Source: Rubellimicrobium thermophilum DSM 16684 (GTDB lineage: Bacteria > Pseudomonadota > Alphaproteobacteria > Rhodobacterales > Rhodobacteraceae). From it: a stretch of DNA of 64,000 nt. A model generated the notes under the pieces. It was not told the DNA's origin. It did no database searches and saw only the letters and a list, made by a program, of their open reading frames with translations. The stretch spans positions 1,079,606 through 1,143,605 of the forward strand of contig NZ_KE557320.1 in the NCBI RefSeq assembly GCF_000442315.1, read 5' to 3'. Of this stretch, positions 1 to 64,000 are shown piece after piece (position 1 is the first letter of the stretch; the number at the start of each line of letters is the position of its first letter). The position numbers were made by a program, and so were the translations under genes.

Positions 1-436
1 TATCCATCCGCTCGCTTCCGACACCAAAGGGATGACATGGGAAATCATGGCACTCAAGGGGAATGTTGGAGTCGCGGGCGCCTTGTGCGCGAAAGCCACA
101 GCGCAAGAGCGAACATGCCTGTGGGCAAGACAGTGGATATCACGATTTTCTTGGGGTTTGCCTGTCGCCGCATTGCAGCACAACCTCTGGCGGTGCCAGA
201 AACCGCCAGGAGGACGAATCAGGGGACGGGCGGCATGATTCGCGCCATCCCTTGCCCTTGGGGAAAGGGGGGCGGCGGGAAATATCAAGGATTTGCAATC
301 TCCTGCTGGCGTCTTCTCGCCAACTGCATGAGAACGAATCGCGGATATACCCGGCTCGGTCCGGCCGCACCCTCCCCGGCCTGCCCGCGGCCGCCCCGGC
401 CGCCCCGTCAGGTTCCAGATTTTCCCGGACTGCGCC
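1..436. other. Non-coding stretch at left edge, nothing recognised
   Basis: This stretch lies downstream of the minus-strand mrp gene and runs off the left edge. Its open frames are short, lack a convincing ribosome binding site and resemble no family I recognise. The base composition of the first 330 bases is less GC-rich than in the neighbouring genes, as expected for an intergenic or regulatory region. I could not find a tRNA, a clear terminator or a clear promoter in it. Confidence 0.4.
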
Positions 437-1542
437 TCAGGCCATCCCGCCGGCCACCAGCCGCTGCGCCAGGGCCCGCCAGATCGCCGCAGCCGGGCTG
501 TCCCCTGCCGCCACCGGCAGGCCCTCATCCCCCGCCAGGCGGGTGGCCAGGTCGATCGGAATCCGCCCGAGGAAGGGCAGGCCTTCGCGCAGAGCCTCCG
601 CCTCGGCCCCGCCCTGGCCGAAGATGTGGCTCTCCTGGCCGCAATGGGGGCAGACAAAGCCGCTCATGTTCTCGATGATGCCAAGGACCGGCGTGCCCAG
701 CAGGCGGAACATGTCGAGCGCCTTGCGGGCATCGATCAGGGCTACATCCTGCGGGGTGCTGACGATGATCGCCCCCGTCAGCCGCGTCCTCTGGCAGAGC
801 GAGAGCTGCACATCCCCTGTCCCCGGCGGCAGATCGACGAGGAGGACATCGAGCCGCCCCCAGGCCACCTGTGTCAGAAGCTGCTGGAGCGCGCCCATCA
901 GCATCGGCCCGCGCCAGACGACGGCCTTGCCCGGATCGACCATCAGGCCGATCGACATCATCGTGACGCCATGGGCCTGCACCGGCTCGATGGTCTGCCC
1001 GTCGGGGCTCGAGGCACGGCGCGCCACGCCCATCATGCGCGGCTGCGAGGGTCCGTGGATATCGGCATCCAGAAGCCCGACCCGCCGCCCCTCACGCGCG
1101 AGGGCAACGGCCAGATTGGCCGCAACGGTGCTCTTGCCCACGCCCCCCTTGCCCGAGGCGATCGCCAGGATGCGGTCGATGCCGGGCACCGCCTGCGGAC
1201 CGGCCTGCGGCGTCGGATGCCGCCCGACGGTCAGCGCCGGCGCCCCCTGCCCCTGCGGCGTCCCCTGCCCCTGCGGCGGCCGGGCGGGCGCGGCCGGTCC
1301 GTGCGCCGTCAGCACGACGGACACGGACTGCACCCCCTCGAGGGCCCGGATCCGGGCCTCGGCCTCGGCCCGCACCGGTTCGAGCCGCCGGGCCGCCTCG
1401 GGCGAAGGCGCCTCGATCACGAAGCGCACCGCCCCCCGGCGACCGCCAGCGCCTGCACCATGCCGGATTCGGCCAGCGAGCCCCCTCCGGGCAGCGCGAG
1501 CTGCGCAAGCGCCGCCATCACCTGCTCCTTCGTCGGGGCCAT
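437..1542 (-). CDS. mrp: Mrp/NBP35-type Fe-S cluster carrier ATPase (frameshifted)
   Basis: This is a P-loop scaffold or carrier protein thought to deliver iron-sulfur clusters to apoproteins in the cytoplasm. The protein has an N-terminal MIP18-like domain, then the deviant Walker [11 protein letters not shown], and near the C-terminus the cluster-binding pair in VCPHCGQ. I chose the ATG at 1542 because AGGAGG lies a few bases upstream and it begins [20 protein letters not shown], the expected N-terminus. That frame runs into a stop after about 40 codons. The rest continues in the next frame from the C6 run at 1432-1437 (G6 on the coding strand), where one more base restores a 368-residue protein. 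A sequencing error is more likely than a pseudogene. The gene is divergent from the DUF1127 gene. Confidence 0.9.
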
Positions 1543-1898
1543 CTGTCATCCTCCTGTCGCATGGATGCGTCATTCTCATCGGTCGGCCTTGACGGAAATG
1601 CGTCTGCGCATCCGCCCGCCGCCCAAGGTTCAGGCAACCCTCATCGCCTTGCAGGCAAAGCGCAAGCCCACCGCAGGGGGGGGCTTCTCGGGATGCCCCA
1701 GCGGAAAGCTAACCGCCTGAAAAACCGACAGACAGCTTATGCGCGGGGCGCATGGCGGCCTTGCGGCCGGGCGGGATTGTGCAGTTGCAGCATTTGGCCC
1801 ATCTGTTGCCCCGACAGCGCAGACAGCGCGTCCCCCGACAGAACTGATCGGGGAGAGCAGTCAAGAAAACGGACAACACCAACCCGAAAGAGACGCAC
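1543..1898. promoter_or_regulatory. Divergent intergenic region between mrp and the DUF1127 gene
   Basis: This 356-base gap must hold the promoters of mrp (leftward) and of the DUF1127-sRNA unit (rightward). In Rhodobacter sphaeroides the homologous unit is driven by the alternative heat-shock sigma factors RpoHI/RpoHII. I could not identify a -35/-10 pair with confidence here. The CTTG-like element near 1760 is only suggestive. The ribosome binding site of the DUF1127 gene is a weak AAAGAG at about 1887-1892. Confidence 0.35.
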
Positions 1899-2123
1899 AT
1901 GGCCTTCGTGACCCAAACCTCCCGCAGCATCGCCGCCGGCACCTTCGGCGCGCGCCTCGCCGCGATGTGGCAGGGCCTGTCCGAACGGGTGGCCCGCCAT
2001 CGCCTCTACCGTCAGACGCTGAACGAGCTGTCGGCCCTGTCCGACCGCGATCTGGCGGATCTCGGCCTCCATCGCTCGCAGATTGCCGATGTGGCGGCCG
2101 AGGCGGCCTACGGCGCCCGCTGA
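1899..2123 (+). CDS. DUF1127 small protein (CcaF1/YjiS-like)
   Basis: A 74-residue protein with a variable N-terminus and the DUF1127 core in its C-terminal half: a basic helix (ERVARHRLYRQTLNELSALS) followed by DRDLADLGLHRSQI. Members are small arginine-rich proteins. In Rhodobacter sphaeroides the homologue CcaF1 is an RNA-binding protein encoded at the start of the transcript that also yields the CcsR small RNAs. The same arrangement is present here: a hairpin array starts within a few bases of the stop codon. By homology I infer a stress-induced RNA-binding regulator. The length is normal for the family. Confidence 0.9.
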   Translation: MAFVTQTSRSIAAGTFGARLAAMWQGLSERVARHRLYRQTLNELSALSDRDLADLGLHRSQIADVAAEAAYGAR

Positions 2124-2130
2124 GCAGGCC

Positions 2131-2527
2131 TCTTCCCGGTTTCCGGGCCCGGATCCCCTCCTCCTCCCGGGGATCCCGGTCTGAACGGCGGCCCGCTCCT
2201 CCTCCTCCCGGAGCGGATCGCCGGCTGGCGGCGGGACCGACCTCCTCCCTGTCCCGCCGCTCCGATCTTTCATCCGCCCGCGTGCCCTCCTCCTCCCGGG
2301 TGCGGGGCGGCTCGCGGCGGAGCCACCTCCTCCCGGCTCCGCCGCCCGGATTTCGCAGGCTCCCTTCTCCTCCCATTTCCGGGGGCCTGGCGGAACGGCG
2401 GCGGGCCACCTCCTCCCGGCCTGCCGCCCGCTTCTCGAACGGCTCGTCCCACCTCCTCCCGGGACGGCAGCCATGCGAGACGGCGGCCCGCCCCTCCTCC
2501 TCCCGGGGCGGTGCCGCCGCTTTTCTT
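2131..2527 (+). ncRNA. Array of nine CcsR/'cuckoo'-type small RNA hairpins
   Basis: Directly after the DUF1127 stop there are nine stem-loops whose loops carry CCTCCTCCC or a one-base variant. Arms are 2151-2158/2169-2176, 2193-2199/2210-2216, 2228-2237/2251-2260, 2281-2287/2298-2304, 2314-2324/2335-2345, 2356-2364/2381-2389 (variant loop TCTCCTCCC), 2397-2407/2418-2428, 2445-2450/2461-2466 and 2481-2494/2505-2519. The stem sequences differ but stay complementary, so the structure is under selection. A small extra hairpin (2135-2147) precedes them. The motif is an anti-Shine-Dalgarno sequence. In Rhodobacter sphaeroides four homologues (CcsR1-4) are processed from the DUF1127 transcript and act in stress and C1 metabolism. 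Nine hairpins make this a larger array than the four-RNA one I know. Confidence 0.88.
2481..2527 (+). terminator. Rho-independent terminator formed by the last array hairpin
   Basis: The ninth hairpin has a seven-pair outer stem (2481-2487 with 2513-2519), a single bulged T at 2512 and a seven-pair inner stem (2488-2494 with 2505-2511). It is followed at once by TTTTCTTT. It is the strongest stem in the array and the only one with a T tract, so it should end the DUF1127-sRNA transcript before the benE gene. Confidence 0.75.
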
Positions 2528-2625
2528 TCGGATCCGATCTTTCGGATCCCACCTTCCCCCTCTTCACTTCCGTCCGCTTCGCCGTGATGGTCGCGTCATC
2601 TCGCAGCCATGACGGGGCAGGACGA

Positions 2626-3795
2626 ATGCGGGCTTCGCTGATCTCGACGGCACTGGTGGCGGCGCTGGTCGGCTTCGGCTCGACCGTCGCGCTGGTCCTG
2701 GCGGCCGCTGCGGCCGTGGGGGCCTCGCCCGAACAGGCCGCCTCCTGGATCCTGGCCGTCTCGCTCGCCAAGGCCATCGGCACGGCGCTGCTGTCCTGGT
2801 GGTCGCGAATGCCGATGGTGCTGGCCTGGTCCACGCCGGGGGCAGCTCTTGTCGCTGCGACCGAGGGGCTGACCATGGAACAGGCCGTTGGCGCCTTCAT
2901 CCTCGCCGGCCTGCTGATCGCCGCCGCGGGACTGATCCGCCCGCTCGGGCGGCTCGTCGCGGCCATCCCGGACGCCATTGCGGCCGGCATGCTGGCAGGG
3001 GTCCTGCTGCCCTTCGTGCTGCGCCTTGCCCCATCGGCACTCGAATCACCGGCCCTTGTGCTGCCGATGGTCCTGCTCTTTGTCCTTGTGCGGCAGCGGC
3101 ATCCCGCCTGGGCGGTGCTGGCGGCGCTGCTGCTCGGCCTCCTGCTGGCAGCCCTGACAGGGGCCGCGACCGCACCGGGCGCCGTCGGTCTGCCCGGCCT
3201 TGTCCTGATCGAGCCGGTCTTCGATGCCGGCACCGCCATCGGCCTTGCCGTGCCCCTCGCGCTCGTGACGATGGCCTCGCAGAACCTGCCCGGCTTTGCG
3301 ACGATGCGTGCCGCGGGCTATGAACCCCCGGTCGGCACGGCCCTGACGACGACGGGCCTGCTCTCGTCCCTCTCGGCACTGTTCGGCGCCCATCCGATCA
3401 GCATGGCGGCCATCACGGCGGCCATCTGCCTGGGCCCCGATGCCCATCCAGACCCGGCCCGGCGCTGGCGCGTCGGCCTGGCCTATGGAGCGATCTGGGC
3501 GGGGCTGGGACTGGCCTCGCCCCTTGTCGTCGCGGTGCTGACAGGTCTGCCCCCTGCACTGGTGTCGGGCATTGTCGGGCTGGCGCTGCTGGGTCCGCTC
3601 ACCGGGGCGATGACGGCGGCGACCGGCCCCGCAGCGACCCGCCTGGCCGCCGTGGCCACGCTGGCCGTGACGGCCTCGGGCGTGGCGGCCTTCGGCATCG
3701 GCGCCGCCTTCTGGGGCCTCCTTGCCGGGCTGGCTTTCCATGCGCTGGATCGCGCCCTCATGCGCGGCCGTCCTTCGGACTCTCCATCACGATGA
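2626..3795 (+). CDS. benE: BenE family benzoate/proton symporter
   Basis: An integral inner-membrane protein of 389 residues with about 12 hydrophobic segments, the normal length for BenE. Family landmarks include the early STPGAALVAA segment and the later SQNLPGFATMRAAGYEPP and GAHPISMAAITAAICLG stretches. BenE proteins import benzoate or other small aromatic or organic acids with protons, but no aromatic catabolic genes lie nearby, so the substrate is uncertain. I chose the ATG at 2626, preceded by GGCAGGA. A longer frame reaches back into the sRNA array and is rejected. Its 3' end overlaps the convergent Lrp gene by 38 bases. Confidence 0.88.
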   Translation: MRASLISTALVAALVGFGSTVALVLAAAAAVGASPEQAASWILAVSLAKAIGTALLSWWSRMPMVLAWSTPGAALVAATEGLTMEQAVGAFILAGLLIAAAGLIRPLGRLVAAIPDAIAAGMLAGVLLPFVLRLAPSALESPALVLPMVLLFVLVRQRHPAWAVLAALLLGLLLAALTGAATAPGAVGLPGLVLIEPVFDAGTAIGLAVPLALVTMASQNLPGFATMRAAGYEPPVGTALTTTGLLSSLSALFGAHPISMAAITAAICLGPDAHPDPARRWRVGLAYGAIWAGLGLASPLVVAVLTGLPPALVSGIVGLALLGPLTGAMTAATGPAATRLAAVATLAVTASGVAAFGIGAAFWGLLAGLAFHALDRALMRGRPSDSPSR

Positions 3796-4211
3796 TGCTG
3801 GTGATCGACCGCACCGTGGGCACCGTGCCCAGCACGTCGTCGTGAAAGACCTTGTAGGCGGCCAGGTCGGCCGTCTCGACCCGCAGCAGATAGTCGAAGG
3901 TGCCGGCGGTGACGTGGCATTCGACCACTTCGGGGCTGCGGGCCATGACCGCCTCGAAGGCGCGCTGGGCGGCCTTGGAATGATCCGACAGGGCGACCGT
4001 CACATAGACCACCGTGCCGCGCCCCATCGCGGCGCGGTCCAGCACGGCGCGATAGCCCCGGATCACCCCACGGCCGTTCGAGCGCCTCGACCCGCCGCAG
4101 CGTGGCCGAGGCCGACAGACCCACGCGCTGGCTGAGGGCGAGATTCGTGATCCGCCCATCTGTTGCAAGCACACGCAGGATTCGTTCGTCGATCTGGTCA
4201 ATGGCGGCCAT
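3758..4211 (-). CDS. Lrp/AsnC family regulator (frameshifted)
   Basis: A feast/famine regulator of about 150 residues once corrected. The N-terminal helix-turn-helix (starting MAAIDQIDERILRVLATDGR, with RVGLSASATLRRVEALER as recognition part) is in one frame. The linker (GVIRGYRAVLD) and the RAM effector domain (VVECHVTAGTFDYLLRVE, ending SITSIIVMESPKDGRA) are in another. The shift falls near 4065-4077. Removing one base gives the expected ...LERRGVIRGY join. The gene is divergent from a LysE exporter 74 bases away, so it probably senses an amino acid and controls that exporter. Confidence 0.85.
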
Positions 4212-4234
4212 GGATTGCGTCCATACCGCTGTTC

Positions 4235-4248
4235 TGCGCAACTTCGCA
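4235..4248. promoter_or_regulatory. Candidate Lrp-type operator between lrp-like gene and lysE-like gene
   Basis: The 74-base divergent gap holds the dyad TGCG-CAACTT-CGCA, with TTGCG repeated nearby at about 4215. Lrp-family regulators commonly bind such dyads between themselves and a divergent target. This is inference from position and symmetry only. Confidence 0.3.
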
Positions 4249-4285
4249 ATTCCATGCCAGGACCCGCCCCTTATCCTGCGCGGCC

Positions 4286-4894
4286 ATGGATCCCGCCCTG
4301 TTTCCCGCCCTGCTGGCCTTTTCCTTCGTCTCCTCGATCACGCCGGGGCCGAACAACCTGATGCTGCTGGCATCAGGGGCGAATTTCGGCTTCCGCCGGA
4401 CGCTGCCGCACATGTTCGGCGTGGCGGCGGGGCATTCCTTCATGGTGCTGGCCGTGGGCCTGTTCCTGATGGGCCTGTTTCATGCGCTCCCCGTTCTCCA
4501 CGATGCGCTGACCGTCGTCTCGGTCGTCTACCTCCTCTGGCTCGCCTGGCGCATCGCCATTGCCGTGCCGAAGGACGGCACGGCCCGCGGCCGCCCCCTC
4601 ACCTTCTGGGAGGCTGCCGCCTTCCAATGGGTCAATCCCAAGGCCTGGTACATGGCGATCTTTGCCATCACCCTCTATGCGGGCGATTCGACTCTCGGCG
4701 TCATCGCCGTGGCGGGCGTGTTTGCGCTGACCAACCTGCCCTCGATTTCGGCCTGGGCCGCCCTGGGGACGGAACTGCGCCGCTGGCTCGACACGCCCTC
4801 GCGCCTACGGGCCTTCAACTGGACGATGGCGGCACTGCTGGTCCTGTCGCTCTGGCCCGTGGTGGCGCCCTATCTTCGGGCGTCGCCTCCCTGA
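4286..4894 (+). CDS. LysE/RhtB family amino-acid exporter
   Basis: A 202-residue inner-membrane exporter with five to six hydrophobic segments and the family signature SSITPGPNNLMLLASGANFG close to the N-terminus, plus FQWVNPKAWYMA in the middle. LysE/RhtB proteins export amino acids or derivatives. I chose the ATG at 4286 because it gives the canonical N-terminus; the open frame extends 41 codons further upstream without family similarity. The divergent Lrp-type regulator suggests amino-acid-induced expression. Substrate cannot be told from sequence. Confidence 0.9.
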   Translation: MDPALFPALLAFSFVSSITPGPNNLMLLASGANFGFRRTLPHMFGVAAGHSFMVLAVGLFLMGLFHALPVLHDALTVVSVVYLLWLAWRIAIAVPKDGTARGRPLTFWEAAAFQWVNPKAWYMAIFAITLYAGDSTLGVIAVAGVFALTNLPSISAWAALGTELRRWLDTPSRLRAFNWTMAALLVLSLWPVVAPYLRASPP

Positions 4895-4905
4895 CGGGAC
4901 CGGAG

Positions 4906-4991
4906 GTTAACGCCCGTTAACCAGCCAATGCCCTGATATCACGCCGATTCGATCCCCTCACGCAACGCGCGTTGCGTTAACCGCCCGTCAA
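4906..4991. repeat. 18-bp perfect palindrome flanked by GTTAAC-GCCCG repeats
   Basis: Between two convergent genes lies a perfect 18-base palindrome (4960-4977, ACGCAACGC and its mirror). It is bracketed by two near-copies of GTTAACGCCCGTTAACC, the first at 4906-4922 and a variant with one inserted C and one T-to-C change just after the palindrome. The palindrome could form a terminator stem for both genes, but there is no T tract on either side. Another possibility is a protein binding site. Confidence 0.5.
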
Positions 4992-5046
4992 CCCTGCGCC
5001 GGCATGGTGACCGCCAAGGAAAGGAGGTCCCATGCCCATCGCCCGC

Positions 5047-7436
5047 TCAGAACGGCACATCGTCCCCCGCGGCCTGCGCCGCGGCCGTGACGAATCGTGC
5101 CACGACCTTCTTCTCCCCGCCTTCTCGAAGGCGATGTCGAGCTTGTCGCCATCCACGCGGGTGACGCGACCGTAGCCGAACTTCTGGTGGAACACCCGGT
5201 CGCCGACGGCATGGACGGGCATCGCCGTGCCGTCGATGGTCAGGCCCCGCACCTCCTGCGGATCACGCCTCCGCCCCATGGGCTGGAGGGCTGCCCGCGC
5301 CTGCATCCGGCGCCAGCCGGGGCTGGCATAGACATCCGCCCGGGCCGCCCGGTCATGCAGGGCCGATCCGCTCTGTCCGCCGGAAAGGGGCAGAGCGCCC
5401 AATCCCGTCCCTGCCGCACCATAGCCCCCGCCCTGAAGGCCCGGCGGCGTCAGCACCTCGACATGTTCGGGCGGCAGCTCGTCCACGAAGCGGGAGGGAA
5501 GCTGGGCCTGCCACTGTCCATGCACTCGCCGGTTGCCGGCAAAACTGACGATCGCCACCCGTTCGGCGCGCGTCAGCCCGACATAGGCCAGGCGCCGCTC
5601 TTCCTCGAGGCCCTTCAGCCCCCCTTCATCGAGCGACCGCTGCGACGGGAACAGCCCCTCTTCCCAGCCGGGAAGGAACACCGCCGGGAATTCCAGCCCC
5701 TTCGCGGCATGCAGCGTCATGATCGTGACCTTCTCGGCCCCGTCCTCGCTGTCGTTCTCCATGACCAGCGCGACATGTTCGAGAAATCCCTGCAGGCTGT
5801 CGAACTCCTCAAGGGCCTTGACCAGCTCCTTGAGGTTCTCGAGCCGCCCGCCCGCATCGGGCGACTTCTCGGCCTGCCACATGCCGGTATAGCCCGATTC
5901 GTCGAGGATCGCCTGCGCCAGCTCTACATGGGTGTCGGGTTCCTCGAGGATCTGGCGATGCCAGCGGGCCATGGCGTCCACGAACACCCGCAGCTCGGCC
6001 GCCCCCCGGCCGGACAGCAGCCGCGATTCGACCGCGATCCGCGCGCCCTCGAGCAGCGACACGCGATGGGTCCGTGCCACGGTCTGGATGGTCTGGACGG
6101 CCTTGTCGCCCAGGCCCCGCTTGGGCGTATTCACGATCCGCTCGAAGGCGAGATCGTCGTCCGGGCTGACGGCCAGACGGAAATAGGCCAGCGCGTCGCG
6201 GATCTCCTGCCGTTCGTAGAAGCGCGGGCCGCCGATCACGCGGTAGGGCAGGCCGATGGTCAGGAAGCGGTCCTCGAAGGCCCGCATCTGGTGAGAGGCC
6301 CGCACGAGGATCGCGATGCCGTCGAGGCCGATGGGATCCATCCCCCGCGTGCCGCGCTGCATGGCCTCGATCTCCTCGCCGATCCAGCGCGCTTCCTCCT
6401 CGGCGTCCCAGTGGCCGATCAGGCGGACCTTCTCGCCCTCGTCCAGCGTGGTCCACAGCCTCTTGCCCAGCCGCGCCCGGTTGCCCGCAATGAGGGCGGA
6501 GGCGGCGGCAAGGATATGCGGGGTGGAACGGTAGTTCTGCTCGAGCCGGATCACCGCGGCGCCGGGAAAGTCCTGCTCGAATCGCAGGATGTTGCCCACT
6601 TCGGCACCCCGCCAGCCATAGATCGACTGATCGTCGTCGCCCACGCAGCAGATGTTGCGGTGCCCGTCGGCCAGCAGCCGGAGCCAGACATACTGGGCGA
6701 TGTTGGTATCCTGATATTCGTCCACGAGGATGTAGCGGAAGCGGCGCCGATACTGCTCCAGCACATCGTCATGTTCGCGGAAGATGCGGATCATGTGCAG
6801 CAGCAGATCGCCGAAGTCGCAGGCATTGAGGTCGCGCAGGCGCTGCTGGTAGGCGGCATAGAGTGCGCCGGCCTTCCCGTCGAAGACCCCCTGCTCGGCG
6901 GTCGGGACGCTCTCGGGGCTCCAGGCGCGGTTCTTCCAGCCGTCGATGACATGGGCAAGCTGCCGCGCCGGCCAGCGCTTCTCGTCGATGCCGGCCGCGA
7001 CGATGACCTGTCTGAGCAGACGGAGCTGATCATCCGTGTCGAGAATCGTGAAGTTGGACCGCAGGCCTGCCAGCTCGGCATGACGGCGCAACAGCTTCAC
7101 GCCGACCGAATGGAAGGTGCCGACCCAGGGCATCCCCTCCACCGCCTGCCCGAGCATGCGCGCCAGGCGCTCCTTCATCTCGCGCGCGGCCTTGTTGGTG
7201 AAGGTGACGGCCAGGATCTCGTTCGGGCGGGCCCGCCCCGTGGTGATCAGATGGGCGATGCGGGCCGTCAGCGCCTTGGTCTTGCCGGTTCCCGCCCCGG
7301 CGAGCATCAGCAGCGGGCCGTCGAGCGTCTCCACCGCTGCGCGCTGGGCGGGGTTGAGATCGTCGAGCCAGGGCGCACGGGGCGCGGCGGCGGCCATGGC
7401 GCGCAGGGAAAGGGGCATGTCGGCATTCGCGGTCAT
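5047..7436 (-). CDS. uvrD: UvrD/PcrA superfamily 1 DNA helicase (frameshift near 3' end)
   Basis: An ATP-dependent 3'-5' DNA helicase for repair and replication, about 796 residues after correction. SF1 motifs run in order: LAGAGTGKT (Walker A), DEYQDTN (Walker B), GDDDQSIYGWRGA, QNYRST, TIMTLHAAKGLEFPAVFLPG and AYVGLTRAE. A C-terminal Tudor-like segment (VGDRVFHQKFGYGRV) follows. The expected tail ...KAGEKKVVARFVTAAQ to a TGA at 5047 is present, but one base is missing in the C4 run at 5115-5118. Left uncorrected, the frame drifts to a basic tail ending at 4977. The start ATG at 7436 gives MTANADMPLSLRAM. Confidence 0.92.
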
Positions 7437-7586
7437 GCCTGTCAGGATAGCCGCACCCCCCGGGCAAGGAAAGCTCCTGTTCGCGCTCTGTTCCGATCCC
7501 TGCGTCCATGCGTCCCCCGCCATCCCGATGGACAGATGCCGCCCCTCCGGTCACTCCTGATCGGGGGTCAAGGAGGGAAAGCACCG

Positions 7587-9287
7587 ATGGAGGCCGCCGC
7601 CGACCACGTCTTCCGCGAGATGGCCGTGCTGATCCTGCTCGCCGCGGTGGTGGGCCTTGCGGGGCTTCTCATGCGCCAGCCCCTTGTCGTGGGCTTCATC
7701 GCCGTGGGCATCCTCGCCGGCCCCGACATGTTCGGCATCGCGCAATCGACTGCCCCTATCGAGGTGCTGAGCCAGATCTCCATCGCGGTGCTGCTGTTCC
7801 TCGTGGGGCTCAAGCTCGACCTCGGCCTCGTGCGAAGCCTCGGCGCCGTGTCGCTTGCCACCGGGCTCGGGCAGGTCGGCTTCACCGCCGGGATCGGCTT
7901 CCTGCTCTGCCTCGCACTCGGTCTGGACGCGGTGACATCCCTCTATGTCGCTGTCGCGCTCACCTTCTCGTCCACCATCATCATCGTGAAGCTGCTGTCG
8001 GACAAGCGCGAGATCACGGCGCTGCACGGCAGGATCGCGCTGGGCTTTCTCATCGTGCAGGACATCGTCGTGGTTCTCGCGATGGTCGTGCTCTCTGCGC
8101 TCGGCATCAGCGCGGGAGAGGGCGAGGCGGGCAGCCCGGCCGACATCGCGCGCGTCCTGCTCGGCGGTTTTGCGATGGTCGCGGCGGTGGTCCTGTTCGC
8201 GCAACGGGCCGCAAGTCCGATCCTCACCGCACTCGCCCGCTCGCCCGAACTGATGGTCGTCGCGGCCGTGGGCTGGGCGGCGGGACTGGCGGCGGCGGGC
8301 GAATGGATCGGCTTCGGCAAGGAACTCGGCGGGCTGCTCGCCGGGGTCTCGCTCGCCTCGACGCCATTCCGCGACGCCATCGGTTCGCGGCTGTCCTCGC
8401 TGCGGGATTTCCTGCTGCTGTTCTTCTTCATCGCGCTGGGCATGCGGATCGACCTCTCGAATCTTGGCGCACAGCTGGGGCCGGCGCTCGTGCTGTCGGT
8501 GTTCGTCCTCGTCGGCAACCCGCTGATCGTCATGGCGATCATGGGGTTCATGGGCTACCGTCGCCGGACCGGTTTCCTCGCCGGGCTCACGGTCGCCCAG
8601 ATCTCCGAATTCTCGCTCATCTTCATGGCGATGGGGGTTGCGCTCGGCCATGTGCGCGAGGAGGCGATGGGTCTTGTCACGCTCGTGGGCCTCGTGACCA
8701 TCGCGCTCTCTGTCTACATGATCACCTGGTCACATCCCCTCTACGACCGTCTTGCGCCACTTTTGCGGCCCTTCGAGCGCCGCCGCCCCTTCCGCGAGGA
8801 GGCCGAGGAACACGCGCCCCGGACGCGCGAATTCGACGTGATCCTGTTCGGGCTCGGCCGCTACGGCTCCGCTATCGGCGAGCGCCTGGCCGCGCGGGGG
8901 CATTCGGTGCTCGGCGTGGATTTCGACCCCGAGGCGCTCCGGTCCTGGCGGGCAAAGGGGCATGCCGGGATGTTCGGCGACATCACCGATCCGGACTTTC
9001 CTGCCCATCTGCCCCTGGCAGGGGCGCGCGTCGTGGTCTCGGCCGTCCCTCGCAGCACCGGCGACCTGACCGCCGCCGATCCCCAGATGGCGCTGCTGCA
9101 CGGCCTGCGCAGCGCGGCCTTCGGCGGTCAGGTCGTCCTGTCAGCCGACAGCGAGGAGGCCGCGCGCACCTTCCTGCACGAAGGCGCGACGCTGATGCTC
9201 GAACCCTTCCGCGATGCTGCCGAGCAGGCCGCCGAGCGCATCGGGCTGCTGCTGGACCCGCCTTCCGACGACAGGACGGCCGCATGA
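7587..9287 (+). CDS. Kef-type monovalent cation:proton antiporter (CPA2) with RCK domain
   Basis: A 566-residue inner-membrane protein. Residues 1 to about 390 form the sodium/hydrogen exchanger fold with about 12 membrane segments, including ALTFSSTIIIVKLLSDKR and VAQISEFSLIFMAMG. The remainder is a cytoplasmic Rossmann-type RCK/TrkA-N domain beginning FDVILFGLGRYGSAIGERLA with acidic VDFDPEA for nucleotide binding. Such proteins couple K+ (or Na+) efflux to proton uptake and are gated by ligand. A perfect AGGAGG lies upstream of the ATG. It stands alone between uvrD and pyc. K+ specificity is inferred from the Kef-like layout. Confidence 0.87.
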   Translation: MEAAADHVFREMAVLILLAAVVGLAGLLMRQPLVVGFIAVGILAGPDMFGIAQSTAPIEVLSQISIAVLLFLVGLKLDLGLVRSLGAVSLATGLGQVGFTAGIGFLLCLALGLDAVTSLYVAVALTFSSTIIIVKLLSDKREITALHGRIALGFLIVQDIVVVLAMVVLSALGISAGEGEAGSPADIARVLLGGFAMVAAVVLFAQRAASPILTALARSPELMVVAAVGWAAGLAAAGEWIGFGKELGGLLAGVSLASTPFRDAIGSRLSSLRDFLLLFFFIALGMRIDLSNLGAQLGPALVLSVFVLVGNPLIVMAIMGFMGYRRRTGFLAGLTVAQISEFSLIFMAMGVALGHVREEAMGLVTLVGLVTIALSVYMITWSHPLYDRLAPLLRPFERRRPFREEAEEHAPRTREFDVILFGLGRYGSAIGERLAARGHSVLGVDFDPEALRSWRAKGHAGMFGDITDPDFPAHLPLAGARVVVSAVPRSTGDLTAADPQMALLHGLRSAAFGGQVVLSADSEEAARTFLHEGATLMLEPFRDAAEQAAERIGLLLDPPSDDRTAA

Positions 9288-9374
9288 CGGCCATGACGCA
9301 TCATTCCGTGCTTCGCGGCTCTTGCGCTGCAACGCGGCGATCCTAGAGTGCGCGCGCCACAGGGGGAGCCGCCG

Positions 9375-12300
9375 ATGCCCGAATTCCGCAAGATCCTCAT
9401 CGCCAACCGGGGCGAGATCGCGATCCGCGTCATGCGCGCGGCCAACGAGATGGGCAAGCGCACGGTCGCCGTCTATGCCGAGGAGGACAAGCTCGGCCTG
9501 CACCGGTTCAAGGCCGACGAAGCCTATCGCATCGGCGAGGGGCTGGGCCCCGTTGCGGCCTATCTCTCGATCCCCGAGATCATCCGCGTCGCCCGGATGT
9601 CGGGGGCCGATGCGATTCATCCCGGCTATGGCCTGCTGTCCGAGAATCCCGATCTGGTCGATGCCTGCGTGGCAGCGGGGATTGCCTTCATCGGCCCCAC
9701 CGCGGCGACGATGCGCGTGCTGGGGGACAAGGCCTCGGCCCGCCGGGCCGCCATCGAGGCCGGGGTGCCCGTGATCCCCGCAACCGGGGTTCTGGGCGAT
9801 GACATGGACGCGATCCGCGCCGAGGCCGCGGCGATCGGCTATCCGCTGATGCTCAAGGCGTCCTGGGCGGGGGCGGACGGGGCATGCGCCCGATCCTCTC
9901 GGAGGAGGAGCTGGAGGCCAAGATCCGCGAAGGCCGGCGCGAGGCCGAGGCCGCCTTCGGCAATGGCGAAGGTTATCTGGAGAAGATGATCCAGCGCGCC
10001 CGTCATGTGGAGGTGCAGATCCTCGGCGACAGGCAGGGCAACGTCTGGCATCTGTGGGAGCGCGACTGCACCGTGCAGCGGCGCAACCAGAAGGTCGTGG
10101 AGCGCGCGCCGGCCCCCTATCTGACCCAGGCCCAGCGCGAGGAGGTCTGTGCCATGGCCGTCCGGCTCTGCCGGTCGGTCGGCTATGAATGCGCCGGCAC
10201 CGTCGAGTTCCTCCAGGACATGGATACGGGGGCCTTCTACTTCATCGAGGTCAATCCCCGCATCCAGGTCGAACACACCGTGACAGAGGAGGTGACGGGC
10301 ATCGACATCGTGCGCGCCCAGATCCTCATCGCGGAGGGCCGCAGCCTCGCGGAGGCGACCGGCGTCGCCCGGCAGGAGGACGTGAAGCTCGACGGCCATG
10401 CGCTCCAGTGCCGCGTGACGACCGAGGATCCGCAGAACAACTTCATCCCCGATTACGGCCGCATCCAGATGTACCGGAGTGCGACCGGCCCCGGAATCCG
10501 GCTCGATGGCGGGACGGCCTATACGGGCGCGGTGGTCACGCGCTACTATGATTCCCTGCTGACGAAGGTGACGGCCCGCGCGCCCACGCCCGAGATGGCC
10601 ATCGCCCGTATGGACCGCGCCTTGCGCGAGTTCCGGATCCGCGGCGTGTCCACGAATATCGACTTCGTGGTGAACCTGCTTAGGCATCCCACCTTCCTGT
10701 CGAATGCCTACACGACCAAGTTCATCGACACGACGCCCGAGCTGTTCCGCTTCGCCCCCCGTCAGGACCGGGCGACGCGCCTGCTGACCTACATTGCCGA
10801 TGTCACGGTCAACGGTCACCCGGAAACGGCGGGCCGACCCGCCCCCCGGCCGAAGCCCGCAAGCCCCGTCCCCCGGTCGAGAGCCTCGGCACCTGGCGGG
10901 CCGGCACCCGCCAGCTTCTGGAGGAGAAGGGACCGAAGGCCGTCGCCGACTGGATGAAGGCGCAGACGCGCCTTCTGCTCACCGACACGACGATGCGCGA
11001 TGCGCATCAGTCGCTGCTGGCCACGCGGATGCGTTCGATCGACATGATCCGCGCGGCGCCCGCCTATGCCCAGCTTCTGCCGGACCTGTTCTCGGTCGAA
11101 TGCTGGGGGGGCGCCACCTTCGACGTGGCCTATCGCTTCCTTCAGGAATGCCCCTGGCAGCGCCTGCGCGACATCCGCGAACGTCTGCCCAACATCATGA
11201 CGCAGATGCTGCTGCGGGCCTCCAACGCGGTCGGCTACACGAACTATCCGGACAATGTCGTGCGCGCCTTCGTCCACCGGGCGGCCGAATCGGGGGTGGA
11301 CGTCTTCCGGGTGTTCGACAGCCTCAACTGGGTCGAGAACATGCGCGTCGCCATGGACGCCGTGATCGAGACCGGAAAGATCTGCGAGGCCGCCATCTGC
11401 TATACCGGCGACATCCTCGATCCGGCGCGCTCCAAGTATTCCCTGTCCTATTACGTGCAGATGGCGAGAGAGCTGGAAGCGGCGGGGGCCCATGTCCTGG
11501 GGCTCAAGGACATGGCGGGGCTGCTCAAGGCCCCGGCGGCCCGTGTGCTCTTCCGCGCCCTGCGCGAGGAGGTGTCGCTGCCGATCCATTTCCACACCCA
11601 TGACACCTCGGGGGCGGCGGCGGCCACGATCCTTGCCGCGGCCGAAACGGGGGTGGATGCCGTGGATGCGGCGATGGACGCCTTCTCGGGCGGGACATCC
11701 CAGCCCTGCCTTGGCAGCATCGTGGAGGCGCTGCGCGGCACCGAACGCGAGACCGGCCTCGACATCGGGGCGATCCGCACCATCAGCAACTACTGGGAGG
11801 CGGTGCGCGTCCAGTATGCCGCTTTCGAATCCGGCCTCCAGGCCCCCGCCTCCGAGGTCTATCTGCACGAGATGCCGGGCGGGCAGTTCACCAATCTCAA
11901 GGCCCAGGCCCGCAGCCTCGGGCTCGAGGAGCGCTGGCACGAGGTCGCCCAGGCCTATGCCGATGCCAACCTGATGTTCGGCGACATCGTGAAGGTCACG
12001 CCCTCGTCCAAGGTCGTGGGGGACATGGCCCTGATGATGGTCGCCCAGGGGCTGACGCGGGAGCAGGTCGAGGATCCCTCGGTCGAGGTCGCCTTCCCCG
12101 ATTCGGTCGTGGACATGCTGCGCGGCAATCTCGGTCAGCCCCCCGGCGGCTGGCCCGAAGGTCTGGTGCGCAAGGTCCTCAAGGGCGAGACGCCGCGCAC
12201 CGACCGGCCCGGCGCGCATCTGCCCCCCGTGGATCTCGAGGCCGCGCGAGAGAAGGCCCAGAAGGAGATCGGTCAGCCTCTCGATGACGAGGACCTGATG

Positions 12301-12813
12301 GGCTATCTCATGTATCCCAAGGTGTTCTCGGATTACGCGGCACGGCACCGGACCTATGGCCCGGTCCGCACCCTGCCCACCCCGACCTTCTTCTACGGCA
12401 TGGAGCCGGGCGAAGAGATCAGCGTCGAGATCGATCCCGGCAAGACGCTCGAAATCCGTCTTCAGGCCGTCGGCGAGACGGGGGATGACGGGGATGTGCG
12501 CGTGTTCTTCGAGCTGAACGGTCAGCCTCGCACGATCCGCGTCCCCAACCGCAAGGTCCAGGGCAGCGCGCCCCGGCGCCCGAAGGCCGAACCCGGCAAT
12601 CCCGGCCATGTCGGGGCGCCCATGCCGGGCGTGGTGGCCTCCATCGCCGTCCAGCCGGGCAAGCCCGTGCGGGCGGGCGACCTGCTGCTGACCATCGAGG
12701 CCATGAAGATGGAAACGGGGATCCATGCCGACCGCGACGGGACAGTGAAGGCTGTCCATGTCGCGCCCGGGGCCCAGATCGACGCCAAGGATCTTCTGGT
12801 GGAGATCGAATGA
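9375..12813 (+). CDS. pyc: Pyruvate carboxylase (two frameshifts)
   Basis: A biotin enzyme that makes oxaloacetate from pyruvate and bicarbonate, replenishing the TCA cycle. Corrected length is 1146 residues, normal for the single-chain enzyme. Domains in order: biotin carboxylase (KILIANRGEIAIRVMRAANE at the start), the carboxyltransferase barrel (TDTTMRDAHQSLLATRMRS with zinc-binding HFHTHDTSG), and the biotinyl domain (IEAMKMETG, biotin on the lysine). The first break is at 9865-9867, where one G is missing from the glycine loop of the ATP-grasp fold. The second is in the C6 run at 10842-10847, one C short. Both read as homopolymer errors. Confidence 0.95.
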
Positions 12814-12890
12814 GATGACGTGGCGGGAGGGTGCGCGATCCCCCTTGCGCCCCCCCCGCCGGTCCCGCTAGATAGCCGCTCACGGAGCGG

Positions 12891-12965
12891 GCGGGTGTAG
12901 CTCAGGGGTAGAGCACAACCTTGCCAAGGTTGGGGTCGAGGGTTCGAATCCCTTCGCCCGCTCCA
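12891..12965 (+). tRNA. tRNA-Gly (anticodon GCC)
   Basis: A 75-base cloverleaf. The acceptor arm GCGGGTG pairs with CGCCCGC, with discriminator T and an encoded CCA end. The D-arm is GCTCAGGGGTAGAGC. The anticodon stem CAACC/GGTTG frames TTGCCAA, giving anticodon GCC. The T-arm carries GGTTCGAATCC. All invariant positions are present. It sits 77 bases after pyc in the same direction. Confidence 0.98.
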
Positions 12966-12995
12966 ATGGATCCCTCTTCCCTCAGACTTCCGTCG

Positions 12996-13047
12996 TTAAC
13001 GGAATCCTAACCATTTGGTGCGATCCTTCCTCCGTGAACTTCGGAGG
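12996..13047 (+). promoter_or_regulatory. CtrA-like half sites and Shine-Dalgarno-sequestering hairpin
   Basis: TTAA-N7-CTAA at 12996-13010 is one base off the CtrA box TTAA-N7-TTAA. Downstream, CCTCCG (13029-13034) and CGGAGG (13042-13047) form a six-pair hairpin whose right arm contains the GGAGG that would serve the small ORF starting at 13054. Each signal is short, so both calls are tentative. Confidence 0.3.
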
Positions 13048-13053
13048 ATGGCG

Positions 13054-13305
13054 ATGGGCGCGATTCGGGATCAGGGTCTGACGGCGCAGGGGGCGGCGGC
13101 CCCTGCTCCCGATGTTCCTGCCCTTGGGGCGCGGCTGTCGGCATTGGCCGCCCGGATCGGGGGCCGGGAAGCGGATGACGGCCCGGCCTGTGCGGTCCGC
13201 ATCGGCGGCATCGGCGGCATCGGCGGCATCGGCGGCATCGGCGGGGGTCTGTCCCGCGGGGCAGGATGCTGCAAGGCCGGAAATGATCGGCTGCCAGAAG
13301 GCTGA
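13054..13305 (+). CDS. Possible small alanine/glycine-rich protein, function unknown
   Basis: This 83-residue frame starts MGAIRDQGLTAQG with GGAGG six bases upstream. The first 55 residues are alanine-rich. A Gly-Ile-Gly tandem repeat (about residues 50-64, from a nine-base DNA repeat) is followed by a cysteine pair. I recognise no family. The region lies between tRNA-Gly and a LysR gene, and several neighbours carry indels, so the real gene may differ or be absent. Confidence 0.3.
   Translation: MGAIRDQGLTAQGAAAPAPDVPALGARLSALAARIGGREADDGPACAVRIGGIGGIGGIGGIGGGLSRGAGCCKAGNDRLPEG
13201..13245. repeat. Nine-base tandem repeat, ATCGGCGGC x5
   Basis: Four perfect copies and a fifth with one mismatch of ATCGGCGGC lie head to tail. 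In the plus-strand small ORF it encodes repeated Ile-Gly-Gly; on the other strand it would encode Ala-Ala-Asp. Such short in-phase repeats arise by slippage and often vary in copy number between strains. Confidence 0.9.
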
Positions 13306-13400
13306 TTGTTCCGTGTCCGTGGATGAAAGGCGCGCTGGGCTTCCCCCGCCTGCCACAGGGTCTATGTCATTTCGGCCGGGTTTTCAGGGCCGGAGGGACG

Positions 13401-14540
13401 ATGGATCGGCTGTCCTGCGACCGCATGTTTGCCGCCATCATGGAGGCTGGCAGCCTTGCCGCGGCGGCCCGGCGTCTGGGCACGAGTGCGGGTCAGGCCT
13501 CCAAGCTGCTGGCCCGCCTCGAAAGCGATCTGGGGGTGCGGCTTCTGCACCGGACGACGCGCGCCCTGCAACCGACGGAGGCCGGGCAGGCCTATTACGC
13601 GCGCATCCGGTCCATTCTGGAGGATTACGAGGCGCTCGATGCAGAGATGCGGGACGCGACGGGCAAGCCGCGGGGGCGGGTGCGTGTGACGGTGCCCCTG
13701 TCCTTCGGGACGATCCGGCTGGCCCCGATTCTGGCGGCCTTTGCGCGGGACAATCCGTGCATCGCGCTCGATGTGCAGTTCTCGGACCGTCTGGTGCCGC
13801 TTGTGGAGGAGGGTTTCGATCTCGCGGTGCGGGTGGGGCATGTGGAGGACTCGGCCCTGCTGGCGCGGCGGATCGGGTCGGCTCGGCTGCTCGTCGTGGG
13901 ATCGCCGGATTACCTGCGCCGGGCTGGTCGGCCCCAGCGGCCGGAGGATCTCGCCGGGCATGCCTGCATTCTCGACAGCAACCTGCGCGAGCCGGGACGC
14001 TGGCCATTCCGCAAGGGTCTCCGGGTCGGGGTCACAGGCCGTCTCTGCTTTTCGGATGCGACGGCCTGCCTGACGGCGGCCGAGGCGGGGCTGGGACTGG
14101 CCCTGTCGCCCGATTTCGTGGCCGAACGATCGCTGGCAGCGGGGCGGGTGGAGGCTGTTCTGACCGACCAGATGGACGATCCCGTTCCGATCCATGCCCT
14201 GACGCCTTCGGGCCGGCATGTTCCGGCCAAGACACGCCTGCTGATCGAGGCTCTGGCGAGGGGGCTGCGTCGAGGCGCCGGCGGGCATCGCGGAACGGAC
14301 CACCCGCCGGCAGGATCTGGCTGTCTGATCCCCTGCCCGCGGTCCGCCGATCCCAAGAAGGGACGGATGCGTCTGCGGTCCGGCAGCTCAGGCTGCGGGG
14401 TCCGCTCCCCAGATGGCCTCGAACTCGCGCCATTCCCGAGCGCTCATTCCGCTGTCCTCGAAGGCCACCCGTTCCCCCGGAGCCGTCGACGCAGCACCTC
14501 CACTGCCTGCGCCGACAGGGTGACCGCGTTGAGGCGATAA
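13401..14540 (+). CDS. LysR family transcriptional regulator (C-terminus uncertain)
   Basis: An N-terminal winged helix-turn-helix (residues 1-60, with [20 protein letters not shown]) is followed by a periplasmic-binding-like effector domain ([20 protein letters not shown], later [20 protein letters not shown]). It resembles the CrgA/DsdC-like half of the family. The start ATG at 13401 is preceded by GGAGGGACG. As read, the frame is 379 codons, about 80 too many, and its last part runs antisense over the 3' end of thyX. Dropping one G from the run near 14260-14264 would give a stop at about 14328 and a normal length near 308. A GC-rich dyad follows at 14279-14315. The target is unknown. Confidence 0.8.
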
Positions 14541-15307
14541 TCCTCGAAGGCGCGCCAGGCGATCGGCACCCAGTCGCGGACGATGGAGGCGATGACCCCG
14601 GCATAGGCGCGGATTTCCCACTGGGCATGGGGGTCGATCCGCAGGCGCAGGAAGTGCAGGAGATTGTGGAGATTCACCTTCCAGTACCACTGGGTATAGA
14701 CATTGGCCGGAAGATTCATCCGGGCCAGTTCGCGTGCCAGGCCCTGCTGGCCGTCGGTGGCGATCATGGCCTCGTAATGGTCATAGGCGCGCATGGCATC
14801 CTCGCGCAGCCAGCGCAGGACGCGCTCGGCCTCTTCCCCGGTCAGCGCCGCGCCTCGGCCCTGGTTGTTGGTCGTGCTCTGCGCGGCCAGATGTTCGGGG
14901 GCGGGAATGTAGAACTCGCGGTCGAGGACGGAATAGCGGGCCGAGTATTCGTTGACGCTCGCGGTGCGGTGGCGGATCCATTGACGCGCCACGAAGACGG
15001 GCAGCTTCACATGGAACTTCACCTCGCACATCTCGAACGGGGTGGTGTGGGCATGGCGCATGAGATAGCGAATCAGGGCCTCGTCGCTGGAGACGGCCCG
15101 GGTTCCGCGACCATAGCTGACGCGGGCGGCCTGCACGATGGCGGCATCATCGCCCATGTAGTCCACCACCCGGACGAAGCCGTGATCCAGCACCGGAACG
15201 GCCTCGTGCAGGCGGCGTTCGATGCCGGGGGCGACAGGGCGAAAGGTGGGGCGAGTCTCGGCGCGGAGGGCGGCGATCTCGGCCTGCTGCTCGGGGGTAA
15301 GGGGCAT
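14388..15307 (-). CDS. thyX: FAD-dependent thymidylate synthase ThyX (frameshifted)
   Basis: ThyX methylates dUMP to dTMP using methylenetetrahydrofolate, FAD and NADPH. The ThyX signature is intact as [14 protein letters not shown]. Also present are [20 protein letters not shown] near the N-terminus and [20 protein letters not shown] in the middle. The expected C-terminus ([20 protein letters not shown]) is in another frame: one G is missing in the run at about 14475-14479. The restored protein has 306 residues. I start at the ATG at 15307 ([20 protein letters not shown]) with GCGGAGA upstream. The frame is open further upstream but without family similarity. Confidence 0.93.
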
Positions 15308-15498
15308 AACGGTCTCCGCAAGCGCATCCGCGAGCGGCCAGTCTAGTCCCTGCTCCCGCAGAGGCGAGACGGCGGGGCACCAGGGACGGGCCGCGTGGCA
15401 CGACGGACACGCCGGCGCGGGCCCGACCGCAAGGCCATTGACCCGGGGGTCCATGAATGCGGTGATGAAGAAAAACCTCTCCCCGTCGGCAGGATCTC

Positions 15499-16777
15499 AT
15501 GCAGCGCCCTCTCATCCTTCTCGCGCTTCTCGCGGCTCTCGCTGCTTGCGGCGACGGCCAGCCCTTCTTCGACGGGGACGGAGGGGACGCGGGCTCCTCG
15601 ACCGATTCCGATGGGGACGGGATCACGGACGATCTCGACCCCGATGACGACAATGACGGCATCCCCGACAGCGAGGAGCCGGACAGCGACGGCGACGGCC
15701 TCATCGACGACCGGGACACGGATGACGACAATGACGGCATTCCGGATACGGCCGAGATGGACACCGATGGCGACGGCCTCATCGACGACCGGGACACGGA
15801 TGACGACAATGACGGCATTCCGGATACGGCCGAGATGGACACCGATGGCGACGGCCTCATCGACGACAAGGATCCCGATGACGACAATGACGGCATCCGG
15901 GACGAGGATGACGGAGCCCCGCCCGGCAGCGGCTTCACCGATACCGGCGGCGTGGGCGCCATCCCCTCTGCGATCGCCGGCAACCTGACCCGGGTCGCCT
16001 ACAACCCGGCCGACGATACGCTGTCGGTGACGCTCGATTCCCTCGACACGACACCCATCAGTGCCGTCTATCGGCGCACGCCGGCCCTCGATCTGCCCGG
16101 CTACACGGCCTATTCCGTTCAGGAAGACCCGCTGGACCGGATGTTCGTCGCCCTGGTCGCCACCTCTCCCGATGGAACGTCGATGGGGGGGGTCGTGGCG
16201 GATGGGGGCCAGTTCAACCGCGTCTTCGGCGGGGCCTTCTACCGCCGGATCGGGGCCTATTCCCCCCCATGTGCCGAGCCAGCCGGGCAATGGCCTTGTC
16301 AGCTATGTCGGCACGTATGCCGGTCTCACGAACATCAATGCACCCCGCCCGGGGGAAATCCTTCCCGTTCCCGACGGGATCGATGACTCCCTGATCCCGG
16401 GCCAACCGAGCCGCGTCACCGGCGAGGTCTTCCTGAACGCCGACTTTGCCGACAACCGGGTCAATGGCGCGATCTACAACCGGGAGCTGACGGATCAGGG
16501 CCTTGCCCTTCAGGATGTCATCCTCGTGATGACCGAGATCCGCTCCAACGGCAGCTTCGACGGAAACGCCGAAAGCATCGATCATTCGACGATCGGCAGC
16601 TATGGGGGCGCCTTCGGGGGAACGGGTGCAACCTCGGCAGCCGGGGGAGTGCGCCTGGAAAACCACATTCCCGAGACCGACCGGGAAATCGAATGGGGCA
16701 CATTCGTGCTCTCGCGCTGTGGCACCCCGGGGGCAAGCCTGACCATCTGCGATCTCGTCAGTCCCGATGCTCCGTAG
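15499..16777 (+). CDS. Surface lipoprotein with TSP3 calcium-binding repeats, probable Slam substrate (frameshifted)
   Basis: The N-terminus is a lipoprotein signal (LLALLAALAAC, lipid on Cys17). Residues about 30-135 are thrombospondin type-3 repeats of the form DSDGDGxxDDxDxDDDNDGIPD, which bind calcium. The rest is beta-rich (VTGEVFLNADFADNRVNGAI, then GSYGGAFGGTGATSAAGG) and resembles the C-terminal barrel of TbpB-like surface lipoproteins. One extra C in the C7 run at about 16264-16270 shifts the frame; the corrected protein has 425 residues. It overlaps the downstream Slam gene by 11 bases, so the two are co-translated. I infer surface exposure via Slam; the ligand is unknown. Confidence 0.75.
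15691..15871. repeat. Exact 78-bp tandem duplication inside the TSP3 region
   Basis: The 78 bases at 15691-15768 are repeated without change at 15769-15846, and a third partial copy continues to about 15871. Each unit encodes one 26-residue calcium-binding module. Identity at synonymous positions indicates a recent duplication, and the copy number may be collapsed or variable. Confidence 0.92.
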
Positions 16778-18147
16778 CCTGGCGGTGGCGCTCTGCCTCC
16801 TTTGCGGAGGGGGCGCCCTCGCCCAGACTGTCGTCGAGATACAGCCCCCCGAGGCACGTCACCTTGCCGCACAGGCCGTTCTGGCCGGGGATGCACCGCT
16901 GGCACGGGACATCGCCCTTGCCCTTCTGTCACGCGATCATCGCGATGCCGCGGCCTGGCGCATCCTGGCCGCGGCAGAGCTTGCCCTGGACCGGCCCGCA
17001 GCGGCCCGGCAGGCGGCGGCCACGGCATGGCGACATGCAGAGGGGCCATTGCGCCGCTATGAGCCGCCCGTCTGGCCGGACTGGCCGCGATGCGGAAGAC
17101 AGGCCCGGACTGGCCCGGTGGTGGCTGAGGCTGGCCCTTCTTTCGGCCCCCTCGGCCGACGAGAGGGAACGAACCCGGCAGGACGCCGCACGTCTCCGGA
17201 TGGCCCTGCCGTGGCGATGGGATGCCCGACTGTCCTTCGGGCCAAGCCGCAACGTCAATGGCGGCGCGCAATCCCCCTTCAATGTCATCGAGGGTCTGCC
17301 CTTTGTCGGCGTCATCAGCGTGGACGGCCGGGCCCTGTCGGGTTGGGCGGGGGTTCTCGACCTGTCGGTCACCCGCACCCTTTCGGCACGCGAAACCCGG
17401 CGGTGGGAAGCCGGATTCCGGATCTGGGCCCGTGGCGTCACCCTTTCGGAGGAGGCGCGCACCCTGATCGAGGCCGAGCGGGACCCGGGGGATCCCCCCC
17501 TGACGGGGGCAGACTTTTCCTCGAATCTCCTCGAGATGTCTCTGCGGCAGGACCGGCTGGCCGGGCGCTGGATCCTTGGCACCGAAGCGACGGCCGGGCT
17601 GGTCTGGCACGGGGGGGATCTGTCCTACGGGCTGCTGCGGGGCACCGCCGAGGCCTCGCATCCCCTGGGAGAGAGGCAGGACCTCTCCCTCGAGATCTTC
17701 GCCGAGCGGCGCTGGAGCCAGGACGGCGAGCGGCAGGCCGACCGCATCGGCGGATCGGTGGAATGGTCGCTGCGGCTGGACGAGGCCGGCCGCGTCGCGC
17801 TGTCGCTGGGCCGAGGCACAACGCAGAGCGCCAACCGCAATGCCGTCTCGGAGGACTGGGCTGTGCAGGCACGCTGGACCTCGACCGAACCCGTCGGCCC
17901 GGCTGCCCTCGACCTGCGCATGGGGGCGCAGGTCATCGCCTTTCCCGATTATGCCGTCCTGTTTCCCGTGCCCGGCGGCCGCAGCGACGAACGATACTGG
18001 GCCTCGGTCGAAGCGACCTTCACGGAGTGGGACATGGCGGGCTTTGCCCCCGTGGTCATGATCGAGGCCTCGCGGACCGACAGCAATGTGAGCCGATTCG
18101 ACATGCAGGGCGTGACGGTTTCCTTCGGCCTGCGGTCCCGCTTCTGA
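16767..18147 (+). CDS. Slam-like surface lipoprotein assembly modifier (frameshifted)
   Basis: A signal peptide (MLRSLAVALCLLCGGGALAQ) and an alanine-rich TPR-like N-terminal domain precede a beta-barrel domain. The barrel starts near ALPWRWDARLSFGPSRNVNG, has alternating amphipathic strands and ends in aromatic VTVSFGLRSRF, typical of outer-membrane barrels and of the DUF560 domain of Slam. Slam proteins move specific lipoproteins across the outer membrane and are usually encoded beside them, as here. The TPR-barrel linker is disrupted at about 17065-17100: adding a G at GAGCC and one at CGGAA joins the parts into about 460 residues, matching Slam length. Family assignment rests on architecture and context. 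Confidence 0.72.
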
Positions 18148-18199
18148 CTGGCGGTTCGCGCAGGGACTGCTAGGTTCCCCCCCGACAAGGAGGACGACC

Positions 18200-18628
18200 A
18201 TGACGATCCGCTATCTGCACACGATGGTCCGCGTGAAGGATCTCGAGATTTCCAAGGCCTTCTACGAACTGCTCGGCCTGCGCGAGACGCGTCGCATCGA
18301 CAACGAACAGGGGCGTTTCACCCTGGTCTTCATGGCGCCGCCGGGACAGGAGGAATGCCCCGTGGAGCTGACCTACAACTGGGACGGCGACGAAGGCCTG
18401 CCGTCCGATTCGCGGCATTTCGGGCATCTCGCCTATGAAGTGGACGACATCTATGCCAAATGCCGCGAACTCATGGAGGCGGGCGTGACGATCAACCGTC
18501 CCCCCCGGGACGGGCGCATGGCCTTCGTCCGCTCGCCCGACAATATCTCGATCGAGCTGTTGCAGAAGGGCGGGGCCAAGGCGCCCGAGGAACCCTGGAT
18601 CTCCATGCCGAATATCGGCCACTGGTAG
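18200..18628 (+). CDS. gloA: Glyoxalase I-type VOC protein (lactoylglutathione lyase)
   Basis: A 142-residue vicinal-oxygen-chelate protein of the size of bacterial GloA. Metal ligand positions match the family: His7 (LHTMVRV), Glu56 (CPVELTYNW), His76 (FGHLAYEVDD) and Glu119 (ISIELLQ). It should convert the methylglyoxal-glutathione adduct to lactoylglutathione in the cytoplasm. AAGGAGG lies upstream of the ATG. It is transcribed alone, convergent with the MarR-type regulator. Confidence 0.85.
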   Translation: MTIRYLHTMVRVKDLEISKAFYELLGLRETRRIDNEQGRFTLVFMAPPGQEECPVELTYNWDGDEGLPSDSRHFGHLAYEVDDIYAKCRELMEAGVTINRPPRDGRMAFVRSPDNISIELLQKGGAKAPEEPWISMPNIGHW

Positions 18629-18703
18629 GAGGGCAGACCGGCGGCCCGCGGAATGGAGCCTTCTGGGCTAACGGGGCGCCGACCGACCCGGCCGGAAAGC
18701 CAA

Positions 18704-21265
<2,562 letters not shown>

Positions 21266-21280
21266 CCCCGGTGAGCACGG

Positions 21281-21889
21281 TCAGCGTCGCCCGCGCCGCC
21301 ACAGACCCGTGACCAGACGATAGAGATAGGTCCCCAGGATCAGGATAACGACAAGCGTGGAGAGGGGGTTCAGCCACTGCTCCACACGGTCGTAGTTCTC
21401 GCGCAGGAGATAGCCTGCACCGGCCAGGATCACGATCCAGAGGAAGCTTCCCGCAGCGGTGAACAGGAGGAAGGCCAGGGGATTCATCCCCGACAGACCG
21501 GCCGGGACCGAGATCAGCGTCCGCACGGTCGGCACGAGCCGTCCGAAGAAGACGGCGGCTCGTCCGTGGCGGGCGAACCAGTCCATGGCGCGGTCCGCCT
21601 CCTCGGGCGAGAGGGTGAGCCAGGGCCCCCAGCGATCCACGAAGCGCAGGAAGCGGTCATGTCCCCAGGCCCGTGCGAGGCCATACCAGATCAGCGTGCC
21701 GAGGAGCGAACCGAGCGTCGCGACGATCAGCAGGGCGATGAGGGAAAAGCTCCCCTGCGCCGCCTCGTAGCCGGCCAGAGGAACGATCAGTTCCGAGGGG
21801 ATGGGCGGAAAGACATTCTCCAGCACCATCAGCAGGCCTACCATCGCAAGGCCGCCAGTCTGGATCCAGCCGGTGATGAGGTCGAACAT
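21281..21889 (-). CDS. DedA/SNARE-associated family membrane protein
   Basis: A 202-residue inner-membrane protein with the DedA motifs ENVFPPIPSELIVPLAGY near the N-terminus and FFGRLVPTVRTLISVPAGLS in the middle. DedA proteins are undecaprenyl-phosphate or phospholipid translocases, or support membrane homeostasis and proton-motive force. Its ATG directly abuts the TGA of the upstream MATE gene, so the two form an operon. Confidence 0.9.
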   Translation of the reverse strand: MFDLITGWIQTGGLAMVGLLMVLENVFPPIPSELIVPLAGYEAAQGSFSLIALLIVATLGSLLGTLIWYGLARAWGHDRFLRFVDRWGPWLTLSPEEADRAMDWFARHGRAAVFFGRLVPTVRTLISVPAGLSGMNPLAFLLFTAAGSFLWIVILAGAGYLLRENYDRVEQWLNPLSTLVVILILGTYLYRLVTGLWRRGRR

Positions 21890-23278
21890 TCAGGCTCCGT
21901 ATTGCCGGATCAGACTGCCGAAACGCGCCAGTAGAAGGATCGATGCGGCCACGAGGCTGAGCACGAGGCCGAGCCAGACGCCGACATGATCGAGGCCGGC
22001 GACGAATCCCAACCCGTAGGCTGCCGACAGGCCAAGGCCCCAGTAGCTCAGCCCGGCGATGAGAAGGGGCAGGGCCGTGTCCTGAAGGCCCCGCAGAAGG
22101 CCCATCGCGACGATCTGGGCCCCGTCGAAAAGCTGGAACAGGGCGGCAAGGGCCAGCAGGGTGGAGCCCACGGCCAGAACCTCGGGCCGGGCGGGGTCGC
22201 TGTCCTTGACGAAATTGTCCAGAAGGGTTTCGGGCATCAGCAGGAAGGCCGCCGAGGTCACCAGGGCAAAGCCCCCCGACAGCAGCACCGCCGCGAGCGC
22301 GACCTGCCGCATCCCGGCCCCGTCCCGCAGACCCACGGCCCGGCCGACGCGCACGGTCGCCGCCTGCGAGATCCCCAGATGGACCATGAAGGCCGCCGAG
22401 GCGAGCTGGAGCGCCACGCCATGCGCGGCCAGGGGGATGGCACCGACCCAGCCGACCATCACGGCCGAACCGGCAAAGAGCCCGACCTCCGCCAGAAGCT
22501 GGCCGCTGATCGGCCAGCCCAGCCTGAACACCCGGGCGAGGGCCCCGGGATCGGGCTTCCAGATCCGCTGGAGCAGCCGGTATTCGGGCAGCCGCCAGAC
22601 GGCATAGACCAGCAGCAGCACCGCGCCGAGAGCATTGGTGGCCAGCGCGGCCCAGGCCGCCCCTTCGATGCCCATCTCGGGCAGGCCCCAGGCGCCGAAG
22701 ATCAGGGCATAGCCCCACAGCGCATTGAGAACGACCATGCCCAGGGTCGTCCACAGCAGGACTGCGGTCCGTTCCAGCGCGGACAGGAAGGAGCGCAGCA
22801 CGGCAATGACCAGCGCCGGCAGGAGGGCCCAGCCCCCGATCCAGAGATAACGCGCGGCATGGTCGGCCACTGCCGGATCCTGACCCATGGCCGCAAAGAG
22901 CCGCCCCGAAGCCAGCATCAGCGGCATGGCGAAGACCGTGAACCCCCCCGAGAGCCAGAGGCCCATCCGCGTGACGCGCCGGACATCCGTTACGCGGCCT
23001 TCGGCGGCAGCCGTCGCCACAAGCGGCATCACGGCGATGGCAAAGCCCGATCCTGTCAGGAACACGATGACATAGAGCGAGGAGGCCAGCACCATGCCTG
23101 CCAGCGCGGTCACGTCATAGCGCCCCATCAGGACGACATCCGTGAGATGGATGGCGAAACCCGCAAGATTCGACCCGACCAGAGGCAGGGCCAGCCCGAT
23201 CAGGGCGCGGGTCTGTCCCCCGAGGCCGACAGCCGGGGCAGTCTCGAGGGCGGGAGAGCTGGTCATGACAGCGGACAT
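21890..23278 (-). CDS. MATE family (NorM-type) multidrug/cation antiporter
   Basis: A 12-segment inner-membrane efflux protein of about 462 residues. The two homologous MatE halves begin at LPLVGSNLAGFAIHLTDVVL and at GWPISGQLLAEVGLFAGSAV. NorM proteins expel cationic drugs or metabolites in exchange for Na+ or protons. I start at the ATG at 23278; another ATG at 23266 and longer upstream frames are possible. It is followed without a gap by dedA. Confidence 0.9.
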   Translation of the reverse strand: MSAVMTSSPALETAPAVGLGGQTRALIGLALPLVGSNLAGFAIHLTDVVLMGRYDVTALAGMVLASSLYVIVFLTGSGFAIAVMPLVATAAAEGRVTDVRRVTRMGLWLSGGFTVFAMPLMLASGRLFAAMGQDPAVADHAARYLWIGGWALLPALVIAVLRSFLSALERTAVLLWTTLGMVVLNALWGYALIFGAWGLPEMGIEGAAWAALATNALGAVLLLVYAVWRLPEYRLLQRIWKPDPGALARVFRLGWPISGQLLAEVGLFAGSAVMVGWVGAIPLAAHGVALQLASAAFMVHLGISQAATVRVGRAVGLRDGAGMRQVALAAVLLSGGFALVTSAAFLLMPETLLDNFVKDSDPARPEVLAVGSTLLALAALFQLFDGAQIVAMGLLRGLQDTALPLLIAGLSYWGLGLSAAYGLGFVAGLDHVGVWLGLVLSLVAASILLLARFGSLIRQYGA

Positions 23279-23307
23279 AGAGGGCGGCGCTGTCCGGGTC
23301 CAGCCCG

Positions 23308-24252
23308 TCAGAGGGCCTGCTGCCACAGAGCCCAGGCCAGTGTCAGGATCAGCAGACCCGCCAGCATCTCGGCGCCGCCCATCACGCGGGCCATCAGCGA
23401 AGCGCTGCCCAGCCGCATCAGAAGTCCTTCGCGCATCAGGACAGAGCCGGCGGCAACCGCCATGGTGACCACGGCGGTTCCGAACGCCATGGCAAAGGCT
23501 CCTGCCACCCCGGCGGGGAACAGGCCCATCTGCCAGGTCAGCACCAGCAGGAACAGCGCCCCCGTGCAGGGCCGGACCGCAATGGACCCGACCACCGCAG
23601 CCCCTTCGCGCCAGGAGCGGACCCGCTCGGCCTGTTCCCAGGAGGGTCCATGGGCATGGCCGCAGACGGCACAGGTCGCAGGACGCCCCTCAAGGGGAGG
23701 CACAAGGGCGGGATCGCGCGACAGGGTCTGGCCGCCACGCTGCTCCCGGTCCGGGGCGAAGGCGCGGCGCAGCGCCCTCAACCCGCGCCACAAAAGCCAG
23801 GCGCCCAAGGCCCCGATCATGACGGCAGAGAGGAGGGCCAGTCCCCGGTCGGCGAGGATCTGCATCCTTTCGCGCGACCAGTCGAGCAGCAGGACCCCCG
23901 CTCCCACCAGCAGCACCGCCGTCAGTGCCTGCGCGAGCGAGGAGGCGAGGGCAAGCCCCGCCAGACGCAACCAGGTCATGCGCCGCCCGATCCCGACAGC
24001 CCCGATCACCAGCTTGCCATGACCGGGCCCTGCCGCATGCAGGACGCCATAGCCGAAGCACAGCGCCCAGAGCGCGACAAGGGCCTGGGGATCGCCCGAA
24101 CGAAGACGGCGGAGCATGCCTGCCATCGCCTCCTGCACCTCACGCTGGCCAGAGGCAGCCCATCGCGCGATCCGCTCGGCCCCGCCGAAGCCCCACAGCC
24201 AGATCAGCGCGGCCAGCACCGCCAGGGCCAGGAAGGGGATCAGCCGCCGCAC
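23308..24252 (-). CDS. NicO/RcnA-type nickel/cobalt (urease-type) transporter
   Basis: A roughly 314-residue inner-membrane protein of the NicO family. The landmark HAAGPGHGKLVIGAVGIGRR near residue 70 supplies metal-coordinating histidines, and SIAVRPCTGALFLLVL lies in the second half. The central cytoplasmic loop holds CAVCGHAHG, possibly another metal site. It begins with GTG at 24252 inside the end of the DUF1007 gene, overlapping by 13 bases. Related pairs are thought to move Ni2+ or Co2+; the direction (export versus uptake) cannot be decided from sequence. Confidence 0.85.
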   Translation of the reverse strand: MRRLIPFLALAVLAALIWLWGFGGAERIARWAASGQREVQEAMAGMLRRLRSGDPQALVALWALCFGYGVLHAAGPGHGKLVIGAVGIGRRMTWLRLAGLALASSLAQALTAVLLVGAGVLLLDWSRERMQILADRGLALLSAVMIGALGAWLLWRGLRALRRAFAPDREQRGGQTLSRDPALVPPLEGRPATCAVCGHAHGPSWEQAERVRSWREGAAVVGSIAVRPCTGALFLLVLTWQMGLFPAGVAGAFAMAFGTAVVTMAVAAGSVLMREGLLMRLGSASLMARVMGGAEMLAGLLILTLAWALWQQAL

Positions 24253-24889
24253 AGGATGTCCACCCGATCCGCAAAGGCGTATCCCACCGGCGGCAGTTGC
24301 ACCTCCGGTCCGGCCCCGGCAATGTCGAGCCCCTGCAGATACGGTCCACCTCGGCCTGCGCGGCGACGGGATCGGCCGGGATCAGGCTGGCCGTGCACGC
24401 CGGTCCCCCGGAGATCCGAATCCCGGGCTGCACGGTATAGGCGGTGTAGTAATAGGGATCGTAGTTCTCCACCATGACCGGCAGGTCGGCCGGCACGGGC
24501 CGCAGGAGCGGGCGCAGATGGGTCTCCACGACCCGGCCATCCTCGAAGGCGACATGATGTTCGCGGCGTTCGCCGAGGGGCTGGGCCTGCCCGCCCTGCG
24601 TGACGACGAGATCGCCCTGATAATCCGGTGGCCAGTCCATCACGCTGGCCGCGAGCCTGGCGGTCTCATCGGGCGTGAGGATGGCATCCCCATCGGGATC
24701 GAGGCCCAGATCCTCGGTCAGCAGGAGCGAGAAGAAGGCGTCATAGGTCCAGGTGAGCCGGATGGCGGTCACCGCATCATTCTCGATCAGGACCTCCATG
24801 GCGGTCTCGACGAACACATGCGGATGGGCCGCGACGGCCTGCGGCAGCACGAGCAGGGCGACGGCAGCGGGGCGAAGCGCGATCCTCAT
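24240..24889 (-). CDS. DUF1007 periplasmic protein, partner of NicO transporter (frameshifted)
   Basis: The protein starts with a signal peptide (MRIALRPAAVALLVLPQAVA) followed by HPHVFVETAMEV. The DUF1007 family is typically periplasmic, histidine-containing and encoded next to NicO-type transporters, as here. The expected C-terminus (YAFADRVDILCGG, stop at 24240) is in another frame because one base is missing near 24341-24344. The corrected length is 216 residues. I infer that it binds or delivers the metal handled by the transporter. Confidence 0.85.
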
Positions 24890-25036
24890 GCCCCGGCCCT
24901 ATCCTGCAGGCTGGGCCCTGATCAACGCATCGGCCGCCGCACTCGCGGAACTTCGCCGACAGGCCGGTCGGCACGGCGCCCCCGGCAGGAGCGCCTGCCA
25001 CAGACGGGCGGACAGGCGCCGGCAGGTCATGCGCCC

Positions 25037-25921
25037 TCAGGGCAGGTCCCGCCAGCCATGCGAGGGCGAAAAGCCCAGCATCCTTCTTGCCTTCTCGTTG
25101 CTGTAGAAGGTCTGATGGCCCTTGATCGGGCGCCGGACGGGCACGCCGTCATAGAAGCGGCGGATCACCTCGGCGCTGTCCAGCCCCACCGAGGAGTCGT
25201 CGTTCGAGACGTTGAACACCTGATAGCCAAGCCCGTCCGTCCGCAGGCAGCAGTCCACCATATGCCCGAGGTCGCGGGCATCGATATAGGCAAAGACGTT
25301 GCGACGCCGGATCTCGGGCCGCTCTCGCCAGAGGGGCGCCAGATCGAGATATTCGTGCGGCTCGATCACGTTGTTGATGCGCAGGACATAGATGTCCGCA
25401 CCCGTGCGCGCCTGGAAGCTGCGGGCCGTCACCTCGTTCACGACCTTGGACATCGCATAGGCGTCCTGGGGGATGGTGGGATGGTCCTCGTCCACCGGGA
25501 TATAGGCAGGCCGCACCTCGCCATCGGCAAAGCAGATGCCGTAGGTCGTCTCCGAGGAGGCGATGATGATCTTGCGGATGCCGAACTTGGTTGCGGCATC
25601 CAGCACATTGAAGGTGGACAGCGTGTTGACGCGGTAGGTCTCGTTGTCGGCGGTCAGGAACATCGACGGGATCGCCGCGAAATGCACGACGGCATCGTAG
25701 CGCGGCGCGCCGGTGCCCGGCTCCAGCTCGGCCCCCGAGGCATGCGAGGCCATGGCGTTGAAGACCTGTCCCGCATCGGTGAGATCCACGCGGAGATCCG
25801 GCACGCCGGGATGGCGCAGCGGAACCAGATCGATGTTGACGACCTGATGCCCGGCTTTCTGCAGCAGGGGAATCGCATGGCGTCCGGCCTTGCCGGAGCC
25901 GCCGGTGAAGAAGACACGCAT
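25037..25921 (-). CDS. NAD-dependent epimerase/dehydratase family protein
   Basis: A 294-residue extended short-chain dehydrogenase. The Rossmann motif FFTGGSGKAGRHAIP opens the protein, and the active-site region is SSETTYGIC followed by YAMSK (YxxxK). These enzymes act on nucleotide-sugars or related sugars. No sugar-pathway genes adjoin, so the substrate is open; uronate dehydrogenase-like proteins share this size and layout. An ACGGAGG ribosome site precedes the ATG. Confidence 0.85.
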   Translation of the reverse strand: MRVFFTGGSGKAGRHAIPLLQKAGHQVVNIDLVPLRHPGVPDLRVDLTDAGQVFNAMASHASGAELEPGTGAPRYDAVVHFAAIPSMFLTADNETYRVNTLSTFNVLDAATKFGIRKIIIASSETTYGICFADGEVRPAYIPVDEDHPTIPQDAYAMSKVVNEVTARSFQARTGADIYVLRINNVIEPHEYLDLAPLWRERPEIRRRNVFAYIDARDLGHMVDCCLRTDGLGYQVFNVSNDDSSVGLDSAEVIRRFYDGVPVRRPIKGHQTFYSNEKARRMLGFSPSHGWRDLP

Positions 25922-26042
25922 GGGAACCTCCGTGGAATGGGGCCAGTGAAGCCTGCCCATCGGACGGTTGCAAGCCTGTCAGGCAGGATGGACCTGCGCG
26001 CATCCAGGCACTAGAGCTTGCCCCGAGCCGGAGACCCGCCCC

Positions 26043-26699
26043 ATGAACGCCCTGCCCTTCCTGCCCGACTGGCCCGTGCTGCTGGCCTTCACCATGGCCG
26101 GCTTCGTCCTGTTCGTGACACCGGGACCGGACATGAGCCTGTGGATCGCGCGGACCCTGCAGGGCGGGCGGCGGGCGGGCCTTGCGGCGATGATGGGCAC
26201 ATCGGCCGGCTGCGTGATCCATTCGGCGCTGGCCGCCGGGGGGATCTCGGTCCTGATCGCGGCCTCGCCGGTTGCCTTCGCCCTGCTCAAGGCGGCCGGG
26301 GCCTGCTATCTGCTCTGGCTGGCCTGGCAGACGCTGCGCCACGGCTCGGCCTTGCAGATCGAGGGCCGGAGATCCCCGGCCTCTTTGGCCCTCTGGCCGT
26401 CCTTCGTCACCGGCCTCGTGACGAATCTCGCCAATCCCAAGGTGGTGCTGTTCTTCATCACCTTCCTGCCGGCCTTTGTCTCGGCCAGCGATCCGCACGC
26501 AGGCGCAAAGCTGCTCTTTCTGGGGCTCTACTTCGTGGCCCTGAATTTCGTCCTCTCCGCCGCCCTCATCCTCGGGGCCGACCGGCTGGTGGGGCATCTG
26601 CGGCGGCATCCGGGGATCCTGCGCTGGATCGACCGGCTCTTTGCCGGCGTGTTCGGCGTCTTTGCCATCGCCATCCTGCGCACCCAGGCCCGGGGATAG
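26043..26699 (+). CDS. LysE/RhtB family exporter
   Basis: A 218-residue inner-membrane exporter with about six hydrophobic segments and the family signature FVLFVTPGPDMSLWIARTLQ near the N-terminus, then LVTNLANPKVVLFFITFLP. It is the second RhtB-type exporter in the window, differing from that at 4.3 kb by lacking an adjacent regulator. It probably exports amino acids such as threonine or homoserine derivatives, but specificity is not readable. Confidence 0.88.
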   Translation: MNALPFLPDWPVLLAFTMAGFVLFVTPGPDMSLWIARTLQGGRRAGLAAMMGTSAGCVIHSALAAGGISVLIAASPVAFALLKAAGACYLLWLAWQTLRHGSALQIEGRRSPASLALWPSFVTGLVTNLANPKVVLFFITFLPAFVSASDPHAGAKLLFLGLYFVALNFVLSAALILGADRLVGHLRRHPGILRWIDRLFAGVFGVFAIAILRTQARG

Positions 26700-26792
26700 C
26701 CGGAAGGCCCCAACCGGGCCGGCAATGGCGCCCGTCCGGTTGCGGCCGGACGCCTCCCCTGCCATAGTGGACGGAACAGAGCAGGAACAAGC

Positions 26793-28748
26793 ATGATGGC
26801 CGACGATCTTCTCTCTGCCCCGGACAGCTATGATGCCTCCTCGATCGAAGTGCTCGAGGGGCTGGAGCCGGTCCGCAAGCGGCCGGGCATGTATATCGGC
26901 GGCACCGACGAACATGCCCTGCATCATCTGGTGGCGGAAATCCTCGACAATTCGATGGACGAGGCCGTGGCGGGCCATGCCACCCGCATCGAGCTGGAGC
27001 TGCATGCCGACGGATCGGTCACGGTCCGCGACAACGGACGCGGCATTCCGGTGGATCCCCATCCGCGCTTTCCGGACAAGTCGGCGCTCGAGGTGATCCA
27101 CTGCACGCTGCATGCCGGGGGCAAGTTCTCGGGCAAGGCCTACGAGACATCGGGCGGGCTTCACGGGGTCGGGGCCTCGGTCGTCAATGCGCTGTCGGAT
27201 TCCCTTGTGGTGCAGGTGGCGCGCAACCGCGAACTCTACGAACAGCGCTTCTCCCGCGGGGTGCCGCTCGGCCCGTTGCAGAAGCTGGGCGCGGCGCCCA
27301 ACCGGCGCGGCACGCAGAGCACCTTCCACCCGGATCCGGAGATCTTCGGCCATCACCGCCTGCGCCCGTCGCGGCTGTTCCGCATGGCGCGCTCGAAGGC
27401 CTATCTCTTCTCCGGGGTGGAGATCCGGTGGAAGTCCGAGATCGACGACGGCAGCACCCCCACGGAGGCCACCTTCCGGTTTCCCGGCGGTCTGGCCGAC
27501 TATCTGGCCGAGACACTGGGAGATGCCGAAACCTATTCCGAGCGACCCTTCGCCGGCTCCGTGTCCTTCCAGGACAAGTTCGGCGTGCCCGGCAAGGTGG
27601 AATGGGCGATCCACTGGACGCCTTCGCGCGATGGCTTCGTCCAGAGCTACTGCAACACCATCCCCACCCCCGAGGGCGGCACCCATGAGACGGGCTTCTG
27701 GCAGGCCATCCTCAAGGGCCTGCGCAACTACGGGGAGCTGACGAAATCCCGCAAGGCCGAGGCCATCACGCGCGAGGATCTGCTTTCGGGCGGCTGTGCG
27801 CTGGTGTCCTGCTTCATCCGCGATCCCGAATTCGTCGGCCAGACCAAGGACCGGCTTGCCACCCAGGATGCGGCCCGTCTGGTCGAAGGCGCCGTGCGCG
27901 ATCACTTCGACCATTGGCTTGCCGCCGATCCGAAGGCCGCCGGCGCGATCCTCGACTTCCTGTCCCTGCGGGCCGAGGAACGCATCCGCCGCCGTCAGGA
28001 AAAGGAGACGGCGCGCAAATCGGCCACGCGCAAGCTGCGCCTGCCGGGCAAACTCGTGGACTGTTCGGCCAGCTCGCGCGAGGGGACGGAGATCTTCATC
28101 GTCGAGGGCGATTCGGCAGGCGGCTCCGCCAAGGCGGCACGGGACCGGCGCACGCAGGCTCTGCTGCCGATCCGGGGCAAGATCCTGAACGTCCTCGGCG
28201 CAGCCTCCGCCAAGCTGGGGAGCAATCAGGAAATCGCCGATCTGGCGCAGGCGTTGGGCGTCGGCATGGGAAGCCACTTCCGCATCGATGACCTGCGCTA
28301 CGAGAAGGTCATCATCATGACCGATGCCGATGTGGACGGCGCGCATATCGCCTCGCTGCTGATGACCTTCTTCTTCACGCAGATGCGGCCGCTGATCGAA
28401 CGGGGGCATCTGTATCTGGCCTGCCCGCCGCTCTATCGCCTCACCCAGGGGGCAAAGCGGCTCTATGTCGCCAATGACGCCGAGAAGGATTACTGGCTGG
28501 CGCGGGGCCTTGGCGGAAAGGGCCGGATCGAGGTGCAGCGTTTCAAGGGTCTGGGCGAAATGGACGCCAAGGACCTGAAGGACACGACGATGGATCCGGC
28601 GACGCGCCGCCTGATCCGCGTGACACTGGCCGACGAGGAGCCGGGCGAGACCGAGGATCTGGTCGAGCGTCTCATGGGCAAGAAGCCCGAGCTGCGCTTC
28701 CAGTTCATCCAGGAGAACGCCCGCTTCGTGGAAGAACTGGACGTGTGA
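26793..28748 (+). CDS. parE: DNA topoisomerase IV subunit B
   Basis: The ATPase subunit of the chromosome-decatenating type II topoisomerase, 651 residues. GHKL ATPase motifs are present: [23 protein letters not shown] and [16 protein letters not shown]. The TOPRIM domain has [12 protein letters not shown] and [11 protein letters not shown], and the C-terminus contains [23 protein letters not shown] in place of the gyrase loop supports ParE over GyrB. parC is not in the window. No frameshift is present in this gene. Confidence 0.95.
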
Positions 28749-28777
28749 CGGAGGGCGCCTGCCCGAAGGGGGGAGAG

Positions 28778-29473
28778 ATGAAGATCACCTGGCTCGGCCA
28801 TGCCGGCTTCCGCATCGAGATCGAAGGGGCCGTGCTCCTTGTCGACCCCTGGCTGTCGGGAAATCCGATGTTTCCGGCCGAAAGGCGGGCCGAGGCCCTC
28901 GAAGGGGCGACGCATGTGCTGCTGACGCATGGCCATGGCGATCATGCCTCGGATGCCGTCGCCATCGCCCGCGAGAGGGGGGATCCCCGTCGCCGGCATC
29001 TTCGACCTGATGTCCTGGCTTTCCGCGCGTGACGGAATCGAGACGATCGGTTTCAACAAGGGCGGGACGGTGACGCTGAACGGCGCGCGGGTGACGATGG
29101 TGAATGCCGTGCATTCCTCCTCCGTCTCCGGGGACGCCGGGCCCGTCTATGCCGGGGCCGAGGCCGGCTACATGATCGCCGGCGAAGGCGAGACGATCTA
29201 TCTCTCCGGCGACACCGACCTGATGGCCGACATGGAATGGATGGCGGACCTGCACCGGCCGACCATCGGAATCCTTTCGGCCGGCGGGCATTTCACGATG
29301 GACATGACGCGCGCGGCCTTGCCTGCCGGCGCTGGTTCCGCTTCCACACGGTCATCCCCTGCCACTATCGCACCTTCCCGCTGCTGGAGCAGGATGCCAC
29401 GGCGCTGCGGCAGGGCGTGCCCGAAGGAACGCGAGTGCTGGAACCGGAGGTCCTCGTCCCCCTCCCCCTCTGA
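28778..29473 (+). CDS. UPF0173-type metallo-beta-lactamase-fold hydrolase (two frameshifts)
   Basis: A small metallo-hydrolase of about 231 residues after correction. It has [14 protein letters not shown] at the start, the metal motif [12 protein letters not shown], a second metal histidine in VNAVHSSS, and [10 protein letters not shown] then [12 protein letters not shown] toward the end, as in UPF0173. The first shift is in the G6 run at about 28977-28982 (one G too many). The second is near 29320 (one C missing in GCGGCCTTGCC). The ATG at 28778 follows GGGGAGAG. The substrate is unknown. Confidence 0.87.
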
Positions 29474-29500
29474 TCCCGCCACCTGTCCGAGGAACGTCCC

Positions 29501-30199
29501 GTGATCCCCCGGCCCGGCAGATCCTGCCTCGCGCTGATTGTCGCCATGACCCTGCTGGCGGCCTGCGGCCGTCCCTTGGCCCCCGGCGAACGCGCCTTCC
29601 TCGCCACGCTGCATGGCGACACGATCCTGGCCGACAATGTCCGCCTGCATGACGGCCTTGCCATCGTCGCACCGCGCGAAGTGCCGGCCCCGCCGCGGAC
29701 CACCTGCCAGGCGCGGATCTACCCGCCCCCGGACGGGCCCACCATCCGTGTCCACACCGGCGCGCTGGCCCTCTTCGAGGATGTGCATGTGCGCCGCGAT
29801 CTCTACCGCGAGGACATGGCGGCCGGCTGGCCCGATGTCATCCCCCTGGCCGAGGCGATGCTTCTGGCCCATGAGATGGTCCATGTCTGGCAGTGGCAGA
29901 ACCGGGAGCTGACGGGCTATCACCCCCTGCGCGCCGCCTTCGAACATGCCGGCTCGCCCGATCCCTATCTGTTCGACCTCGCAACCTCGACGGATTTTCT
30001 CGACTACGGCTACGAGCAGCAGGGCTCGATCATGGAGGAATATGTCTGCTGCCGCACGCTGGCGCCCGATGCGCCGCGGACGGCCCGGCTGCATGCGCTG
30101 CTGGCGAAGTATTTCCCCCTCGCCCCCCTGGATGCGCCGGGCCCGCGGGCGGCGATCCTCCCCTGGAGCGGGGTCGAGATCGAAGGCATCTGCGACTGA
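29501..30199 (+). CDS. Predicted lipoprotein with HExxH zinc-peptidase-like motif
   Basis: A 232-residue protein with a lipoprotein signal (MTLLAAC, lipid on Cys22), so membrane-anchored. Residues 124-128 read HEMVH within LLAHEMVHVWQWQNREL, the zinc-binding helix of gluzincin-like peptidases. A downstream glutamate-rich segment (YEQQGSIMEEY) could supply the third ligand. The start is GTG with GAGGAA upstream. I do not recognise a named family; DUF4157-type toxin/anchor proteins share HExxHVxQ but the rest differs. Catalysis is inferred from the motif alone. Confidence 0.75.
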   Translation: MIPRPGRSCLALIVAMTLLAACGRPLAPGERAFLATLHGDTILADNVRLHDGLAIVAPREVPAPPRTTCQARIYPPPDGPTIRVHTGALALFEDVHVRRDLYREDMAAGWPDVIPLAEAMLLAHEMVHVWQWQNRELTGYHPLRAAFEHAGSPDPYLFDLATSTDFLDYGYEQQGSIMEEYVCCRTLAPDAPRTARLHALLAKYFPLAPLDAPGPRAAILPWSGVEIEGICD

Positions 30200-30265
30200 G
30201 AAAGGCCCCCGGCCGGTTGCGCAGCGGCGCCGGGACCGCCCGCAGCGGATCGAAGGGCCGATCTC

Positions 30266-30946
30266 TCAGCCGGGAACGACGCGCCCCCCCTCGAGCCGCA
30301 GGATGCGGTCCATCCGGGCGGCAAGGGCCAGGTTGTGGGTCGCCACCAGCGCGGCCAGCCCTTCCTGGCGCGCCAGCTCCATGAGCGCAGCGAAGACCTG
30401 TTCGGAAGTCTCGGGATCGAGATTGCCGGTGGGTTCGTCCGCCAGCAGCAGCCCGGGCCGGTTGGCCAGGGCGCGGCAGAAGGCGACGCGCTGCTGCTCT
30501 CCGCCCGACAGGGCCGCCGGTCTGTGCCCGGCCCGGGAAAGCACGCCGACGCGGTCGAGCAGCGCACGCGCGCGCTCCTCGGCTGCGTCCCGGCGCGCTC
30601 CGGCCGCCAGCTGCGGCAGGACGACATTCTCGAGAGCGGTGAACTCCGGCAGAAGGTGATGGAACTGATAGACAAATCCGACCCTTGCGCGCCGGGCGAG
30701 CGTGCGGGCCCGGTCGCTCTGACGGGTCATGTCCTCGCCGCCGATCGCTACGCTTCCCCTGTCAGGGGTATCGAGAAGGCCAGCGACATGAAGCAGCGTG
30801 GACTTGCCGGCACCCGAAGGGGCGACCAGCGCGACCACCTCGCCCCCGGCGATGGCCAGATCGACCCCGCGCAGGACCTCGACGGCCGAGGGCAGGCCGG
30901 GATTGTAGGTCTTGACGACGCCCGTCAGGCGCAGCGCGTCATTCAT
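30266..30946 (-). CDS. lolD: Lipoprotein-releasing ABC transporter ATPase LolD
   Basis: A 226-residue ABC ATPase that powers lipoprotein detachment from the inner membrane. Motifs: APSGAGKST (Walker A), [15 protein letters not shown] (signature) and [14 protein letters not shown] (Walker B). LolD is distinguished from similar MacB-type ATPases by [20 protein letters not shown] and by its operon. Its start overlaps the permease gene by eight bases. Walker A begins AP rather than GP, a minor variation. Confidence 0.93.
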
Positions 30947-32216
30947 AGCGAAGCGCCTCGACAGGGTTCATGCGCGCGGCCCGGCGTGCGGGGAACAGGG
31001 TGACGAACCAGCTGAGCGTCAGGGACAGGGCGACGGCCGACAGGACATCCCCCCCCTCCAGCCGGGCCGGCAGGCGGTAGAGCCCGCGGATCGAGGGATC
31101 CCAGACCCCCCCGCCGGCAAGATAGTTCACGGCCGAGAAGATCGGGTCGATCCAGATCGCGAAGGCGCTGCCGAGGATGACCCCCATGATCGTGCCGGCG
31201 GTGCCGATCGACGCCCCGACGATGAAGAAGACCCGCAGCACCGATCCTTCGGTCAGCCCCATCGTGCGCAGGATGCCGATGTCGCGCCCCTTGTTCTTCA
31301 CCAGCATGATGAGGCCCGAGATGATGTTCATGGACGCGATCAGGACCAGGACCGACAGAATCACGAACATCACGTTGTCCTCGACCGTCAGCGCCTGAAG
31401 GAAGGCGCCGGAGGCATCCTTCCATGTCCAGGCATAGGTCATGGGGCCGGCCGCCTCGAGGATGGCCGGGACCAGCTCCTCGACCCGGTCCGGATCGGCC
31501 AGCATGACCTCGATCTCGTCGGCCACGCCATCGCGGTTGAAGAAGATCTGCGCCTCCTGGAGCGGGAGATAGGCGCGGGTGCGGTCGATGTCGTAGCGGC
31601 CGGCGGTGAAGATGTAGGTCACGGTATAGGCCGAGACCCGTGGCGAGATTCCGAGGGGAGAGCGCGCCCCATCCGGCGAGATGATGCGCAGCCGGTCGCC
31701 GACCGAGAGACCCAGCTCCCGCGCGATGCCCGATCCGATGGCGATCCCGGCCGGAAAATCGGCGATCGACCCTTCCGCCATCTCCGGCGAGGCGATGCGC
31801 GGGATGGCGGCCAGATCCTCGGGTGCGATACCCAGAACCTCGATCCCGGCATTGCGCCCCTGGAATGTCGCCATGACCTGCCCCCGCACCAGCGGCGCGG
31901 CCCGGATGACGCCCGGAACGGCCCCGATCCGGTCTGCCATCGCCGCCGCATCCGCGATCACCGCGGCGGCCGGGTTTCCGGCAGGCTGATCGGGAACGGG
32001 ATAGATCGTCACATGGGCATTGGCGCCCAGGATCGTGTCCACGAATTCCTCGCGAAAGCCTGACCGCACGGCCAGCGTGGCGATCAGCGCGAACACCGCA
32101 AGGGTGACGCCGACAAGGCTGATCCAGGTCATCACCGACACGCCGCCTTCGGCGCGACGCGCGCGCAGATAGCGCCAGGCGATCATCCATTCGAAGGAGG
32201 CAAAGGGCCGGGTCAT
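30939..32216 (-). CDS. Lipoprotein-releasing ABC transporter permease (LolC/LolE family)
   Basis: A 425-residue permease with one N-terminal membrane segment ([20 protein letters not shown]), a large periplasmic domain and three C-terminal segments, the classic LolC/E layout. [20 protein letters not shown] is the family hallmark, and it ends [18 protein letters not shown]. Only one permease gene is present, as in the alphaproteobacteria that use a LolF-like homodimer. I start at the ATG at 32216; a 12-codon longer form exists. Confidence 0.92.
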
Positions 32217-32390
32217 GGCGGCGGACCATAGGGGGCCGGCGCCGACAGTCAATGCAGGGGGGCATGACGGTGACGCGACCGGCAGAAGGCAGGCAGGCAG
32301 AAAGGCAGACAGAGCGACAGACAGGGGGGCGACGGGCCAAGGCCTTCGGCAGTCCTTCCCGTCCTCTTCCCTCCGGAAAGCCGTCCGCTG

Positions 32391-33098
32391 CTACCAGTGG
32401 CTTCCGGGGCTCTGCCAGGCGGTCACATCGCGGCCGGCGGCCAGCGCCTTGCCCTTCGCGGCCCAGATCAGGCCCCGGCGCAACATCTCGTGCGGGGGGC
32501 CTGCCGCGATGACGCGGGCCTTGTGCCCCAGCGCATTGTAATAGACCCGGCCATGTCCCCAGGCACGCGTCCAGGCCACCGGCATGTCCACCGGGCCGTT
32601 GGGGGCATGATACCAGGGCACGGTCGGAAAGCGCGTCCTGGCCAAGACGCGGTTGGCCGGATCGACATGCAGGTAATACTGCTCTGTCTCGACATCGAAG
32701 TCGCCGATGCCGGCGGTCAGCTCATGATCCGGGTCGAGCGTCACGCGATAGCGCACGCCATCCCCCCCCGGATGCGCGACCCAGTTGCCGCCCGTGATGA
32801 ACTGCCACAGCGGATTGGCGCGGAAGGCATCGCACATGCCGCCATGACAGCCGGCCAGGCCGGTGCCCCGGGCCACCGCCTCCGAAACATGCGTGGCCGC
32901 CTCGCGCGACAGCTCGGCCATCGTCCAGACAGGCACGATGAGATCGAGATCGCGCAGGCCCTCCGGGTCGTCGAAGACGGCCAGGCTGTCGGTGACGACG
33001 ACCGAAGCCCCCTCTCCCTCCAGCATCGCCCGGAAGATCCCGGCGACCTGTTCGGGCTCATGCCCTTCCCAGCCGCCCCAGGTGATCAGGGCCTTCAT
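32391..33098 (-). CDS. ThuA-like domain protein (glutamine amidotransferase-like fold)
   Basis: A 235-residue soluble protein with the ThuA fold (MKALITWGGWEGHEPEQVA at the start, GLAGCHGGMCDAF, then TVPWYHAPNGPVDMPVAW and GRVYYNALGH). ThuA-type proteins are linked to trehalose or sugar metabolism in rhizobia, but the enzymatic activity is not established. GGGGGAGG lies before the ATG. No sugar transport genes adjoin it. Confidence 0.83.
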   Translation of the reverse strand: MKALITWGGWEGHEPEQVAGIFRAMLEGEGASVVVTDSLAVFDDPEGLRDLDLIVPVWTMAELSREAATHVSEAVARGTGLAGCHGGMCDAFRANPLWQFITGGNWVAHPGGDGVRYRVTLDPDHELTAGIGDFDVETEQYYLHVDPANRVLARTRFPTVPWYHAPNGPVDMPVAWTRAWGHGRVYYNALGHKARVIAAGPPHEMLRRGLIWAAKGKALAAGRDVTAWQSPGSHW

Positions 33099-33215
33099 CG
33101 CATCCTCCCCCTGCCTTTGCGCGGGCACCCTGACGGGGCGCGCGCGCGCCGTCAACCGCCGACCGGGGACAAGCCCGGGCCCGGTCGGGCCCGACAGGGG
33201 GGCCGCTGCGGCCGG

Positions 33216-34553
33216 TCAGCGGCCGGCATAGATCTGCGCCAGCCGGTCGATTGCCGCCTCCGGCGACAGCTCCTCGGTCTCTCCGCTGCGGCGCGAGGTC
33301 AGCTCCACCTTCCCGGCAGCCAGGCCCCGCGGACCGACGGTGATCCGCCAGGGCAGGCCGATCAGATCCATCGCGGCGAATTTCTCGCCCGCGCGGGCGT
33401 CGCGGTCGTCATAGAGCGGATCGAGGCCGCGCGCCCTCAGGCCGGCATAGATCGTCTCGCAGGCCGCGTCCGAGGCTGCATCCCCCTGCCGGAGATTGAC
33501 GATGGCGGCATGGAAGGGCGTCACGCCCTCGGGCCAGACGATTCCCTTCTCGTCATGGCTGGCCTCGATGATCGCGCCGACCAGACGGCTCACGCCGATC
33601 CCGTGCGAGCCCATGTGGACAGGCACCCGCTGTCCTTCGGCATTGGTCACCAGGGCGCCCATGGGCTCGGAATACTTGGTGCCGAAATAGAAGATCTGTC
33701 CCACCTCGATCCCGCGGCCGACCCGGCGATGCGCCTCGGGCACCTGTTCGAAGAGGGCGGGATCATGGGTTTCGTCGGTGCGGGCGTAGAGGGTGGTGAA
33801 CTCCTCGCAGACCTTCGCCACCTGGGTGCGGTCGTCATAGTCGATCTCGCGGGCGCCCAGCTTGAGCTGCGTCACGCGGTCATCATAGAAGACTTCCGAC
33901 TCGCCCGTCTGGGCCAGCACCAGGAATTCATGCGTGTTGTCCCCACCGATCGGGCCCGAGGCCGCGCGCATCGGGATCGCGGTCAGGCCCATGCGCTCAT
34001 AGGTGCGCAGATAGCTGACCATGTGGCGGTTGTAGGCGTGCAGCGCGGCGTCCCGGTCGATGTCGAAGTTGTAGCCATCCTTCATCAGGAATTCGCGCCC
34101 CCGCATCACGCCGAAGCGCGGCCGCATCTCGTCGCGGAACTTCCACTGGATGTGGTAGAGCGTGAGCGGCAGGTCCTTGTAGCTGGACACATGGGCGCGG
34201 AAGATGTCGGTGATCATCTCCTCGTTCGTGGGGCCATAGAGCATCTCGCGATCCTGCCGGTCGCGGATGCGGAGCATCTCCTGCCCGTAGTCGTCATAGC
34301 GCCCCGATTCCCGCCACAGGTCGGCCGGTTGCAGCGTGGGCATCAGAAGCGGGATGTGACCGGCGCGCTGCTGCTCTTCATGAACGATCTGCTCGATGCG
34401 GCGCAGGACGCGCCAGCCCAGCGGCAGCCAGGAATAGATGCCGGCGGCCTGCTGCTTGATCATGCCGGCCCGCAGCATGAAGCGATGGCTGACGATCTGC
34501 GCCTCGGCGGGGTTTTCCTTGAGCAGGGGCAGGAAGTAGCGGGTCAGGCGCAT
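33216..34553 (-). CDS. proS: Prolyl-tRNA synthetase (short, editing-domain-free type)
   Basis: A 445-residue class II aminoacyl-tRNA synthetase that charges tRNA-Pro. It begins [20 protein letters not shown] and carries motif 2 with [20 protein letters not shown] and motif 3 with [13 protein letters not shown]. The INS editing insertion of the E. coli type is missing, as usual in alphaproteobacteria. The anticodon-binding domain ends the protein ([16 protein letters not shown]). Codon composition matches the neighbours. Confidence 0.96.
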
Positions 34554-34687
34554 GGCGGGTTCCTCTTGGCGTCCCGGCGGGTGCTAGACCAAGCCTTCGG
34601 GTCCGGCAAGCGCGGCCGGGGGCCTCGCCACGCCGTGCTTGCAAGGGCGTGCCCCCCAAGCGATAGGAGAGGGGGCGGAGGGTTTCG

Positions 34688-35755
34688 ATGGCGATCTCGG
34701 TCGAACGGCAGGCAAAGATCTGGGGCATCGCGGCTCTCCTCTTCCTCCTGGTGTTGTGGCTGCTGGGGAATGTGATCCTGCCCTTCCTCATCGGGGGGGC
34801 ACTGGCCTATCTGCTCGACCCCATCGCCGACCGCCTGACAAGCTGGGGCATGCGGCGGGTCTGGGCCGTCATCATCATCACGCTGTCCGCCCTTCTTGCC
34901 CTGACGCTGGCCATCCTTCTGCTGATCCCGATGCTGGTGGATCAGGCCACGGCGCTGGTGCGGATCACGCCGACGCTGATCGGGCAGGTGACGGACTGGC
35001 TGACGCAGCGCTTTCCCGAACTGATGGAAGAGACCTCGCCCGTCCGCCAGCAGCTTGCCGATGCGGTGGCCGGCTTGCAGGCCCGGACAGGGGAATTGGT
35101 GAACCGGCTTCTGTCGGGCGCCATGGGGGTGCTCAACTGGCTTCTCATCATCATCATCGTGCCGGTGGTCACCTTCTATCTGCTCCTCGACTGGGATCAC
35201 ATGATCGCCCGTCTGGACGAGCTGCTGCCCCGCGACCACGCCCCCACGATCCGCGTGCTGGCGCACGAAATCGATGCCACGCTGGCCGGATTCATCCGGG
35301 GGCAGGCGCTCGTCTGCCTGATCCTCGGCACCTATTATGCCCTGGCGCTGATGGCGGTGGGGCTGAATTTCGGACTCGTTGTGGGGGCGATCGCCGGGGC
35401 GCTCACCTTCATTCCCTATGTCGGCGCCCTGGTCGGTGGCGTGCTGGCCATCGGGCTGGCGCTGTTCCAGTTCTGGGGCCATTGGATCTGGGTGATCGTG
35501 GTCTGGGCGATCTTCCAGTCCGGCCAGTTCGTGGAAGGCAACTTCCTGACGCCCAAACTGGTGGGGGATCGGGTGGGCGTTCATCCGGTCTGGCTGCTGT
35601 TTGCCCTGTCGGCCTTCGGTGCCCTGTTCGGCTTTGTGGGCGTTCTCGTGGCCGTGCCGCTGGCGGCCGTGATCGGCGTCCTCGTCCGCTTCGCCATCGG
35701 CAAGTACAAGCAGAGCCACCTCTATCAGGGCAACGGGGGGATACCCCTGTCATGA
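34688..35755 (+). CDS. AI-2E/PerM family membrane transporter
   Basis: A 355-residue inner-membrane protein of the PerM/TqsA family with about eight hydrophobic segments. Typical signs are [20 protein letters not shown] near the N-terminus and [20 protein letters not shown] plus [20 protein letters not shown] toward the end. Members export autoinducer-2 or exchange Na+/Li+ for protons; no lsr genes are present, so I do not name a substrate. The stop overlaps the start of hdaA (ATGA), making an operon with the replication regulator. Confidence 0.88.
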
Positions 35756-36516
35756 CGGGATCGCAGATGTCGCTGCTGGGCGAGGACTGGCCGGAACAGA
35801 TCCCCCGTCCTGTCCGCCGCTCCACCCCCCCTGCCCCGGATGCCGAACAGCTCTCCTTCGACTGGGCGCTCCCGGTGGCGCTCGGGCCGGAGGACTTCTT
35901 CGTGTCGGATTCGAATGCGGCCGCCCATGCGATGATCGCCGGCGGGCTGCGCTGGCCCGAGGGGCGCCTGGCCCTGGTCGGCCCGGAGGGTTCGGGCAAG
36001 ACGCATCTGTTGCGGATCTGGCAGGGTCTGACAGGGGCCATCCGTCTCGAGGCACGGGACCTCTCCGCCGCGCCGCTTGTGCCGTCCCCCGCGGCCGCCG
36101 TCGCCATCGACGGGATCGAAGCCCTCCCGCACAGTGCCGAAGAGCCCCTTTTCCATCTGCACAACCACCTGGCCCGGACAGGCGGACGACTGCTGCTGAC
36201 CTCGGACCGCCCGCCCTCACGCTGGAAGATCCGCCTGCCCGATCTGCGCAGCCGGATGCAGGCCATCCATGTCGTCCGCATCGAACCCCCGGACGATGTG
36301 CTTCTCCATGCCCTGCTGGCCAAGCAGTTCGCCGATCGCGGCCTCTTTCCCGGACCGGGCGTTCTGGCCTATCTTGCCAGACGGATCGAACGCTCCCACG
36401 CTGCTGCTGCACAGGCGGTGGCAAAGCTCGACCGTCTGAGTCTCTCCGAAGGGCGCCGCGTCAGCCTGCCGCTGGCGCGGCGAATCGTGGACAGGCAGGA
36501 CGAGGACGGTCCATAG
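35752..36516 (+). CDS. hdaA: HdaA, DnaA-homologous regulatory inactivator
   Basis: A 254-residue AAA+ protein. With the DNA polymerase clamp, HdaA promotes ATP hydrolysis by DnaA after initiation. Walker A is [11 protein letters not shown]; there is a degenerate Walker B ([10 protein letters not shown]) and sensor-type TSDRPPSRW. Clamp-binding pentapeptides belong near the N-terminus; here both QMSLL (residues 5-9) and QLSFD (33-37) resemble them. The layout perM-hdaA-ppk1-ppx is typical for Rhodobacteraceae. The N-terminus is longer than in Caulobacter HdaA. Confidence 0.87.
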
Positions 36517-36546
36517 AGGCCCCGACGCGAGAGCCGAGGATCGGTC

Positions 36547-38756
36547 ATGCCGGACGACTCGACCCCCCCGTTTATCCCGCCGATTTCCTGCGCGCCCCCT
36601 TTCCCGAACCGCGCGAAGCTGAAGGCGATCTCGGCGGACCCGCCCGGTTCTTCAACCGCGAACTGAGCTGGCTCGGCTTCAACACGCGCGTCCTGGAAGA
36701 GGCTGACAATCCCCGTGTGCCGCTTCTCGAACGGCTGCGCTTCCTGTCCATCTCCGCCACCAATCTGGACGAATTCTATTCCGTCCGGGTGGCGGGCCTG
36801 CGGGAGCTGGCCCGGGCCGGCAACACCAGCCCGTCGCCGGACGGTCTCACCCCGGCGCAGCAGCTCGCCCTCATCGACAGCGAGGCCCGCCGCCTGATCG
36901 CCGCCCAGCAGGAGACCTTCATGCGCCTGCGCGAGGCGATGGCCGCCGAAGGCATCCGCATCCTGAGCCGGACCGATGTGGAGGAGACGGACCGCCCCTT
37001 CCTCGAGGACTATTTCCTCGCCCGCGTGTTCCCGGTCCTGTCGCCCCTGGCGATCGACCCGGCCCATCCCTTTCCCTTCATCCCGAACGAGGGCTTTGCC
37101 CTGGCCCTCGCGCTGGACCGGGCCGGCGACCGCCGACCCCTTCGGGCACTCCTGCCGGTTCCGCCGCAGATCGACCGCTTCGTGGCCCTACCGACAGAAG
37201 GGGGACACCGCTTCCTGCCTCTCGAGGAACTGCTGCTGCTGCATCTGGACCGGCTGTTTCCCGGCTATCGCGTCACCGGGTCCTGCGCCTTCCGGGTGCT
37301 GCGCGACAGCGATCTGGAGGTGGAGGACGAAGCCGAGGATCTTGTCCGCGAATTCGAGACCGCCCTGAAGCGCCGCCGGCGCGGCGAGGTGGTCCGCCTC
37401 AAGATCACCGCCGGCGCCCCGCCCTCGCTGCGGACCCTTGTCATGGAAAACCTCCATGTCGAACCGCATGAGGTGGTGGAGGTGGACCGCCTGATCGGCA
37501 TCGCCTCGCTGAAGGAACTGGTGCTGGACAACCGGCCCGATCTGCTCTGGCCGCCTTTCACCCCCCGCGTGCCCGAACGCGTGCAGGACCATGGCGGCGA
37601 CATGTTCGCGGCGATCCGCCAGAAGGACATGCTCCTGCACCACCCTTACGAGACCTTCGACATGGTCGTGCGCTTCCTCCAGCAGGCGGCGCGCGATCCC
37701 GATGTGGTCGCCATCAAGCAGACGCTCTACCGCACCTCGCGCAATTCGCCGATCGTGGACGCGCTCTGCGAGGCGGCCGAGGACGGCAAATCCGTCACCG
37801 CGCTGGTCGAACTGAAGGCCCGCTTCGACGAGGCGGCAAACATCCGCCAGTCGCGCCGGCTCGAACGGGCGGGGGCCCATGTCGTCTACGGCTTCACGAC
37901 GCTCAAGACCCATGCCAAGGTCAGCATCGTGGTCCGGCGCGAAGGCGGCAACCTTGTGACCTACACCCATTTCGGGACCGGCAACTATCATCCCATCACG
38001 GCCCGCATCTACACGGACCTGTCCCTCTTCACGGCCGATCCCCGTCTGGGGCGGGATGCGACCAAGCTGTTCAATTACATCGGCGGCTATGCCCGCCCCG
38101 AGGGCATGGAGAACCTCGCCATCTCGCCGCTGACGCTGAAGGCGCGGCTCCTGGAGCTGATCGCGGCCGAGGCCGATCATGCCCGCGCCGGCCGGCCGGC
38201 CGCGATCTGGGCCAAGATGAATGCGCTGATCGAGGAGGATCTGATCGACGCCCTCTATGCCGCCAGCCAGGCCGGCGTGGCGATCAGTCTGGTGGTGCGG
38301 GGCATCTGCGGATTGCGACCGGGCATCCGGGGTCTGTCCGAGAACATCCGGGTGAAGTCCATCGTCGGCCGTTTCCTCGAACATTCCCGGATCGTCTGCT
38401 TCGGCAACGGCTATGGTCTGCCGGCGCGGCGCGCGCGTGTGTTCTTCTCCTCGGCCGACTGGATGGGGCGCAACATGGATCGCCGGGTGGAGACGCTCGT
38501 CGAGGCGATGAACCCGACGGTCAAGGCCCAGATCATGGAACAGGTCATGGCGGCGAATCTCGCCGATGTGGCCCAGAGCTGGCTGATGCAGCCCGATGGC
38601 AGCTTCCGCCGCGCCGAAGGGGCCGAGGATCCCGCGGCCTTCTCCTGCCACCGTTTCTTCATGGAGAATCCTTCGCTGTCCGGCCGCGGCTCCAAGGGGG
38701 CGGCGGATGTGCGCGCGCTGACCCTTCCCCAGAGCTCCCAGACCGCCGAGCGGTGA
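36547..38756 (+). CDS. ppk1: Polyphosphate kinase 1 (frameshift near 5' end)
   Basis: Ppk1 makes polyphosphate from ATP, 736 residues when corrected. Landmarks are [20 protein letters not shown] at the N-terminal domain, [17 protein letters not shown], and the [20 protein letters not shown] stretch of the catalytic core, where the phosphorylated histidine lies nearby. The ATG at 36547 gives MPDDSTPP; the C7 run at about 36562-36568 is one base short of the frame that follows. Without the correction, only a truncated start at GTG 36717 remains, lacking the FFNRELSWL motif. ppx follows at 54 bases. Confidence 0.94.
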
Positions 38757-38810
38757 GCCCGCCTGCGCCCCTCGCCTGACCCCGGAGGACCCCATACCGA
38801 TGATGATGCG

Positions 38811-40377
38811 ATGACCCAGAACGGCGCCCCGAAGGCCGATGCAGCGCCGCCCGCCGCGCAGAACGGCCAGGGCGGCCCGGCATCGATGTTTCCCCCGGCC
38901 GGCAACGGCAAGCTGCATGTGGGTGTTGTCGATGTGGGGTCGAACTCGGTGCGTTTCGTCGTCTTCGACGGCGCGCCGCGCAGCCCTGCCTATTTCTACA
39001 ACGAAAAGGTCATGTGCGCGCTCGGGGCCGGCCTGTCGGAGACGGGGCGGCTCAACCCCAAGGGGCGCCGCCGCGCGATCGACGCCCTCTGCCGCTTTGC
39101 AGCCCTGGCCCGCGGGATGGATCTGCCCCCCCTGATGGCTGTCGCCACGGCCGCCGTCCGCGAGGCCGAGGACGGACCGGATTTCGTGGCCGAGGTCGAG
39201 GAGAGGACAGGCCTGCGGCTCGAGGTGATTCCGGGGGATGAGGAAGCCCGCCTTTCGGCCCAGGGGGTGCTGCTGGGCTGGCCGGGTTCCTACGGCCTGG
39301 TCTGCGACATCGGGGGCGCCTCGATGGAACTGGCCGATCTGGCCCAGGGGCGGGTCGGCCGGCGCGTCACCTCGCCCCTCGGGGGGCTGAAGCTGCGGGA
39401 GGTGAAGGGCGGAGAGAAGGCCCTGACGGCCCATATTGCCCATCATGTCGCCCGCCTGCATGAGGAGATGCGCCACGAAACGGGGATGCGGCTCTTCCTG
39501 GTCGGCGGGTCATGGCGGGCGATCGCCCGGATCGACATGGAGCGGCGTCAATGGCCGCTGACGGTGCTCCACGAATACCGCATGTCGCCCGAGGCGGTGG
39601 CTGCCACCCGGGCCTTCATCGGCCAGAACGACCCCGCCGCGCTGCGCAGCAGGCTCGGCATCTCGCAGGACCGGATGGAGCTCGTCCCCCTCGCGGTTCA
39701 GGTTCTCGATGAACTCGTGCGGGTCTTCCAGCCCAAGGACATCGCCATCTCCTCCTATGGCCTGCGCGAGGGGCTTCTCTACGAACGGATGCCCCCCGTC
39801 CTGCGCGAAAGGGATCCGCTGCTCGAGGCCTGCCGCTATCAGGAGGCTCGCGACGCCCGCCTGCCGGGTTTCGGACGTGTCCTCTACGATTTCGTCCTGC
39901 CGCTCTTTCCCGAGGCCGACTGGCAACGCCGGCGCATCATCCAGGCCGCCTGCCTGCTGCATGATGTCAACTGGCGGGCGCATCCGGACTACCGGGCCGA
40001 AACCTGCGTGGATTCGGCCACCCGTGCCAATCTCGGCGGCATCAAGCATGAGGAACGGGTCTATCTCGGTTTGGCCCTGCTCTATCGCTATGCCTCTCGC
40101 CATCAGGGGACGCGCTTCGATGCCCTCTTCAAGCTCCTGTCGGCAGAGGACGCCCGCGAGGCCGAGATTCTCGGACGGGCGATGCGCCTCGGGGCCATGC
40201 TGTGGCTGGGGACGCATGATGCGCCGGGGGCTTTTCGTCTGGCGCCCGGACCGCCGCCATCTGGAGCTGACGATCGAGGCGCGCGCCCGGCCTCTCTTCG
40301 GCGAGGTGGCCCAGTCCCGCCTCAACGCCCTGGCCCGTGCGATGTCGGCAACGGCCGAGGTGCGCTTCGGCGAATAG
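38811..40377 (+). CDS. ppx: Exopolyphosphatase/GppA family phosphatase (frameshift near 3' end)
   Basis: An ASKHA-fold phosphatase that trims polyphosphate or pppGpp, 521 residues after correction. Motifs are GVVDVGSNSVRFVVFDGAPR, ATAAVREAEDG and LVCDIGGASMELADL, with an HD-like helical domain (CLLHDVNWRAHPDYRAETCV) in the second half. An extra G in the run at about 40227-40231 shifts the last 50 residues; the proper tail (VWRPDRRHLELTIEARARPL) is in another frame and ends at 40377. Placed behind ppk1, it completes a make-and-degrade pair. Confidence 0.92.
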
Positions 40378-40388
40378 GCCGACAGCGG

Positions 40389-40769
40389 TCAGAGCTCGAC
40401 CCCCTCCCCCGTCGGTGGGGCAGGCTGCGCCGGCGGCGTCCAGGGAGGTGCATCGGGACGCCGGCGCAACACAATGTCCCCATTGGGGAGAAGGACCGGC
40501 GGCTCGTAGTTCCGGATCGAATCGATCTGCTCGATGATCTCCACGAAGGCCGGACCCATCTCCCGCGCGAGCAGCCGGAAGGTGGGCAGCATCTCCGCGC
40601 CGATCCCGGCCATCTCCTCCATCGGGGGACGGATCTCCTCGATCAGCCCGCGCAGGAGCCGCTCGGCCCCCTGCGCGATGAGGCTTCCCTCCCCCTCACC
40701 CGCCTCCTGCGCGGGCAGGGGGGGCGCGACAGTGCACAGGACAAGCGACAGGACAGCGATCGGCCTCAT
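40389..40769 (-). CDS. Secreted small protein of unknown function
   Basis: A 126-residue protein with a signal peptide (MRPIAVLSLVLCTVAPPLPA, cleavage before QEAG). The mature part is helical and amphipathic (LLRGLIEEIRPPMEEMAGIG and the related MGPAFVEIIEQIDSI), ending in a proline-rich tail (PPWTPPAQPAPPTGEG). I recall similar secreted proteins in other Rhodobacteraceae but no proven role. It is convergent with ppx and lies after the nuclease-like gene in the same direction. Confidence 0.72.
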   Translation of the reverse strand: MRPIAVLSLVLCTVAPPLPAQEAGEGEGSLIAQGAERLLRGLIEEIRPPMEEMAGIGAEMLPTFRLLAREMGPAFVEIIEQIDSIRNYEPPVLLPNGDIVLRRRPDAPPWTPPAQPAPPTGEGVEL

Positions 40770-40806
40770 GCCCGGGATATGGGACGGCCGCCGCTTCGCG
40801 CAAGGC

Positions 40807-41807
40807 TCAGGGATCGAGATCGAGCGACACCGGAAAGTGATCCGAGGCATGCAGAAGCGCCTGCCGAAGCTGGCTGTCGCGATAGCAGGCCGGATCGTCG
40901 AAGGGATGCCAGATCCGCCAGCGCGGGTTGCAGGCGCAGAGATCGGACGAGACCATCGCATAATCGAGAAGCGCCGACAACCATCGCCCATCCGGCGGTA
41001 TCCGGAAGCGCGCCGTCGCGGGGCTGGCGGCGGTCGGCCGGCGCGCGGCCAGACGGGCATGGGGGTCATGCAGGCGGCCCGGGCCGCCCTGGCCCATCAC
41101 GATCTCCACCCCGGAGCGGCCGAACAGCGTCTCGTATTCGTCCAACCCTGGCCGTCGTTGAAATCCCCCATGACGATCAGGGATTCGCCCGCGGCCAGAT
41201 GCCGGTCGATCCGCGCCCGCAGCCACAGGCATTGCGCCAGCTGCTTGCGGCGGTTCGCGATGGCAACGCGAATCTCCTGTTCGCGGCTTCGCGGCTTTCC
41301 CGAAACCTTGGATTTCGCATGAACCCCGATCAGGCGCAGCCGCCGACCCGTGTCGGTGCGGATCTCCGCTTCCAGCGGGGGCTTGGCCCATCGCACCGGA
41401 TCGGCGCGCCCGTTGCCATCGAGATCGACACGGAAGACCCCGTCAAAGCGCGGCGGCTCGCCCGTCTGGGGATCATGACGCGCCTCCAGCCTGGCGGGAT
41501 CGAACAGAAGCGCGATCTCCTGCCCGCTGAAGCTCGGAAACCCCATCAGGACGGATCGCGCGCGAAGCCCCGCAAGCCCGGCAAAATGCCCCAGCGCCGG
41601 CACGCCATTCACCATGCGCCGCGCGTCCGGTGCCTCGATGACAAGGACCGCATCGGCATCCAGAGCCTGCAGGACAACGGCGATGCCTTCGGCCTGTTCA
41701 CGACGCGTCACGCCCTCGCGTCCCCCGCGGCCCTCATCGGCCAGGAGCTGGCCCTGCGGATCGAAGAGCCGGTCGAACCATTGGACATTCCAGGTGACGA
41801 AACGCAT
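40807..41807 (-). CDS. Endonuclease/exonuclease/phosphatase (EEP) superfamily protein (frameshifted)
   Basis: A Mg2+-dependent hydrolase of the DNase I-like fold, about 333 residues when repaired. Family marks are FVTWNVQWFDRLFDP at the start (catalytic Asn), VLVIEAPD (metal Glu), GVHAKSKVSG, IVMGDFNDG (catalytic Asp/Asn) and ASDHFPVSLDLDP at the end. A G is missing at about 41150 just after GDFNDG. The start ATG at 41807 has GAGGGGG upstream; a second ATG is four codons earlier. No signal peptide is visible. The substrate (DNA, RNA, lipid or phosphoester) is open. Confidence 0.85.
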
Positions 41808-41838
41808 CGTCCCCCTCATCCTTCTGTCCTGCCCGCCC

Positions 41839-42516
41839 TCAGGCAGAGCGGGAGAGCCGCTCCCAGGCCTGATTGACCGCGATCAGGCGCTTCTCGGCCA
41901 GGCGGATCGCCTCGTCGGGAAGGCCATGGGCCGCCAGTCGGTCGGGATGGCATTCGCGCACCAGCGCCTTCCAGGCGGCGCGCGCCTCCTCCAGCGTGGC
42001 ATCGGGCGGGATGCCCAGCACCTCATGGGGGTCACGCTCGGCATCCGGCACGAACTCGGCCCGGATGCGCAGGAACTCCCGCTCGGGGATGCGGAAGATC
42101 TCCGCGACCCGCTCGAGGAAGCGGTTTTCTGCGGGGTGATAGTCGCCATCCGCCAGGGCGATGTGGAACAGGCATTCGAGGAGATCGGCCAGAGCCTCGG
42201 GGTTGTCGCCGAACAGGCGGGCGATCCGGGCGGCATAGTCCTCGAATCCGGCGACGTCCTGCCGGGCCAGATCATAGACACGGGCGACATTCCGTTCCTC
42301 GCCGGGGGGGATGATGAAGACCCTGCGGAAGGCGGCCACCTCGTTGCGGGTGACGCGCCCGTCGGCCTTGGCGATCTTGGCGCCCAGCGCGATGGCGGCA
42401 ATGGCAAAGCCGACCGTCCGTTCGGGCGGTGTGCGCAGACGCTCGAACAGGGCCGAAAGGGCCTCTCCCGAAGCGAGGCTCCTGATGGCATCGGCAACGC
42501 GTCTCCAGATCGACAT
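41839..42516 (-). CDS. DjlA-like co-chaperone: TerB domain plus DnaJ domain
   Basis: A 225-residue protein with a TerB domain (about residues 35-150, GAKIAKADGRVTRNEVAAFR and LFHIALADGDYHPAENRFLE) and a C-terminal J-domain that contains HPDR (ECHPDRLAAHGLPDEAI). It would recruit DnaK. Unlike E. coli DjlA, I see no clear N-terminal membrane anchor beyond the short SIWRRVADAIRSLASGE segment. TerB repeats bind divalent metals in related proteins. Substrates are unknown. Confidence 0.88.
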   Translation of the reverse strand: MSIWRRVADAIRSLASGEALSALFERLRTPPERTVGFAIAAIALGAKIAKADGRVTRNEVAAFRRVFIIPPGEERNVARVYDLARQDVAGFEDYAARIARLFGDNPEALADLLECLFHIALADGDYHPAENRFLERVAEIFRIPEREFLRIRAEFVPDAERDPHEVLGIPPDATLEEARAAWKALVRECHPDRLAAHGLPDEAIRLAEKRLIAVNQAWERLSRSA

Positions 42517-42584
42517 GGCGCCACCCTAGGGCCGGCGCGGCGAGGCGCAAGCGCGTCCTCCCGCCTCCGTCATGTGTCGCCCCG

Positions 42585-43052
42585 TCACAGGAAGCGCCCC
42601 ATGAGCACCACATCATGCCAGCGGTCGAATTTGCGTCCCACTTCGGGCAGGCGTCCGTATTCCCGAAAGCCGCAGGCTGCGTGGAAGGCCAGGCCTGCGG
42701 TATTCTCGCCCGCCACGGCGGCCCAGAGCGAATGCTTGCCCTTCGCCCGCGCCGCCGCAGCGACATGCTCGACCAGTCGCCGCCCGATTCCCCGCCCCTG
42801 CGCCTGCGGGGCCAGGATGATCGTATGTTCGACCGTATGCCGATAGCCATCGCCGGCCCGGAACGGAAAGAAGCGGTCGAAGCCGAGGACTTCGCCATCC
42901 TCGTCCCAGACCCAGAAATCCTCCTGCACAAGCCGTGCGATCTCGTCCTCGCTCCGCTCCTCGGAGGCGAAGATGGCGCTCGATTCACGGATGACGCGGT
43001 TCCAGATCGCGGCGATCCGGGGAACATCCGCTGTAGAGGCTGGGCGGATCAC
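42585..43052 (-). CDS. GNAT N-acetyltransferase (phosphinothricin/methionine-sulfone type)
   Basis: A 155-residue GCN5-related acetyltransferase. [17 protein letters not shown] at the start, HTIILAPQAQGRGIGRRLVE (acetyl-CoA binding) and FHAACGFREYGRLPEVGRKF near the end match the Pat/MddA subgroup, which acetylates phosphinothricin or methionine sulfone/sulfoximine. The start is a GTG whose TG overlaps the stop of the upstream VOC gene, indicating an operon with mutase and VOC genes. Confidence 0.87.
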   Translation of the reverse strand: MIRPASTADVPRIAAIWNRVIRESSAIFASEERSEDEIARLVQEDFWVWDEDGEVLGFDRFFPFRAGDGYRHTVEHTIILAPQAQGRGIGRRLVEHVAAAARAKGKHSLWAAVAGENTAGLAFHAACGFREYGRLPEVGRKFDRWHDVVLMGRFL

Positions 43053-43650
43053 AGGACGACCTCCCCGTGTGCTGTGGACAGGCGCGCCCGCAGCATGGGC
43101 CTGTCGGCTTCGTGCAGGATCAGGCGGGAATCGCGCAGGTCCGCCAGAAGCCCTTTCAGACGCGCGGCATCGGGATGGCCCACCTCGAGCGCGATCAGTC
43201 GCAGGCCGCGATCCGTCAGCCGGTCGGCGGGGTGCCCGCCCTCGCGCCAGCGGATCAGCGTCGGAAAGGCACCGCCCCATGGCAGGGACCCGTCCGGGGG
43301 CACGGCGACGGTCCAGGCGAACGGCCCGCGCGACAGATCCAGCGGACGGCCCGCCGCGGCCGGCGCCGCCGCCAGCGCGGCGGCCATGTCGGCGACGCGG
43401 ACGATCCAGTTGCCGAGCCGGGGGGGGCCGGCCTCCTCCAGACCGAACCAGCGCGGCCCGGCCGGCCGGGTTCCCGGCTCCGGCGCGATGACCTCCAGAT
43501 AGCAGCCCGGCCCCAGCGAAACGAGCCGGTTCCATGTGCCGAAGCGATCATGGCGTCCGCCCGGCTCGGTCGGGACGCCAAGCCGCGCCTCCACCCAGGC
43601 GGCGCCTTCGTCCAGATCGGCGCAGGTGACGGCCAGATGGTCGATCTCCA

Positions 43651-43654
<4 letters not shown>
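43049..43654 (-). CDS. VOC (glyoxalase-like) family protein
   Basis: A 201-residue protein with a glyoxalase-like fold ([20 protein letters not shown], then [20 protein letters not shown]). His6 and Glu54 match metal positions of the Glyoxalase_3-like subfamily, while the C-terminal half has a second similar lobe. It is downstream of the methylmalonyl-CoA mutase with overlapping ATGA. Methylmalonyl-CoA epimerase is also a VOC protein and would fit this position, but that enzyme is usually about 135 residues and this one does not look like it. Confidence 0.75.
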
Positions 43655-45786
<2,132 letters not shown>

Positions 45787-45925
45787 TCCCGTCCTCCCCG
45801 GCCGCCGTCGTCGGATCGTTCTTGGCACAGGCAACAGCGTGGCAGAAGGGCCGTTCGCCTGGCCAGAAGACGTTCCGCCCCCCGCGCATCTTCGCAGGAC
45901 GGCTCCTGCCCTCTATATCCCTGTC

Positions 45926-46447
45926 ATGACCCGCACCCTTGCCCTTGCGCTCGTGCTTGCCGCCAGCGCCGCCCTTGCCCAGGATGCGCCCCCTGCCGCG
46001 ACAGCCGCTTCCGACGCCCCTCCCGTCGATGCGGCCGAAGAGGCGGCCGCGCCGGACCCTGTCGCCCGCTGGAGCGCGGACCGTACGGTGCTGCTCGACG
46101 CGGCCGCGGTCACGCTGGCCGATTTCGAATATCTCGCCCGGCCCCTTGTCATCTTCGCCGACAGCCCGCGCCAGCCGCAGTTCATCGAACAGATGCGGCT
46201 GATCGAGGACGATCTGCCGACGCTCGGCCTGCGGGATGTGGCGATCATCGTGGACAGCGACCCCGATGCCCGCAGCGAGCCGCGGCAGGCGCTGCGCCCC
46301 CGCGGCTTTGCGCTGGTGCTTCTGGACAAGGACGGGCGCGTGCTCCTGCGACGCCCCGCCCCTATCACAGTGCGCGAGATCGCCCGCACGATCGATCGCA
46401 GCCCCCTGCGGCAGGAAGAGATCCGCTACCGCAGCTCCGACAGGTGA
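45926..46447 (+). CDS. DUF4174-type secreted protein
   Basis: A 173-residue protein with a signal peptide (MTRTLALALVLAASAALAQ), an Ala/Pro/Asp-rich linker, and a thioredoxin-like domain: RPLVIFADSPRQPQFIEQMR at its start and GFALVLLDKDGRVLLRRPAP near the end. DUF4174 members often sit in propionate clusters in Rhodobacteraceae; the active-site cysteines of thioredoxin are missing, so redox catalysis is unlikely. It is divergent from the mutase gene and convergent with pccA. Confidence 0.75.
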   Translation: MTRTLALALVLAASAALAQDAPPAATAASDAPPVDAAEEAAAPDPVARWSADRTVLLDAAAVTLADFEYLARPLVIFADSPRQPQFIEQMRLIEDDLPTLGLRDVAIIVDSDPDARSEPRQALRPRGFALVLLDKDGRVLLRRPAPITVREIARTIDRSPLRQEEIRYRSSDR

Positions 46448-46462
46448 CGGCCGTCGGAGGCC

Positions 46463-48463
<2,001 letters not shown>

Positions 48464-48547
48464 GGTCTCCTGCGATGAAAAGGGCCGCCGGGGCGCTGTG
48501 CCCCGACGGCCCGGATGCGGATACGGGATGGCCCGTGGGCCGTGATG

Positions 48548-48766
48548 TCAGTAGCAGCCGGCCGCGTTCGGGTTGGTGATGCAGGGGCCGACGCCGCCGA
48601 TGGCCCCGCCGACCAGCGCCCCGGTGAGCACGCTGTTGTCGGTGAGGTCGGCCGCCGCCGCCCCGACCAGGGCGCCGGTCGCGGCCCGTTCGGCCGGGGT
48701 TGCGCCGCAGGCGGCCAGGGTGCCGGCCACGGCGAGGACGCCGAAGGCACGAAGGATGTTGGACAT
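48548..48766 (-). CDS. Small glycine-zipper-like lipoprotein
   Basis: A 72-residue protein with a lipoprotein signal (FGVLAVAGTLAACGA, lipid on the cysteine). The mature part is alanine/glycine-rich (TGALVGAAAADLTDNSVLTG, then ALVGGAIGGVG) and ends with a cysteine-containing tail NPNAAGCY, so it may form a glycine-zipper membrane element with a disulfide. An ATG with GGAGATC upstream gives the start. It lies between pccB/pccA genes on the same strand. Function unknown. Confidence 0.75.
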   Translation of the reverse strand: MSNILRAFGVLAVAGTLAACGATPAERAATGALVGAAAADLTDNSVLTGALVGGAIGGVGPCITNPNAAGCY

Positions 48767-49088
48767 GTCAGATCTCCGAAAGTTTCCGCCCCAGATGAGG
48801 GAAGGGATGCCATTCCCCATCGTGGGGCGCAAGGCGGCGTTTGCCGGGCCGGCCGGAAAACTGCCGATTCCCCGAAGGCCGACCACAGGGGCGCCCCATT
48901 CCTGTGGACGGATCGCCCCCCGGAGGCCGGGTGACCCAAGGCCCCTGCCCCACGGGCTTTGCCGTCGGGGCGGCGCGTTGCGGGTCGATCCTGCCATGCT
49001 CCACTCCGGAAGACCATGACGGGATGACACGGCCCTCGCTCATGCGCGATGTCCTGCCCGGTCCGTGCGGATCCTGGCCGGGCCGCGG
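48767..49088. other. Intergenic region upstream of the small lipoprotein gene
   Basis: A 322-base stretch without a convincing gene. Its open frames, including one continuous with the lipoprotein frame on the minus strand, lack family similarity and a good ribosome site. A promoter for the lipoprotein and pccA genes should lie in the left part, but I cannot assign boxes. I see no strong terminator. Confidence 0.4.
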
Positions 49089-49436
49089 TCATTCGTCGAA
49101 CAGGTCCGGAAAGGACTGCCGCGCCTTCTCCACATCGATGCGCAGCAGCGCCTCATAGCTGGCAGGATCGAAGGGATCCTCGGCCGGCACGACCTCCCGC
49201 CCGAAGAGCCAGGACAGCCGCCCCGCGTCCAGATTGCCGCGCTCGAAGGGCTCTTCGCCGAAATGCTCCCACAGGGCGGCCATGAAGGCGCGGTCGGCAG
49301 CCCTGTCGATCGCCTTGCGGTCGCGATAGCGTTCGCGGGCGACAAGGGGTGTCGCCCCCTTCTTGTTGGCGTGGCGGATGGTGAACTGGAAATCCGTCCC
49401 CGGCAGGCGCCCGGGAAAGCCGCGATGCTTGCGCAT
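49089..49436 (-). CDS. Conserved small cytoplasmic protein of unknown function
   Basis: A 115-residue, charged protein with no signal or membrane segment: [20 protein letters not shown] at the start, NKKGATPLVARERYRDRKA and FPDLFDE at the end. I recognise no domain. It begins at 49436, overlapping the stop region of the upstream secreted protein gene, so the two are translationally coupled and lie in the pccB transcript. The retained position suggests a housekeeping link, but I cannot name one. Confidence 0.72.
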   Translation of the reverse strand: MRKHRGFPGRLPGTDFQFTIRHANKKGATPLVARERYRDRKAIDRAADRAFMAALWEHFGEEPFERGNLDAGRLSWLFGREVVPAEDPFDPASYEALLRIDVEKARQSFPDLFDE

Positions 49437-49963
49437 CAGAAGGCCTGGGGCACGCAGGCCCCCTCCGCGATGCGGAACCCTTCGATGAACTGGACGGCTT
49501 CGGGATCCATCCGGCCGAAGGGAATCTCGCGGTCCGACAGGGCGATGACGACCTCGGTCGGGGTCCAGCCATGGGCCGCCAGCGCCGGCAGGGCCAGCCG
49601 CTCGCACAGCCAGGCGAAATCGCCGGCGACATCCTCCCAGCCGGCCCCTTCGCCGCCCAGCCCCTCCACCATCAGGCGGAACCGCGCGAGCCCGCCGGCC
49701 CCTCCCGGCCCGGCTGTCGTCGCGGTCCCCGCGCCTTGGTCGAGCGGCTCATCGCCCAGCAGCTCTTCCGCGGCTTCGGGACCCGCTTCGGGATCGGTGA
49801 AGGCATCCGGCGCCAGGATGCCGGGCGAACCGGCCTCGAGCACGACATCGAACAGCCGTGCCGCATGGCCCGAGGGCAGGAGCAGCTCCTCTGCGGCCGC
49901 CACCACCCCGATCCCCGCCAGCAGGGCGGCGGCCACCAGCCTGTCAAAGCGGAATGTTGTCAT
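49436..49963 (-). CDS. Secreted protein of unknown function (possibly DUF6497)
   Basis: A 175-residue protein with an N-terminal signal-like hydrophobic segment ([20 protein letters not shown]). The mature part holds two conserved-looking stretches, [20 protein letters not shown] and [20 protein letters not shown], ending with a cysteine (EGACVPQAF). I associate such proteins from Rhodobacteraceae propionate clusters with DUF6497, without being certain. It overlaps pccB by 20 bases, hence same operon. Confidence 0.65.
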
Positions 49964-51473
49964 GTTTCTTCCAGGGGTTCTGAAGCTGCTTGCCCCGCAG
50001 CATCGCCAGCGCGCGGGCCACCCGGGGGCGCGTGGATCGCGGGCGGATCACCTCGTCGATGAAGCCGCGCTCGGCCGCGACGAAGGGATTGGCAAAGCGG
50101 GCCTCGTAGTCGCGCGTGCGGGCGGCGATGGCCTCGGGATCTCCCTTCTCGGCCCGGTAGAGGATCTCCACCGCGCCCTTGGCCCCCATGACGGCGATCT
50201 CGGCGGTCGGCCAGGCATAGTTGACATCGCCCCGCAGATGCTTGGACGCCATCACGTCATAGGCGCCGCCATAGGCCTTGCGGGTGATGACGGTCACCTT
50301 GGGCACCGTCGCCTCGCCATAGGCAAAGAGAAGCTTTGCCCCGTGCTTGATGATGCCCCCATGTTCCTGCGCCGTCCCCGGCAGGAAGCCCGGCACATCC
50401 ACCAGCGTCACGATGGGAATGGAAAAGGCATCGCAGAAGCGGACAAAGCGGGCTGCCTTGCGGCTGGCGTCGATGTCGAGACAGCCGGCCAGCACCATCG
50501 GCTGATTGGCGACGACACCGACCGTCGATCCCTCGATCCGCACGAATCCCGTGAGGATGTTCCGGGCGAACTCGGCCTGGATCTCGAAGAAGTCGCCCTC
50601 GTCGGCGATCTTCAGGATCAGCTCGCGCATGTCGTAAGGGGTGTTGGGATTGTCGGGCACGAGGGTATCGAGGCTCGGCTCCACCCGTGCCGGATCGTCG
50701 AAGAAGGGCCGCACGGGCACGGGGGCCCGGTTGTTCGGCGGCAGGAAGTCGATCAGCCGCCGCGCCTCCGCCAGGGCCTCGACATCGTTCTCATAGGCCG
50801 CATCCGCGACCGAGGACCGCCGTGTATGGGTCAGCGCGCCGCCCAGCTCCTCGGCGGTGACGACCTCGTTGGTGACGGTGCGGACGACCTCCGGCCCGGT
50901 GACGAACATGTAGGAGGTGTCCTTCACCATCAGGATGAAGTCGGTGATGGCCGGGGAATAGACCGCCCCACCGGCGCAGGGCCCCATCACCAGGCTGATC
51001 TGCGGGATGACCCCGGAGGCCAGGATGTTGCGCTGGAAGACCTCCGCATAGCCGGCCAGCGAGGCTACCCCCTCCTGGATGCGGGCGCCGCCCGAATCGT
51101 TGATGCCCACGACCGGCGCCCCCTGCCGCATGGCCATATCCATGATCTTGCAGATCTTCTGGGCATGGGTCTCGGACAGGGATCCGCCGAAGACGGTGAA
51201 GTCCTGCGAAAAGACATAGACCAGCCGGCCATTCACCGTCCCCCAGCCGGTGACGACGCCATCGCCGGCCGGACGCTCCCTGTCCATGCCGAAATCGCTG
51301 GCCCGATGGGTGACGAACATGTCGAACTCCTCGAAGGAGCCTTCGTCGAGCAGCAGCTCGATCCGCTCGCGCGCGGTCAGCTTGCCGCGCGCATGCTGGG
51401 CCGCGATCCGCTCCGGTCCCCCTCCTGCCCGCGCCGCCGCGCGGCGCCGCTCCAGCTCTGCCAGGATGTCCAA
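49944..51473 (-). CDS. pccB: Propionyl-CoA carboxylase beta subunit
   Basis: The carboxyltransferase subunit, 509 residues with two crotonase-like halves. Typical motifs: [40 protein letters not shown] (oxyanion glycines), [20 protein letters not shown] and [17 protein letters not shown]. The start is the TTG at 51473, which gives [19 protein letters not shown] as in homologues; no ATG or GTG lies close by in frame. A promoter should lie in the 130-base divergent gap to the DUF486 gene. Confidence 0.93.
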
Positions 51474-51603
51474 GCCGGTGTCCCCCTGTCCTGTGCTGTC
51501 ACGAATACCCGGGACAGGCGTCTTGCCAAGCGTCTTCTGCAAGGCGGCTGTTGCACTGGCCGGACGGACACGGCAGGAACGGGTGTCCCCGTGATGGTGT
51601 CCC

Positions 51604-51948
51604 ATGCCTGTCCCTGTCCTGACCATCGGCCTTCTCATCGCCTCCAACCTGTTCATGACGCTCGCCTGGTATGGCCATCTGAAATACAAGGCAGCCCCCA
51701 TCCTGGCGGTGATCCTCGTCTCCTGGATGATCGCCCTGCCCGAATACGTCCTTCAGGTGCCGGCCAACCGCTGGGGGCATGGATATTTCACGGCTGCCGA
51801 ACTCAAGACGATCCAGGAGGTGATTTCGCTCAGCGTCTTTGCGCTGTTCTCCTGGCTCTATCTGGGGGAATCGCTGGGCTGGAACCATCTGCTGGGGTTC
51901 GCCTTCATCGCGCTGGGGGCGCTGCTCGTCTTCCGGCCCTGGGGGTGA
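51604..51948 (+). CDS. DUF486 (DMT superfamily) small membrane protein
   Basis: A 114-residue inner-membrane protein with four hydrophobic segments and the DUF486 pattern [35 protein letters not shown] and [18 protein letters not shown]. The family is related to small drug/metabolite transporters and has no assigned substrate. The next gene begins one base after its stop, so it is probably co-transcribed with the exporter. Confidence 0.88.
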
Positions 51949-51949
51949 C

Positions 51950-53156
51950 ATGAGCGCCGCACCCTTTCCCGCCGTCCGCTTCCTCGACCGCCGGACGCCG
52001 CCCCATATCGTCACGCTGATTCTCGTCTCGGCGGTGGCGGCGCTCAACATGTCGATCTTCCTGCCCTCGCTCGGGCACATGGCGCAGCATTTCGGCGCCT
52101 CCTATGCGGTGATGCAGCTGGCGGTGTCGGGCTATCTGGCCGTGACGGCGGTGCTGCAGATCCTGGTCGGGGCGGTGGCCGACAGCCTCGGACGGCGGCC
52201 CGTGATGCTGGGGGCGCTGGCCCTGTTCGTGCTGGCCACGCTCGGAATCCTCTTCGCGCCCGATGTCTGGACCTTCCTCGCCTTGCGCATGGCGCAGGGT
52301 GTGGCGATCACCGGCATCGTTCTGTCCCGCGCCGTCGTCCGCGACACGGCGGGCGAGGCCGAAAGCGCCTCGCGCATCGGCTATATCACGATGGGCATGG
52401 CGGTGGTCCCGATGCTGGGGCCGATGATCGGGGGGGTCCTCGATCAGACCTTCGGCTGGCAGTCGTCCTTTGCCCTTCTGGCTCTGGCCGGGGCGGGCGT
52501 GTTGCTGCTCGTGGCCCATGACCAGGGAGAGACCGTCCGCGTCCGCGGAGAGGGGCTGGCGGCGCAGATTCGGCAATGGCCGCTGCTGATCGGCTCGCGC
52601 CGCTTCTGGGGCGTATTCGCTCTGCGCGGCCTTCGGATCGGGGGCATTCTTCGCCCTGCTGGGCGGGGCGGCCTTCGTCTCGGGCCGGGTGTTCGGCCTG
52701 TCCCCCTTCTGGACGGGGGTGGCCCTCGGCGCGCCCTCGGTCGGATACATCCTCGGCAATTACCTGTCCGGCCGCTTCTCGATGCGCCACGGCACGCTGC
52801 GCATGGCGGCGGCGGGGGCACTGGTGGCCATGCTGGGTCTGGGGGCAGGCCTGGCCGTGACCCTCGCAGCCGGATCGGATCCCCGGATCTTCTTCGGCGC
52901 CTGCATCCTGCTCGGCCTCGGCAACGGGATGACCCTGCCCAATGCGCTGGCCGGGGCGGTGTCGGTGCAGCCGGATCTGGCCGGAACAGCCTCGGGTCTG
53001 TCCGGAGCGATCATGACCGCCGGCGGCGCGGCCCTCTCGGTGCTGGGCGGGGTGGTCCTCGGCCCGGGAACAGGGGCCTGGCCATTGCAGGCCCTGATGA
53101 CCGCCGCGGCCGGACTGTCGCTGCTGGCCCTCCTCCTCGTGCGCGCGCCGCGATAG
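51950..53156 (+). CDS. Bcr/CflA family MFS drug exporter (frameshifted)
   Basis: A 12-segment major-facilitator exporter, about 401 residues when corrected. SIFLPSLGHMAQHFGASYAV at the first segments and the motif-A region VGAVADSLGRRPVMLGALAL identify Bcr/CflA. Near 52614-52616 an extra base shifts FWGYSLCAAFGSGAFFALLG out of frame; the later half (VGYILGNYLSGRFSM and onward) is intact to the stop at 53156. Such pumps export bicyclomycin, sulfonamides or dipeptides. It is coupled to the DUF486 gene. Confidence 0.88.
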
Positions 53157-53252
53157 GGGCTCGGCGGGTCAGGACGGGCCGACCCGCGTGACCGCCTCGG
53201 CGCATCCGGAAGCCCCTTGACAGCGCCCTTCGGCCGCTGTTGTCTCCGCGCC

Positions 53253-53438
53253 GATGGTGTCCGGCCCCGGTGACGGGGTCGGCTGAAAAGGGAACACGGT
53301 GAGGAAGAGCCGAAGGGCGCCGAATCCGTGACTGCCCCCGCAACTGTGAGCGGCGAGCCATCCTGCAACGGCCACTGGGGCATTGCGCTCCGGGAAGGCG
53401 CAGGACGGCCAGGACCCGCAAGTCAGGAGACCTGCCAT
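53253..53438 (+). ncRNA. Cobalamin (adenosylcobalamin-type) riboswitch
   Basis: All conserved elements of the B12 riboswitch appear in order: AAAAGGGAACACGGTGAGG, GCCGAATCCGTGACTGCCCC with GCAACTGTGAGCGG, GCCACTG at 53371, then the B12 box AGTCAGGAGACCTGCC (53421-53436). It lies 120 bases upstream of a B12-type ABC importer operon on the same strand, so binding cobalamin should shut off uptake genes. Confidence 0.96.
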
Positions 53439-53561
53439 CGCATCTTCAACCGCACCGGGCGGGGTGTCCCGGGGGGGAGGACGGAATGACGGACCGGCTC
53501 TTGCCGCCCATGCCCTGTGCCTTGCCATCGGCCCCGCCTGCCGGACGGAGGCCGGCGAGCC

Positions 53562-54446
53562 ATGCGCGATCTGCAGAGCATCACCCCTGTCCCCGGCCAT
53601 TCCCGCCCCGACGGGGCACGGGACGGGTCACGGGGGATTGCCGGCTCTGACGCCGCGACCCCGCATCTGGAACTGCGGGCTGCGGGCTGGGGGCCGCGCT
53701 TGGGGCCGCCGGTCCTGCGCGATGTCTCGCTGGCCCTGCCGCGCGGGGCCGTGCTGGGCGTGGTGGGGCCGAACGGGGCGGGCAAGTCCACGCTTCTGCG
53801 CCTGATCTACCGCTACCTCCGTCCGCGCTGGGGATCGGTGCATCTGGACGGCCGCGACCTCTGGGCCATGGACGGGCGCGAGGCCGCCCGCCACATCGCC
53901 GCCGTGCTGCAGGAGCAGCCCACCGACTTTGCCCTGACCGTGCGCGAGATCGTGGACCTCGGCCGCGCGCCGCACCGCCGGAGCCTGTCGCGCGACGGCG
54001 CCCGCGATGCCCGCGTGGTGGAGCAGGCCATCGAGAGGCTCAGCCTCGGTGCGCTGGCCGACCGGCCGTTCGGAACCCTGTCGGGGGGCGAACGCCAGCG
54101 TGCCATGGTCGCGCGGGCCCTGGCACAGGAACCGGCGCTTCTGGTGCTGGACGAACCCACCAACCATCTCGACATCCGCCACCAGCTCGAGCTTCTCGCC
54201 CTGATCCGCGACCTGCGGCTGACCATCGTCATCAGCCTGCATGACCTGAACCTCGCGGCACAGCTCTGCGACCGCATCCTGCTGCTTCAGGACGGGGCCG
54301 TACGCGCCCAAGGGGCGACGGCGCTGGCGCTCGACCCCGCAACACTCGGCCCGGTCTTCGGCGTGACCGTCCGCGCCGAGACCCTCGCCCCCTCGGGGCG
54401 GGGCCATCTGACCTTCCACCTCACCGCCACGGAACATCTGTCGTGA
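53562..54446 (+). CDS. ABC transporter ATPase, cobalamin/siderophore type (BtuD-like)
   Basis: A 294-residue ABC ATPase of the FecE/BtuD family. Motifs: [16 protein letters not shown] (Walker A), LSGGERQRAMVARAL (signature), LLVLDEPTNHLDI (Walker B) and VISLHDLNLA (switch His). It powers uptake of cobalamin by inference from the riboswitch just upstream. The ATG at 53562 (MRDLQSITPVPGHS) follows CGGAGGCCGG. The first 45 or so residues have no ABC similarity, an unusual N-terminal extension or a sign that the true start is elsewhere. Its end overlaps the next gene by four bases. Confidence 0.88.
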   Translation: MRDLQSITPVPGHSRPDGARDGSRGIAGSDAATPHLELRAAGWGPRLGPPVLRDVSLALPRGAVLGVVGPNGAGKSTLLRLIYRYLRPRWGSVHLDGRDLWAMDGREAARHIAAVLQEQPTDFALTVREIVDLGRAPHRRSLSRDGARDARVVEQAIERLSLGALADRPFGTLSGGERQRAMVARALAQEPALLVLDEPTNHLDIRHQLELLALIRDLRLTIVISLHDLNLAAQLCDRILLLQDGAVRAQGATALALDPATLGPVFGVTVRAETLAPSGRGHLTFHLTATEHLS

Positions 54447-55378
54447 AACACCTGCTGACCGCCCTTCTGGCCGCGGCGCCCCTGCCGGCGCTGGCCTTCC
54501 CTGTCACCGTGCAGAGCTGCAACCGCGAGGTGACCTTCGACGCCCCCCCGCAGGCGGCCGTCTCGAACGATGTCAACCTGACCGAGATGATGCTGGCCCT
54601 CGGCCTGAGCGATCACATGATCGGCTATACCGGCATCTCGGGCTGGAGGACCCTGGACGAGACCCTCCGCGAAGGGGTCGCCGAGCTGCCGGAACTCTCG
54701 CCCCGCTACCCCTCGCGCGAGGTTCTGATCGGCGCAGGCGCGGATTTCTACTTCGCCGGCTGGAACTACGGCCTGCGCGTCGGGGGCGAGGTCACGCCCG
54801 AAACGCTCGAACCCTACGGGATCAAAGTCTACGAGCTGACCGAAAGCTGCATCCACATCATGGACAAGCCCAAGATCAGCATGGAGGACATGTACAACGA
54901 CCTCCTGAACCTCGGCCGCATCTTCGGCGTCGAGGATCGGGCGACGGCGCTGGTCGAAGGCTACCGGGCCGAGCTGGCCGCCTATCTCGAGACCCTTCCG
55001 CCCCTGGACAACCCGCCGCGCGTCTTCGTCTACGATTCGGGCGAGGATGCCCCCTTCACCGCCGGCCGCTATGCCATGCCCACCGCGATCATCGAGGCCG
55101 CGGGCGGGGTCAACATCATGGACGATCTGGAGAAAAGCTGGGCCGAGATCGGCTGGGAGACGGTGATCGAACGCAACCCCGAGGTCATCATCATCGTCAA
55201 CTACGGCGATGTGACGGCCGATCAGAAGATCGCCTTCCTCGAAGGCAACCCGGCCTTTGCCAACATCCCGGCCGTGATGAACGATCGCTATGTCGTGCTC
55301 GAATATGTCGAGGCGACGCCGGGCCCGCGCAACATCGCCGCCATCCGCAAGGTGGCCGAAGCACTCCGGGCCGAGTGA
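54443..55378 (+). CDS. Periplasmic substrate-binding protein, cobalamin/iron-chelate type (BtuF-like)
   Basis: A 311-residue class III binding protein with a signal peptide (MKHLLTALLAAAPLPALA). The bilobed pattern has ALGLSDHMIGYTGISGW in the first lobe, a long connecting helix (DMYNDLLNLGRIFGVED) and RNPEVIIIVNYGDVTADQKI in the second. It delivers its ligand to the membrane permease. The start is a GTG overlapping the ATPase stop. Cobalamin as ligand is inferred from the riboswitch. Confidence 0.88.
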   Translation: MKHLLTALLAAAPLPALAFPVTVQSCNREVTFDAPPQAAVSNDVNLTEMMLALGLSDHMIGYTGISGWRTLDETLREGVAELPELSPRYPSREVLIGAGADFYFAGWNYGLRVGGEVTPETLEPYGIKVYELTESCIHIMDKPKISMEDMYNDLLNLGRIFGVEDRATALVEGYRAELAAYLETLPPLDNPPRVFVYDSGEDAPFTAGRYAMPTAIIEAAGGVNIMDDLEKSWAEIGWETVIERNPEVIIIVNYGDVTADQKIAFLEGNPAFANIPAVMNDRYVVLEYVEATPGPRNIAAIRKVAEALRAE

Positions 55379-56436
55379 TGACAGGGCGGACCGGCAGGAT
55401 CGCGGCCCGACGTCCCGCCATGCAGGGGCGGCTTGCAGCCCTCATGATGGCGGGCACCGTCGTGCTGCTCCTGTCCTTCTCGCTCGCGGTCAGCGTGGGG
55501 GCGGTGTTCATCCCGCTGCGCACGGTCTGGGGGGTGCTCGCCAATGCCGTCTGGCCGGGCGCCGTGCCGGTGGACTGGCTCCCCGGCCATGCCGCCATCG
55601 TCTGGGACCTGCGCCTGCCACGCGCGGTGCTGGCGATGCTGGTCGGCGCGGGGCTGGCCATCACCGGGGCGGCGCTGCAGGCCGTCACGCGCAACCCGCT
55701 GGCCGATCCGCATCTGCTCGGGATCTCTTCCGGCGCAGCCTTCGGGGCGATCCTCGCGCTCCTGCACACGGGGCTGTTCCTCGGCCTTGCAACGGTGCCG
55801 CTTCTGGCCTTTGCCGGGGCCATGGCAACGACACTGATCGTCCTCGGCGCCGCGCAGAGGACACGCGCCACCTCGGCCGACCGGATGGTCCTGGCCGGGG
55901 TGGCCGTGTCATTCATCGTCATGGCCCTGGCGAACCTGCTGATCTTCCTCGGCGATCCCCGTGCAACCCATACGGTCGTGTTCTGGATGCTGGGGGGCCT
56001 CGGCCTCGCGCAATGGGCGCATCTCATCTGGCCCCTGACGGTGCTGGTCCCGCTGGGTCTCTGGCTCTGGCTGCGGGCGGGCGACCTGAACGCGATGACC
56101 GTGGGCGACGAGACCGCGGCCAGCCTCGGAATTCCCGTCACACGCTTCCGGCTGCAGGTCTTTGTCGCGGGCGCGATGATCACGGGGACGATGGTCGCCT
56201 TCTCGGGCATCATCGGCTTCGTCGGCCTGATGGTGCCGCATATCGCGCGCCTGATCCTGGGGGGCGACCATGCCCGCGTTCTGCCGGCCGGCGCCCTGAT
56301 CGGGGCGCTGCTGCTGCTGTGGGCCGATATCGCCGCCCGCACCCTGATGGCGCCCGAGGACATGCCCATCGGCATCGTCACCGGCCTGGTGGGCGGGCTG
56401 TTCTTCGTCCGCCTGCTGGGACGGAAGGCCGCCTGA
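55378..56436 (+). CDS. FecCD/BtuC family ABC transporter permease
   Basis: A 352-residue inner-membrane permease with about ten hydrophobic segments. Typical FecCD signatures: LRLPRAVLAMLVGAGLAITG, NPLADPHLLGISSGAAFGAI and GIIGFVGLMVPHIARLILGG. It dimerises over the ATPase and imports cobalamin (inferred). The start is ATG at 55378; a GTG three bases before is possible. No outer-membrane TonB-dependent receptor is present in the window. Confidence 0.9.
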   Translation: MTGRTGRIAARRPAMQGRLAALMMAGTVVLLLSFSLAVSVGAVFIPLRTVWGVLANAVWPGAVPVDWLPGHAAIVWDLRLPRAVLAMLVGAGLAITGAALQAVTRNPLADPHLLGISSGAAFGAILALLHTGLFLGLATVPLLAFAGAMATTLIVLGAAQRTRATSADRMVLAGVAVSFIVMALANLLIFLGDPRATHTVVFWMLGGLGLAQWAHLIWPLTVLVPLGLWLWLRAGDLNAMTVGDETAASLGIPVTRFRLQVFVAGAMITGTMVAFSGIIGFVGLMVPHIARLILGGDHARVLPAGALIGALLLLWADIAARTLMAPEDMPIGIVTGLVGGLFFVRLLGRKAA

Positions 56437-56485
56437 GGCCCTGCCCCGGATCCGCCATGGTCTGTCCCAGTTGGCGGCTGTGGCG

Positions 56486-56500
56486 TTAACCGGATCTTAA
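56486..56500. promoter_or_regulatory. Perfect CtrA box (TTAA-N7-TTAA)
   Basis: TTAACCGGATCTTAA exactly matches the full CtrA binding site. It is followed about 20 bases downstream (plus strand) by strong hairpins and lies in a convergent intergenic region with no gene to control. The match is short, so chance is possible in a 64-kb region, though TTAA is rare at this GC content. Confidence 0.5.
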
Positions 56501-56521
56501 GCTTTCTGTGGCAGTCTGATT

Positions 56522-56611
56522 CGCAGGCACCGGACGGCCCGCCCCGGCAGGGGGAGCCCGGGCTGAAGGGTGCCTGCGGGCTCCGCAGGGGCATGCCGCA
56601 TTCTGCGGCAT
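56522..56611 (+). ncRNA. Structured intergenic element, candidate small RNA
   Basis: A ten-pair stem (56522-56531 with 56569-56578) encloses GC-rich inner stems. It is followed by an eight-pair hairpin ATGCCGCA-TTC-TGCGGCAT (56593-56611). No open frame here is convincing. Starting just after a CtrA box, it could be a CtrA-controlled RNA. It could equally be the transcription end of the btu-type operon, though no T tract follows. Confidence 0.3.
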
Positions 56612-56897
56612 CCTTGCGCGCGTCCGCCCCTTCCGCTCTTTGGCCGGACGCGCCGTGGCTGTGCGCGCCCGCCGGGCCACTCCCCCGGGGTTGCTGTCGC
56701 GGCACCGAAGGAGCCATAGGGCCATCTCCCCCCGCCCCGCGCAGCGCCCCTGCCGCACCACCGCTGCGAAACCCCGCAGAAACGGCCGGGCTGTCTTGTC
56801 GCGTCCTGCGGCGGGGCCGGCTGTCGGCGGGCCTGCCCGCGATGAAGGTCTCAAGGACAAGGAACATCACGGGCCAGGGACAGGGTCCCCTGCCCCA

Positions 56898-58568
56898 TCA
56901 GGCCAGCCGGCTCACCACGACCGTCACTTCGGGCTTCTTGCCGATCTCGTTCTGGGCGGTCTGGCGGACGATGCGGATCATCTCTTTCTCGAGCCGCTCA
57001 TCGTCACGGATCGTGCGGGCATCGGCGCGCTCGACAAAGCGGGACAGCTCGCTTTCCAACAGATCACGCAGACTGTCCTGCGAGCGGCCCCGCTCCGGCA
57101 GGCCCATGAGATCGCACCAGGGTTCGCCCAGCGGCTGTTCCTCTTCATCGAGGATGAGGGTCACCGTGACATGCCCGTTGCGGGCCATGCGCAGCCTGTC
57201 GCGCACCACGCCGTCCATGGCGCCGATCATCGCGGTCCCGTCCAGATAGACCCGCCCGGTCTCCACCTGTTCGACCAGGCGCGGGGCATCGCCCGACAGG
57301 TCCACCATCATGCCGTTGGTGGCGAGGACGGCAGCAAAGCCGCCCGCCTCGGCCAGCTTGACATGTTCGCGCAGATGGCGGTGTTCGCCATGCATGGGGA
57401 TGATCCAGCGCGGGGCGATGAGGCGGTGAAAGGTTTCCAGATCGGGCCGGTTCGCATGGCCGGAGACATGATAGCGCCCGCCTTCGTCATCGATCACGTC
57501 CACACCCTTTTCCGAGAGCTGGTTCATGATGCGGATGACGCTGCGTTCGTTGCCGGGAATCGTGCGGGAGGAGAACAGGAAGGTATCGCCCTCCCTGAGG
57601 GTCAGCCCCATGTAGCCCTGCGCGGCCAGTTGTGCAGTGGCGGCCCGCGGTTCTCCCTGTGATCCGGTGGCCAGGATCAGGAGGTTCTCCCGCGGGATGT
57701 CGGCGGCGTCCTCGGGGGCGACGGTTGGGGGGAAATCGGTCAGCAGACCGGTGTCCTGTGCGACATCCACCATGCGCTTCATGGCCCGGCCGAGCAGGCA
57801 GACCGACCGTCCCGCCTCGCGGGCGGCATCGGCCAGTGTCTTGAGACGCGCGACATTAGAGGCAAAGGTGGTGGCGACGACCAGACCGGTGGCCTCGCGC
57901 ATCAACTGCCCCAGCGGTTCGCGCAGGGAGGATTCGCTGCGCCCCGGATGGCCGACGAAGACATTGGTGGAATCACAGGTGAGGGCGAGGACTCCCTCCC
58001 TGCCGATCGCTTCCCAGACGGCGCTGTCGAAAGCCTCGCCGACGACGGGGTGGCGGTCGATCTTGAAATCGGCCGAATGGACGATCCGTCCGCCCGGCGT
58101 ATCGATGACAAGGCCCGCGCTTTCGGGGATCGAATGGCTGATCGGAACGAAACCGACCCTGAAGGGCCCGATCGTCACGGTTCCGGGCCAGGTCGGCGCG
58201 ACATGCAGGGCCTCATCGGGGACGATCTCCCGTTCCTCGAGCTTGAGCCGCGCAATCGCGGCGGTGAAGGGTCGGGCATGGATGGGGGCCCGCAGACGAG
58301 GCCAGACATGGGCCAAGGCGCCGATATGGTCCTCATGGGCATGGGTGACGACAATCCCCATGATGCGCTCGCGCCGCTCCTCGAGCCAGGCGATATCCGG
58401 CAGGATCAGGTCGATGCCGGGTGTCGTCTCCATGTTGCCAAAGGTCACCCCGAGATCGACGACAAGCAGCTGTTCCTGCCCGGGGCGACCCCAGCCGAAG
58501 ACATAGGCATTCATGCCGATCTCGCCGGCGCCGCCGAGGGGAAGGTAGATGAGGCGCTCGCCTGTCAT
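56898..58568 (-). CDS. rnj: Ribonuclease J
   Basis: A metallo-beta-lactamase/beta-CASP ribonuclease for rRNA maturation and mRNA decay, 556 residues. The metal motif is VTHAHEDHIGAL, with later ISHSIPESAG and HSADFKIDR. The beta-CASP region carries CDSTNVFVGHPGRSE and SSRTIPGNERSV. The C-terminal domain ends VTVVVSRLA. The start overlaps the stop of coaX, and rnj-coaX-birA-nuo genes are in one direction, the usual order in Rhodobacteraceae. Confidence 0.95.
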   Translation of the reverse strand: MTGERLIYLPLGGAGEIGMNAYVFGWGRPGQEQLLVVDLGVTFGNMETTPGIDLILPDIAWLEERRERIMGIVVTHAHEDHIGALAHVWPRLRAPIHARPFTAAIARLKLEEREIVPDEALHVAPTWPGTVTIGPFRVGFVPISHSIPESAGLVIDTPGGRIVHSADFKIDRHPVVGEAFDSAVWEAIGREGVLALTCDSTNVFVGHPGRSESSLREPLGQLMREATGLVVATTFASNVARLKTLADAAREAGRSVCLLGRAMKRMVDVAQDTGLLTDFPPTVAPEDAADIPRENLLILATGSQGEPRAATAQLAAQGYMGLTLREGDTFLFSSRTIPGNERSVIRIMNQLSEKGVDVIDDEGGRYHVSGHANRPDLETFHRLIAPRWIIPMHGEHRHLREHVKLAEAGGFAAVLATNGMMVDLSGDAPRLVEQVETGRVYLDGTAMIGAMDGVVRDRLRMARNGHVTVTLILDEEEQPLGEPWCDLMGLPERGRSQDSLRDLLESELSRFVERADARTIRDDERLEKEMIRIVRQTAQNEIGKKPEVTVVVSRLA

Positions 58569-59338
58569 GCGGTCTCCTTGTTGAAGCGGTGGATCACGGT
58601 CAGGCCGTGCATGGTGAGATCGTCTTCCACGCGGTCGAAGAGGACATCGGCCGTGTCGAACAGCGGCGCGAGGCCGCCGGTTCCGATGATCCGCATGGGA
58701 CGGTTGCGTTCGGCGCGGATGCGCTGGCAGATTTCCTTGACCAGGCCGACATAACCCCAGAACACGCCGGACTGGATGCAGGCCACGGTATTGGTCCCGA
58801 CAATCTTCTGGGGCTTGCTCACATCCACATGCGGCAGCGCCGCGGCGGCCATGTGCAGCGCCTCGAGGCTGAGATTGACGCCCGGTGCGATGACGCCGCC
58901 GACATAGGCGCCATCCTGATCCACCACATCGAAGGTGGTCGCGGTGCCGAAATCGACGACGATCAGGTCGCCACCATGCCGGTCATAGGCACCGGCTGCG
59001 TTGACGAGTCGATCAGGGCCGACAATCGTTCCCTCATCCACGCGCGGAGCCTGCGGAAGCCGGCAGCCCGGCTTTCCGACGACAAGCGGGCGGCAGCCGA
59101 AATACCTGTCGGCAAGGACGCGCAGGTTGAAGACGACCCGGGGCACCGTGGAGGACACGATGACCTCGGTGATGGCCGCCTCAATGCCTGCCAGACGCAT
59201 GATCGAGGTCAGCCAGACGAAATATTCGTCCGCCGTGCGCCGCCAGTCGGTCGCGATCCGCCATGTCCCGGCAAAGCGCATCCCGTCCCAAAGGGCAAAG
59301 ACGGTGTTGGTATTGCCGCAGTCGATGCAGAGGAGCAT
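58565..59338 (-). CDS. coaX: Type III pantothenate kinase
   Basis: A 257-residue ASKHA-fold kinase for the first step of coenzyme A synthesis. It begins MLLCIDCGNTNTVFALWDG (phosphate loop) and has VGPDRLVNAAGAYDR, VVDFGTATTFDVV and GTGGLAPLFDTAD. It requires a monovalent cation and is feedback-resistant in the known members. The coding end overlaps rnj by a few bases; birA lies 11 bases upstream. Confidence 0.95.
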   Translation of the reverse strand: MLLCIDCGNTNTVFALWDGMRFAGTWRIATDWRRTADEYFVWLTSIMRLAGIEAAITEVIVSSTVPRVVFNLRVLADRYFGCRPLVVGKPGCRLPQAPRVDEGTIVGPDRLVNAAGAYDRHGGDLIVVDFGTATTFDVVDQDGAYVGGVIAPGVNLSLEALHMAAAALPHVDVSKPQKIVGTNTVACIQSGVFWGYVGLVKEICQRIRAERNRPMRIIGTGGLAPLFDTADVLFDRVEDDLTMHGLTVIHRFNKETA

Positions 59339-59349
59339 GAAGAGGTCTC

Positions 59350-60105
59350 TCAGAAATGCACATCCGCGGCGGCGATCATCACCTCGCGTCCCTGGACGCG
59401 AAGGATCAGGTTCCCCGCCTGGTCCACGCTTTCGAAGATGCCGGTCATCTCTCCCCGAGGGGTGCGGGCCGTGATCACCTCCCCCAGCCGCGCGGCCCGG
59501 CTCAACCAGTCCTCGCGGATGCGCGCAAAGCCCATGGCGGCCAGTTTGCCTTCCTGCGTTGCGAAGGCTCCGGCAAGGACGGCGAGGAACGCCTCTGGCG
59601 TGACAGCGCGCCCCCCTTCCCCGACCAGCGAGACAGGCGGAAACTCGGTCCGCAGGTCACGGGGCGCATGGGCAAGGTTCACGCCGATCCCCACCGCCAG
59701 CCAGTCCACCAGATGGCCACCACCTGCACTTTCCAGAAGGACCCCGGCGACCTTGCCCCCATTGAGCAGCACGTCATTGGGCCATTTGAGCGCAAGACTG
59801 TCGCGCGGCGCATAGAGAGCCAGGGCTTCGAACAGGGCGTTGGCGGCCATGAAGCTGCGCGCGGCCGCTTCGCTGGGAGTGCACCAGGGGCGGTAGATCA
59901 GGGTCGCGGCAAGATTGCCATCGCCCCCGAGCCAGGTCCGCCCCCTCCGCCCCCGCGCATTGGTCTGCCTCCGGGCCATGATCCAGGTCGGCCGGTCGAG
60001 CCCTGCGACACGGCGGCGCGCCTCGTTCATGGTGCTGTCGACCTCGTCGAGGATGACAAGGCCGTAACCCTCTGGCCAGGGCGGGGAAAGCGAGTCAGTT
60101 GACAA
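59350..60105 (-). CDS. birA: Biotin--[acetyl-CoA-carboxylase] ligase
   Basis: A ligase that activates biotin and attaches it to carrier lysines. Typical motifs: [57 protein letters not shown]. There is no N-terminal helix-turn-helix, so it is ligase only. I chose TTG at 60105 as start, overlapping the nuoN stop by 11 bases; upstream, GTG 60159 is in frame, so the start is uncertain. PccA and pyruvate carboxylase in this window are evident clients. Confidence 0.9.
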
Positions 60106-61528
60106 GCGTTGCCGCCGCCGCTGCGGCCAGGGATTCGATCCCGAAGAGGTTGACCACACCGACCAGCATGGCCGCGGCCGACAGCATCATCACCGCCCAG
60201 TGAACCGGGGCCATGCGACGGTCGAGAGGCTCCTCCTCCTTGCCGAAATACATGTAGTAGACAATGCGCAGATAGAAGAAGGCCGAGATGACCGTGGCCA
60301 CAGCCCCCAGCAACACCAGCCACAGCAAGCCCCCTTCATAGGCTGCACGCAGCACATAGAGCTTGCCGAAGAAGCCGATCATCGGCGGCACCCCGGCCAG
60401 GCTGAACAGCAGCACCAAAAGAGCCAGCGCCCGCAGGGGCTCGCGCCGGGCATAGAGGTTGAGCATGCGGATGTCGGTCACGGGCTGACCATCCCGCTCC
60501 ATCGACAGGACGAAGGCGAAGGTGCCGAGATTCATGACGACATAGATGGCCATGTAGATCAGCATGGCCTGGACGCCGAAGGCGGTGCCCGCCGCCAGGC
60601 CCATCAGGGCAAAGCCCATATGGCCGATCGAGGAATAGGCCAGCATGCGCTTGATGTCGCGCTGGCCGATGGCGGCAATCCCCCCGAGGAACATCGAGAT
60701 TACGGCAAGGAAGGCCACGATCTGCTGCCAGTCGCCCGTTACGCCGCCGAAGGCCTCATGCACCACGCGGGCCAGAAGCACGACCGCCGCAACCTTCGAG
60801 GCCGTGGCCAGATAGGCCGTGACCGGGGTCGGCGCCCCTTCATAGACATCCGGGGTCCACATGTGGAAGGGCGCGGCCGAAATCTTGAAGGCCAGCCCGG
60901 CGATGACGAAGACGAGGCCGAACAGCAGGCCGATCGAGGCTCCGTCCGCAACTGCCTGGGCGATCCCGGTAAAAGCCGTCGTCCCCGCATAGCCATAGGT
61001 CAGGGAGGCACCGTAGAGCAGAAGCCCCGAGCTGAGGGCGCCGAGGACAAAGAACTTCAGCCCGGCCTCGGTCGAGCGGACGCTGTCCCGGCGGATTGCG
61101 GTCAGGACATAGGCGGAGAGGGCCTGAAGCTCCAGCCCCATGTAGAGGGCAATCAGATCCCCGGCCGAGACCATGACCATCATCCCGACCGTGCAGAAGA
61201 CGATCAGGATCGGATATTCGAAATGCAGCAGACCCTGCCGCTCCAGATAGTCCCGCGACAGAAGCAGCACCACCGCAGCCGAAAGCAGGATCGCCACCTT
61301 GGCAAAGCGGGCATAACCATCGTCAAGGAACATCCCCCCGAAGGCGGCGGCCTCGCCCGTGCGAAGCCCGATCCACCAGGCCGTCGCGGCCAGCACCACA
61401 GCCGTCAGCCACAGGAGCGGAACTGTCAGACGATCCTTGCCGAAGAAGGCCCCACCGATCAGGGCCAGCATGGCGTAGACCGAAAGAGAGATCTCGGGGC
61501 GGATCACATCGATATCGCCGGCCAGCAT
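60095..61528 (-). CDS. nuoN: NADH-quinone oxidoreductase subunit N
   Basis: A 477-residue membrane subunit of respiratory complex I with about 14 hydrophobic segments. The proton-translocating core pattern is [20 protein letters not shown], the glutamate being functional, and [20 protein letters not shown]. It lies 12 bases after nuoM. Complex I passes electrons from NADH to quinone while pumping protons. Confidence 0.96.
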
Positions 61529-61540
61529 GGCGCCGTCTCC

Positions 61541-63076
61541 TCAGTTCTGAGCAAGCCGGACGCCATCGGGCGTCCAGGCCGCCTGCGCCGCATCGACCTG
61601 CCCCACGAGGGCCTCGACCGAAGGCGCGATGATGTCGGTAATCAGCGCCGGATAGACGCCGAACAGGACGGTTGCCACCACCAGCGGCGCCAGGACCGCC
61701 CGTTCGCGGGCCGTCATGTCGCGGAGGCCACGCAGCGAATCCTTCACCAGCTCGCCCAGCGCCACCCGGCGATAGAGCCAGAGCGCATAGCCCGCCGACA
61801 GGATCACCCCGCTGCAGGCGACAAAGACGACCCAGGTATTGACCTGAAAGGCCCCCGTCATGGTCAGGAATTCCCCCACGAAGCCCGAGGTGCCCGGCAG
61901 GCCGACATTCGCCATGGTGAACAGCAGGAACACCGCGGCATAGACCGGCATCCGGTTCTGAAGCCCGCCATAGGCGGCAATGTCGCGGGTATGCGTCCGG
62001 TCATAGACGACACCAACGAGAAGGAAGAGCGCGCCGGAGATGAACCCGTGCGAGAGCATCTGGAAGATGGCGCCATCCACCCCCTGCTGATTGGCCGCGA
62101 AGATCCCCATCGTCACGAAGCCCATATGGGCGACCGAGGAATAGGCGATCAGCTTCTTCATGTCGGTCTGCACCAGCGCCACCAGCGAGGTGTAGACCAC
62201 CGCAATCGCCGAGAGCCACAGCACCAGCGGCGCCATCACCTCGGAGCCGACGGGGAACATCGGCAGCGAGAAGCGCAGGAAGCCGTAGCCCCCCATTTTG
62301 AGCAGGATCGCCGCCAGCACCACCGAACCGGCCGTGGGGGCCTGCACATGCGCATCCGGCAGCCATGTATGCACCGGCCACATCGGCATCTTCACCGCGA
62401 AGCTCAGGAAGAAGCCGAGGAACAGCATCGTCTGCATGCCCCCCAGGACCGTGATGCCGAGGATGCGGAAGCTCTCGGAGGGGAAGTCATGCGCCAGCAG
62501 CGCGGGAATGTCGGTCGTCCCCGCCTGCACGAACATGGCGACCATCGCCACGAGCATGAAGATCGAGCCGAGGAAGGTATAGAGGAAGAACTTGAAGGCC
62601 GCATAGATGCGGTCCTTGCCGCCCCAGATCCCGATGATCAGGAACATCGGGATCAGCCCGCCCTCGAAGAAGAGATAGAACAGGATCAGGTCCAGCGCGA
62701 CGAAGACTCCGATCATCAGCGTCTCGAGCACGAGGAACGCGATCATGTATTCCCGAACGCGGGTGGTCACGTCCCAGGCGCTGGCGATGACCAGCGGCAT
62801 CAGGAAGGTCGTCAGCATCACGAACAGGACCGAGATGCCGTCCACCCCCACCTTGTACTGCAGGCCGAGCAGCCATTCGCGCTGCTCCACCAGCTGAAAG
62901 CCGGGATCAGCCGGATCGAAACGCGCGAGGATGAAGAGACTCGCGACGAAGGTCGCCACCGTCGTCAGGAAGGCGATCCATTTCGCGTTGCGCTGGGCAT
63001 CCGCATCATCCCCCCGCAGCAGGAGAAGGGCCAGCGCACCGAGCGTGGGCAGGAAGGTGACAAGCGACAGGAGCAT
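61541..63076 (-). CDS. nuoM: NADH-quinone oxidoreductase subunit M
   Basis: A 511-residue complex I antiporter-like subunit with about 14 hydrophobic segments. Motifs: [20 protein letters not shown] (essential glutamate), [20 protein letters not shown] and [20 protein letters not shown]. Its start overlaps the nuoL stop by one base, showing the normal nuoL-nuoM-nuoN order on the minus strand. Confidence 0.97.
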
Positions 63077-64000
63077 CAGTTCGCCCCTCCGAAGACGGTG
63101 ATCCAGGTCAGAAGGACGGCGAGGCCGATGACCATCGCAAAGGCATAGTGGAAGACATAGCCCGACTGCAGCCGCGACGCGATGCGGGTGAAGGTCGGCA
63201 CGGCACCAAGCGCGATGCCGTTGATCGTCCCGTCGATCGCCGCGCCGTCGCCGCCGCGCCAGAAGAGCCGCCCCAGAGCCTGCGCCCCGCGCACGAAGAC
63301 CGCGTCATAGATCTCGTCGAAATACCACTTGTTGAGCAGGAAGCGGTAGAGCGGCGCCTGCGTCCGGGCGAGAGCCGCCGGCAGGTCCGGCCGGCGGATG
63401 TAGAACAGCCAGGCCAGTCCCGTGCCCAGCAGCATCGCCAGGAAAGGCGACAGCTTGACCCATGCGGGCGCATGATGCGCGGCATCCAGGACATGTTCGC
63501 TTTCGGCGTTCATGGCGATGGCGCCACCGAGTTCGGGGGCCGGAATCGCCTCTCCCTCGGCAGCGGCATCGACCGCCGCCTCGGCATGAGCCGTCCCGTC
63601 TTCGGCCGCGGCCTCCTCGGGGGTCGCGGTCGTCGCGGCAACGGGCTCATGCTCGCCATCGCCGGCACGGGCCTCGCTCCCGACCTCGGCATGATGGGGC
63701 ATGTGGAAGAAGGAGACCATCCGCTCGTGATCGCCGAAGAAGTCCTTGTGCCAGACCATCCCCGCAAAGACCGCGCCAAGGGCCAGGACGGCCAGAGGAA
63801 GCGTCATCGTCCAGGGGCTTTCATGCGGCTCGTGATGATGGGCATGATGAGAGCCGTCATGCGCGTCCTCATGCCCCGCATGATGGCCATGACCCGCTGC
63901 ATGACCCGCATGACCCCAGCGCGGCGCGCCCCAGAAGGTGAGGAACATCAGCCGCCAGGAATAGAAGGCCGTCATCGCCGCGGCGATCACCAGCGCCCAG
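63076..64000 (-). CDS. nuoL: NADH-quinone oxidoreductase subunit L (3' part, cut by window edge)
   Basis: The C-terminal portion of the largest complex I membrane subunit; the open frame runs past 64000, so the true start is outside. It includes [15 protein letters not shown], then a long His-rich insert ([20 protein letters not shown], about 63815-63915) and an Ala/Glu-rich acidic segment (63520-63705). The lateral helix region near [20 protein letters not shown] and the terminal segment [16 protein letters not shown] follow. The His-rich loop is longer than usual for NuoL. Confidence 0.95.

Follow-up and report, generated by a model that had tools for sequence, protein, structure and literature searches.

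A probable ccaF1–CcsR-type operon with nine cuckoo hairpins in Rubellimicrobium thermophilum

Behind a DUF1127 gene in Rubellimicrobium thermophilum DSM 16684 lies a run of stem-loops that present nearly the same motif in their loops, and the locus raises the question of what kind of element this is, how it would be expressed and whether its size sets it apart from arrays already described. The stretch of DNA analysed here, referred to as the window, is 64,000 nucleotides long (contig NZ_KE557320.1, positions 1,079,606–1,143,605). The cuckoo RNA family is described as having two to four hairpins per RNA and a conserved CCUCCUCCC loop (Reinkensmeier and Giegerich 2015), and the literature available on the CIN1 arrangement gives linkage to a DUF1127 gene, an RpoHI/RpoHII promoter, processing by RNase E and a terminator at the 3′ end (background also from the available text of PMC10746234, PMC10253847, PMC4504443, PMC8307010, PMC8625941, PMC7866481, PMC3320616, PMC5036791, PMC3688512 and PMC10888616). 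In this study, the locus is well supported as another CIN1 array of the type already described, in which nine hairpins are no record. It is probably a ccaF1–CcsR-type (CIN1, cuckoo RNA) operon with an RpoH-type promoter, the transcript of which would be cut into small RNAs that cover ribosome-binding sites. The comparison with relatives yields a range of 3 to 26 loops, a tendency towards two-hairpin units, a last hairpin that is often the terminator and a shared promoter block.

Nine hairpins behind a DUF1127 gene

The gene order, the nine paired stems, their conservation in the genus, the promoter block, the position of the terminator and the pair periodicity can be read from the sequence itself. 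The features of the locus are as follows.

1748–1758, + strand: position of the upstream dyad, here GCGCATGGCGG, degraded relative to the CTGCATRGCAG of relatives
1777–1804, + strand: promoter block TTGTGCA-N3-GCAGCA (1777–1792), with TTG as −35 and CCCATCT (1798–1804) as −10, at RpoH-like spacing
1899–2123, + strand: DUF1127 gene, CcaF1-like, 74 aa (Pfam PF06568, E 2.2e-14; 43% identical to the 71-aa DUF1127 protein of genome G051 over 72 positions)
2144–2183, + strand: hairpin 1, single, adjoining the DUF1127 gene (from the fold)
2186–2260, + strand: hairpins 2 (2186–2223) and 3 (2228–2260), putative unit 1 (from the fold, and from a linker richest in A/T after hairpin 3)
2274–2345, + strand: hairpins 4 (2274–2310) and 5 (2314–2345), putative unit 2 (fold and linkers)
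2351–2428, + strand: hairpins 6 (2351–2395, TCTCCTCCC loop) and 7 (2397–2428), putative unit 3 (fold and linkers)
2433–2519, + strand: hairpins 8 (2441–2472, outer pairs 2433–2480) and 9 (2481–2519), putative unit 4 (fold and linkers)
2481–2528, + strand: hairpin 9 with the T tract 2521–2528, intrinsic terminator; a T-rich stretch also lies behind the last hairpin in relatives

The fold of positions 2131–2560 gives nine consecutive stem-loops on the + strand between 2144 and 2519, as the first-pass annotation had proposed. Eight of the loops contain CCTCCTCCC and that of hairpin 6 contains TCTCCTCCC (starting at 2366); the cuckoo motif CCUCCUCCC is exact in eight of the nine, and the ninth has C changed to U at its first base. 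All eight copies of CCTCCTCCC in the 64-kb window lie on the + strand at 2160–2504, against a mean of 1.88 and a maximum of 5 in 100 shuffles. The loops are mostly of 10 nt, with 16 nt in hairpin 6 and a slight irregularity in hairpin 3. A two-loop pattern matches nine times in the whole genome, eight times at the window locus and once at a lone pair, and reveals no second array; the 8-mer CTCCTCCC is not enriched genome-wide (218 occurrences versus 297 for the reversed string). Rfam at the gathering threshold gives no match for the array. Long open frames that run across it were considered as protein-coding and rejected, being read as products of the high GC content.

The stems had also been described as complementary yet different in sequence, and this is confirmed for them as a set. 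When 3′ arms were exchanged among the hairpins of the window with the loop kept open, the mean folding energy was −24.2 kcal/mol with the own arm and −13.9 kcal/mol (s.d. 5.0) over 72 swaps, although the own partner was not the best in three of the nine hairpins. The 5′ arm of hairpin 2 reached −29.7 kcal/mol with the 3′ arm of hairpin 9 (own −25.2), that of hairpin 3 reached −24.5 and −24.0 with the 3′ arms of hairpins 7 and 9 (own −22.2) and that of hairpin 8 reached −18.0 with the 3′ arm of hairpin 9 (own −17.2). The same exchange, carried out once for each of 556 hairpins from 61 loci (that of the window and 60 others, each from a different family genome), gave −20.2 kcal/mol for own and −10.4 kcal/mol for swapped arms. 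Since arm exchange weakens folding on average, the stems as a group are genuine, though not necessarily every single hairpin.

A terminator had been placed after the array. An intrinsic terminator does lie at the 3′ end, but the role belongs to hairpin 9, which is both a cuckoo hairpin and the terminator because the T tract follows directly behind it. Hairpin 9 is absent from a generic terminator scan of the window because that scan permits loops of 3–8 nt only. The hairpin at 2530–2549 was considered as a terminator and rejected, as no T run lies behind it. Directly 3′ of the last hairpin, a T-rich stretch is found at 40 of the 61 loci, compared with ten of 488 inner hairpins, and at all eight loci of the genus.

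The order of DUF1127 gene, array and terminator, likened by the first-pass annotation to that of the CcsR locus, is borne out by the PF06568 frame, the hairpins and the T tract; the loop motif, the paired stems and this frame likewise support the assignment to the DUF1127-linked cuckoo/CcsR family. NCBIfam gives no match for the window DUF1127 protein, and the genome contains three DUF1127 matches in all. A frame of this kind ends at most 300 nt upstream of the array, on the same strand, at 58 of the 61 loci; L010, L013 and L018 have no DUF1127 gene upstream. An Mrp/ApbC-like gene (by Pfam; under the NCBIfam cut-off) lies 5′ of the DUF1127 gene on the opposite strand, and a benE-type transporter gene lies downstream of the array. 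Elsewhere in the window, a cobalamin riboswitch (53238–53453) and a tRNA gene (12891–12962) give clear Rfam matches. On another contig of the genome (C3, about 76105–77503), subunit I of an aa3-type oxidase is matched in two adjacent pieces (L262 and L263) that join near 76590, a picture that resembles a frameshift, whether genuine or introduced by the assembly.

Array size and stem pairing among relatives

A three-loop pattern was found in 149 of 394 family genomes and in all eight genomes of the genus, that of R. thermophilum included. The arrays range from 3 to 26 loops, the longest being L012 of genome G165, which lies behind a single DUF1127 gene. The sample is biased towards long arrays, 30 of the 60 genomes having been chosen for their high counts. 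At least seven overlapping three-loop matches on one strand, which correspond to about nine loops or more provided that the matches lie together, occur in 22 of the 394 genomes, again including that of R. thermophilum. A record hairpin number for the window was considered and rejected in view of these counts and the 26 loops of G165. The exact pattern misses wide or degenerate arrays: G051 scores 0 yet has 14 loops.

Matching the genus arrays hairpin by hairpin gave nine loops in the window, G394, G396, G397 and G399; by motif, G398 has eight and G395 seven, with a changed loop in hairpin 2 (in G395 also in hairpin 1), and in G291 nine motifs are present, the first being followed by a longer stretch. 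About nine loops are the norm in the genus. In hairpin 2 of G395 (L209) and G398 (L220) the stem-like sequence is kept and the CCTCCTCCC loop motif is lost.

Orthologous hairpins were compared anchored on the loop, because MAFFT alignments of the whole array (at CTC repeats) and of hairpin 4 slip. Pairing had been expected to be conserved in relatives, and it is kept for the set: over 60 hairpins of seven genomes (G291 left out), own arms fold at −21.7 kcal/mol and arms swapped between orthologues at −18.4 kcal/mol. It is not kept for every hairpin, however, as the window 5′ arm of hairpin 3 folds at −26.7 kcal/mol with the 3′ arms of its orthologues and at −22.2 kcal/mol with its own. The suggestion that divergence between the stems provides separate target sets finds no support, as the loops share one motif and the stems drift but stay paired on average, in the manner that would be expected of structural stems.

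A scan of all prokaryotes returned at least 120 stretches with at least 136 loop chains, at least 41 of which have DUF1127 within 400 nt. Among the matches listed, the well-paired chains are nearly all alphaproteobacterial; a Streptomyces (L079, −16.4) is an exception. Stand-alone three-hairpin cuckoo genes without DUF1127 are present in G394 (L201), G395 (L202), G398 (L205 and L212), G397 (L227) and G396 (L299). About 50 nt upstream of their first loop lies the promoter block, unchanged or slightly altered; they end in a T run, and their hairpins are similar to the final three of the genus arrays. The two-loop pattern detects no such gene in the genome of R. thermophilum.

The promoter block and a possible link to PhaR

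Transcription would be expected to start near 1813, downstream of the promoter block. In the aligned upstream regions of the genus, an AT-T element follows TTGTGCA-N3-GCAGCA. With at most 4 mismatches in 17 positions, the block is found at 57 of 59 loci with a DUF1127 hit, and shuffled sequences, one per locus, always had at least 5 mismatches; the window and L194 match by construction, because the block was read from the genus. The two misses are L018, which was scored from an unrelated hit, and L173. A stricter promoter pattern is found at only five of the 59 loci. The exact block occurs once in the genome of R. thermophilum and once in G051, in each case at the array locus. An RpoHI/RpoHII-type promoter is reported for ccaF1–CcsR of Rhodobacter (Cereibacter) sphaeroides, and the TTG and an A 23–24 nt later in the block, conserved with G051, fit the features of such promoters as given in the available text of PMC3441632. 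On the sequences compared, the near-invariance of the block is a new observation.

A dyad, CTGCATRGCAG, usually lies about 28–29 nt upstream of the TTG. The sequence CTGCNNNGCAG is exact in 36 of 63 promoters (L018 and L173 left out) and present with one mismatch in 17 more, compared with 0% and 1.8% in shuffles; as the loci are related, these counts express conservation and not 63 independent events. The window differs from CTGCNNNGCAG by three mismatches at the dyad position and by two at the best nearby place.

According to the available text of PMC12542648, PhaR of R. sphaeroides binds CTGCNNNGCAG. We put forward, tentatively and as something short of a probable reading, that RpoH and the PHB-sensing regulator PhaR jointly control the cuckoo/CcsR arrays of the family. 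Acting at a pair of TGC dyads, the first ahead of the −35 and the second located between it and the −10, PhaR would keep the promoter off, and PHB granules would draw PhaR away and so release it. The same source provides a precedent in Sinorhizobium meliloti, where PhaR represses the small RNA MmgR, the gene of which carries TTGTGCACCGCAGCA, and where phaP1 and phaP2 have two PhaR sites flanking the −35 (PMC12542648); the PhaR sites of B. diazoefficiens look alike (PMC6201568). Compared at the promoter only, mmgR of S. meliloti has TTGTGCA-N2-GCAGCA, close to the block of the window, with two free bases in the mmgR element and three in the array block.

With two or three free bases allowed, the exact block occurs nine times in five genomes, compared with once for a reversed control pattern. 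Five of the nine are the array promoters of G000, G051, G291, G396 and G399. Of the others, one precedes the three-hairpin element L299, which stands alone, two precede DUF1127 genes (L296, with two hairpins, and L294, without a loop motif in its vicinity), and the last precedes the phaR gene of G396 (L298, contig C94), where the block starts 31 nt ahead of the start codon. The product of L298 is PhaR (PHB_acc_N, E 5.1e-28; NCBIfam PhaR equivalog, 156.6 bits against a cut-off of 109.45). The next gene upstream of phaR in G396 (L298/L300) encodes a phasin (Phasin_2, 26.1 bits against 24.9), the promoter of which has two CTGCN3GCAG (CTGCNNNGCAG) dyads 28 nt apart. A likely phasin gene of Pseudorhodobacter turbinis, whose 23.7 bits fall slightly short of the cut-off, has an exact dyad and a second with a mismatch, placed around a TTG. 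Queries with phaR and phaP of G396 had no tblastn match in the window or in the other fetched loci. On the PhaR reading, the presence of the block upstream of three-hairpin copies and of lone DUF1127 genes as well would mark out one small dispersed regulon.

Several observations are at odds with control by PhaR. TGC and GCA are separated by four bases in the array element, compared with three in the published sites seen, and the upstream dyad of the window, GCGCATGGCGG, is degraded. With its two to three mismatches to CTGCNNNGCAG, the window promoter is accordingly not counted among PhaR targets. The exact block precedes phaR in only one of the five genomes, all exact hits in the other four being accounted for. 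Among the matches listed from the open-access literature there is no report of PhaR control of DUF1127/CcsR-type loci. If PhaR does bind the block, a stress small-RNA system and the PHB store would be wired together, and the entire set of ribosome-binding-site blockers would be coupled to both carbon storage and stress. The promoter is the part of the locus most worthy of experiment, and the question of PhaR and the block is directly testable in R. sphaeroides.

Processing, candidate targets and relation to known arrays

In the 48 arrays of at least six loops, loop spacing alternates, with an odd–even difference of 6.78 compared with 3.62 on permutation (0 of 2000 permutations). Alternation of A/T content in the linkers of the same arrays is weaker (1.02 versus 0.76; 2 of 2000 permutations), and its direction is weak as a family average (5.46 versus 5.81 A/T per 10). 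The spacing alternation would be fitting for two-loop CcsR units. The most A/T-rich linkers of the window follow hairpins 3, 5, 7 and 9, and the array is therefore read as 1 + 4 × 2. The G165 array consists largely of repeats of about 140 nt, each spanning three loops, i.e. of units other than two. A nine-loop array would agree with the limit of two to four hairpins in cuckoo RNAs only if the transcript is cut, and the spacing suggests cutting into pairs.

In the proposed mechanism, the RpoH-type promoter at about 1777–1804 would give one transcript, encoding the DUF1127 protein, carrying nine hairpins and ending at hairpin 9. RNase E, aided by the DUF1127 protein, would cleave the A/U-rich linkers, producing mainly two-hairpin small RNAs (2–3, 4–5, 6–7 and 8–9) and hairpin 1. 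The loop CCUCCUCCC, a copy of the anti-Shine–Dalgarno core, would together with Hfq cover ribosome-binding sites of the GGGAGGAG type, and ABC solute-binding proteins would be one candidate class of targets. Stress induction, the roles of RNase E and the DUF1127 protein, Hfq binding and the block of translation are inferred here by analogy with the R. sphaeroides and rhizobial literature.

Candidate sites were sought in the genome of R. thermophilum. The sequence GGGAGGAG lies 2–10 nt before ATG at 47 sites (four for the reversed pattern) and AAAGGAG before ATG at 22 (five reversed), an enrichment expected of any strong Shine–Dalgarno sequence. Thirty GGGAGGAG loci were fetched, and of their 23 frames of at least 100 aa 22 were scanned (L238 left out). 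Five of these 22 encode ABC solute-binding proteins, and others a trimethylamine methyltransferase-family protein and a protein with a GcvT domain; behind AAAGGAG, all 18 frames of this length were scanned and none encodes a solute-binding protein. The bias, in small numbers, would agree with that of NfeR1, for which mostly ABC transporter targets are predicted in the available text. The leader of the DUF1127 gene has no GGAGG, so the gene may escape its own RNAs.

The array might instead stay on the messenger or on one long RNA, as a multivalent sponge (for Hfq or the DUF1127 protein) or a 3′ stabilizer. A loop number that varies from 3 to 26 suits a dosage device, the loops are nearly identical, and both CcaF1 and Hfq are reported as binders of such RNAs; however, CcsR1–4 are reported as excised by RNase E, and the loop spacing has the periodicity of pairs, and we consider this reading rather unlikely. 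GC-rich, foldable repeat DNA (REP-like or from tandem duplication) without RNA function, to which the near-identical tandem units of some arrays (G165, G366, G027 and G051) and the short copies scattered in sister genomes could point, is highly improbable in the face of arms that match beyond composition (556 hairpins, −20.2 versus −10.4 kcal/mol), a fixed position behind DUF1127 (58 of 61 loci) and a promoter block that is conserved even at stand-alone copies.

The preferred reading, an operon of the ccaF1–CcsR type, leads to the comparison with R. sphaeroides. A COX1 fragment, taken from an alignment to a solved structure that we take to be that of R. sphaeroides, was searched in 76 family genomes, selected mainly by size; G051 is identical to it over 314 aa and the next best genome reaches 89%. 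G051 is accordingly taken as R. sphaeroides itself or a genome very close to it. At locus L266 of G051, a DUF1127 gene encodes 71 aa, as stated for CcaF1; behind it lie 14 loops in seven pairs, five of them nearly identical, and beyond these a hairpin that has a degenerate loop and is followed by a T run. Four CcsR RNAs (CcsR1–4) are described in the available R. sphaeroides literature, and RSs0680a, later CcsR1, as two stem-loops with an anti-Shine–Dalgarno sequence (PMC3927594); a strain or assembly difference may lie behind the excess of pairs in G051 over four. The claim that the window has more hairpins than CcsR1–4 does not stand: four two-loop units make eight loops and G051 has 14, so that the window has no excess over R. 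sphaeroides, and about nine loops are normal in the genus and 26 are present in G165.

The ccaF1–CcsR1–4 locus (RSP_6037 and RSs0680a–d) has a DUF1127 gene, paired CCUCCUCCC hairpins, a terminator and the promoter block, as in the window. The two differ in layout: G051 has linkers of about 75 nt between pairs and a degenerate terminal hairpin, whereas the nine loops of the window lie 37–48 nt apart and the last hairpin is the terminator. With the cuckoo family as described, the window shares the CCUCCUCCC loop and stems without sequence conservation, but cuckoo RNAs have two to four hairpins and the window has nine in a row. NfeR1/alpha-r14 and SmelA075/SmelA099 of Sinorhizobium, according to the available descriptions, present the same anti-Shine–Dalgarno loop motif as the window; with three or four hairpins they are closer to the stand-alone three-hairpin genes of the sister genomes than to the window array.
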